A stretch of 39,043 bases of DNA, taken from positions 1 to 39,043 of the forward strand of contig JAGRJP010000043.1 in assembly GCA_020442665.1 (NCBI GenBank). Reading direction: 5' to 3'. This document shows, piece by piece, positions 1 through 39,043 of this stretch. The translations under genes were made by a program, and so were the position numbers. How positions within the stretch are numbered: position 1 is the first letter of the stretch; every line of letters begins with the position of its first letter. The notes beneath the pieces were generated by a model, which saw nothing but the letters and a program-made list of their open reading frames with translations, was not told the DNA's origin and did not search any database. This DNA is from Lysobacterales bacterium (lineage in GTDB: Bacteria > Pseudomonadota > Gammaproteobacteria > Xanthomonadales > Marinicellaceae).

Positions 1-866
1 CCTAGTACACTCAAACTGAATGCGATGATTGCCAATAATACCGTCCAACCACGGAAAGCATTGCGTTTTTCACTCACAGCCTGAACGTGAATCAAACCAA
101 CCGCTGCCAGCCAGGGTAAAAATGACGCATTTTCAACCGGATCCCAAAACCACCAGCCGCCCCAGCCGAGCTCATAATAAGCCCACCAACTTCCAAGGAC
201 AATTCCTAGAGTTAAGCATCCCCAGGCAATATTCGTCCACGGACGAGACCAGCGTATCCAGTTTTCATCAATTTTTCCACCCAATAATGCAGTAACTGAT
301 AAAGCAAAAGGAACCGATAATCCCACATACCCCATGTATAAGATAGGTGGATGAATAATAAGTCCAATGTCTTGCAAAAGCGGGTTTAAATCATTGCCAT
401 CCATCGGTGCGGGAAATGTCCTTAAGAATGGATTGGAAGTGATATAAACAAATGCTGCGAATCCGAGAGAAATAACACCCAGAATAGCTAAAACTCTGGC
501 AATTTGTTTCAGAGACAAAGATTTTGAGAACAACGCAACCATGGCTGTCCATAATGCCTGAATCGTCACCCAAAGCAACATGGAACCTTCATGAGCTCCC
601 CAGGTTGCAGAAATTCGGTAACGAACCGGTAAAATCAGGTTTGAATTTCGCCAGACATAAGCCACAGAAAAATCCTGAATCACGAATAATGTCACCAGAA
701 TTAAAAATGAAGTCAATGTGAAAATCAGTTGCAAATACGCCAATGGACGTGCTGTTTTCATCAACTGTGAGTTATTTGTATAAAAGCCCCAAATCGGTAA
801 TATTGTCAGCAATAAGGAAACAACCAGTGCAAAGGCGAGGGTGAATTGTCCAATTTCAGCAAGCAT
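1..866 (-). CDS. ccmF: Cytochrome c heme lyase subunit CcmF (N-terminal part)
   Basis: CcmF is the inner-membrane component of the cytochrome c maturation machine; with CcmH it takes heme from CcmE and attaches it to apocytochrome c in the periplasm. The gene reads out of the left edge, so only about 288 N-terminal residues are present. The frame starts at ATG 866 with a GGAAAGGA ribosome binding site and gives a run of hydrophobic helices. The family hallmark is the tryptophan-rich WWD segment, seen here as GWGGWWFWDPVENASFLPW near residue 235. Upstream helices contain ATWGAHEGSMLLW, also typical of CcmF and NrfE-type lyases. The start lies 2 nt after the ccmE stop, so the two are co-transcribed. 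The adjacency to ccmE favours CcmF over NrfE. Confidence 0.96.
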   Translation of the reverse strand, partial: MLAEIGQFTLAFALVVSLLLTILPIWGFYTNNSQLMKTARPLAYLQLIFTLTSFLILVTLFVIQDFSVAYVWRNSNLILPVRYRISATWGAHEGSMLLWVTIQALWTAMVALFSKSLSLKQIARVLAILGVISLGFAAFVYITSNPFLRTFPAPMDGNDLNPLLQDIGLIIHPPILYMGYVGLSVPFALSVTALLGGKIDENWIRWSRPWTNIAWGCLTLGIVLGSWWAYYELGWGGWWFWDPVENASFLPWLAAVGLIHVQAVSEKRNAFRGWTVLLAIIAFSLSVL

Positions 867-868
867 TG

Positions 869-1324
869 TTAATCCTTTCCTTTGTAATCCGGGCTTTCTT
901 TGGCTTTTTTCAGCGAGTCAGCAACTTCAGGAGGCATATAGTTTTCGTCATGTTTTGCCAAAATCTCTTCCGCATGGAAAACATTATTTTTATCCAGATT
1001 GCCAATGGCTACGACACCTTGATCATCTCTGAATAAATCAGGTAAAAGACCTGTGTATTTGATTGCGATGTCTTTGGCATAATCAGTCACTACAAAATCC
1101 ACATCCAGAGATGTTGTTGACTTGACAATGCTGCCTTTTTTCACCATTCCGCCAATACGGAAATTCCGACCTTCTTTTGGATAATCGCCATTATGAACTT
1201 CTGTTGGAGACTTATAGAGCAGAATGTTTTCTTTGAATGCAGTTAATATCAATGCGGTGGCAATGGCTACGCCCAAAAGTATCACTGAAAGAGCTAACAG
1301 GCGTTTTTTTCGTGTTGGAGTCAT
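869..1324 (-). CDS. ccmE: Periplasmic heme chaperone CcmE
   Basis: CcmE receives heme from CcmC, binds it covalently through a histidine and hands it to CcmF. The 151-residue protein has the usual length. Residues 7-29 form the single N-terminal membrane anchor, followed by the periplasmic OB-fold domain with the RIGGMV segment. The heme-binding motif is visible as AKHDENYMPPEV near the C-terminus, where the His is the heme ligand and the Tyr the axial partner. A GAGGT ribosome binding site precedes ATG 1324. In most gammaproteobacteria ccmE is inside a ccmABCDEFGH operon; here nothing on this strand lies upstream for at least 290 nt, so this looks like the head of a separate ccmEF transcription unit. 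Confidence 0.95.
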   Translation of the reverse strand: MTPTRKKRLLALSVILLGVAIATALILTAFKENILLYKSPTEVHNGDYPKEGRNFRIGGMVKKGSIVKSTTSLDVDFVVTDYAKDIAIKYTGLLPDLFRDDQGVVAIGNLDKNNVFHAEEILAKHDENYMPPEVADSLKKAKESPDYKGKD

Positions 1325-1421
1325 TTTTACCTCAAAATTTGGACTGGATATTATATCTTGTCAGAGTAATTTATGCATTTGAAAAAAGTAGATAAATGAG
1401 TGAATTTATTTTTTATCGCAG

Positions 1422-1427
1422 TATAAT
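1422..1427 (+). promoter_or_regulatory. Candidate -10 element in the ccmE-VOC intergenic region
   Basis: The 291-nt gap 1325-1615 separates divergent units. A perfect TATAAT lies here on the plus strand with no good -35 at the normal distance (about 1400-1405). If used, it would give a long leader that includes the short ORF at 1509. On the minus strand another TATAAT at 1350-1355 could serve ccmE. Both are single-box matches in AT-rich DNA, so they are weakly supported. Confidence 0.3.
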
Positions 1428-1508
1428 CCTTTGAGTCCGAGTAAGTTTGATACCGAAGTGTTATTTTTCATGAAAACTGTACTTACAAAAATGTATAGGA
1501 GTATCAAA

Positions 1509-1547
1509 ATGATAACTGACTTTAATATTTTAAACTTCATTCAATGA
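1509..1547 (+). CDS. Possible 12-codon peptide ORF with a strong ribosome binding site
   Basis: An AGGAG at 1497-1501 stands 7 nt before an ATG that opens a 12-codon frame, MITDFNILNFIQ, ended by TGA. The ribosome binding site is better than that of most neighbouring real genes, which is why it is listed. The frame ends 68 nt before the VOC gene and could be a leader peptide of the VOC-hemB-aroE unit or a stand-alone small peptide. It shows no run of one amino acid that would identify an attenuation signal. No function can be assigned. Confidence 0.3.
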   Translation: MITDFNILNFIQ

Positions 1548-1555
1548 ACCAATAG

Positions 1556-1581
1556 ATTATATTAGTTGATGCTAATATAAT
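1556..1581. promoter_or_regulatory. Perfect 10-bp inverted repeat overlapping a -10 box
   Basis: ATTATATTAG (1556-1565) and CTAATATAAT (1572-1581) are exact inverted copies around a 6-nt centre TTGATG. The right arm ends in TATAAT (1576-1581), a perfect -10 box 34 nt before the VOC start codon. Such an arrangement suits an operator for a dimeric repressor of the VOC-hemB-aroE unit. It could also fold as an RNA hairpin if transcription starts upstream. The regulator is unknown. Confidence 0.5.
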
Positions 1582-1615
1582 ACTTTATTTAATTATTTCA
1601 ACAGAAAATAGAATT

Positions 1616-2041
1616 ATGAATGCATTAACACCCTTTCATCTGGCAATTCCGGTTGACGATTTAACAAAGTCTCGTGAGTTTTATGGTGAAATTTTAGGCT
1701 GTGAAGAAGGTCGTAGTAGTGATATCTGGATTGATTTTAATTTTTTTGGCCATCAGTTGGTTTGTCATCTAGCTGAAAACAACAACAATGAAAAGCATCA
1801 TAATCCGGTTGACGGTAAAAGTGTGCCTGTTCCACATTTCGGAATTGTTATGGAAATGCAACAATGGAAACAACTCAGAGATAAGCTCGAAAGCCACAAT
1901 CTGGACTTTGTTATTGAACCTTATATTCGCTTTGAAGGTCAAGTTGGTGAACAAGCGACCATGTTTTTATACGATTTCTGTGGAAATGCGTTAGAATTTA
2001 AAGCATTCGCAAATATTGAAGAAGAGTTATTTAAGAAATAA
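1616..2041 (+). CDS. VOC-superfamily (glyoxalase/dioxygenase-fold) protein
   Basis: A 141-residue single protein of the vicinal oxygen chelate fold. The N-terminus has the family pattern FHLAIPVDDLTKSREFYGEILG, split here as FHLAIPVDDL then KSREFYGEILG, and the second module has PHFGIVME. His8, His74 and Glu127 occupy the places where VOC enzymes bind a divalent metal, so an active metal site is plausible. The reaction is unknown; related proteins are usually annotated as glyoxalase or extradiol-dioxygenase-like without biochemical proof. It is followed by hemB after 12 nt on the same strand and is therefore likely co-transcribed with hemB and aroE. The start is preceded by AGAAAATAGA, a moderate ribosome binding site. 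Confidence 0.85.
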   Translation: MNALTPFHLAIPVDDLTKSREFYGEILGCEEGRSSDIWIDFNFFGHQLVCHLAENNNNEKHHNPVDGKSVPVPHFGIVMEMQQWKQLRDKLESHNLDFVIEPYIRFEGQVGEQATMFLYDFCGNALEFKAFANIEEELFKK

Positions 2042-2053
2042 ATTGAAATACTT

Positions 2054-3046
2054 ATGCAAAAATATCCGTTAACACGAAAAAGAAGACTCAGATACACCCA
2101 ATCAATCAGAGATTTAGCCGCTGAAAATACATTGAATTCATCAGATTTAATCTGGCCGGTGTTTGTACTCGAAGGTGAAAATCGCAGAGAATCCATCAAG
2201 TCCATGCCCGGCGTTTATCGTTTGTCTCAGGATTTATTAATTGAGAAACTCGCAAAATTATATTCGATGGGTTTGAAAGCCGTGGCGTTGTTTCCGGTAG
2301 TGACCGCCGAAAAGAAATCGGAACAAGCAGAGGAAGCATATAACTCTGACGGTTTAGTGCAAAGAAGCATTCGTAAAATCAAATCGGAATTGCCTGAAAT
2401 TTTAGTGATTTCTGATATTGCGCTCGATCCGTTTACAATTCATGGACAAGATGGATTGATTGATGAAAGTGGCTATGTTTTGAATGATGAAACAGTCGAA
2501 GTTCTTTGCAAACAAGCGGTTTCACATGCCAGAGCCGGTGTAGATATTGTCGCTCCGTCAGATATGATGGACGGACGGATTCTGAAAGTTCGTGAAGCGT
2601 TGGAATCCAATGGTTATATCAACACTTCGATTCTGGCTTATTCGGCAAAGTATGCCAGTTGTTTTTACGGACCTTTCCGTGATGCGGTGGGTTCATCCGG
2701 AAATTTGGGTAAAAGCACCAAGGAAAACTATCAGATGAATCCTGCCAATGGCAAAGAGGCTTTGGATGAAATCGCTATGGATATTGATGAAGGAGCAGAT
2801 ATGGTGATGGTTAAACCCGGCTTGCCTTATCTGGATATTATTAAATCGGCATCTGAAACATTTAACACACCGGTTTTTGCCTATCAGGTGAGTGGCGAGT
2901 ATGCGATGCTGCAAAGTGCGATAGACAATGGTTTTTTAGACGAGAAAAAAGCGATTCTTGAAAGTTTGTTGTGTTTCAAAAGAGCGGGATGCGATGCTAT
3001 TCTGACTTATTATGCCGATCGGGTTTTAGAATATCTCAATGAGTAA
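2054..3046 (+). CDS. hemB: Delta-aminolevulinic acid dehydratase (porphobilinogen synthase)
   Basis: HemB joins two 5-aminolevulinate molecules into porphobilinogen, the second step of tetrapyrrole synthesis from ALA, in the cytoplasm. The 330 residues match the family length. The two active-site lysines are seen at K199 (AYSAKYASCFYGPFRDA) and K254 (MVMVKPGLPY), the latter forming the Schiff base. The metal region reads DIALDPFTIHGQDG (residues 121-134): it has aspartates and no cysteine cluster, the pattern of magnesium-type enzymes such as that of Pseudomonas rather than zinc-type ones. The start has almost no Shine-Dalgarno sequence. The 3' end overlaps aroE by 8 nt, implying translational coupling. 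Next to ccmEF it supports heme supply, although it is on the other strand. Confidence 0.97.
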   Translation: MQKYPLTRKRRLRYTQSIRDLAAENTLNSSDLIWPVFVLEGENRRESIKSMPGVYRLSQDLLIEKLAKLYSMGLKAVALFPVVTAEKKSEQAEEAYNSDGLVQRSIRKIKSELPEILVISDIALDPFTIHGQDGLIDESGYVLNDETVEVLCKQAVSHARAGVDIVAPSDMMDGRILKVREALESNGYINTSILAYSAKYASCFYGPFRDAVGSSGNLGKSTKENYQMNPANGKEALDEIAMDIDEGADMVMVKPGLPYLDIIKSASETFNTPVFAYQVSGEYAMLQSAIDNGFLDEKKAILESLLCFKRAGCDAILTYYADRVLEYLNE

Positions 3047-3851
3047 AACCTTTAAACTGGCATTATTCGGCAATCCGGTGAGTCACAGCTTATCGCCTAA
3101 GATTCATCAGAATTTTGCCGAACAGTTCGATTTAAAAATTCAATATGATTTAATTCAGGTTGAGTCAGAAAATCTACACCAAACGGTGATTGATTTCTCC
3201 AAAAATGGCGGACACGGAGCTAATGTGACACTTCCGCATAAACAGCAAGTGATTGATTCTATTGAAAATATTTCTGAAACAGCGAAACAAGCTCATGCTG
3301 TCAATACTCTATATCTGGATGTCGAAGGACAAATTTGCGGAGAAAATACCGATGGAATCGGTTTTATTAATGATTTATCCAACCGTTGTCATATTGACTG
3401 TAACGGCAAGAATATATTGATTCTGGGAGCCGGAGGAGCTGCACAGGGAATTGTCCCTGAAATCATGAAAAACAAGCCAAAGTCTTTAGTTATAACCAAC
3501 AGAAGTATCGAAAAGGCAGAGAAAATAGCTGTTTCCAATAATTCAAAAGCTATGACTTTCGAACAACTCAAAGATTTCAATCAATCATTCGATCTTATTA
3601 TTCACGCCAGTTCCCTCGGCCACAAAGGACAAACTCTCAAGTTTAAACAACAACACATCCATTCAAAAACTCAGGGTTACGACCTGAGCTACGGCAAAGC
3701 TGCACAACCATTTCTGGATTTTTGTGACTCAATGAAAATTCAATCATACGACGGCATTGGAATGCTTATCGAACAGGCTGCCGCAGCTTTTGAGATTTGG
3801 TTTGGGGTTAAGCCTGAAACACATACAATTTTTCAAAAACTGGAAAAATAG
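3039..3851 (+). CDS. aroE: Shikimate dehydrogenase
   Basis: AroE reduces 3-dehydroshikimate to shikimate with NADPH in the aromatic amino acid pathway. The 270-residue protein has the full set of signatures: GNPVSHSLSPKIH for shikimate binding near residue 11, NVTLPHKQQV with the catalytic lysine near 68, NTDGIGF with the catalytic aspartate near 104, the nucleotide loop ILGAGGAAQG near 127, and the C-terminal GIGMLIEQAAAAFEIWFG. It begins inside the last codons of hemB and is the last gene of the unit. The hemB-aroE linkage is a known arrangement in some gammaproteobacteria. Confidence 0.96.
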   Translation: MSKTFKLALFGNPVSHSLSPKIHQNFAEQFDLKIQYDLIQVESENLHQTVIDFSKNGGHGANVTLPHKQQVIDSIENISETAKQAHAVNTLYLDVEGQICGENTDGIGFINDLSNRCHIDCNGKNILILGAGGAAQGIVPEIMKNKPKSLVITNRSIEKAEKIAVSNNSKAMTFEQLKDFNQSFDLIIHASSLGHKGQTLKFKQQHIHSKTQGYDLSYGKAAQPFLDFCDSMKIQSYDGIGMLIEQAAAAFEIWFGVKPETHTIFQKLEK

Positions 3852-3887
3852 CTTTAAAGCTGAAGAATCGTTTTACACAGTTGCCTA

Positions 3888-3905
3888 AGAATAGTTTTCT
3901 ATTCT
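3888..3905. other. Perfect hairpin after aroE
   Basis: AGAATAG and CTATTCT flank a TTTT loop, a 7-bp perfect stem 37 nt after the aroE stop. No T-run follows, so it is not a classic intrinsic terminator. A second inverted pair, GTATGAA (3914-3920) and TTCATAC (3939-3945), lies just beyond. The rest of the gap between aroE and the cassette is AT-rich and shows no gene. Confidence 0.5.
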
Positions 3906-3985
3906 GAGTTGCCGTATGAACTTTTCAATAATTGCTTTTTCATACAAAAACACTTATTCTTCGTTTTATACGAAATAAAGATTAA

Positions 3986-4007
3986 CATATAGCCAAAGAT
4001 GTTAGCC
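3986..4007 (+). other. attC-like half site at the left edge of the cassette
   Basis: The stretch CATATAGCC-AAAGAT-GTTAGCC closely resembles the right end of the full site after the cassette, CACATAGCC-AAACC-GTTAATCC. GTTAGCC at 4001-4007 fits the integron core GTTRRRY except at one position. It therefore looks like the 3' half of an attC into which, or next to which, the cassette was inserted. No matching 5' half could be found between aroE and this point. Confidence 0.6.
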
Positions 4008-5353
4008 ACAACCATTAAAAACGACAAATGAAACTAATTGCCGATTCAAAAACATTTGAAAAAGAGTTTATAAGGTTACTTAAATCTTATAACGAGTATT
4101 ACTGGTTGACTGCTTGGGCAAGTCCATCATCTTTGGCTTTTGAGAAATTGGATAAGTTCAGAGATAGAATTAAAAAAATAATTGTTGGGATTCATTTCTA
4201 TCAGACTCATCCCAATTTTATAGAAAACTTCTTAGATTTAAGCACCGTTCGCTATATAAAACAGCCAGAAGGTACTTTTCATCCCAAATTATATCTTTTT
4301 TATAATTCAAAATTCGACTGGGAAATATTAACGGGAAGTGCCAATTTCACAGGAGCAGCATTTAATGTCAATACTGAGATTTCAACACTAATTAATTCTA
4401 AAAACAAGAAAGCAAATAAAATTCTTTCCGAGGTACTTGAAATCGTTGACTCAACATGGAATGATTCAACTCTTTTTGACAAGAAAGAATTAAAGAATTA
4501 TCGAAAAGTTTGGAAAAACCACAGACCCAAAATTAACAGCCTATCTGGAGTCTATGGAAATTGTAAAAATAAAAGGACAAAAAAGAGTAAACCTCTTTAT
4601 TTAGTTCCAGTTGCAAATATGGACTGGAAACAGTTCATAATTAGAGTGAATGAAGAAAAACATCATTCTTTAACATCTCGACTAAAAGTCCTTAAGATTG
4701 CCAGAACATCTTTTGAAAAAGTTGAGTCATTCAAATACATGAGCGATGATGAAAGAAAATTTATTGCGGGCATTCCAAACAGGCTTAAAGTTGACAATGA
4801 TGTGTACTGGGGTTACTTTGGGAGCATGCAAGGAGCTGGAAAATTTAAAAACCGAATTGGAGAAAATGATGAAATTATTTCTAACGCTCTTGATGAAATA
4901 CCTCTATCTGGTCAAATTACAAAGATTCATTTTCAAAGATTTCTAAAAAAATATACATCTGTATTTCCAGGAATCTATTTAGGCACAGCCACTCGTTTAT
5001 TAGCAATGAAAAGACCAGATGTTTTTGTATGTCTCGACAGTAAAAACAAATCAGAATTATGCAAAGATTTTGGAATTGTTAAGTCAGGACTTAATTATGA
5101 CCGATATTGGGATGATATTATTGAAAGAATCTATGATTCTGATTGGTGGATTAATCCTGAACCAAAAGATAAAACGGAAAGATTAATTTGCGATTCAAGA
5201 GCTGCATTTCTTGACTCGCTTTATTATGAGGAATAAAACAGCAGTGGCTAACAAAAGCTATATGTAATGTGGGGTACAGCCGGGTAATTCAACCGCATTT
5301 CTCCGTGGCAAAAACGCCAATTCGTCTTTCCCGCACGCCACATAGCCAAACCG
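4002..5353 (+). mobile_element. Integron-like gene cassette with one gene
   Basis: The predicted cassette runs from the T after the G of GTTAGCC (4001) to the G of GTTAATC (5353). The decisive point is that the first bases of the cassette, TTAGCC, are the exact complement of the box GGCTAAC (5246-5252) lying just behind the gene. This is expected only if the two ends were once joined in a circle to form one folded attC. The element holds one ORF in the usual orientation, with the recombination site downstream. No integrase gene is in the window, so this would be an orphan cassette or the remnant of an array. Removing it would join 4001 directly to 5354. Confidence 0.65.
4028..5236 (+). CDS. 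Phospholipase D-like domain protein, cassette cargo
   Basis: A 402-residue protein with two parts. Residues 1-140 resemble a single PLD/HKD nuclease-type domain: FHPKLYLF places His85 and Lys87 in an HxK pair, and LTGSANFTGAAFNVNTE (from 101) gives the following GSxN and acidic residue. Similar one-motif proteins are found among restriction enzymes of the NgoFVII/BfiI type and in defence-related nucleases; they work as dimers. Residues 170-402 form a second domain I do not recognise, ending in a segment rich in Trp and Asp (YDRYWDDII, SDWW). There is no signal peptide or membrane segment, so it should be cytoplasmic. No methyltransferase or partner gene accompanies it. The start has no clear ribosome binding site. 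A nuclease or defence role is inference. Confidence 0.7.
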   Translation: MKLIADSKTFEKEFIRLLKSYNEYYWLTAWASPSSLAFEKLDKFRDRIKKIIVGIHFYQTHPNFIENFLDLSTVRYIKQPEGTFHPKLYLFYNSKFDWEILTGSANFTGAAFNVNTEISTLINSKNKKANKILSEVLEIVDSTWNDSTLFDKKELKNYRKVWKNHRPKINSLSGVYGNCKNKRTKKSKPLYLVPVANMDWKQFIIRVNEEKHHSLTSRLKVLKIARTSFEKVESFKYMSDDERKFIAGIPNRLKVDNDVYWGYFGSMQGAGKFKNRIGENDEIISNALDEIPLSGQITKIHFQRFLKKYTSVFPGIYLGTATRLLAMKRPDVFVCLDSKNKSELCKDFGIVKSGLNYDRYWDDIIERIYDSDWWINPEPKDKTERLICDSRAAFLDSLYYEE

Positions 5354-5359
5354 TTAATC
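5246..5359 (+). other. attC-like recombination site
   Basis: The 114-nt site has the layout of an integron attC: R'' GGCTAAC (5246-5252), spacer AAAA, L'' GCTAT (5257-5261), a central region with imperfect inverted sequences including TGTGG/CCACA, L' ATAGC (5342-5346), spacer CAAACC, and R' beginning with G at 5353. The length is within the known range for attC sites. R'' pairs perfectly with the cassette's own left end rather than with the present right flank, as expected after insertion. Confidence 0.65.
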
Positions 5360-5405
5360 CTAAGCTCTTATAACTAATAACCCTTTATAATAATGAGTCA
5401 ATTGA

Positions 5406-5993
5406 TCACCTCAACGGTTTAAACTTCTTAACATCCAGCTTTTTCTGTTGAGAAATATCGGTTAAAGGCTCACATTGTTTCATACTTTCAAGACTTCTGG
5501 TTGCGAGTTGTTGATACAAGGCAGTTCCCTCGGATTTCCAGTTGATTTCTTTGTCGGTGACCGGGCGTTTGATTTCAGCGGGAATTCCGGCAATGATGGA
5601 ACGAGCAGGGGCTTTGAAGTTGGGTTTGATATAGCTGAGTGCGGCTATCATGCATTCATCACCGATTTCGGCATTATCCATAATGACGGATTGAATTCCG
5701 ACCATGCAGTTTTTACCGATGGTGCAACCGTGAATCACCGCTCCATGCGAGACATGAGTGTTTTCTTTGAGTAAAGTGATACCATTCGGAAAACCATGTG
5801 CTACGCACATATCCTGAAAATTAACGCCATTTTCGAGGATTATCGTACCATAATCGCCACGGATTGAAGCATTTGGTCCAATATAGCAATTCTCACCAAT
5901 TTGTACCGAGCCAATTATCACCGCTGTAGGGTGTACAAAACTGGATGGGTGAATGACCGGTTTGACTCCGTCAATTTCATAGATATTTTTCAT
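5406..5993 (-). CDS. paaY: Gamma-carbonic-anhydrase-like hexapeptide protein, PaaY type
   Basis: A 195-residue left-handed beta-helix protein with repeated hexapeptide rungs (for example AVIIGSVQIGENCYIGPNAS and later CTIGKNCMVGIQSV). The three metal-site histidines expected for the gamma-carbonic anhydrase family are present at H66 (VAHGFPN), H83 and H88 (HVSHGAVIHGC). In phenylacetate degraders PaaY is a thioesterase that removes a dead-end ring-derived CoA ester; other family members have unknown or carbonic anhydrase roles. The divergent position next to paaG and paaH supports the PaaY assignment. The C-terminal helical tail after residue 150 is also as in PaaY. The intergenic space to paaG is 45 nt and has TATAAT at 6003-6008. 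Confidence 0.85.
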   Translation of the reverse strand: MKNIYEIDGVKPVIHPSSFVHPTAVIIGSVQIGENCYIGPNASIRGDYGTIILENGVNFQDMCVAHGFPNGITLLKENTHVSHGAVIHGCTIGKNCMVGIQSVIMDNAEIGDECMIAALSYIKPNFKAPARSIIAGIPAEIKRPVTDKEINWKSEGTALYQQLATRSLESMKQCEPLTDISQQKKLDVKKFKPLR

Positions 5994-6038
5994 GCAAATG
6001 AGTATAATCTCTGCTTAACAAAAATACAATCTTGCCAA

Positions 6039-6830
6039 ATGACTAATCATAACTATGAAACAATCAACTATAGCGTTGAGAACCATGTTGCACGTATCGA
6101 GTTAAACCGACCTGATAAGCTCAATGCTTTTTCAAAAACCATGCACGTGGAATTTTTTCAGATTTTGAAATCTGTTGCTGCCAATGATGATTTGCGTTGT
6201 GTGCTTTTAACAGGTGCCGGACGTGGTTTTTGTGCCGGGCAAGACTTAGGGGAAAGAAAAACCGATCAGCCGATGGACTTGGGTGATACTTTGGAGAAAG
6301 GTTATAACACCAACCTAAGAATTTTAAAAAAAATCAGAGCACCGATAATCTGTGCAGTGAATGGAGTTGCTGCCGGAGCTGGAGCGAATATTGCACTGAA
6401 TTGTGATATTGTGGTCGCAAAAGATTCGGCAAAATTCATCCAGTCTTTTTCGCAAGTCGGTTTAATTCCGGATTGTAATGGCACATGGATTTTACCAAAG
6501 TTGGTTGGTTTGGCTCGTGCAAAGGCTTTGACTATGCTTGCAGAACCGCTTTCAGCACAAAAAGCTGAAGAATGGGGCATGATTTATGCGACTTATGCTG
6601 ATGATGATTTCGAGGACAAAGTCAATCAATTGGTTAATACGATTGCCAATCGACCGACATTAGCGTTGGCAAATATCAAAGAGCTCATGGAAAAATCCTA
6701 TCAAAATACTTATAATGAACAACTGGATGCTGAAAGAGATGTTCAAAGGTTAATGGGCTTAACCCATGATTTTAAAGAAGGTGTGAATGCTTTTACTGAA
6801 AAGAGAAAACCAAACTTTAAAGGTTCATAA
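6039..6830 (+). CDS. paaG: Enoyl-CoA hydratase/isomerase, PaaG type
   Basis: In the phenylacetate route PaaG converts ring-1,2-epoxyphenylacetyl-CoA to the oxepin form and later isomerises a double bond. The 263-residue protein starts at ATG 6039 (MTNHNYETINY); a longer open frame upstream is not supported because it runs through the divergent promoter. The crotonase features are LTGAGRGFCAGQDLGERK for the first oxyanion loop, NGVAAGAGANIALNCDIV for the second, and GLIPDCNGTWILPKLVG with the Asp that PaaG uses in place of a hydratase Glu. The FCAGQDL and PDCNGTW patterns are closer to PaaG than to general hydratases. The stop overlaps the paaH start by 1 nt (TAATG), so the pair is translationally coupled. 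Confidence 0.88.
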   Translation: MTNHNYETINYSVENHVARIELNRPDKLNAFSKTMHVEFFQILKSVAANDDLRCVLLTGAGRGFCAGQDLGERKTDQPMDLGDTLEKGYNTNLRILKKIRAPIICAVNGVAAGAGANIALNCDIVVAKDSAKFIQSFSQVGLIPDCNGTWILPKLVGLARAKALTMLAEPLSAQKAEEWGMIYATYADDDFEDKVNQLVNTIANRPTLALANIKELMEKSYQNTYNEQLDAERDVQRLMGLTHDFKEGVNAFTEKRKPNFKGS

Positions 6831-8251
6831 TGCTTGAAAAATTTAAAAATGTCGCTGTCATCGGTGCAGGAACTATGGGCATGGGAATTGCCGAAGTGGC
6901 TGCAACTGCGGGACACAATGTTAAAGTTTATGATTTGAACTCTGATTTTGCCGAAAAGTCCAAACAAAAAATGATGGACAGACTCAACTCAAGAGTTCAA
7001 AGAGGCAAGATTTCAGAAGAACTGAGTCAACTAATTAGTAACCATGTTTCAATCGTAAAGACTCTATCAGAATTAAGTGACAGCCACTTAGTGATTGAAG
7101 CTATTGTTGAAAATTTAGAAATAAAACAAAACCTTTTCAAAGAGTTACAAGAAATATGTAATGTAAATACTTTTTATACGACAAACACATCTTCGATTTC
7201 TGTGACAGCGATTGCATCCGTTTTGAATCAACCAGAAAACATGATTGGTTTGCATTTTTTCAATCCGGCTCCGGTGATGCAATTGGTTGAAGTGATTGCC
7301 GGACTGAAATCTGCACAAGAAAATTTGGAAGCCGGTTTGGAGTTGTGCCGAAGTTGGAAAAAAATGCCGGTATTAGCCGAATCGACGCCGGGATTTATTG
7401 TCAATCGTGTGGCCCGACCTTTTTATGGCGAAGCTTTGAAGATGTTACAAGAGCAAGTCAGTAATCATCAAACAATTGATACTATTATGCAATCAGCCGG
7501 ATTTCGCATGGGACCGTTTGAGCTCATGGACTTGATTGGAATTGATGTCAATCTGTCCGTCAGCAAGACGGTGTATCAAGAAATGTTTTATGACCCAAGA
7601 TACAAGCCGTCATTAATTCAACAGGAAATGGTTTATGCCGGAATGTTGGGGCGAAAAAGCGGACAGGGCTTTTATGATTATCAAAACTCCGAACAGAGTG
7701 ATTGTGTTGGATATGAAAATTTGCAAAAATTCGATGAAGATATTTCAAATCCTTTTGAAAAACTCAATGAACATTCTGAAATTGAGATTGATGGCTGCTT
7801 AGTGGTTCTCAGCAATGGTCAAACATGTTCGCAACGTCAGAAGTCAAAACCGATTGCCCAATTTGATTTGTGTTTGGATTATGAAAAAGCAGAGGTTTTG
7901 ACTCTTTCATTCGCCGGTAATTTTCCGCAAGAAATTCAACAAAAAATAGTCGCATTGGCTCAAAATACCGGAAAACAAGTCGTCGTTATTGATGACAATC
8001 CGGCTTTAATTGCTATGAGAACCGTTTGTATGCTTATCAATGAGGCCGCTGATGCGATTGAAAACGGTGTTTGTAGCAGAGAAGCTGTCGATTTAGCAAT
8101 GCAAAAAGGCGTGAATTATCCCATCGGTCTGATTGATTGGGCTGAAAAACTCGGTTTTGACAAAGTCGTTGAAACACTTGATAATCTTTATCAATGGTTT
8201 GGTGATGACCGCTATAGGACATCAAGCTGGTTGAGGAAGCAAATCCTATAG
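6830..8251 (+). CDS. paaH: 3-hydroxyacyl-CoA dehydrogenase, PaaH type
   Basis: PaaH oxidises 3-hydroxyadipyl-CoA with NAD in the phenylacetate lower pathway; paralogues act on other 3-hydroxyacyl-CoAs. The protein has 473 residues. The Rossmann loop is VIGAGTMGMGIAEVAATAGH near residue 9; the catalytic His lies in MIGLHFFNPAPVMQLVEVI near 140; a first C-terminal domain holds TPGFIVNRVARPFYGEAL and GPFELMDLIGID; and a second, shorter copy follows at about 390-470 (AMRTVCMLINEAADA). This duplicated C-terminus is typical of PaaH and FadB2-type enzymes of this length. It is coupled to paaG. No other paa genes follow. Confidence 0.88.
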   Translation: MLEKFKNVAVIGAGTMGMGIAEVAATAGHNVKVYDLNSDFAEKSKQKMMDRLNSRVQRGKISEELSQLISNHVSIVKTLSELSDSHLVIEAIVENLEIKQNLFKELQEICNVNTFYTTNTSSISVTAIASVLNQPENMIGLHFFNPAPVMQLVEVIAGLKSAQENLEAGLELCRSWKKMPVLAESTPGFIVNRVARPFYGEALKMLQEQVSNHQTIDTIMQSAGFRMGPFELMDLIGIDVNLSVSKTVYQEMFYDPRYKPSLIQQEMVYAGMLGRKSGQGFYDYQNSEQSDCVGYENLQKFDEDISNPFEKLNEHSEIEIDGCLVVLSNGQTCSQRQKSKPIAQFDLCLDYEKAEVLTLSFAGNFPQEIQQKIVALAQNTGKQVVVIDDNPALIAMRTVCMLINEAADAIENGVCSREAVDLAMQKGVNYPIGLIDWAEKLGFDKVVETLDNLYQWFGDDRYRTSSWLRKQIL

Positions 8252-8261
8252 AATCAAATTC

Positions 8262-8279
8262 CCCGAATCGAAATTCGGG
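8262..8279. terminator. Hairpin between convergent paaH and fadJ
   Basis: CCCGAAT and ATTCGGG form a perfect 7-bp stem around CGAA, in the 46-nt gap between two convergent genes. There is no strong T-run on either side, so termination is inferred from position more than from sequence. Confidence 0.45.
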
Positions 8280-8297
8280 AAATTGAGACCAGAATAA

Positions 8298-10415
8298 TTA
8301 TACAAATGATTTATTATCTTTTGCATGCTCAACTAAAATATCAGCCGGTTTGAAACGCACTCCGTATTTATCATGCAAATCATTCAGAGTTGCTAAAATG
8401 TTACTGGCTCCTTGCGCATTCACATAGCTGAAAGGACCACCGGTGAATGGTGGAAATCCAAGTCCTAAAATCGCTGCTAAATTACCATCGGAAGCTGATG
8501 AGAGAATCCCTTCCTGCAAGCAGAGTAAGGCTTCATTCACCATCGACAAACCAATTTGATTTTGAATCGATTTTTTGTCGAGTTCTTTGCGTTCTTCGCC
8601 ACCAAAGTATTTATAGATTTCTTTATTGACCGATTTACGACCATTTTTCGGATAGGAATAGAAACCTTTGCCGGATTTACGACCAAATTGCTTAGCTTCT
8701 GAAAGTTTTTGAACGGTATCGTCTTCTTCAACTCCACGCTCTTTAAACATTTCGCCCAGTGATCCTCTGGCAATGTGTGCTGCGACATCGATTCCAACTT
8801 CATCCAGTAATGCCAAAGGTCCAACCGGAAATCCCCAGTCTTTCATGGCATTATCAACATCTTCGATGGATGCTCCTTGTTTTAAAACCTGAATGGCTTC
8901 ATGAGTCAAGGCTGATAAAATTCTAGTAGTATAAAATCCCGGTCCATCCTTAACCACGACAACTGTTTTTCCTTGATCTAAACCAACATTGGTTGCGATT
9001 GCTTTTGCACGTGCTGAAGTTTTTTCGGTAACAATAATTTCCAACAATGGCATTTTCGGAACCGGTGAAAAATAGTGCATACCAATAACATTGGCTGGAT
9101 GCTTTGATTTTTCAGCAATTTCAGTAATTGGCAAAGATGAGGTATTGGTTGCAAAAACTGTACTGGAATTGCAATGTGATTCAACATCCGCGAGAATTTT
9201 TTGTTTCAATCCAATATCTTCAAAAACGGCTTCAATGACTAATTCGGAATTCTTCAAATCTTTGTCATATGTTGTTCCTTTAACCTTTGATAACAATTGA
9301 TCTCGTTCAACCACACCCATGGCTTTACGTTTCACCAATCCCTCAAAATCGGACCAGATTGTTTTCATTGCTTTACCAATTCCACTCAATGAAATATCCT
9401 TCAGAACCACATCATATCCGGCTTTAATAGAAACTTCTGTAATTCCCGCTCCCATAAAACCGGCACCAATCATTGAAATATTCTCAACTTGATGAGTTTT
9501 AGCACTGCTTTTGAGTTTTTTATTATCCTGCATTGCCAGAAATAATTGAATCAGATTTTTGCAAGCATCGGTTCCATGCAGAAAAGCGAAACCTTCGGAT
9601 TCCGCTTCCAGACCGGCATCGAATCCGCTATCCAGACCGATTTCCACGCAGTCCAGAATTTTTAGCGGAGCAGGGTAGTTGCCCCTAGTTTTTGCTGAAA
9701 CTGTCTGACGAGCTTTTTTCAAGACAAAATTTCGTCCGAACGGAGTGCCTTCCAGAACCTTATCCAACATTCCTTTTTTGCGAGGTTTTCTTTTCACACC
9801 ACCATTATTAGCAAAATCACGAGCGGTTTTAATTGCTGCTTGTAATAATCCTTCCTTATGAATCAACTCATCAACCAAGCCAATTTTCTTGGCTTTGAAA
9901 GGATAAACATTTTTGCCGGTTAACAACATATCCAAAGCATTACGCAAACCTACCAGTTTAACACTGCGTTGAGTTCCGCCACCTCCGGGTAACAGTCCAA
10001 GTTTGACTTCAGGCAGACCAAAGACTGTTTTTTTATCGGTACTGGCAATGCGGTAATGACAAGCCAGAGCCAGTTCCATTCCGCCACCTAATGTTGCGCC
10101 ATTGATTGCTGCGATCACAGGCTTATTTAACTTGGATAATCGGGTTAAGAGTTGATTGCCACCACGAGATAGTTCTCCGGCTTCTTCACTGCTTTTCATT
10201 TGCATGAATTCTTTGATATCGGCACCGGCAACCCAGCAATCAGGTTTGGCACTATAAAGAACTGCAGCTTTAATATCGTTATCTTGCTCTATGGTATCCA
10301 TAAGATTTGAAAAATCATCGAGCATTTTTGCGGATAACACATTAACCGGTGAATTGGCTTGATCAAGAACGACAACAGCAACATCATCGTGTTTTTGTAT
10401 TGTGAAATAGGCCAT
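8298..10415 (-). CDS. fadJ: Fatty acid oxidation alpha subunit, hydratase plus 3-hydroxyacyl-CoA dehydrogenase
   Basis: A 705-residue bifunctional enzyme that hydrates enoyl-CoA and oxidises the resulting 3-hydroxyacyl-CoA, forming a complex with the FadI thiolase. The N-terminal crotonase half shows AGADIKEFMQMK, NGATLGGGMELALACHYR and FGLPEVKLGLLPGGGGTQR, with catalytic glutamates in the usual places. The dehydrogenase half begins with SMIGAGFMGAGITEVSIKAG near residue 315, carries the catalytic His in VIGMHYFSPVPKMPLLEII, and ends with two C-terminal helical domains (GPGFYTTRILSALTHEA). It overlaps the upstream fadI stop by 1 nt. The fadI-fadJ order points to FadJ rather than FadB, whose partner FadA normally follows it. 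Confidence 0.92.
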   Translation of the reverse strand: MAYFTIQKHDDVAVVVLDQANSPVNVLSAKMLDDFSNLMDTIEQDNDIKAAVLYSAKPDCWVAGADIKEFMQMKSSEEAGELSRGGNQLLTRLSKLNKPVIAAINGATLGGGMELALACHYRIASTDKKTVFGLPEVKLGLLPGGGGTQRSVKLVGLRNALDMLLTGKNVYPFKAKKIGLVDELIHKEGLLQAAIKTARDFANNGGVKRKPRKKGMLDKVLEGTPFGRNFVLKKARQTVSAKTRGNYPAPLKILDCVEIGLDSGFDAGLEAESEGFAFLHGTDACKNLIQLFLAMQDNKKLKSSAKTHQVENISMIGAGFMGAGITEVSIKAGYDVVLKDISLSGIGKAMKTIWSDFEGLVKRKAMGVVERDQLLSKVKGTTYDKDLKNSELVIEAVFEDIGLKQKILADVESHCNSSTVFATNTSSLPITEIAEKSKHPANVIGMHYFSPVPKMPLLEIIVTEKTSARAKAIATNVGLDQGKTVVVVKDGPGFYTTRILSALTHEAIQVLKQGASIEDVDNAMKDWGFPVGPLALLDEVGIDVAAHIARGSLGEMFKERGVEEDDTVQKLSEAKQFGRKSGKGFYSYPKNGRKSVNKEIYKYFGGEERKELDKKSIQNQIGLSMVNEALLCLQEGILSSASDGNLAAILGLGFPPFTGGPFSYVNAQGASNILATLNDLHDKYGVRFKPADILVEHAKDNKSFV

Positions 10416-11818
10416 TATGAATTCTCCTTGTTAACTGTTTTCTTTGTGGTTTTCTTTGCCACTTTTTTACTCACTTTTTTTGCAGTTTTCTTTGCAACTT
10501 TATTTGTGGTTTTGGACTTTGCTTCAACATTCAGTTTTCGTAATAGAATACTGCTACCTTGTCCGCCTGCTGCACATGCTGAAATCAAGGCATACTCACC
10601 ATCTGATTCATTCAAGCGTCTGGCTGCGGAAATCAGTAATCGACCACCGGTTGCACCAAAAGGATGTCCCAAACTCAAAGAACCACCTTGAGTATTAATT
10701 TTGTCCATTGGAATTTCACCAAATACATCATTCAGACCTAATCTGTGTACACAAAATTCTTTATCTTGCAAGGCTTTTAGATTTGCCAAAACCTGTCCGG
10801 CAAATGCTTCATGAATTTCGTAAACATCAATATCATCAATAGTTAAACCGGCTTCATTTAAAAGTTTCGGAATTGTGAATGCCGGTCCCAATAATAATTC
10901 TCCATCAGGATTATGAGCTGAGTATTGATAACCGTAGATGATTATGTTGGGGTTATAACCTTGCTTTTTAGCTTCTTCAATATCCATGAGCAAGCATGCA
11001 GATGCTCCATCTGTTAAAGGAGATGCATTACCGGCTGTAACTGTGCCATTAGGCTTAACAAATACAGGGCGTAATTTTGACAGTTTTTCCATGTTACTGT
11101 CAGCATAGAAGGTATTATCCTGTTCTAAAGGTTCAAAAGTTGGTGCTGGCATTACTGCTTGGACTTCATCATTAAATTTGCCCTCTTCCCATGCTTTAGC
11201 TGCCAATTGATGAGAACGTAATGCGAATTCGTCTTGTTCTTCACGCGTGACACCAAATCTGGCAGCCAGTCTATCTGCGTCTTGTCCCATCGTTTGGCCG
11301 GTAGAAAATTCAGCAATGGCAGGAGCAACCGGAATCAGGTCTTTAAATTTGAATTGTCTGAATAATTTCCAGTAATCACCAAAGCCTTTGGCTCTTTGAG
11401 CTTTCAATAAAACAGCTTTGAGGTTATCTGAGATTCGAACCGGTGCATCAGATGTTGATTCCACACCGCCCGCAACTGCGGTTTTAAGAGTTCCAGCTTG
11501 TATGGCTTCCACAGTATTTGTAATCGCACGATTAGCTGATATGCAGGCTTGTGTGACGGTGAAAGCAGGAGTGGATAAATCATATCCTGCGCCAATGAGG
11601 CTTTCTCTGGCGACATTACTGGTTGCAGAATTATGAATCACACATCCCATTGAGACTTGTTCGCATTGGTCTTGTAGAATGGGGTTTCTTTGTTTAAGTG
11701 CCAGCAGAGCTTCTCTACCTAAATCATAAGATCTGAGTTTTCCATAAACTCCAGGTGATTTAGCGAACGGAGTCCGTACACCGTCTATAAATGCAACTTT
11801 TGCCTGTTTAAATATCAT
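10415..11818 (-). CDS. fadI: Acetyl-CoA acyltransferase FadI with lysine-rich C-terminal tail
   Basis: The thiolase of the FadIJ complex splits 3-ketoacyl-CoA into acetyl-CoA and a shortened acyl-CoA. The thiolase core shows the nucleophilic Cys in VTQACISANRAI near residue 95, HEAFAGQVLANLKALQ, GHPFGATGGRLL and CAAGGQGSSILLRK. The core ends near residue 432, which matches the usual FadI length. The remaining 35 or so residues form a repetitive basic tail (VAKKTAKKVSKKVAKK and similar) that is not part of the fold. Start ATG 11818 has the ribosome binding site AGGAACAG. The promoter and an operator-like palindrome lie upstream at 11857-11876. Confidence 0.93.
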   Translation of the reverse strand: MIFKQAKVAFIDGVRTPFAKSPGVYGKLRSYDLGREALLALKQRNPILQDQCEQVSMGCVIHNSATSNVARESLIGAGYDLSTPAFTVTQACISANRAITNTVEAIQAGTLKTAVAGGVESTSDAPVRISDNLKAVLLKAQRAKGFGDYWKLFRQFKFKDLIPVAPAIAEFSTGQTMGQDADRLAARFGVTREEQDEFALRSHQLAAKAWEEGKFNDEVQAVMPAPTFEPLEQDNTFYADSNMEKLSKLRPVFVKPNGTVTAGNASPLTDGASACLLMDIEEAKKQGYNPNIIIYGYQYSAHNPDGELLLGPAFTIPKLLNEAGLTIDDIDVYEIHEAFAGQVLANLKALQDKEFCVHRLGLNDVFGEIPMDKINTQGGSLSLGHPFGATGGRLLISAARRLNESDGEYALISACAAGGQGSSILLRKLNVEAKSKTTNKVAKKTAKKVSKKVAKKTTKKTVNKENS

Positions 11819-11850
11819 AGCTGTTCCTGATTTTTATTTATCGGAACATT

Positions 11851-11876
11851 TTCACCATACGCAAGCGTATTGTCAA
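11851..11876 (-). promoter_or_regulatory. fadI promoter with palindrome in the spacer
   Basis: On the minus strand a perfect TTGACA (11876-11871) is followed after 17 nt by the weak -10 GAAAAT. The spacer contains the palindrome ATACGC-AA-GCGTAT (11857-11870). A palindrome placed between -35 and -10 is a common repressor operator position. I could not match it with confidence to the FadR, PsrA or LiuR motifs I know. Confidence 0.55.
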
Positions 11877-11958
11877 GTTCAGGAACCGTGTCAACAGAAA
11901 ATATAACATGAGAATTACAATTTCAAAGCAGAAATTAAAACTTATACAATATTAAAAA

Positions 11959-11992
11959 TTGTAACAATTTTGTCACATTATTTTCATATTAT
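11959..11992 (+). promoter_or_regulatory. Pho box and -10 of the pst operon
   Basis: Three 7-mers spaced exactly 11 bp apart, TTGTAAC (11959), TTGTCAC (11970) and the degenerate TTTTCAT (11981), match the PhoB half-site pattern (CTGTCAT-like, 4-nt spacers). A TATTAT at 11987-11992 stands 10 nt after the second repeat, the distance at which PhoB replaces a -35 box. It lies 32 nt before the pstS start codon. The phoB gene at the end of the same operon would make the circuit self-reinforcing. Confidence 0.75.
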
Positions 11993-12023
11993 GTCGCCAA
12001 TTATTAATTTAGGTTTAAATACT

Positions 12024-13061
12024 ATGAAAAAAATTAAATCAACTTTATTGGCTTTGACTGTAGCTGCAAGTTTCAATGCAAGTTCAGCTGAAAGAGATTA
12101 TATTTCTATTGTTGGTTCTTCAACAGTGTATCCTTTCTCTACCGTTGTTGCAGAAAGATTTGGTAAATCAACCGATTTTAAAACACCAAAAATTGAATCA
12201 ACGGGAACGGGCGGTGGAATGAAACTTTTCTGTAAAGGTGTTGGAGTTGATACTGCCGATATTACAAATGCTTCCCGCAGAATCAAATCCAGTGAATTTG
12301 AAATGTGTAAGGAAAACGGTGTCGATGGAATTGTTGAGGTTTTGATTGGATATGACGGAATTGTTATAGCAAATGCCATCGATTCCCATGATTTCAAATT
12401 GAGCAGAAAAGATTTATTTTTAGCTTTAGCGAAGGAAGTACCAACTGATAAAGATGGTGAATTAGTAGCTAACCCATATAAAACATGGAATGAAGTGAAT
12501 CCAGAGCTTCCTGCAATAGCAATTGAAGTATTAGGGCCTCCTCCAACATCTGGAACGCGCGATGCTTTTGTTGAATTAGCAATGGAAGGTGGTTGTAAAA
12601 AGTTTGACTGGATTAAAGCCACAAAAGATTCAGATAAAAACAAATACAAATCCATTTGTCATACCATTCGTGAAGATGGTGCGTATATTGAAGCGGGTGA
12701 AAATGACAACCTGATTATTCAAAAACTTCAAAAAAATCCGGACGCACTAGGTATTTTTGGATTTTCTTTCCTTGATCAAAATGCTGATTTGGTGAAGGGT
12801 TCACTGGTTGATGGTTCAGCTCCTGAGTTTGAAACAATTGCTGATGGTTCTTATCCGGTTTCTCGTCCATTATTCTTCTATGTTAAGAAAGCTCATGTTG
12901 GCAAAATCCCTGGAATTAAAGAGTTTCTGGATGAATTTACCAGCGAAAAATCCATGGGTGAAGAAGGATACTTAACCGATAAAGGGTTAATTCCACTTGG
13001 TGGGGACAAATATCAAAAAGTTGTCGATGATGTTCAAAATCTAAACGATCTTTCTTTATAA
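12024..13061 (+). CDS. pstS: Phosphate ABC transporter substrate-binding protein
   Basis: PstS captures inorganic phosphate in the periplasm and delivers it to PstCA. The chosen start, ATG 12024, gives 345 residues beginning with a clear signal peptide (MKKIKSTLLALTVAASFNASSA, cleavage after ASSA); an in-frame ATG at 11970 lies inside the Pho box and is rejected. Phosphate-binding segments are VGSSTVYPFSTVVAERF near the mature N-terminus, STGTGGGMKLFCKG, and GTRDAFVELA with the TSGTRDAF loop. Two cysteine pairs are possible (GCKKFDW, KSICHT). It is the first gene of the operon and is separated from pstC by 64 nt with a hairpin. Confidence 0.95.
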   Translation: MKKIKSTLLALTVAASFNASSAERDYISIVGSSTVYPFSTVVAERFGKSTDFKTPKIESTGTGGGMKLFCKGVGVDTADITNASRRIKSSEFEMCKENGVDGIVEVLIGYDGIVIANAIDSHDFKLSRKDLFLALAKEVPTDKDGELVANPYKTWNEVNPELPAIAIEVLGPPPTSGTRDAFVELAMEGGCKKFDWIKATKDSDKNKYKSICHTIREDGAYIEAGENDNLIIQKLQKNPDALGIFGFSFLDQNADLVKGSLVDGSAPEFETIADGSYPVSRPLFFYVKKAHVGKIPGIKEFLDEFTSEKSMGEEGYLTDKGLIPLGGDKYQKVVDDVQNLNDLSL

Positions 13062-13074
13062 GAAGATGTTAATA

Positions 13075-13098
13075 GGGAGAATGTACAAACATTCTCCC
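13075..13098 (+). other. Stable intergenic hairpin between pstS and pstC
   Basis: GGGAGAATG and CATTCTCCC are exact inverted copies around the loop TACAAA, a 9-bp stem beginning 14 nt after the pstS stop. The sequence after it is GCTTTCACGG, without a T-run. Such hairpins often protect an upstream mRNA from 3' decay, which would raise PstS relative to the permease; partial termination is the alternative. Confidence 0.65.
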
Positions 13099-13125
13099 GC
13101 TTTCACGGCTCACGAATAAAAAAAT

Positions 13126-14508
13126 ATGAATACCGGTACTATCGTATTATTCTTATTGATTTTCGCAGGCTTTAATTATTTTATAAAGCATCGCAAAATC
13201 TATGCTGTTTACAGAGTAAACAGAAAAAAGCAGTCCAACAAAATGACTTTGCCAAAATACTTTGGTTATGTCGCTTCGATGTGGTCGTTAATTCCCGCTT
13301 TGCTCGTTCTTTTAGTCATTGAAATCATTGATGAACCGTTACTCAAAAGTAACATTACCAATTATGTTCATGCTGAAAATATAGAAATTGGACAAGATTT
13401 GGACTTGTATCTGAATGATATTAAAAATATTAAAACAGATAACATAAAGGATGTTGACCCCATCAAATTAAAAGTTCACGAGCATTATCAAAATTTTGAA
13501 ACGCTGATATCCAAAGCTAAAACAATTATTGTGATTTCATTGGCGGTATTGATGACAATATTTGGTTTCAAAAAAGTCACAATCAACACGCCGGCACGGG
13601 TTTATTTTGAAAAAGTCATTGAAATTATTCTGCTGCTAGCTGCAACAATTGCTATTTTGACAACCGTTGGAATTGTTCTGTCTGTTTTATTTGAGTCTTT
13701 ACGGTTTTTCGGAGAAGTACCAATTCTGGACTTTATGTTTGGAACGGAATGGTCACCGCAAACAGCGATTCGTAGTGATCAGGTTGGTTCTTCAGCAGCA
13801 TTTGGTGCTGTCCCGTTATTTGTAGGAACCATGTTAATTTCCGCAGTTGCGTTGTTTGTTTCCGTTCCGCTTGGATTGATGAGTGCGATATTTTTATCCG
13901 AATATGCGTCATCAAAATTCAGATCATTTGCCAAACCAGTATTGGAAATTCTGGCCGGAATTCCAACCGTTGTTTACGGTTTCTTCGCAGCATTGACCGT
14001 TGCTCCTTTTATACGTGAGCTCGGAACATCAATGGGGCTTTCTGTAGCTTCTGAAAGTGCCTTGGCAGCCGGTGTGGTTATGGGAATAATGATTATTCCT
14101 TTTGTTTCATCGCTGGCTGATGATGTAATTTCCGCCGTTCCAAATGCTATGCGTGAGGGGTCGCTCGGGTTAGGTGCAACCAAGTCTGAAACAATCATCA
14201 AAGTGCTTATTCCAGCCGCATTGCCCGGAATTGTTGGTGGTGTGTTATTGGCGGCTTCCCGTGCTATTGGTGAAACTATGATTGTAGTGATGGCGGCGGG
14301 TTTGGCAGCAAATCTAACTGTGAATCCTTTGGAAGCAGTTACAACGGTTACTGTGCAAATTGTAACATTACTGACAGGTGATCAGGAGTTTGATAGTGCC
14401 AAAACATTAGCGGCATTTGCTCTAGGGTTAATGCTTTTCGTAACAACTTTGATATTAAATGTCATCGCATTGCATGTGGTCAGAAAATACAGAGAACAGT
14501 ATGATTAG
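13126..14508 (+). CDS. pstC: Phosphate ABC transporter permease PstC
   Basis: One of the two membrane subunits of the high-affinity phosphate importer. The 460-residue protein is longer than E. coli PstC (about 320) because of an N-terminal part with two or three extra helices and a polar stretch (about residues 75-125). The transport domain follows: FVSVPLGLMSAIFLSEYAS, ILAGIPTVVYGFFAALTVAPF, and the EAA loop in REGSLGLGATKSETIIKVLIPAALPGIVGG, which contacts PstB. The start codon has no evident Shine-Dalgarno sequence. The 3' end overlaps pstA by 8 nt. Confidence 0.93.
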   Translation: MNTGTIVLFLLIFAGFNYFIKHRKIYAVYRVNRKKQSNKMTLPKYFGYVASMWSLIPALLVLLVIEIIDEPLLKSNITNYVHAENIEIGQDLDLYLNDIKNIKTDNIKDVDPIKLKVHEHYQNFETLISKAKTIIVISLAVLMTIFGFKKVTINTPARVYFEKVIEIILLLAATIAILTTVGIVLSVLFESLRFFGEVPILDFMFGTEWSPQTAIRSDQVGSSAAFGAVPLFVGTMLISAVALFVSVPLGLMSAIFLSEYASSKFRSFAKPVLEILAGIPTVVYGFFAALTVAPFIRELGTSMGLSVASESALAAGVVMGIMIIPFVSSLADDVISAVPNAMREGSLGLGATKSETIIKVLIPAALPGIVGGVLLAASRAIGETMIVVMAAGLAANLTVNPLEAVTTVTVQIVTLLTGDQEFDSAKTLAAFALGLMLFVTTLILNVIALHVVRKYREQYD

Positions 14509-15781
14509 TAAGATTAGTAACACCGAAAAAGTTAAAAAGAGCCTTAAAAGCAGATACTTAAAAGAAAAAATATTTAAGTTCGTTGGCTTGTCCTCTATCT
14601 TTGTAGCGTTCTTTTTCTTGTTGATTTTGTTATCTGATGTCATGATGAAGGCATTTCCGGCGTTTATTCAAACTAAAGTTGAGTTGGAACTTGATTTATC
14701 GGAAGAAAATACAGGGGTGTCTGCAAAATCTGATATCAAAGAGATCAAAGACGTTGATTATAGAAAAATCATTCGAGAAGCTCTTTCTGCAGAGTTTCCG
14801 GAAGTAAAAAAACGTGCTGAAAAGAAAACTATGTTCTCGATTATCAGCACCGGTGCAGAGTTCCAATTGAGAGATATGATAGTTGACAATCCTCAGTTGA
14901 TTGGTAGTAAACAAAAAATTGAGCTAGTCGCTGACGATAATTTTGATGCATTAGCTAAAGGTCAAATTGATTTAACCGGTGAACAAAAACGATTTGATGA
15001 TTTGACAATCAATCTTTATAAAGAATTAGATGAGAAGGGCAAAGTCAATAAATCCTTTAACTGGCAGTTTTTTAAAACCGGGGACTCCAGAGAACCGGAA
15101 CAAGCTGGTATTAAAGGAGCAGTTATTGGCTCTTTATACACTATTTTAGTCACCTTGTTACTTTCTTTTCCTGTTGCTGTAGCCGCTGCGATTTATCTGG
15201 AAGAGTTCGCACCGAAGAATCGATTTATAGATTTTATTGAAATCAATATCAATAACTTGGCGGCAGTACCTTCAATCGTCTTTGGATTATTAGGTTTAGC
15301 GGTATTTATTAACTTTTTCTCCTTACCGAGATCGGCTCCGCTCGTTGGTGGTATTGTTTTATCTTTGATGACTCTTCCAACCATTATTATCGCTGCACGT
15401 TCGGCAATTAAAGCTGTTCCTCCTTCACTTCGTGAGGCGGCATTAGGTTTAGGAGCATCAAAAATGCAAACGGTATTCCATCATGTTTTTCCGGCGGCAT
15501 TGCCGGGAATATTGACCGGAACGATTATCGGGATGGCTCAGGCACTTGGAGAAACTGCACCGTTATTAATGATTGGCATGGTTGCATTTATTGTTGATAT
15601 TCCTCAGGCTATTACTGATCCGGCGACAGTTTTACCGGTTCAGGTGTTTTTATGGTCAGACTCTCCGGAAAGAGGTTTTTTGGAAAAAACTTCCGCTGCA
15701 ATTTTAATATTAATTTTATTTCTTATCGCAATGAACGCTTTAGCAATCTACTTGCGTAAGAAATTTGAAAAGAAATGGTAA
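14501..15781 (+). CDS. pstA: Phosphate ABC transporter permease PstA
   Basis: The second permease subunit. ATG 14501 is preferred because AGAGAA precedes it and because the 8-nt overlap with pstC favours translational coupling; in-frame starts further upstream lie deep inside pstC. The 426-residue product has one N-terminal helix (about 30-53), a periplasmic insert of roughly 130 residues that is absent from short PstA proteins, and then the conserved core: YLEEFAPKNRFIDFIEININN, AAVPSIVFGLLGLAVF and the EAA loop REAALGLGASKMQTVFHHVFPAALPG. Both permeases here carry enlarged N-terminal parts, as seen in some other gammaproteobacteria. Confidence 0.92.
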   Translation: MISKISNTEKVKKSLKSRYLKEKIFKFVGLSSIFVAFFFLLILLSDVMMKAFPAFIQTKVELELDLSEENTGVSAKSDIKEIKDVDYRKIIREALSAEFPEVKKRAEKKTMFSIISTGAEFQLRDMIVDNPQLIGSKQKIELVADDNFDALAKGQIDLTGEQKRFDDLTINLYKELDEKGKVNKSFNWQFFKTGDSREPEQAGIKGAVIGSLYTILVTLLLSFPVAVAAAIYLEEFAPKNRFIDFIEININNLAAVPSIVFGLLGLAVFINFFSLPRSAPLVGGIVLSLMTLPTIIIAARSAIKAVPPSLREAALGLGASKMQTVFHHVFPAALPGILTGTIIGMAQALGETAPLLMIGMVAFIVDIPQAITDPATVLPVQVFLWSDSPERGFLEKTSAAILILILFLIAMNALAIYLRKKFEKKW

Positions 15782-15793
15782 GATATTGAAACA

Positions 15794-16639
15794 ATGATTG
15801 ATACACAGATAACAAAAAAGCCAAAAACAATTGCTGAAATTCATGCAGAACACAAAAAGACCGTTGGCCAGCCTTTTTGTAAAGATGCCAAATTTTCAAC
15901 TCGGAATGTGGATGTTTTTTATGGCGATAAACAAGCCATTTTTGATGTTTCACTGGATGTAGGTAAACACGAAGTCGTTGCATTAATCGGACCATCCGGT
16001 TGTGGTAAATCAACCTATTTGCGTTGCCTGAATCGCATGAATGACACCATTGATATTTGTCGCGTAACCGGACAATTGATGCTCGATGGCGAAGATATTT
16101 ATAAAAAATCACAAGATCCGGTTTTATTGAGAGCGAGAGTAGGGATGGTTTTTCAAAAACCAAATCCTTTCCCAAAATCAATTTACGACAATGTGGCTTA
16201 TGGTCCCAGAATTCATGGCTTAACTACGAATAAAGCAGAATTAGATGAAGTCGTTGAGTTGTCTTTAACACGAGCAGGGTTATTTGACGAAGTCAAAGAT
16301 CGTTTGCATGAGCCAGGAACCGGTTTATCAGGTGGTCAGCAACAACGTCTCTGCATTGCCAGAACTATTGCCGTACAGCCGGAAGTGATTTTGATGGATG
16401 AACCGGCTTCAGCTTTGGATCCAATTGCAACTGCAAAAATTGAAGAATTAATCCATGAATTAAAAGAAAATTATACAATTGTTATCGTGACGCACTCGAT
16501 GCAGCAAGCTGCAAGAGTTTCGCAAAGGACTGCTTATTTTCATTTGGGTAAGTTGATAGAGGTTGGTGATACAAATCAGGTATTCACCAACCCTGCACAT
16601 GAATTAACAGAAAAATACATTACCGGTAGGTTTGGGTAA
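15794..16639 (+). CDS. pstB: Phosphate import ATPase PstB
   Basis: The ATPase that drives phosphate uptake through PstCA on the cytoplasmic side. All ABC motifs are present in 281 residues: Walker [12 protein letters not shown] near 67, the Q loop in [15 protein letters not shown], the signature [13 protein letters not shown], Walker [14 protein letters not shown] and the switch His in [15 protein letters not shown]. About 30 residues precede the usual start of the nucleotide-binding domain. The [11 protein letters not shown] segment is specific to PstB. It follows pstA by 12 nt and precedes phoU by 3 nt. Confidence 0.97.
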
Positions 16640-16642
16640 ATT

Positions 16643-17353
16643 ATGGATACTATTGGATTTAATCAACACACATCACACGAATATAACGAAGAACTTGAAG
16701 AAATCAGAAACCTACTGCTGAATATGGGCGGCATGGTTGAAAAACAATTGCAAAAATCAGTTCAGTCAATTTTGCAAACCAACACCAAAATGGCGAAAAA
16801 AGTCATTAAGAAAGATTTAGGTGTGAATGCATTAGAAGTTAAGATTGATGAGGAGTGCACACGCATTATTGCTAAGCGACAGCCTGCTGCCAGCGACTTA
16901 AGACTGATTATAGCGGTTATCAAATGCAGTACCGATTTGGAAAGAATTGGCGATGAAGCTGAAAAAATAGCCAAATGCGGCCATTTTTTGATTGAAAATA
17001 ATTTTCAGGGGCAGTTTTATAAAGAGTTTGAGAAACTGAGCCAGGTTGCAATTCAAAATTTACATCACGCACTCAATTCTTTGGCGCGTTTAGATTTTGA
17101 AGCTGCTTTAGCCACAGTAAAGAAAGACGATTTTGTCGATCAGCTTTTTGAATCGTTAAATAATGACATTATTCTTAGCATGTCTGAAGTTCCAAATCAA
17201 ATACAATCTTTGTTGAGATTGAGTTGGGCTTCTAAAGCACTAGAAAAAGTTGGTGACCACACCAAAAACATTTGCGAATACATTATTTATTTGGTTAAAG
17301 GTAAAGATGTTCGACACCTGGATATTGATACATTGAAAGAAGAGTATTTTTAA
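16643..17353 (+). CDS. phoU: Phosphate signalling protein PhoU
   Basis: PhoU links the Pst transporter to the PhoR/PhoB two-component pathway and keeps it silent when phosphate is sufficient. The 236 residues contain two three-helix repeats, each with the metal-binding signature: ALEVKIDEECTRIIAKRQPAASDLR with DLERIGDEAEKIA in the first, and SKALEKVGDHTKNICEYIIYLVKG in the second. It sits between pstB and phoB with gaps of 3 nt and 1 nt, so all three should be made from one message. Confidence 0.95.
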   Translation: MDTIGFNQHTSHEYNEELEEIRNLLLNMGGMVEKQLQKSVQSILQTNTKMAKKVIKKDLGVNALEVKIDEECTRIIAKRQPAASDLRLIIAVIKCSTDLERIGDEAEKIAKCGHFLIENNFQGQFYKEFEKLSQVAIQNLHHALNSLARLDFEAALATVKKDDFVDQLFESLNNDIILSMSEVPNQIQSLLRLSWASKALEKVGDHTKNICEYIIYLVKGKDVRHLDIDTLKEEYF

Positions 17354-17354
17354 A

Positions 17355-18053
17355 ATGACTATGAAAAACACAATCCTAATCATCGAAGATGAGTCTGCAA
17401 TCAGAGAGATGTTGTCTTTCTCTTTGATGCAGGCCGGTTATATTGTTATTCAGGCAGGCAGTGCCATGGAAGCATTACGAATTTTTGATGAAATTACACC
17501 GGATTTAATCATTGTTGATTGGGGATTGCCACAAATCAGTGGTTTAGAATTAGTGAAAACAATTCGAGAGACTGATGTCATTTCAGAAGCTCCGATCATT
17601 ATGCTGACTGCCCGCACACAGGAACATGACAAAGTTAGAGGTTTGGATTACGGAGTTGATGATTACATGACTAAACCGGTTTCTGTTAAGGAATTACAAG
17701 CCCGAATCAAAGCGCTTTTAAGACGATATAAAGGTTTTGGAAAATCAAATGTAATTCATGTTGATGATATTAAAATCGACTTGGACTCTCACCAGGTTCT
17801 GATTGAAGAAAAAGATGTTAAAGTTAGTATTACTGAGTTTAATTTATTGAAATTATTCTTAAAAAATCCAAATAAACTGCTATCACGTGAACAAATCTTA
17901 AATCATGTCTGGGGTCGGAATTCTTATGTAGAAGTAAGAACCGTCGATGTCCACATCCTTAGGTTGCGAAAAGTATTGAAAAAACACAACAAAGACTTTT
18001 TGCTCAAAACAATTCGTGGAGCAGGATATAAGTTTGTCGCCGAAGCTGATTAA
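17355..18053 (+). CDS. phoB: Phosphate regulon response regulator PhoB
   Basis: An OmpR-family transcription activator that binds Pho boxes when phosphorylated. The 232 residues have a receiver domain with the acidic pocket IIEDES (residues 8-13), the phosphoacceptor Asp in LIIVDWGLPQ near residue 54, the conserved Thr in MLTART and Lys in DDYMTKPVS. The winged-helix DNA-binding domain covers roughly 130-230 (LLSREQILNHVWGRN, EVRTVDVHILRLRKVL, TIRGAGYKF). It begins 1 nt after phoU. No histidine kinase gene follows, as the next gene is convergent; PhoR must be encoded elsewhere. Other OmpR-type regulators are possible, but the context makes PhoB very likely. Confidence 0.92.
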   Translation: MTMKNTILIIEDESAIREMLSFSLMQAGYIVIQAGSAMEALRIFDEITPDLIIVDWGLPQISGLELVKTIRETDVISEAPIIMLTARTQEHDKVRGLDYGVDDYMTKPVSVKELQARIKALLRRYKGFGKSNVIHVDDIKIDLDSHQVLIEEKDVKVSITEFNLLKLFLKNPNKLLSREQILNHVWGRNSYVEVRTVDVHILRLRKVLKKHNKDFLLKTIRGAGYKFVAEAD

Positions 18054-18070
18054 ACGGTAATTTGAAGCTA

Positions 18071-18427
18071 CTATTTTTCTAAACGACCATCTGCACCCGG
18101 AGGACATTCTTTAAATTTACAGTCATTATAAGAGTCTCTGCCGATATAGGAACCATCAGGACATTGCTTAACATCAGCAGTACACATCATCGGTTCTTTC
18201 TTCTCTTTTAACTCTTCACAAGGTTTAAATTCGCAATTGTTGTAAGGGTCACGACCAACCACTCTGCCATCCGGGCATTGACGAGCGTCTTTAGTACACG
18301 CCATCGGCTTAGTCACTGGTTTTTCGACTTTCACACCATCATCATGTGCGACATCTTCTTCTTGGACAGGTTTGTTACAAGCACTCAAAAAAGCGAATAC
18401 ACATAAAATAAAAATATACTTTTTCAT
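18071..18427 (-). CDS. Small lipoprotein with two Cys-rich repeats
   Basis: A 118-residue predicted lipoprotein: positively charged start, hydrophobic stretch and lipobox LSAC with Cys17 as the lipidated residue. After an acidic linker come two copies of a module of about 28 residues: CTKDARQCPDGRVVGRDPYN then CEFKPC, and CTADVKQCPDGSYIGRDSYN then CKFKEC. In both copies the four cysteines have the same spacing (C44, C51, C65, C70 and C82, C89, C103, C108), which suggests two disulfides per module. The module is common in proteobacterial secreted proteins of unknown function. It ends 17 nt from phoB on the opposite strand. Confidence 0.8.
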   Translation of the reverse strand: MKKYIFILCVFAFLSACNKPVQEEDVAHDDGVKVEKPVTKPMACTKDARQCPDGRVVGRDPYNNCEFKPCEELKEKKEPMMCTADVKQCPDGSYIGRDSYNDCKFKECPPGADGRLEK

Positions 18428-18436
18428 ATCATCTAC

Positions 18437-18919
18437 CTATAGAACTTTTTCCCAGAATTCAGCTTTTCCCATTACAGGATCTAATTGATAATGCTGAAAA
18501 CCAAATTTTTTGTAAGAGTTAATTGCAACGTAATTTTTATCTAAAACTTCTAACGTCAGTTTACAACAATTTCTTTCTATAGCAATTTCCTCAACCATTT
18601 TCAGCATTTTTGTACTTAATCCTAAACCTCTGAATTCGGTTGCAACTATCATATCATGTATGTTCATCAATGGCTTACATTTGAATGTCGAAAAGCCCTC
18701 GAAACAATTCACTAATCCGGCAGGCTGTTCATTAACATATGCCAGAATACTCAATGCATTTTTGCGTTGGGAAAGCTCATAAACGAGGTTTTGAGCCACA
18801 TAATCCGACAAGGCTTCGTTTCCACCCATTGGATCAGTTGCATAACAATCCAGCAACTCAATAATATGTGTTGGGTGTTGAGGGTCGTTGTAATTTGCCT
18901 GTACGATTTTAATTGACAT
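18437..18919 (-). CDS. GNAT-family N-acetyltransferase
   Basis: A 160-residue cytoplasmic protein with the GNAT fold. The acetyl-CoA pyrophosphate loop is seen as DMIVATEFRGLGLSTKMLKMVEE (split as VATEFRGLGLS followed by TKMLKMVEE), and the C-terminal motif B as CKLTLEVLDKNYVAINSYKKFGFQ. The substrate cannot be deduced. The gene lies between a DUF1244 gene (5 nt upstream) and the lipoprotein gene (9 nt downstream), so the three probably share a transcript, though no functional link is obvious. Confidence 0.85.
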   Translation of the reverse strand: MSIKIVQANYNDPQHPTHIIELLDCYATDPMGGNEALSDYVAQNLVYELSQRKNALSILAYVNEQPAGLVNCFEGFSTFKCKPLMNIHDMIVATEFRGLGLSTKMLKMVEEIAIERNCCKLTLEVLDKNYVAINSYKKFGFQHYQLDPVMGKAEFWEKVL

Positions 18920-18924
18920 AAAAT

Positions 18925-19212
18925 TCAGCCGTATTTTGCTTTTTTAAATTGCTGAAGTTTTTCTTCTGAAACTTCCTCCTGGTATTTTTCTTTCCAAACA
19001 GAATAGGGCATTTTATAGACATATTCTCTGGCTTCTTCCTTATCCAATTCTACGCCTATTTTTTCAGCTTCTTCACTCATCCAGTTGGAAAGGCAATTGC
19101 GGCAAAAATTGGCAAGAATCATTAAATCAATATTTTGCACATCTTTTCGGTTATCCAGATGATTAATGAGCCTGTCAAATGCTCTGGCTTTAATTTCTTG
19201 TGCTTTTTCCAT
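18925..19212 (-). CDS. DUF1244 family protein
   Basis: A 95-residue all-helical protein of unknown function found widely in Proteobacteria. The family features are the RAFDRLINHL start region, the cysteine pair in NFCRNCLSNWM, the EAREYVYKMPYSVWKEKYQ segment and a charged C-terminus. The FCRNC pair could bind a metal, but this is inference. No clear Shine-Dalgarno sequence precedes the ATG. The gene is divergent from folD. Confidence 0.85.
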   Translation of the reverse strand: MEKAQEIKARAFDRLINHLDNRKDVQNIDLMILANFCRNCLSNWMSEEAEKIGVELDKEEAREYVYKMPYSVWKEKYQEEVSEEKLQQFKKAKYG

Positions 19213-19281
19213 CGCTTGAAAAATTAATTGTGTTAAAATTCAATCTTAACAAAAACATCAAAAGTCTTAAAGAATATTATT

Positions 19282-20127
19282 ATGTCAGGGCAAATATTAG
19301 ACGGCAAGCTGGTTTCTGAAAAATTATTGGATGAAATTGCTAAAAAAATCTCCAAAAGAACCCAAAAAGGGCATAAAGCACCGGGCTTGGCAGTTGTTTT
19401 GGTTGGTGATAACCCTGCTTCGGAAATTTATGTTCGCAACAAGGTGAGGGCGTGTGACAAGGTTGGAATCAACTCCAAATCTTACAAATTACCTCGTACA
19501 GTTTCCGAAACCGAGCTTTTTCACCTGATTGATGAATTGAATGAAGACGAAAACATTCACGGAATTCTGGTTCAATTACCCTTGCCTAAACATATCAACG
19601 AAACTCATGTGACCAATCGTATTCATCCCAATAAGGATGTTGACGGCTTTCATGCTGAAAATGTCGGTCGTTTGGCATTGCGTCAGCCCGGGCTTCGTCC
19701 ATGTACACCCAGAGGTGTTATGACGTTATTGCATGAATACAAAATCATCCCAAAATCCAAACATTGCGTGATTGTTGGCGCATCAAATATCGTCGGCAGA
19801 CCTTTATTGCTGGAAATGCTTTATCACGGAGCAACAGTAACCTGTTGTCATCGTTTTACTAAAGACTTGGAAAAGCATGTCCGAAGCGCTGATATTCTCT
19901 GCGTCGCCATCGGTAAAACCGGAATTGTAAAATCTAACTGGATTCCAAAAGACTGTATCGTCGTTGATATTGCTATCAATCGCAACGAAAATGGCAAAAT
20001 TTGCGGCGATGTTGAATTTGACGAAATCAAAGACAAAGTCGCAATGATAACACCCGTTCCCGGCGGGGTTGGTCCAATGACAGTTGCTACACTGATGCAA
20101 AACACTTATGAAGCGAGCTTGTTGTAA
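19282..20127 (+). CDS. folD: Methylenetetrahydrofolate dehydrogenase/cyclohydrolase FolD
   Basis: FolD interconverts 5,10-methylene-, methenyl- and 10-formyl-tetrahydrofolate, feeding one-carbon units to purine and formyl-methionine synthesis. The 281 residues match the family. Signature regions are SEIYVRNKVRACDKVGI with the catalytic Lys near 55, GILVQLPLPKHI, DGFHAENVGRL, PCTPRGVMTLL, the NADP loop IVGASNIVGRPLLLEML and the C-terminal TPVPGGVGPMTVATLM. It is a single gene, divergent from the DUF1244 unit, with 10 nt before the following small ORF. Confidence 0.97.
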   Translation: MSGQILDGKLVSEKLLDEIAKKISKRTQKGHKAPGLAVVLVGDNPASEIYVRNKVRACDKVGINSKSYKLPRTVSETELFHLIDELNEDENIHGILVQLPLPKHINETHVTNRIHPNKDVDGFHAENVGRLALRQPGLRPCTPRGVMTLLHEYKIIPKSKHCVIVGASNIVGRPLLLEMLYHGATVTCCHRFTKDLEKHVRSADILCVAIGKTGIVKSNWIPKDCIVVDIAINRNENGKICGDVEFDEIKDKVAMITPVPGGVGPMTVATLMQNTYEASLL

Positions 20128-20137
20128 TAAAACTTGA

Positions 20138-20512
20138 ATGGAACACAGTCAATATTTGAACATATATGATTTTACAACATGTGGGTTATTATTTGATGTT
20201 GCAGGAGCTCTTTTTTTAGGTATTGCATTTTTCTTTAAAAATAATAAACAAATAATTAGTGAGTCAGGAACTTATTGGAACTCAAACCCTCATTTGATGA
20301 AATCGATAATTTTATCCAAATTTGATGGAATATTCGGGACTGTATTACTATTTTTAGGATTTATTTTCCAAATACTAGGAAAGTTGATGTATCAAAATTC
20401 TGACTTAATTCAGTTTTTATATCTGTTTTTATTTTTTTTTGTTATTGATTATATTTGTATCACCCGAGAACTATTATCAGGAAATTTATTTGAGTCATTA
20501 CGTGATAACTAA
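20138..20512 (+). CDS. Unknown small membrane protein
   Basis: A 124-residue frame that I do not recognise. It has three hydrophobic segments at about residues 15-33 (LLFDVAGALFLGIAFFF), 63-83 (FDGIFGTVLLFLGFIFQIL) and 91-108 (FLYLFLFFFVIDYICI), joined by a short polar loop containing SESGTYWNSNP. That pattern suggests a small inner-membrane protein. It starts 10 nt after folD without a ribosome binding site, and is AT-richer and richer in Phe than its neighbours. It may be a recent or fast-evolving gene; the coding call rests on the length and the coherent membrane pattern. Confidence 0.6.
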   Translation: MEHSQYLNIYDFTTCGLLFDVAGALFLGIAFFFKNNKQIISESGTYWNSNPHLMKSIILSKFDGIFGTVLLFLGFIFQILGKLMYQNSDLIQFLYLFLFFFVIDYICITRELLSGNLFESLRDN

Positions 20513-20562
20513 TCTATAGCAAACTTACAAGACTTACCATTTCAACTACGCTAAATAATTCT

Positions 20563-20640
20563 CGTCATTTCGACTATGCGTAGCGCATGGAGAGATCAAC
20601 TAAGCGATTTCTCGGTTCGTTTCACTCACTCGAAATGACG
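20563..20640. repeat. Interspersed inverted repeat with CGTCATTTCGA ends
   Basis: CGTCATTTCGA (20563-20573) and TCGAAATGACG (20630-20640) are exact inverted copies 56 nt apart. Inside is a smaller palindrome, ATGCG-TAG-CGCAT, and a GAGAGATC segment. A T-run follows at 20644, so the element may also end transcription. Elements with CGTCATTTCGA-type ends are familiar to me as dispersed repeats in many bacterial genomes; copy number in this genome cannot be judged from the window. Confidence 0.6.
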
Positions 20641-20710
20641 GAGTTTTTTTGAAAATATTCGTTCAATAATAACGAGTATTATTTTCTCGTATTGTATGGG
20701 AATCATAAAC

Positions 20711-20750
20711 CTCTGCGAAACTCTGCGTCTTCTTTGTGTTCTCTGCGTTT
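20711..20750. repeat. Ten-bp periodic CTCTGCG repeat
   Basis: CTCTGCG occurs at 20711, 20721 and 20741, with the degenerate TCTTTGTG at 20731, giving four units in a 10-bp register. The tract lies immediately after the kbl stop on the far side (kbl ends at 20762 on the minus strand). It contains no ORF. This type of CTCTGCG/TCTTTGTG tract occurs in unrelated bacteria, as I recall; its role is unknown. Confidence 0.55.
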
Positions 20751-20761
20751 CTTAACAAAAA

Positions 20762-21946
20762 CTAAATGCAAAATTCCTCTTTAGTTTGTTTAAAACACTC
20801 CAAGGCTTTATCAATATCTTCTCTGGAGTGAGCAGCGGAGATTTGAAGGCGTATGCGTGCTTTATCTTTCGGTACAACCGGAAAGCTGAATCCGATACAA
20901 TAAATTCCTAGTTCCAAAAGTCTGTCAGCCATGTTTTTTGCCAGTTTTGCATTATAAAGCATTATCGGAACAATAGGATGAGTTTCTCCGCTAATATCAA
21001 ATCCTAACTTGCTGATTTCTTTACGAAAATATTGAGTGTTTTCATTGAGTTTTTCACGCAAATCATCCGATTTCGTCAATAATTCAAAAACTTTAATTCC
21101 TGCAGCAATCAATGGAGGAGGGAGTGTGTTTGAAAATAAATAAGGTCTTGAGCGTTGTCTGAGCAAATCAATGATTTCTTTTTTGCCGGAAGTAAAACCG
21201 CCGGAACCACCTCCAAGTGCTTTTCCTAGAGTTGATGTAAATATGTCGATTTTATCCAAAACTCCGCATAATTCGGCAGATCCTCGACCTGTTGGTCCGG
21301 TAAATCCGGTTGCATGGGAATCATCCACCATAATCATCGCATCATATTTCTCAGCCAATTCGACGATTTCATCCAGTTTGGCAATAGTTCCATCCATGCT
21401 GAATACACCATCCGTGACTATTAATCGAATTTTACAGTCCTGAGAATCTTGCAAGCATTTTTCCAAATCCTGCATGTTACTGTTTTTATAACGAAATCTT
21501 TTCGCTTTACATAGCCTAACACCGTCAATGATTGAAGCATGATTCAATTCATCACTGATAACTGCATCATCAGCTGTCAAAATTGTTTCAAACAAACCAC
21601 CATTGGCATCAAAACATGAAGAATACAAAATAGTATCTTCAGTTCCTAAAAATTCACTAATGCTTTTTTCCAGTCGTTTATGCAAATCCTGAGTTCCGCA
21701 AATAAATCGAACTGAAGCCATTCCAAAACCATTTGTATCTAATGCTGACTTAGCAGCCTCAATAATCTCTGCGTTATCCGCCAAACCTAAATAGTTATTT
21801 GCACAGAAATTGATAACTTCTTTGCCACCGGGCAATGTGATGTGAGATGACTGAGGACTGGTAATAATTCGCTCATCTTTATACAAACCGTCATTTTTAA
21901 TTTCATTAAGAATAGTTTGATAGTATTTTTTGATATCCGGATTCAT
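20762..21946 (-). CDS. kbl: Glycine C-acetyltransferase (2-amino-3-ketobutyrate CoA ligase)
   Basis: Kbl cleaves 2-amino-3-ketobutyrate with CoA to glycine and acetyl-CoA in threonine breakdown, using pyridoxal phosphate. The 394 residues fit the alpha-oxoamine synthase family. Key parts are [12 protein letters not shown] near residue 46, [40 protein letters not shown] with the Asp and His that hold the cofactor, and the Schiff-base Lys in [14 protein letters not shown] near 244. The family also holds BioF and HemA, but GSARFICGT-like and HATGFxGxxGRG patterns agree best with Kbl. Threonine dehydrogenase (tdh), the usual partner, is not beside it. The 172 nt upstream are AT-rich with a palindrome at 22040-22053. 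Confidence 0.93.
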
Positions 21947-22118
21947 AAGAAGAGTAAATTACATTAGGAAATGTAATTTTATCAAATACCTCTTTAAATA
22001 CAATAAATAAGGTCTATTCCTAATAATTTATAATTTAACATAATATATATTATACGCATATCTGTATTATTAATAATGTTATAGCGAAAACGGTAAAATT
22101 GTTTAATTAGGTGTTCTG

Positions 22119-22472
22119 TTACTTAAGAATCTCTAAAATCTCTTCAAGTTCCATGCGAGTTTGATTGATAACTTGATAGGATTTACTAGCTTCTTTATCA
22201 GTCGCTTTCCCTTCTAGTTTGGTTCTGGCACCACTGATGGTGTAACCGTGATCATAGAGAAGGCTGCGAATTTGACGAATCATGATGACATCATGACGTT
22301 GATAGTAGCGGCGATTGCCGCGACGTTTGATTGGTTTTAAATCAGGGAATTCATTCTCCCAATAACGCAACACGTGAGGTTTGATATCACAAAGCGTACT
22401 AACTTCGCCTATCGTGAAATAGCGTTTAGCAGGGATTTTAGGTAAAGAATTATTATGGCCTTGATCCAGCAT
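22119..22472 (-). CDS. MerR-family regulator at the end of the pheT-ihfA operon
   Basis: A 117-residue DNA-binding protein. The MerR winged helix spans about residues 17-85: [25 protein letters not shown], then [29 protein letters not shown]. The rest is a short helical tail without an evident ligand-binding domain or cysteines. A gene of this type regularly follows ihfA in gammaproteobacteria, but its targets are unknown. It overlaps the ihfA 3' end by 20 nt, so its translation is probably coupled to that of ihfA. Confidence 0.88.
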
Positions 22473-22752
22473 AAGTTTCTATAGTGTCTCTGATTTTTTG
22501 TCCTGGTTTAAATGCGACTATTCTTCTTGGAGTAATTGCGATTTCTTCTAAAGTTTTTGGGTTTCTGCCTGGTCTGCCTTTTTTGTCGCGCAACTCAAAA
22601 TTTCCGAATCCGGATAATTTTACATCATTGCCTTCAACTAATAAATCTTTGATTGTATTAAAAAAAGCATCAACAAATTCATTGGCTTCGCATTTATTCA
22701 ACCCTACATCCATGTATAGAGCTTCTGCTAAATCTGTCTTTGTGATTGCCAT
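22453..22752 (-). CDS. ihfA: Integration host factor subunit alpha
   Basis: IHF alpha pairs with IHF beta to bend DNA at specific sites in transcription, replication and recombination. The 99-residue protein shows the DNABII fold: [20 protein letters not shown] at the start, [23 protein letters not shown] with the beta arm, and [17 protein letters not shown]. The location right after pheT is the classical place of ihfA and distinguishes it from HU and IHF beta. It overlaps the pheT stop by 1 nt. Confidence 0.96.
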
Positions 22753-25133
22753 TAATTCCCTCGAATTTCGATATTTAACTTCGTTGAGATAGAAGATAAC
22801 ATTTTAGCCATAAGTTTGTCCACTTCTTTATCTTCAAAAGTGGCATTTTCTTTCTGTAAAATTAAACCGATAGCCAAAGAACGTGAAGTTGAATCTATGT
22901 TTTCACCCTTATACTCATCAAATACAAAGGTTTTTACGAGTTCGTCACCTAATTCATCAAGTATAATATCTTTGATTTGCTGATAGCTAATATCATTTCC
23001 GGCAACTAATGCAATATCTCTACGTACTGAAGGAAATTTTGAAATGTCCTTATAGCTCGGGAGTCTGGTATTTAGTATATCATTTACTTTTATTTCAGAT
23101 GCATAGACTTCTTTCTTAATGCCAATTAAACGACAAATTTCAGGATGTATCTGCCCTACCCAACCGATATTTTTATTATCAATAATGACATTGGCTTGTC
23201 GTCCGGGATGAAGAAAACTATGTTCGCTTTTGGTAAAAGCATATTCAGATTTTGTATTATCTAAAATATTTTCCAAATCAGCTTTAATATCAAAGAAATC
23301 GACATTCGATTTGGTATCGAACCCCCAGTTTTCTGTATATCGGTTTCCTATATTCACAGCTACAAGCATGTCATTTTCTATGACATTGGATTGTTTATCT
23401 GTATGGAATACATTTCCTGTTTCAAACAATTTAACATTACTGTTTTGTCGTCTCAGATTGTAATTTGCTGTTTCCATGATTCCTGGTAATAAACTGGTTC
23501 TCATGATTGCAAATTCTTCTGTCAGCGGATTTTTTAACGGAATGGAATTCTCAGCAAATCCATAATTTTGTAGTTGTTTCTCTGAAATAAAACTGTATGT
23601 AATTGCTTCTTGATACCCAAGTTGATTGAGTTGAGTTCTGACACGATTTTTAGTAATTTTTTCTTCAGGAAGTAGCAAAATATTGTTCTCAGTTATTAAA
23701 TCAACTGATGGCATATTGTCATAACCAACCATTCGGACGATTTCTTCGACTAAATCTTCTGCAATTTCTATGTCAAAACGATTCGATGGCGGGATAACGG
23801 TCCAGTTTTCACTATCAAATTCTACTTGCATGGATAATCCTTGCAGTATTTTCGTGACTTTGTCATTCTCAACTTCAAATCCAAGTATGTTCCGTAATTT
23901 AGTTTTACTCAGTTTGATTTTATCCTTTTGAGGAATATACTGCTGAGAGTTTGCTTCTTGTATCGGTCCGGCTTCACCACCACAAATCTGCTTAATTAGT
24001 TCTGTAGCTCTCTGCATTGCTTGCTGTTGTAAATATGGATCTACTCCTCTTTCAAAACGCAATGCAGATTCCGTATGAATACCGATATCGCGTGATTTGC
24101 CCATAATTGTTGCCGGGTTGAAATAAGCCGATTCAAGCACGATATCTGTTGTGTTTTCACTCACGCCACTGTCTAATCCACCCATAACGCCTGCAATTGC
24201 TAGGTGACGTTTTTCATCGGCAATCATTAGGTAGGAGTCATCAAGTGTGATTTCTTTGCCATCCAATAATGTTACTTTTTCGCCCTTATTTGCCATTTTG
24301 ACAATAATTGAACCATTAATTTGAGCTTTATCAAATCCATGCATCGGCTGACCGAGTTCAAGCATGACATAATTGGTAACATCAACGACTGGATGAATTG
24401 AACGAATTCCACTTCGACGGAGTTTTTCCTGCATCCACATTGGTGTTGTTTTGGTGTTATCAATACCGTTTATCACTCGACATAAGTACCTTGGGCATTC
24501 TTTTTCTGCAATCAAATCAACTTCGATAACTTCATCATGAGTCGCAGGGACTTCATTAATTTCAGGATAATTTAGAGTTAATTCATTCGCACATGCAATA
24601 TCATTAGCAATTCCTTTGATACAAAAACAATCAGCACGATTGGGAGTTAAATCCACATCAATGATAGTGTCGTTGAGCTTCAGATACTCTCTGATATCCT
24701 TGCCAACAGGAGCATCAATTGGAAGCTCTAACAAGCCTGAATGATCATCACTCAATCCTAACTCAACACTGGAACACAACATCCCATGAGATTCAATTCC
24801 ACGGAGTTTTGATTTTTTGATTTTGAAATTTCCGGGTAATACAGCTCCAATGAGTGCGAGAGGTGCTTTAAGCCCTGCTCTGGCATTAGGTGCTCCACAG
24901 ACAATCTGTAACATGTCTTCAAGCCCTGCATTCACCTGACAGACATTCAATTTATCTGCATCAGGGTGCTTTTCAATCGATTCTATTTCACCAACAACAA
25001 TTTGACTGAATTCTCCGGCGGCCGGAATAACGTCGTCAACTTCCAGTCCCAACATGGTTAACTGCTCGTTTAATTCTTCTGTTGAAATTTGTGGATTTAC
25101 CCACTCTCTTAGCCAATTTTCACTTACTTTCAT
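22752..25133 (-). CDS. pheT: Phenylalanine-tRNA ligase beta subunit
   Basis: The 793-residue large subunit of the (alpha-beta)2 enzyme that charges tRNA-Phe. Order of domains: N-terminal [13 protein letters not shown], an EMAP-like tRNA-binding domain ([21 protein letters not shown], residues 50-150), the B3/B4 editing domain ([10 protein letters not shown] to about 400, with [10 protein letters not shown]), B5 ([17 protein letters not shown]), the catalytic-like core (from about 480) and the C-terminal ferredoxin-like anticodon-binding domain ([21 protein letters not shown]). It lies 15 nt after pheS. Confidence 0.97.
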
Positions 25134-25148
25134 CTGAATTAACCTTGT

Positions 25149-26144
25149 TTATTTGAACTGTTTAAGAAATGCAATATCGTTTTCAAAGAATTGTCTCAAG
25201 TCTTTCACTCCATATCGAAGCATAGCAAACCTTTCAACACCTAAACCAAATGCAAAGCCGGTGTACTGTTCGGGGTCAATCCCCCCTGCTCTCAGCACAT
25301 TTGGGTGTACCATTCCACAACCTAAAACTTCGAGCCAACCACTACTGCCATCATCTTTTTTCCACTCTACATCAACCTCGGCCGATGGTTCAGTAAATGG
25401 AAAGTAAGATGGTCTAAGGCGAATTTTTAAGTCTTTTTCAAAGAAAGCATTGACGAATTGATTAAGAACACCTTTCAAACCGGCGAAAGTGATGTTTTTA
25501 CCGACAACTAAACCTTCAACTTGATGAAACATTGGAGTGTGTGTTTGATCCGAATCACTGCGATATACCCTGCCCGGTGCAATAATTTTAATTGGCGGAG
25601 TCATTTGTTTCATGGCTCGGATTTGAACCGGTGAAGTGTGAGTTCTTAATAATTTATCATCATCGAACCAGAAAGTATCATGCATGGTTCTAGCCGGGTG
25701 ATGTGCCGGAAAATTTAATGCTTCAAAATTATGATAATCATCTTCAATTTCAGGACCGGTTTTAACTTCAAAGCCCATTCCAGAGAACAAATCCACAATG
25801 CGATTCATTGTTCTTGTGACAGGATGCAGATTACCCACAGGCATTTTCCTGCCCGGCATGGTCACATCAATTGATTCAGCCTTCAGTTTTTCATCCAGTT
25901 CTTTGCGATGCAGGAAATCACGTTGCTGAGTGATTTCTTGCTGGATTTGGATTTTTATTTTGTTGATTTCTGCACCGGCTGTTTTCCTAACCTCAGGATC
26001 AAGCTGTCCCAGTTGTTTAAGCTGTTGAGTGACAACTCCTTTTTTGCCCAAATAAGAAACCCTTATGTTTTCCAGTTCCTGAATTGATTGCGAATTTTCG
26101 ACTTCCTTTTGGGCTTGTTCCTGTAATTGCTTTAAGTTTTCCAC
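25149..26144 (-). CDS. pheS: Phenylalanine-tRNA ligase alpha subunit
   Basis: The catalytic subunit activating phenylalanine. GTG 26144 is chosen as start because AGGTG precedes it, and the resulting 331-residue protein ([15 protein letters not shown], with GTG read as Met) agrees with the E. coli length of 327. An in-frame ATG at 26195 would add 17 residues but sits inside a terminator hairpin and lacks a ribosome binding site. Class II motifs: coiled-coil N-terminus (1-80), [24 protein letters not shown], motif 2 [21 protein letters not shown], and motif 3 [17 protein letters not shown]. Confidence 0.95.
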
Positions 26145-26176
26145 ATTGCACCTGTGTGAGCTTTTAAATTTTTCAT

Positions 26177-26224
26177 AAAAAAAGGGAAATAACATTTCGG
26201 TGATACCGAAAAGCTAATCCCCTT
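26177..26224 (-). terminator. Terminator/attenuator between rplT and pheS
   Basis: Read on the minus strand, an outer stem AAGGGGA/TTTCCCTT encloses an inner perfect 7-bp hairpin TTTCGGT-ATC-ACCGAAA (26195-26211), followed at once by seven T (26183-26177). This is an intrinsic terminator placed between co-directional genes, 33 nt before the pheS start, so it must be read through or regulated for pheST expression from upstream promoters. In E. coli pheST has an attenuator here with the PheM leader peptide; no separate leader peptide is visible in this sequence. Confidence 0.75.
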
Positions 26225-26233
26225 GTATATATT

Positions 26234-26251
26234 TTCCTGACAAATCAGGAA
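26234..26251 (-). other. Second hairpin upstream of the pheS terminator
   Basis: TTCCTGA and TCAGGAA form a perfect 7-bp stem with a 4-nt loop, 12 nt after the rplT stop and 9 nt before the terminator stem. No T-run follows. It may protect the rpmI-rplT message 3' end or take part in an alternative fold with the terminator; no complementarity to the terminator arms was obvious. Confidence 0.5.
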
Positions 26252-26263
26252 GTTATATGTGAT

Positions 26264-26617
26264 TTATAATGCTGATTTTGCCATTTCTGCAACAGCTGTA
26301 AAGCCTGCTGCATCATGTACCGCCATATCAGCCAACACTTTACGATCTAAAGAGACATTAGCTTTCTTAAGACCGTTAATAAATCGTGAATAAGATAAAC
26401 CATTCAAACGAGCTGCCGCATTGATACGTGCAATCCACAATGCTCTGAATTGACGTTTGCGTTGTTTTCTATCGCGGTATGCATATTGACCGGCTTTGAT
26501 AACTGCTTGTTTCGCAACTCTGAATACTTTTCTGCGAGCGTTATAGTAACCTTTCGCTTGCTTTAATATTTTTTTATGACGTCTTCTTGCAATAACGCCT
26601 CTTTTAACTCTTGCCAT
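26264..26617 (-). CDS. rplT: 50S ribosomal protein L20
   Basis: L20 is an early 23S rRNA-binding assembly protein and, in many bacteria, the repressor of its own rpmI-rplT message. The 117 residues match the family exactly: [19 protein letters not shown] at the start, the basic helix [33 protein letters not shown] and the C-terminal [12 protein letters not shown]. It is 10 nt after rpmI. Confidence 0.98.
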
Positions 26618-26627
26618 TTCTTAACTC

Positions 26628-26822
26628 CTACGCGTAAGGTAACATTGATTTCACTTGCTTTACATCTGACTCATCAATCATGTCAGTTCCACGCAAGTTT
26701 CTTTTACGTTTGGTTGTCATTTTTGTCAAGATATGACTTTTGTTGGCGTAACCTCTTTTGAAGCCAGTAGCCGTCTTTTTAAAACGCTTCGCAGCGCCTT
26801 TTTTGGTTTTCATTTTTGGCAT
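26628..26822 (-). CDS. rpmI: 50S ribosomal protein L35
   Basis: A small basic ribosomal protein of 64 residues with the family start [20 protein letters not shown] and the [20 protein letters not shown] region. The start codon has an AAAGGAG ribosome binding site 6 nt upstream. It lies between infC and rplT as in other gammaproteobacteria. Confidence 0.98.
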
Positions 26823-26905
26823 GTTAATGCTCCTTTTTTTCTGTTAAAACTACAATAAGTAGCACCATGTGCTTTGTGGCTGTCCCAAACTCATTGCTGT
26901 TAGCG
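26823..26905 (-). promoter_or_regulatory. Leader of rpmI, possible L20 control region
   Basis: The 159-nt gap between infC and rpmI is longer than the other gaps in this operon. It contains the small hairpin AGCAC-ATG-GTGCT (near 26856-26868) followed by TACTTATTGTA, and the rpmI ribosome binding site. In E. coli L20 represses rpmI-rplT through RNA structures in this place. I see the structure-prone sequence but cannot demonstrate an L20 site. Confidence 0.3.
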
Positions 26906-26928
26906 AATAAAACCGAATTAAAATTCAG
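26906..26928 (-). terminator. Weak terminator-like hairpin after infC
   Basis: On the minus strand CTGAAT and ATTCGG (with one G-T pair) flank TTTT, and TTTTATT follows. It lies about 55 nt after the infC stop. The stem is short and A/T-rich, so it would at most reduce read-through into rpmI. Confidence 0.35.
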
Positions 26929-26981
26929 TTATTCTATGCTTTTAAATTCCTTTTCTTAGGTGTTTTTACCAATAGATTGTG

Positions 26982-27512
26982 TTATTTCGCTACTTTAGGA
27001 GCGAGTAACATAATCATAAATCTTCCTTCCATTTTTTCAGGACGTTGTTCGACAACAACTTCATCCTCTAAGTCTGACACCAGACGGTCGAGCATTCTAT
27101 TACCAAGTTCACGATGAGTCAACTCTCTTCCGCGAAACATGATAGTTACTTTCACTTTATTGCCTTGATTGATAAATTTTCGTAAATTCTTCAATTTAAC
27201 CTGATAGTCAGCTTCTTCGGTATTTGGCCTGAACTTCACCTCTTTGAGCTGAATTTTCTTTTGTTTTTTCTTAGATGCCTGCTTTTTCTTTGAGTTTTCA
27301 AACCTGAATTTGTTGTAATCCATTATTTTACATACCGGCGGATCAGCTATTGGTGATATTTCTACCAAATCCAATTTTTGTTCTTTTGCTCTGTCCAAGG
27401 CAGCATCTGTTGCCAGTACGCCAATTTGGTTGCCATCACTGTCAATTAATCTGACTTTCATTGCAGTGATTTGCTCATTCACTCTTGTTTGGTTTTGCTT
27501 AGCGATGTTAAT
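26982..27512 (-). CDS. infC: Translation initiation factor IF-3, AUU start
   Basis: IF3 binds the 30S subunit, checks the start codon and prevents premature 50S joining. The first usual start codon in frame is GTG 27482, but it would begin within the conserved N-terminal domain and has no ribosome binding site. Ten codons upstream is ATT (27512), preceded by GAGG after a 4-nt gap, giving 176 residues that begin MNIAKQNQTRVNEQITA, comparable to the 180 of E. coli. AUU is the well-known start of infC and lets IF3 repress itself. The two domains are visible: VRLIDSDGNQIGVLATDAALDRA to PPVCKIMDYNKFRFE, a lysine-rich linker (ASKKKQKKIQLKEVKFRPN), then the C-domain with VKVTIMFRGRELTHRELG. Confidence 0.93.
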   Translation of the reverse strand: MNIAKQNQTRVNEQITAMKVRLIDSDGNQIGVLATDAALDRAKEQKLDLVEISPIADPPVCKIMDYNKFRFENSKKKQASKKKQKKIQLKEVKFRPNTEEADYQVKLKNLRKFINQGNKVKVTIMFRGRELTHRELGNRMLDRLVSDLEDEVVVEQRPEKMEGRFMIMLLAPKVAK

Positions 27513-27527
27513 TTATCCTCTAGTTAG

Positions 27528-29435
27528 TTAATTCTTCTCAGACTGCTCTTTACGGAAAAACTCCAATAATTCAGATTCTGTGAAATTTCCGACAGTCTCA
27601 CCCTTGAGATTTCGTAATGTGACGGTTCCGTTTTCCATCTCTTTATTTCCAACAACCAGCATATACGAACACTTCTCTAGTGTATGCTCGCGAATTTTAT
27701 AGCCGATTTTCTCATTTCTCAAGTCTAATTTTACTCTGAAGCCTTTGTTTTGTAAAACATTGTAAATATTTTCTGCATAAGCGGCTTGAGCATCAGTGAT
27801 TGACATGACTACAGCTTGAACCGGAGCCAACCAGAAAGGCAAGTTTCCGGCATGGTGCTCAATCAAGATTCCCATGAATCTTTCAAATGATCCAAGAATC
27901 GCTCTGTGAAGCATAACAGGAACATGTTTGTTGCCGTCTTCGCCAATATAGGTTGCATCAAGTCGAGCGGGCATTGAGAAGTCAACTTGAATCGTTCCGC
28001 ATTGCCAGACTCTTCCCAAACAATCTTTTAACGAGAACTCGATTTTGGGCCCGTAAAAAGCTCCTTCACCAGGGAGTTCTTGCCATTCTAAACCTTTATT
28101 ATCCAATGCTTGTGCCAAAGCCTGTTCGGACTTGTCCCAGATTTCATCACTTCCAACTCTATTTTCCGGACGAGTAGAAAGCCGATAAATAATGTCTGTA
28201 AAACCAAAATCCTGATAAATTTCGTGAAGAAAGTCGATAAATTCGGAGACTTCTGATTGAATTTGTCCCTCTGTACAGAAAATATGTCCATCATCTTGCA
28301 CAAATCCTCTAACACGCATCAAACCATGTAAAGCACCTGATGGCTCGTTTCGATGACAGGAACCGTATTCTGCGAGCCGTAATGGCAAATCTCTGTAGCT
28401 TTTCAAACCTTGATTAAATATCTGGATATGACATGGACAATTCATTGGTTTAACTGCAAATTTACGTCCTTCTGATTCGACAGAAAACATGTCATCGCCA
28501 AACTTGTCAGCATGTCCTGACCGTTGCCACAAAGTAAAATCAACAATTTGCGGAGTATTGACTTCGTGATAATCGCGAAGAGTTAATTTCTTGCGCATAT
28601 ATTGTTGAACAGATTGGTACAAAGACCAACCGCCAGGATGCCAAAAAACCATTCCCGGAGCTTCTTCCTGAAAATGAAAAAGGCTCATTCTTTTGCCTAG
28701 TTTTCTATGATCCCTTCTTTCGGCTTCTTCTAAACGGAATAAATAATCTTTTAAATCTTTTTTATCACCCCAAGCTGTACCGTAAATTCTTTGCAACATT
28801 TCGTTGTCGCTGTTTCCTCGCCAGTAGGCTCCGGCGACATTCATTAATTTAAAAACTTTTAGCTTTGAGGTATTAGGCACATGAGGCCCACGACACAAAT
28901 CAATAAACTCACCTTGTTTGTATAAACTGAGAGTTTCTCCTTCGGGAATATCACGAATGATTTCCGCTTTATACTTCTCACCCATGTTTTCAAACAGCTT
29001 GATAGCATCGTTTCTGGAGATGACTTGTCTTTCAACAGGTAATTGCTGTTTGACAATTTTTTTCATTTCCTCAGAGATTTTTTCTAATTCTTCCTCTGTA
29101 AAGTGATGTTCACTGGAAAAGTCATAGTAAAAACCATTCTCAATCACCGGTCCGATAGTGACCTGAACTTTAGGGAAAAGTCTTTTTACAGCCTGTGCCA
29201 TTAAATGAGCAGTTGAATGTCTTATAACTTCGATTCCTTCTTCATCTCTGGAGGTAATTATGGATAAGGTTGCATCATTGGTAATACTTGTTGATAAATC
29301 AACCAGTTCTCCATTAACTTTTGCAGCTAAAGCTGCATTTGCAAGACCCGCACCAATATCGGCTGCTACATCATAAGCTGATATTGCATTACTAAATTCT
29401 CTTTTTGAGCCATCGGCTAAAGTGATAATCGGCAT
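27528..29435 (-). CDS. thrS: Threonine-tRNA ligase
   Basis: ThrRS charges tRNA-Thr. The 635 residues have the expected order: TGS domain ([14 protein letters not shown] to about 60), the editing domain with the HxxxH motif in [18 protein letters not shown] and the later CRGPH segment, the class II core with zinc ligands in [33 protein letters not shown] and [18 protein letters not shown], and the anticodon-binding domain from about 535 ([15 protein letters not shown]-like region to the end). It is the first gene of the translation operon; 15 nt separate it from infC. Its leader carries a terminator and a Thr-containing mini-ORF. Confidence 0.97.
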
Positions 29436-29478
29436 AATTACTCAGATATTTGTTTATGTTTCATTTAAAATTCAACGC

Positions 29479-29505
29479 AAAAAAAAAGCACATAAAAGTG
29501 CTTTT
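29479..29505 (-). terminator. Intrinsic terminator in the thrS leader
   Basis: On the minus strand AAAAGCAC and GTGCTTTT form a perfect 8-bp stem with a 6-nt loop, followed by nine T (29487-29479), 43 nt before the thrS ATG. A 6-mer CACATA upstream (29520-29515) is complementary to TATGTG (29494-29489), which contains part of the loop and of the 3' stem arm, so an alternative fold that blocks the terminator is possible. This arrangement fits an attenuator. The same hairpin could also end transcripts on the plus strand, but no plus-strand gene ends here. Confidence 0.75.
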
Positions 29506-29532
29506 CCGCAAATCTATGTGTAAGACTAAAAT

Positions 29533-29556
29533 TTAATTTATCGTCGTCGTTTTCAT
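29533..29556 (-). CDS. Candidate thrS leader peptide
   Basis: A seven-codon frame, MKTTTIN then TAA, lies 27 nt before the terminator of the thrS leader. Three consecutive ACG threonine codons (29550-29542) in a gene about threonine charging are what a ribosome-stalling attenuator needs, similar to the Thr/Ile-rich ThrL of the threonine operon. ACG is an unexpected choice in such AT-rich DNA. No Shine-Dalgarno sequence precedes it; a TATAAT 6 nt upstream could even give a leaderless transcript, while a better promoter lies further up at 29584-29613. Confidence 0.5.
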   Translation of the reverse strand: MKTTTIN

Positions 29557-29583
29557 AGACTGATTATAACATCTAAAATATTA

Positions 29584-29613
29584 TTTATAATCATTTTGTA
29601 TTTTTTTTGTTAA
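29584..29613 (-). promoter_or_regulatory. Probable thrS promoter
   Basis: On the minus strand TTAACA (29613-29608) and TATAAA (29589-29584) are 18 nt apart, which would start transcription about 20 nt before the leader peptide. A second -10, TATAAT at 29568-29563, has no matching -35 and would start at the leader peptide ATG itself. The hslR promoter must lie in the same 210-nt divergent region. Confidence 0.45.
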
Positions 29614-29646
29614 AATCTGAAGTAATTTCATTTTATATCAGTAATT

Positions 29647-30027
29647 ATGTCAGTCAGAATTGACAAATGGCTATGGGCGACACGTTTTTTCAAAACCCGA
29701 GCGCTAGCGAAGAAACACGTTGAAAGTGGTAAAATTAAAGTTAATGGGCAAAAAACCAAACCTTCACGTTTGCTCAATTTGAATGATGAACTTGAAATTA
29801 ACAAGGAAGATTTAAAATGGGTTGTTGAAATTTTACAGTTGATTGAAAAAAGGGTTTCTGCCAAACTGGCTGCTGAAGCTTATGAAGAAACTCCGGAATC
29901 AATAAAGGCTCGAAATGATGCTTTAGTAGAGAAAAAACTGGTTTATTCATCAACTCCCAAACCACTCAAACATCCCGATAAAAAGTCAAGACGTCAACTG
30001 ATTAGAATCAAACATAATCAATCATAA
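29647..30027 (+). CDS. hslR: Ribosome-associated heat shock protein Hsp15
   Basis: Hsp15 binds stalled 50S subunits that still carry a nascent chain and helps to recycle them. The 126 residues begin with the S4 RNA-binding domain (MSVRIDKWLWATRFFKTRALAKKHVESGKIKVNG, split as VRIDKWLWATRFFKTR and KHVESGKIKVNG), followed by a helical part and a basic C-terminal tail (KHPDKKSRRQLIRIKHNQS). Length and motif order agree with E. coli HslR (133). The gene is divergent from thrS and ends at a bidirectional terminator. Confidence 0.93.
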   Translation: MSVRIDKWLWATRFFKTRALAKKHVESGKIKVNGQKTKPSRLLNLNDELEINKEDLKWVVEILQLIEKRVSAKLAAEAYEETPESIKARNDALVEKKLVYSSTPKPLKHPDKKSRRQLIRIKHNQS

Positions 30028-30042
30028 TCAATCATAATCAAA
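30013..30042. repeat. Three-copy 10-bp tandem repeat over the hslR stop
   Basis: CATAATCAAT is repeated at 30013, 30023 and (last base changed) 30033. The first copies encode the end of Hsp15 and the stop, and the rest is untranslated. Such short repeats arise by slippage and may change the protein C-terminus between strains. Confidence 0.6.
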
Positions 30043-30058
30043 CTTAGTAACTCTAGTA

Positions 30059-30089
30059 ATAAAAAAGCCTCACTAGGAGGCTTTTTTTA
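30059..30089. terminator. Bidirectional terminator between hslR and the fadL-like gene
   Basis: AAAAAGCCTC and GAGGCTTTTT flank the loop ACTAG (30072-30076); seven T follow on the plus strand (30082-30088) and a similar T-run on the minus strand. It serves hslR and the convergent fadL-like gene, which ends 20 nt away. Confidence 0.9.
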
Positions 30090-30108
30090 TAGTATTCTGA
30101 AAATTGAA

Positions 30109-31542
30109 TTATTTTCTGGAATAGGTGAACCCAACAAAATACTGGTTCATGTCAATTGAAATTGACTGACCCGGATCTAATGGATTTATACCTGATACCT
30201 CTTCTCCATTCCCATACATGAAAGACATGGTAATTTCAGCATTATCAGCTAATTGCTTAGTGAAACCAGCCGTGAGATGTTGTTCAATAACGCCCGGTGC
30301 TAAAATGTTGAATATAACTTCACTGGAGTCTATCGGTTGGTTTGTTGTACTGTAACCGAAACGGAATGTCCATTCATCATTATGTTGCCACTCATAACCT
30401 GCTTTAAGAATGGTCATATCATTCCATCCAAAACCGAAACCATTGCTTCCGCCACCACAACCCGGACCAGAAGCAGCTTGCACACCGGTATAGAAATAAG
30501 CGTTAAGAGCATCAAAACACTCTCCTGAAAATAAAGGCTCAATACCGTTACCAACAGATTTAACGTCACTATAGTTGATTCTTTGCATGTCAAGAGCTAG
30601 CACACCTTTCTCACCCACATTTGCAGAGAAACCGACACTCCATGTTTCCGGAATGTCAAAATCACCGCCTTCAGCAAATAAACCGGCATAATTATCAAAT
30701 TCACTCATCTCCATTTTGGTTTGATATGAAGCAGCGAATCGTAAGTTTTCTGTTAAACCGGCATTAAAACCCAGTTTTAAACCATAACCGAATGAGGAGT
30801 CATAGCCATTATCGGTTAAGTTTAGAGGGTCATTGGTAACACCTGCAAAGCTTCCTAAACCTGTAGCTTTAAATCTTTGGAATGCACCAATTAAACTCAC
30901 ACCAACAGATGAGTTTTCACCGACTTTTCTGGAATAAGTCGGAGCTACAAATAATTGCATCAAGTCAACGCCGGTTGTACCACCGGCAAATGTACCCGGA
31001 CCGGTAACTATTGTTTGGAAATCAGGATGGAAAACATTTGCAGTACCGCCTTGATATTCTGTATTCATTCCACCATTACCGTAAACCATCAAGCCGAAAG
31101 ATGAGTTATCACTCAACATTTTGTTCATAGCAAAACTAGGAATTGGGAATAATTGATTTTCAGATTTGATTGATTGCTGACCCAATGCAAACGGCAATTG
31201 ACATGGTTGCACTCCCGGTTGCGTACATGAGGGTATCACTCCAATTGGGGCAAAACCAGCCGGCAAAGATGGGTCTCCATCAACTGAATAAGCTCTATCA
31301 GGATTAAATAAACTTAAACCCATATCCCATCTGTCGCCTGCAAAAACCATATTTGCCGGATTGTTGGCGCCTGATAATGCATCGATATTTTTAACTTTAG
31401 CAACCCCAGCTCCCGCCATTCCGGATTCTTTTTGGGAATAAGCGTGAGAAAAATAACCGTTTGTCGCTGATGCCGAGCCGGCTGTCAACAATGCGGCTGA
31501 AATCGCAATAGTTAGTATTTTATTTTTGTTTGAAAATTTCAT
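30109..31542 (-). CDS. FadL/OmpP1-family outer membrane transporter
   Basis: A predicted 477-residue outer-membrane beta-barrel for long-chain fatty acids or other hydrophobic compounds. ATG 31542 is chosen because it gives a clean signal peptide (KNKILTIAISAALLTAGSASA) directly followed by the FadL hatch motif NGYFSHAYSQKESGMAGAGVA; an in-frame ATG 16 codons upstream lacks these features. An AGGAG lies 11 nt before the start. The barrel shows repeated amphipathic strands, and the DALSGANNPANMVF segment is family-typical. A Cys-containing loop (GPGCGGGSNGFGFGW) is unusual. Together with FadI/FadJ it fits a fatty-acid-using organism. The upstream region has TTTGT-AA-ACAAA at 31596-31607, a possible operator. 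Confidence 0.9.
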   Translation of the reverse strand: MKFSNKNKILTIAISAALLTAGSASATNGYFSHAYSQKESGMAGAGVAKVKNIDALSGANNPANMVFAGDRWDMGLSLFNPDRAYSVDGDPSLPAGFAPIGVIPSCTQPGVQPCQLPFALGQQSIKSENQLFPIPSFAMNKMLSDNSSFGLMVYGNGGMNTEYQGGTANVFHPDFQTIVTGPGTFAGGTTGVDLMQLFVAPTYSRKVGENSSVGVSLIGAFQRFKATGLGSFAGVTNDPLNLTDNGYDSSFGYGLKLGFNAGLTENLRFAASYQTKMEMSEFDNYAGLFAEGGDFDIPETWSVGFSANVGEKGVLALDMQRINYSDVKSVGNGIEPLFSGECFDALNAYFYTGVQAASGPGCGGGSNGFGFGWNDMTILKAGYEWQHNDEWTFRFGYSTTNQPIDSSEVIFNILAPGVIEQHLTAGFTKQLADNAEITMSFMYGNGEEVSGINPLDPGQSISIDMNQYFVGFTYSRK

Positions 31543-31709
31543 AATGAAAAAAGCTCCTGTTAACATTTTGTTAAAGATTATCCTAAACAACCATGTTTGT
31601 AAACAAATTCGATTATATTAGTCACAGATAAATTAGCTGATTCTTATATAGCTTCAAAGAACTACGAATAATAGTTTAGAACTTTATAAGCACCTAAAAC
31701 ATTTGCCGT

Positions 31710-33863
31710 TTAAATTAAAATCGATTTGTTAATTGAATTGACGCAATCTCCACCGGAGTGTATCGATTGTTCAAGTACCTGATTCATCATTATCAAGAAG
31801 TCATCCAGTTGGCTTTTATAAGGGTCAACTGATACAACACCAATTGAGATTGAAGGATGAAAAATTGAATAAACATTATCGCCTGAGGATACAATTTGCA
31901 TGGTTGCAACTTTAGACTTGATATCTTCTGCAAACTGAACAGTTTCATAGTGAGAATTTAATTCATTGATGAGAGCAAACTTGTTACCACCTATTCTTGC
32001 TATACAAACATATTCGCTAATTTCTAATAATTTCTTACTTAATTGAGCTAGTAAATTATCACCAAAAATTTCTCCTCTTTGCGAATTGATTCCTCTAAAA
32101 TCATCAATTGCTAAAACTATAATTGACAAGGCTTGATAATTGTTCTTTTTCTCTTGCCAAATTTGACTCAGTTTGCGATTAAAGGTTTCTCTGTTATCAA
32201 AGCCAGTCAGATAATCTTTTGTTTGTAAGTCTTTTAGTTGCATTGTTGCATGCTGGTAAAGTTCATCTTTCGACGAAAGTGAATCATGGAGGTTTTGCTT
32301 TACGAGCTTTATTTCTTTATTGGTGTCTTCGATTGATTGGTATATGGTTCTTAATTCCTGAGGCAATATTTCCACATCAGTATTAGATAACACATTTTCA
32401 TATAAGCCAATATTTTTAATAACATTCGAGATATCGTTTAATCTTGCAGTCCAATATTTGCTCATAATCACAGAAACAATTTCTGCTAAAATCACAATAA
32501 AAATCACAATTATTGAAAATAGAGTTATATAACGAGTTATTTTTCCAATAAAATACTCATCATGCTCAATTAGTACTAATCTCCAACCCCAGTCTAATTT
32601 TTCATCCCAGTAAAAATAATTTTTATCGTCTCCAAGGTTTATACGAGTCAAATCATTTTCTTTATTCTGCTTCCCAATTCGAGTGAAAGAAAACGGCTCT
32701 AATGTTTTAAGCTTTAATGTATCAGATGCAAACAAAATATTATTATTTTGATCCAACAAAATACCTTTATTAATGGATGATTTATTAAGATGTCTTTTTA
32801 TTTCTGGTATTTTATCCAAAAGAATAGAACCATGTATAATGCCAACTTTATGATCCCCGCCAATGCTTGGGATAGAGTGACTGATTACAGCAATATTATT
32901 AGTACCAATTCCCCTTCCTTTGAAGCCATTAGATATATAGGCTGTATCTGTTTTCATGGCCTCTTTAAAATATGCACGATCGTCAATTGAGGCTAGATTC
33001 TCTTTTGCTATATTTGTTAGATACTCTGGTTTTGATATATTAAGTAAATTTCCTGACTCGTCAGATACAACTAATATATTAAAAAAATTTAACCTATTCT
33101 GCGAATTTTCAAGAAAGCTCTTTCTTTCCTGGGGGTTATCCCACAAATAAGTCAATCCATTCGCTATTTCACTGATGGCCATCATATTAGCAGTTATTTT
33201 AATATTGAGTTCATTTTTAATATCATTATATAATGCCAATCGTTGATTTTTTTGATCTCTGCATGCTTCATTTATCTCAATTTTTAACAAGACACCTGAT
33301 GTGATTAGTGTTATAAATAAAAAAATAATTGATAAATGAAGTGCATAAGTTTTCTGTAATGTAATATTCAAAATGTTTTTATCGCTAGCTATATAATCAT
33401 GCCCCCAACGATTTGATATAATAATAGACGCAAATACGACATTTATTAGTGCAATAAAAATTAATTGAATATAGAAAAGGTGGTTTTGATTCTCAAATAA
33501 GTTATCAACACTTCTTCCCAGAATCATGCTGAGTGGAATACCAATTAAAAACCAGAAAATTAATGTGCTTACTAACAGATTTGAGATGTATTTTCTGTAA
33601 ATATAACTAATACATAAAGCATTGAGAGTGTATAGGAAAAACAACCAATATTCCCAGTTACTATCAATAAGTGTGATACTGGATATTACTCCTACTAAAA
33701 ATGTAGATTTTACATCTCTGTAAACAGCAATGATGTAAACCAGAGTTGAGGCTAAAACCAGGTTGATTTCATAGAGAAAAAAGTTTACTTTCAGCAGATT
33801 CAGAATTGCTCCGAACACGCCTATTATAATCAATTTAAAGAAAACATTCCTTTTAATTGCCAT
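31710..33863 (-). CDS. Membrane sensor with Cache domain and degenerate GGDEF domain
   Basis: A 717-residue protein; ATG 33863 (MAIKRNVFF) has the strong AGAAGAGAG site, while the longer frame would start at TTG. Residues 1-200 hold six or so membrane helices resembling a MASE-type sensor. A periplasmic Cache-like domain follows (about 210-440, with DDRAYFKEAM and the ligand-pocket-type FYWDEKLDWGWRL), then one more helix, a linker helix and a GGDEF domain from about 550 (KDYLTGFDNRETFNRKL). The signature GG(D/E)EF is replaced by GGNKF (about 625-629), and the metal-binding motif reads LAIDDFRGIN. Loss of the acidic pair should abolish diguanylate cyclase activity; a GTP or c-di-GMP sensing role is inference. 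No EAL domain is present. Confidence 0.88.
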   Translation of the reverse strand: MAIKRNVFFKLIIIGVFGAILNLLKVNFFLYEINLVLASTLVYIIAVYRDVKSTFLVGVISSITLIDSNWEYWLFFLYTLNALCISYIYRKYISNLLVSTLIFWFLIGIPLSMILGRSVDNLFENQNHLFYIQLIFIALINVVFASIIISNRWGHDYIASDKNILNITLQKTYALHLSIIFLFITLITSGVLLKIEINEACRDQKNQRLALYNDIKNELNIKITANMMAISEIANGLTYLWDNPQERKSFLENSQNRLNFFNILVVSDESGNLLNISKPEYLTNIAKENLASIDDRAYFKEAMKTDTAYISNGFKGRGIGTNNIAVISHSIPSIGGDHKVGIIHGSILLDKIPEIKRHLNKSSINKGILLDQNNNILFASDTLKLKTLEPFSFTRIGKQNKENDLTRINLGDDKNYFYWDEKLDWGWRLVLIEHDEYFIGKITRYITLFSIIVIFIVILAEIVSVIMSKYWTARLNDISNVIKNIGLYENVLSNTDVEILPQELRTIYQSIEDTNKEIKLVKQNLHDSLSSKDELYQHATMQLKDLQTKDYLTGFDNRETFNRKLSQIWQEKKNNYQALSIIVLAIDDFRGINSQRGEIFGDNLLAQLSKKLLEISEYVCIARIGGNKFALINELNSHYETVQFAEDIKSKVATMQIVSSGDNVYSIFHPSISIGVVSVDPYKSQLDDFLIMMNQVLEQSIHSGGDCVNSINKSILI

Positions 33864-34038
33864 CTCTCTTCTTCCAACCAACCTCGATTTGAATAATACA
33901 TCGATTAAAGAGGGAATTCAACCCAGATGAAAATCGAAACATAAATTAAACCTTGAGAAATAAATAAGAAATATCTATCTAGCTTTTAGAGACCAAAAAT
34001 GGGATAATGGCGAGTTTTGAAATATTTTGGATATCTAA

Positions 34039-35559
34039 ATGAAATTTCTTGATGAATTAGGCGTAAATAAAACCAATCTGGGCTCTTGTTTTGGACACAA
34101 TGACTGGATAGAAAATAAAGACTCCGGATTGATTGAATCATACAACCCTGCTACAGGTGAACTAATTGGTTCTGTGTATTCAGCCAGTGAAGCAGATTAT
34201 GAAAAAGTTGTAACAGAGGCTCAACACGTCTTTAAAGAATGGCGTACAACCCCTGCACCCAAAAGAGGTGAAGCTGTTCGAGTGATTGGCGATGCACTTC
34301 GTAAACACAAAGATGCACTCGGTTCTTTGGTCGCGGCAGAAATGGGCAAAATTAAATCTGAAGGTGATGGCGAAGTTCAGGAAATGATAGATATGGCTGA
34401 TTTGGCAGTGGGAATGTCCAGACAGCTATATGGAAAAACCATGCACTCTGAACGCCCCGGGCACAGAATGTATGAACAATGGCATCCACTCGGAGTTGTT
34501 GGAATTATTTCAGCATTTAACTTCCCGGTAGCTGTTTGGTCTTGGAATGCTTTTGTAGCGGCTGTTTGTGGAAATGTTAGTATCTGGAAGCCCTCCCCTA
34601 AAGTTCCATTGTGCTCCATTGCTGTTCAAAACATTTGTAATAAAGCACTCGAAGAAGCCGGCTTTCCTCCAATTTTTATGCTTTTCAATGATGGTTCTAA
34701 TGAGCTGGCACAAAAATTTGTTGACGATTCTCGAATCAATTTAATTTCGTTTACTGGCTCTTGTCACGTTGGAAAACGGGTTGGAGTACAAGTAGCTAAA
34801 CGTATGGGTAGAAGTTTGTTGGAATTAGGTGGCAACAATGCACTTATCGTTGATAAATCAGCTGATTTAAAACTGGCCATTCCTGCAATTGTTTTTGGAG
34901 CCGTTGGTACAGCCGGTCAGCGTTGTACAACGACTCGCCGTTTGTTTTTGCATGAAGACATTGCTGATGAAGTGACTGAAAAATTGGTTAATGCATATAA
35001 ACAAGTCAAAATTGGCAATCCATTAAATACAGATACGTTAATGGGGCCGTTAATTGATGAAACCTCAGTGAACACATTTTTGAATGCGGTTCAAAAAGCA
35101 AAGGATTCAGGTGGTGAAGTTCTAACAGGTGGAACTAGAGTCGATGGCGAAGGTCACTTTGTTACGCCTTGTATCATCAGGGCACAAGCCGATTGGCAAA
35201 TTGTTAAAGATGAAACGTTTGCTCCAATTCTTTATGTTATGACATTCTCTGATATTGATAAAGTGATCGAAGAGCAAAATGACGTGGTTCAGGGTTTATC
35301 TTCAGCATTATTTACCAATGATTTGCGTCATGAAGAGAAATTCTTATCTTCGTTTGGTAGTGATTGCGGAATTGCGAACATTAATATTGGTACCAGTGGT
35401 GCTGAAATTGGAGGAGCCTTTGGTGGAGAAAAAGAAACCGGAGGTGGCAGAGAAGCCGGTTCTGACTCATGGAAAGCGTACATGCGTCGTCAAACCAACA
35501 CAATCAATTATTCTACTGAATTGCCGTTAGCACAAGGCATTAAGTTTAACCTTGATTAA
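34039..35559 (+). CDS. Aldehyde dehydrogenase, ALDH7 (aminoadipic semialdehyde/P6C) type
   Basis: A 506-residue NAD-dependent aldehyde dehydrogenase. The subfamily is indicated by [17 protein letters not shown] with the catalytic Cys near residue 300, by [13 protein letters not shown] with the catalytic Glu near 264, and by [18 protein letters not shown]. These match antiquitin/ALDH7A1 and bacterial AmaB, which oxidise alpha-aminoadipic semialdehyde (piperideine-6-carboxylate) in lysine degradation. No other lysine-catabolic gene is adjacent, so the physiological substrate is uncertain. The start lacks a good Shine-Dalgarno sequence, and the gene ends 15 nt before an intrinsic terminator. Confidence 0.9.
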
Positions 35560-35574
35560 ATTATTCATGCAAAC

Positions 35575-35600
35575 GGGGAAACATACCGTTTCCCCTTTTT
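35575..35600 (+). terminator. Intrinsic terminator just before pyrD
   Basis: GGGGAAAC and GTTTCCCC form a perfect 8-bp stem with loop ATACC, followed by five T (35596-35600). It begins 15 nt after the aldehyde dehydrogenase stop and its T-run ends 8 nt before the pyrD ATG. It certainly looks like a terminator for the upstream gene, but its closeness to pyrD leaves almost no room for a pyrD promoter downstream of it. Confidence 0.88.
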
Positions 35601-35608
35601 GATTGATT

Positions 35609-36622
35609 ATGTTCGAATATCTCGGAAGAAAGTTTTTACAGCAGTTGCCATCAGAGTTGGCTCATGACTTGAGTATCAAGTTGTTAGGCAGTCCATTGTC
35701 TTTTATTGCTTGTCAAAAAACCATTGAGAATCCTGTAGAGCTTTTCGGTTTGAAATTTATTAATCCTGTAGGCCTTGCGGCAGGCTTTGATAAAAATGCG
35801 GACGCGGTCAGTGGATTATCTAAATTTGGGTTTGGTTTTCTTGAGTTTGGAACAGTGACGCCAAAACCTCAACCGGGCAATCCCAAACCAAGATTATTCA
35901 GATTGCCAAAAAATCAGGCAATTATTAATCGCATGGGATTCAACAACAAAGGTGTGGATTATTTAGTCAAACAGCTTAAGAAAAATCGACCTGATGCCGT
36001 TTTGGGAATAAATATTGGTAAAAATAAAGACACTCCGAATGAATCAGCTGTTGAAGATTATTTATATTGCTTTGATAAGGTTTGTTTGCTTGCTGACTAT
36101 GTAACAATCAATATTTCTTCACCGAATACTGCTGATTTACGTCAATTACAAGAGACAGAAAGGCTTTCACAACTATTGCTGAAACTTAAAAAAGCACAAA
36201 GTGATAACCAGAAAAAGCATAATAAATGTACACCTATTTTGGTTAAAATCGCTCCGGATCAAGACAAACAAAGCACTATTTCAATAGCTGAAATAGTTAA
36301 AAATTCAGGAATGGATGGAATTATATGTACAAATACAACGGTTTCACGCGAAAGTCTTCTTGATGAAAGTGATATCGAACAGACAGGTGGGTTAAGTGGT
36401 AAACCTGTTTTATTGAAGTCCAATGAAGTGATTCGAGTCGTTCGTTCGACAGTTGGTCCGGATTTCCCAATTATTGGTGTTGGCGGAATTTTGACAGAAG
36501 AGGATGCAATGAGTAAAATACACGCAGGTGCAAATCTACTGCAAATTTATACCGGCCTGATATACAAAGGACCTGAATTAATCAAGAATATTAATAAGAG
36601 AATCTTGTCAGAAAAGAATTAA
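35609..36622 (+). CDS. pyrD: Dihydroorotate dehydrogenase (quinone), class 2
   Basis: PyrD oxidises dihydroorotate to orotate and passes electrons to the quinone pool at the inner membrane. The start ATG 35609 gives 337 residues beginning with the membrane-associating helix MFEYLGRKFLQQLPSELAHD typical of class 2. Further motifs are NPVGLAAGFDKNADA, GFGFLEFGTVTPKPQPGNPKPRLFR, NRMGFNNKG, INISSPNT with the catalytic serine, and GVGGILTEEDAMSKIHAGA for FMN binding. No Shine-Dalgarno sequence is seen between the terminator and the ATG. murB follows after 4 nt. Confidence 0.96.
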   Translation: MFEYLGRKFLQQLPSELAHDLSIKLLGSPLSFIACQKTIENPVELFGLKFINPVGLAAGFDKNADAVSGLSKFGFGFLEFGTVTPKPQPGNPKPRLFRLPKNQAIINRMGFNNKGVDYLVKQLKKNRPDAVLGINIGKNKDTPNESAVEDYLYCFDKVCLLADYVTINISSPNTADLRQLQETERLSQLLLKLKKAQSDNQKKHNKCTPILVKIAPDQDKQSTISIAEIVKNSGMDGIICTNTTVSRESLLDESDIEQTGGLSGKPVLLKSNEVIRVVRSTVGPDFPIIGVGGILTEEDAMSKIHAGANLLQIYTGLIYKGPELIKNINKRILSEKN

Positions 36623-36626
36623 TTAC

Positions 36627-37622
36627 ATGAAAGTAAAAGAAAATTTTAACCTAAAAAAACATAATACATTAGCTTTAGACTGTTTTTGCGACCAATTCAT
36701 TTTGGTTGAGAATCTTCATGATGTAGAGCAAATCGTTCCATTTGTTGGCAAGCAAGGTATTTTTGTTCTGGGTTCAGGAAGCAATATCGTTCTGACAAAA
36801 AATATTGAAAAGCCGGTAGTTCATCTGACTTCCAGATTTCATGCCAGAGTCGCAGATGGTATTACTGTCGCCTGGGCAGGCTCAAAATGGAATGATTTAG
36901 TGATGTGGGCTGCAAAAAAAGGGCTTGGCGGTATTGAAAACCTTGCTGCTATTCCGGGAACTGTCGGTGGAGCTCCTGAACAGAACATTGGCGCTTATGG
37001 TGTTGAGGTTAAAGATACAATTGTTTGGGTTGAAGTTTTTAACTATCGCACCAATGTTTTTCAAAGACTCAGTAATGCAGAGTGTCGATTTATGTATCGA
37101 AGCAGTATTTTCAGAGAAACTGAGAATCCTTGGATTATCACCAGAGTCGCTTTTGAACTCAGACCAAATTCAGAGAAGAATTTATCCTATGATGGTATTA
37201 AAGCCGAATTAAAATCGAAGGACATTCTTGATCCTTCCTATCTTGATATTGCAAATGCAGTTTCAGCCATTAGACAAAGGAAGTTACCGGACTATACAGA
37301 ACTGCCAAATGTTGGAAGTTTTTACAAAAATCCAATTATTGATGAAAAGCAATATAAGAAGTTATCAAGAAAATATGATGATATTGTCGCCTATCCTCTT
37401 GAAAACAATCACTTTAGGTTAAGCGCAGCTTGGCTATTAGAAAAATGTGGTTTTAAAGGTCATCGCATGCATGAATGCGGTTTTTCTGATAAACACGCTC
37501 TGGTTTTGGTTAATTATGGTAATGCTACAGGCAGAGAAATCATCAGTCTGAGCAAAGAAGCTATTCGCTCTGTCAATCAAAAATTCAAAATCAAATTGAA
37601 AGTCGAGCCGCAGGTTTTATAA
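36627..37622 (+). CDS. murB: UDP-N-acetylenolpyruvoylglucosamine reductase MurB
   Basis: MurB reduces enolpyruvyl-UDP-GlcNAc to UDP-MurNAc for peptidoglycan synthesis. The 331-residue protein is of type I. FAD-binding segments are NTLALDC, VLGSGSNIVL and GGIENLAAIPGTVGGAPEQNIGAYG; the substrate and catalytic parts are ECRFMYRSSIFRE, NVGSFYKNP with the proton-donating Ser, and the final VEPQVL carrying the conserved Glu. The type I Tyr insert region FKGHRMHECGFSDKHALVLVN is present. It is coupled to pyrD through a 4-nt gap. Confidence 0.96.
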   Translation: MKVKENFNLKKHNTLALDCFCDQFILVENLHDVEQIVPFVGKQGIFVLGSGSNIVLTKNIEKPVVHLTSRFHARVADGITVAWAGSKWNDLVMWAAKKGLGGIENLAAIPGTVGGAPEQNIGAYGVEVKDTIVWVEVFNYRTNVFQRLSNAECRFMYRSSIFRETENPWIITRVAFELRPNSEKNLSYDGIKAELKSKDILDPSYLDIANAVSAIRQRKLPDYTELPNVGSFYKNPIIDEKQYKKLSRKYDDIVAYPLENNHFRLSAAWLLEKCGFKGHRMHECGFSDKHALVLVNYGNATGREIISLSKEAIRSVNQKFKIKLKVEPQVL

Positions 37623-37645
37623 GTCCATAATCAATTGTAATTTCA

Positions 37646-38302
37646 CTAGCTTTGGAGGATAAAGCATCTTTCAACAAGGAAATCACAGCCCTGTTCCCGA
37701 AATTTTGGCTCATCTTCAATAATGTCAATTTCTTCAAGCAAGTTAATTTTGAAATAATCCTGATAAAAGTGATTCACTTTATCAATTGTTGTAGAGAATG
37801 GCGGACCAATTGGCCCTCTTTTCTTCTCGAACTCTAATGTAATCAACAAAGTTTTTACACTTTCATTAAATAACTCATACATTTTCTTAGTATATTTTTT
37901 TGCGATATCATCCGGTAATGCAATAAATGCAGCCCGATCATAAACAGCTTTCGTATCTTTTATCATTTCAGCATTCAAATTAAAAAAGTCACCTTGATAA
38001 ATCCGAATATTTTGATAGTCATAACGAATGAACTTTTCTTCAGAAGTTTTAGTAAAAGTTAATTGATTCTCTGCAAAGAATTGCTCAACCGCCAACTCGC
38101 TAAATTCCACACCAACAACTTTAAAACCCAAGTTATTCAACCAAAGCATATCAATGCTTTTTCCACAAAGAGGAACAAATACCGTATTGCCATTTTGTAG
38201 AAATAAGGAATCAAGATGCTTTATCAATAATGGATGAACTGATTTCTTATGAAACCCTGTTTGATTATTTTGCCACTTTTCCAGCCAAAACTCTTTTTGC
38301 AT
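37646..38302 (-). CDS. tpm: Thiopurine S-methyltransferase family protein
   Basis: A 218-residue SAM-dependent methyltransferase. The family motifs are MQKEFWLEKWQNNQTGFHK at the N-terminus, FVPLCGKSIDMLWLNNLGFKVVGVE for the SAM site, and AVYDRAAFIALP. Bacterial members of the TPMT family methylate selenium and tellurium compounds or thiols; the natural substrate is usually unclear. The gene is convergent with murB (23 nt) and divergent from pgsA (48 nt). Confidence 0.92.
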   Translation of the reverse strand: MQKEFWLEKWQNNQTGFHKKSVHPLLIKHLDSLFLQNGNTVFVPLCGKSIDMLWLNNLGFKVVGVEFSELAVEQFFAENQLTFTKTSEEKFIRYDYQNIRIYQGDFFNLNAEMIKDTKAVYDRAAFIALPDDIAKKYTKKMYELFNESVKTLLITLEFEKKRGPIGPPFSTTIDKVNHFYQDYFKINLLEEIDIIEDEPKFREQGCDFLVERCFILQS

Positions 38303-38350
38303 TTTTATATGTTTCCGCTATTGAATTAAATAGTTTGCTCGTATATTCTA

Positions 38351-38938
38351 ATGCCTATTAAAAAACAGAACCATAAAGTGACAAAAAACTTACCAAATAT
38401 TTTAACCGTTTCCAGAGTCGCTCTCATACCGGTGATGATATTGTTTTTTTATTTGCCTTTTGAATGGAATCGGACTGCAGCTTGTACCGTATTTTTCTTT
38501 GCTTCAATCACAGATTTCTTTGACGGATATTTTGCCAGAAAGCATAAAACATATTCTCGATTTGGAGCATTTTTAGATCCTGTTGCTGATAAAATTACAG
38601 TCACAACAGCTTTAGTCATTCTTTTACAGGACCATCCCACGATATTAATGATGATTGCCACAGCAGTTATTATTGGTCGGGAAATCACGATTTCAGCACT
38701 TAGAGAATGGATGGCTGAATTAGGTGAAAGAACAGCTGTCAATGTGGCATTCATCGGCAAGGTGAAAACCTTGTTTCAGATGTTCGCAATCGGTTTTTTA
38801 CTCTATGAAAGAGACCTGTGGGGCTTGCCGGTTTATACCATTGGACTGACTCTTTTATACATTGCAGCGGCTTTAACTTTATGGTCAATGTATGTTTATT
38901 TGAGAGCAGCCTGGCCAATGATGAAAGAGACAATATAG
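38351..38938 (+). CDS. pgsA: CDP-diacylglycerol-glycerol-3-phosphate 3-phosphatidyltransferase
   Basis: PgsA makes phosphatidylglycerol phosphate, the committed step to phosphatidylglycerol and cardiolipin, in the inner membrane. The 195 residues show NLPNILTVSRVALIPVMI at the N-terminus and the CDP-alcohol phosphatidyltransferase signature DG-x2-AR-x8-G-x3-D-x3-D as DGYFARKHKTYSRFGAFLDPVAD (split here as DGYFAR, RFGAF and LDPVAD). About five membrane helices follow. About 12 residues more than E. coli PgsA are present at the N-terminus. A tRNA-Gly follows, as with pgsA-glyW in E. coli. Confidence 0.95.
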   Translation: MPIKKQNHKVTKNLPNILTVSRVALIPVMILFFYLPFEWNRTAACTVFFFASITDFFDGYFARKHKTYSRFGAFLDPVADKITVTTALVILLQDHPTILMMIATAVIIGREITISALREWMAELGERTAVNVAFIGKVKTLFQMFAIGFLLYERDLWGLPVYTIGLTLLYIAAALTLWSMYVYLRAAWPMMKETI

Positions 38939-38984
38939 ATTCTCAAATAAAGTCAAAATAAACACTTTTTTTGAAACTTAATTG

Positions 38985-39012
38985 TTGACAAATCAACTTC
39001 TCAATATAAAAT
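38985..39012 (+). promoter_or_regulatory. Promoter of the tRNA-Gly
   Basis: A perfect TTGACA (38985-38990) is followed after 16 nt by TAAAAT (39007-39012); the alternative -10 TATAAA at 39005 has a shorter spacing of 14. Transcription would start about 8 nt before the tRNA. This is the strongest -35 match in the window besides that of fadI. Confidence 0.7.
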
Positions 39013-39026
39013 GTGCAAACTCTTTT

Positions 39027-39043
39027 GCGGGAATAGCTCAGTT
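39027..39043 (+). tRNA. tRNA-Gly, 5' end only
   Basis: GCGGGAATAGCTCAGTT is the first 17 nt of a tRNA: a GCGGGAA acceptor strand, the TA spacer, then the D-arm GCTCAGTT. The GCGGGAATAGCTCAG start is typical of bacterial tRNA-Gly(GCC), and pgsA-tRNA-Gly is a known gene order. The anticodon is beyond the window edge, so the identity rests on the acceptor stem and synteny. Confidence 0.85.

Follow-up and report, generated by a model that had tools for sequence, protein, structure and literature searches.

The integron integrase IntI is defined, and located in genomes, by a specific additional domain that contains the I2 helix (PMC9668308, PMC9024848, PMC7790495). The helix is held to be essential, having made an integron integrase of a Xer-like enzyme and permitted the use of single-stranded hairpins while averting a lethal second exchange of strands; IntI1 loses its function when the helix is deleted, and it is said to be absent from all other proteins (PMC7790495). 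The locus described here lies in a stretch of 39,043 nucleotides from a Lysobacterales bacterium (contig JAGRJP010000043.1), the whole of which we call the window. Together with its relatives it resembles an integron in its divergent integrase, in an attI with a G|TT junction, and in cassettes whose attC sites carry R'', L'', L' and R' boxes and which begin with the complement of their R''. It differs in that the platform integrase lacks the IntI-specific domain and its I2 helix, and in that the covariance model R1, described below, sets its site family apart from the canonical attCs of the genus.

Other described systems share some of these features. XerA, XerC and XerD have the same domain layout as the platform integrase and likewise no I2; in contrast to them, however, the platform integrase adjoins a cassette array and an attI. 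Integrase-less remnants of integrons are known as CALIN, which under the current defaults of IntegronFinder have at least two attC sites and no intI (PMC9024848), whereas the window has a single attC and the genome a single R1 match. Sites resembling attC that stand without an integrase are also carried by phages (Qi et al. 2023, PMC9892861), and one of the two attCs of Polaribacter phage P12002L was recombined with attI1 by IntI1 (PMC9892861). The P12002L sites look like ours by eye, although R1 scores nothing significant on that phage (17.5 bits). A single cassette that stands outside an array and is joined at G|TT also recalls insertion at attG sites (Loot et al. 2024); as far as such insertion is described in PMC11023631, the recipient is an unrelated genomic site, whereas the flank in the window is the remnant of a platform. 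From the comparisons set out below, we consider the segment to be very probably what remains, after decay, of an integron-like platform that formerly stood complete at the same spot, and whose recombinase would have lacked the feature by which IntI is defined.

The cassette and its attC-like site

An earlier note on this DNA, made from the letters alone, had proposed an integron-type cassette recombined at G|TT and followed by a 114-nt site with R'', L'', L' and R' boxes in order and spacers of 4 and 6 nt. The boxes are present where it had placed them (Table 1), reading R'' GGCTAAC, a 4-nt spacer, GCTATATG, CATAGC, a 6-nt spacer and R' GTTAATC. The complementarity of the cassette start to R'' is longer than had been claimed, and extends over 9/9 positions (GTTAGCCAC, 4001-4009, with GTGGCTAAC, 5244-5252). 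Position 4001 joined to 5354 would form a 9-bp hairpin with G|TT (GATTAACAT-n10-ATGTTAATC), which could be a product of chance.

Table 1. Features of the cassette locus, in window coordinates.
Feature	Position	Strand	Evidence or remark
aroE (shikimate dehydrogenase)	3039..3851	+	last codons overlap integrase remnant
Integrase pseudogene, 5' remnant, ~35 codons	3839..3943	-	start codon 3943-3941; DNA alignment
attI, distal half, 40 bp	3955..3994	+	weight matrix 33.4 bits
attI core remainder, ends ATG|TT	3995..4001	+	comparison with sister species
Gene cassette, 1352 bp	4002..5353	+	boundaries G|TT; arrays of sister species and Bacteroidota have the same layout
PLD-family protein, 402 aa; N-terminal domain resembles NgoFVII-type restriction nucleases	4028..5236	+	RE_NgoFVII 27.3 bits, cut-off 23.8
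attC-like site, 114 nt	5246..5359	+ (covariance model reads minus strand)	R1 39.4 bits, E 1.1e-5 in 110 kb
R' half in right flank (TTAATC)	5354..5359	+	complementary to GATTAA at 3980-3985; chance possible

Shuffling yields ~1.3 instances per window of complementary 9-bp cassette ends combined with 7-bp arms of the empty site, and looser versions of the boundary complementarity are frequent by chance. When a 5-bp L stem is added, the expectation is 0.027 per 39-kb window, and the single place in the real window that combines all three features is the cassette locus. Boundary complementarity by itself is weak evidence and is not decisive; the comparative evidence carries the case. The sizeable chance rate of complementarity alone is what would recommend a reading in which the boxes merely happen to flank an ordinary gene, but this is refuted by three independent results given below (the covariance match, the attI matrix and the integrase remnant), and is in our estimation exceedingly improbable.

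The window site folds no better than its shuffled versions (z 0.04, and 0.1 to -0.9 in a second run), which is in keeping with decay; the corresponding values for seven attCs from arrays are -1.6 to -4.0 on the better strand. The palindromes also formally allow a different cassette, at 3986-5251, with a full attC as its recipient, but the attI on the left and the orientation of the arrays favour 4002-5353.

Remnants of an integrase and of attI in the left flank

The 5' part of an integrase gene, broken by a frameshift and two in-frame stops (..RQLRIENYS*ATV*NDSSALKLFFQF..), is fused to the end of aroE. It is the place in the whole window to which the integrase genes of sister species align best, and six of these genes score 39-54.5 there in DNA alignment against shuffle maxima of 22.5-28. 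Between this remnant and the cassette lies the distal half of an attI, found with a weight matrix derived from seven attI sites; relative to its score, the runner-up in the window reaches 11.3 bits and the best place in a 145 kb control 11.2, and a variant of the matrix gives 32.4 bits at the same position against a background maximum of 20.4. An attI-like score of 20.4 bits with the variant matrix, in L012, was unconvincing when read and was rejected. Compared with the attI of the sister species G002, that of the window is ~25 bp shorter, and what it lacks is the core preceding G|TT.

The integrase remnant, the attI remnant and the G|TT of the cassette thus stand side by side, which argues that a platform decayed in place and that the cassette was not put into a foreign site. 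The earlier note's reading as an integron-type cassette joined at G|TT is borne out, while its suggestions of an orphan insertion at a secondary site and of an integrase-poor mode of dispersal are contradicted by what adjoins the cassette on the left. Its statement that there is no integrase here is correct for an intact local gene and overlooks both the 5' remnant and two canonical intI genes on other contigs. The right-end pattern that it saw repeated in the left flank is exact for ATAGCCAAAnnnGTTA (3989-4004), although most of this is attI sequence (TAACATATAGCC).

The two canonical genes were found in the genome assembly to which the window belongs (a single assembly of 360 contigs and 2.86 Mb); they exceed the curated cut-off and are closely similar to one another. 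The copy on C7 (L038:9926-14000) is adjoined by cassettes whose ordinary attCs differ from the window site, and the copy on C150 (L039:13-1131) is at the contig edge. The array on C7 also contains, twice, a MITE-like repeat of ~260 bp with inverted ends GGAGCTAACCTG...CAGGTTAGCTCC (L038:12728-12988 and 13615-13880).

With two intI genes in the genome, one of them beside cassettes with different attCs, it is conceivable that an ordinary IntI of the host inserted the cassette at a secondary, attG-like genomic site; the joined flanks form a hairpin with G|TT, and their 9-bp empty-site palindrome would fit such an event. The left flank, however, consists of an attI and the 5' remnant of the gene for a different integrase, and R1 has no match among the canonical attCs of the genus; we regard this origin as improbable.

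In the nearest relative, G004, aroE is likewise beside a gene for a gamma-carbonic anhydrase. The interval between them is occupied by an unrelated 265-aa gene (L009:692-1489), and may therefore be a hotspot; an empty site was not found in the relatives.

Intact platforms in sister species

The platform that we propose to have decayed in the window is intact elsewhere in the genus. In G008 an R1 match sits in a cassette array that is read away from a 279-aa tyrosine recombinase, and three of the cassettes have a start that pairs fully or almost fully with the R'' of the same cassette (GTTACCCA/TGGGTAAC, 8/8; GTTACCAAC/GTGGGTAAC, 8/9; GTTAGCAAAC/GTTTGCCAAC, 9/10), the cassettes having attCs with R'', L'', L' and R' boxes. 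Homologous integrases, 81-90% identical, are encoded in G002, G003, G009 and G010 and in G019, which belongs to another genus; a search of the window's own genome for an intact homologue gave none at 1e-30. Upstream of the integrases, ~75 bp are conserved in five species up to CGACG|TT and are divergent beyond it, as expected of an attI to which a different first cassette is joined in each species. An attI beside an integrase, with cassettes joined at G|TT, is accordingly present intact in five species and as a remnant in the window. In G003 the same type of attI is joined at G|TT to a cassette encoding a cytosine methyltransferase and an NgoFVII-type restriction enzyme, behind which lies an attC of the window's R1 type (44.9 bits).

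The family of attC-like sites

A pattern taken from the window site has matches on 12 viral contigs, in which the boxes are the same and the loops vary. The covariance model R1 was built from 14 sites on viral contigs with the window left out, and over the 2.86-Mb window genome its sole match is the window site (Table 1). Within the genus R1 has two further matches, in G003 and G008 (one site each), and it gave no match to the canonical attCs that adjoin ordinary intI genes there. Several Bacteroidota arrays are matched as well, and there, as in the window, every match is antisense to the cassette genes. The AACAAAAGCTATA...ATAGCCAAACCGTT frame, which the earlier note had named for orphan insertions in other bacteria, does recur elsewhere. 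A search of Rfam returned nothing convincing, phage and plasmid records gave no match to the site in blastn, and the exact site pattern is absent from 395 Bacteroidota genomes because the L boxes vary, which makes the integrase the better probe. Scanning for attC by simple box patterns gave too much noise and was dropped.

Many of the viral contigs (L059-L070 and L071-L147) carry intergenic hairpins that resemble attachment sites, AACGGTTTGGCTATG...TATAGC..TGTTA, and at some sites the 3' arm lies within the start of the next ORF. Compared with those of bacterial arrays, the viral sites are inverted relative to their genes in 12/12 full-pattern matches. The presence of the same boxes on viral contigs raises the thought that, even at a platform relic, the cassette was brought by a phage or other element and was not captured by the local integrase. 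This is quite improbable in our judgement, as the viral sites lie in the opposite orientation to their genes and the attI remnant to which the cassette is joined at G|TT belongs to the platform itself.

An integrase without the I2 helix

In an alignment with IntI of the same genus and with the host XerD, the integrases of the sister species and of Bacteroidota lack the ~30-residue insertion (..AKKYPNADKEFKWQYLFP) in which the I2 helix of IntI lies; the comparison concerns these intact relatives, since the window keeps just the first ~35 integrase codons. With the IntI model TIGR02249 the integrases score 198-212 bits, under the curated cut-off of 265. The best NCBIfam match is the XerA-type model NF040815 (229.5 bits, cut-off 220), which is unspecific in that the host XerD scores 238, and the best match among solved structures is XerA (5hxy). 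In a tree the integrase stands apart from both XerC and XerD of the host. We found no description of integrons without the I2 insertion in the open-access literature searched, the coverage of which was partial.

Related platforms in Bacteroidota

At a threshold of at least 277 bits, the integrase has matches in 11/395 sampled Bacteroidota genomes (~3%). A larger set of 111/395 carriers, obtained at E 1e-50, was rejected by an array test: 7/9 of the nearest integrase loci fetched parse as cassette arrays (at least one cassette with matching ends) as opposed to 1/10 of the more distant ones, which are mostly other recombinases, and the carrier count is therefore 11. Altogether 20 cassette pairs with matching ends were found, against 3 in reversed sequence, and the longest chain, in L240, comprises five consecutive cassettes. 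The strand opposite to the genes (the bottom strand) folds more stably in 6/7 array sites, as it does in canonical attCs. A nearly identical site, GTGGCTGGGCTAAGTAC...TACTTAGCCCAGCCAC, recurs in two of the arrays (L237 and L241) and could be either an inserted element or an attC that is itself mobile.

In the tree, integrases from the genus of the window are nested with two from Bacteroidota, which suggests that the integrase passed from Bacteroidota to this genus.

The cargo gene

The PLD-family protein of the cassette has weak similarity to defence nucleases. Its nearest relative, 69% identical, is also in cassette form, in a Bacteroidales MAG, where the PLD cassette and an attC-like site are followed by a cassette resembling the potassium-transport genes TrkH/TrkA (L047:1-4371), the ends of which match over 9/9 positions (GTTGTGTGC/GCACACAAC). 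A distant homologue is plasmid-borne and lies near an annotated DNA methyltransferase. An NgoFVII-type restriction endonuclease combines an N-terminal PLD domain with a B3-like domain at the C terminus and is accompanied by a methyltransferase. Pfam identified no C-terminal B3-like domain in the window protein, there is no methyltransferase gene within its cassette, and the structure predicted by AlphaFold has a pLDDT of 35 and was set aside. A nuclease or defence role for this cargo is plausible.

Discussion

From the left, the proposed platform presents the 5' end of a divergent tyrosine-recombinase gene, its attI, one presumably captured cassette with the PLD gene, and the attC of that cassette. 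In intact platforms the recombinase presumably takes up circular cassettes by recombining them with attI at G|TT. The attC, an imperfect palindrome of ~60-160 nt with the boxes R'', L'', L' and R', probably serves as a folded hairpin, because R'' and R', and likewise L'' and L', are complementary across loops of tens of bases. In the window the integrase would have been lost to a deletion that brought its 5' part up against the end of aroE, ~25 bp would have gone from the attI core, and the cassette would have been left stranded.

Beyond the window, we lean towards the view that such platforms form a separate class of integrons without I2, which would be native to Bacteroidota, would capture cassettes through hairpin attCs, and would have passed to the window's lineage, of which the window keeps a relic. 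On this same view, the reliance of integron finders on the IntI-specific domain may explain why the class has escaped notice. A survey of complete genomes found hardly any complete integrons in Bacteroidetes (PMC9024848), in contrast to the ~3% of sampled Bacteroidota that have close relatives of this integrase. Part of the cargo of the platforms resembles phage defence, as seen in the restriction-modification pair and in the nuclease-like PLD gene of the window. Natural platforms that lack I2 and yet possess an attI and arrays of attCs would represent either an ancestral state or a second solution, and with them the origin of integrons would become testable.
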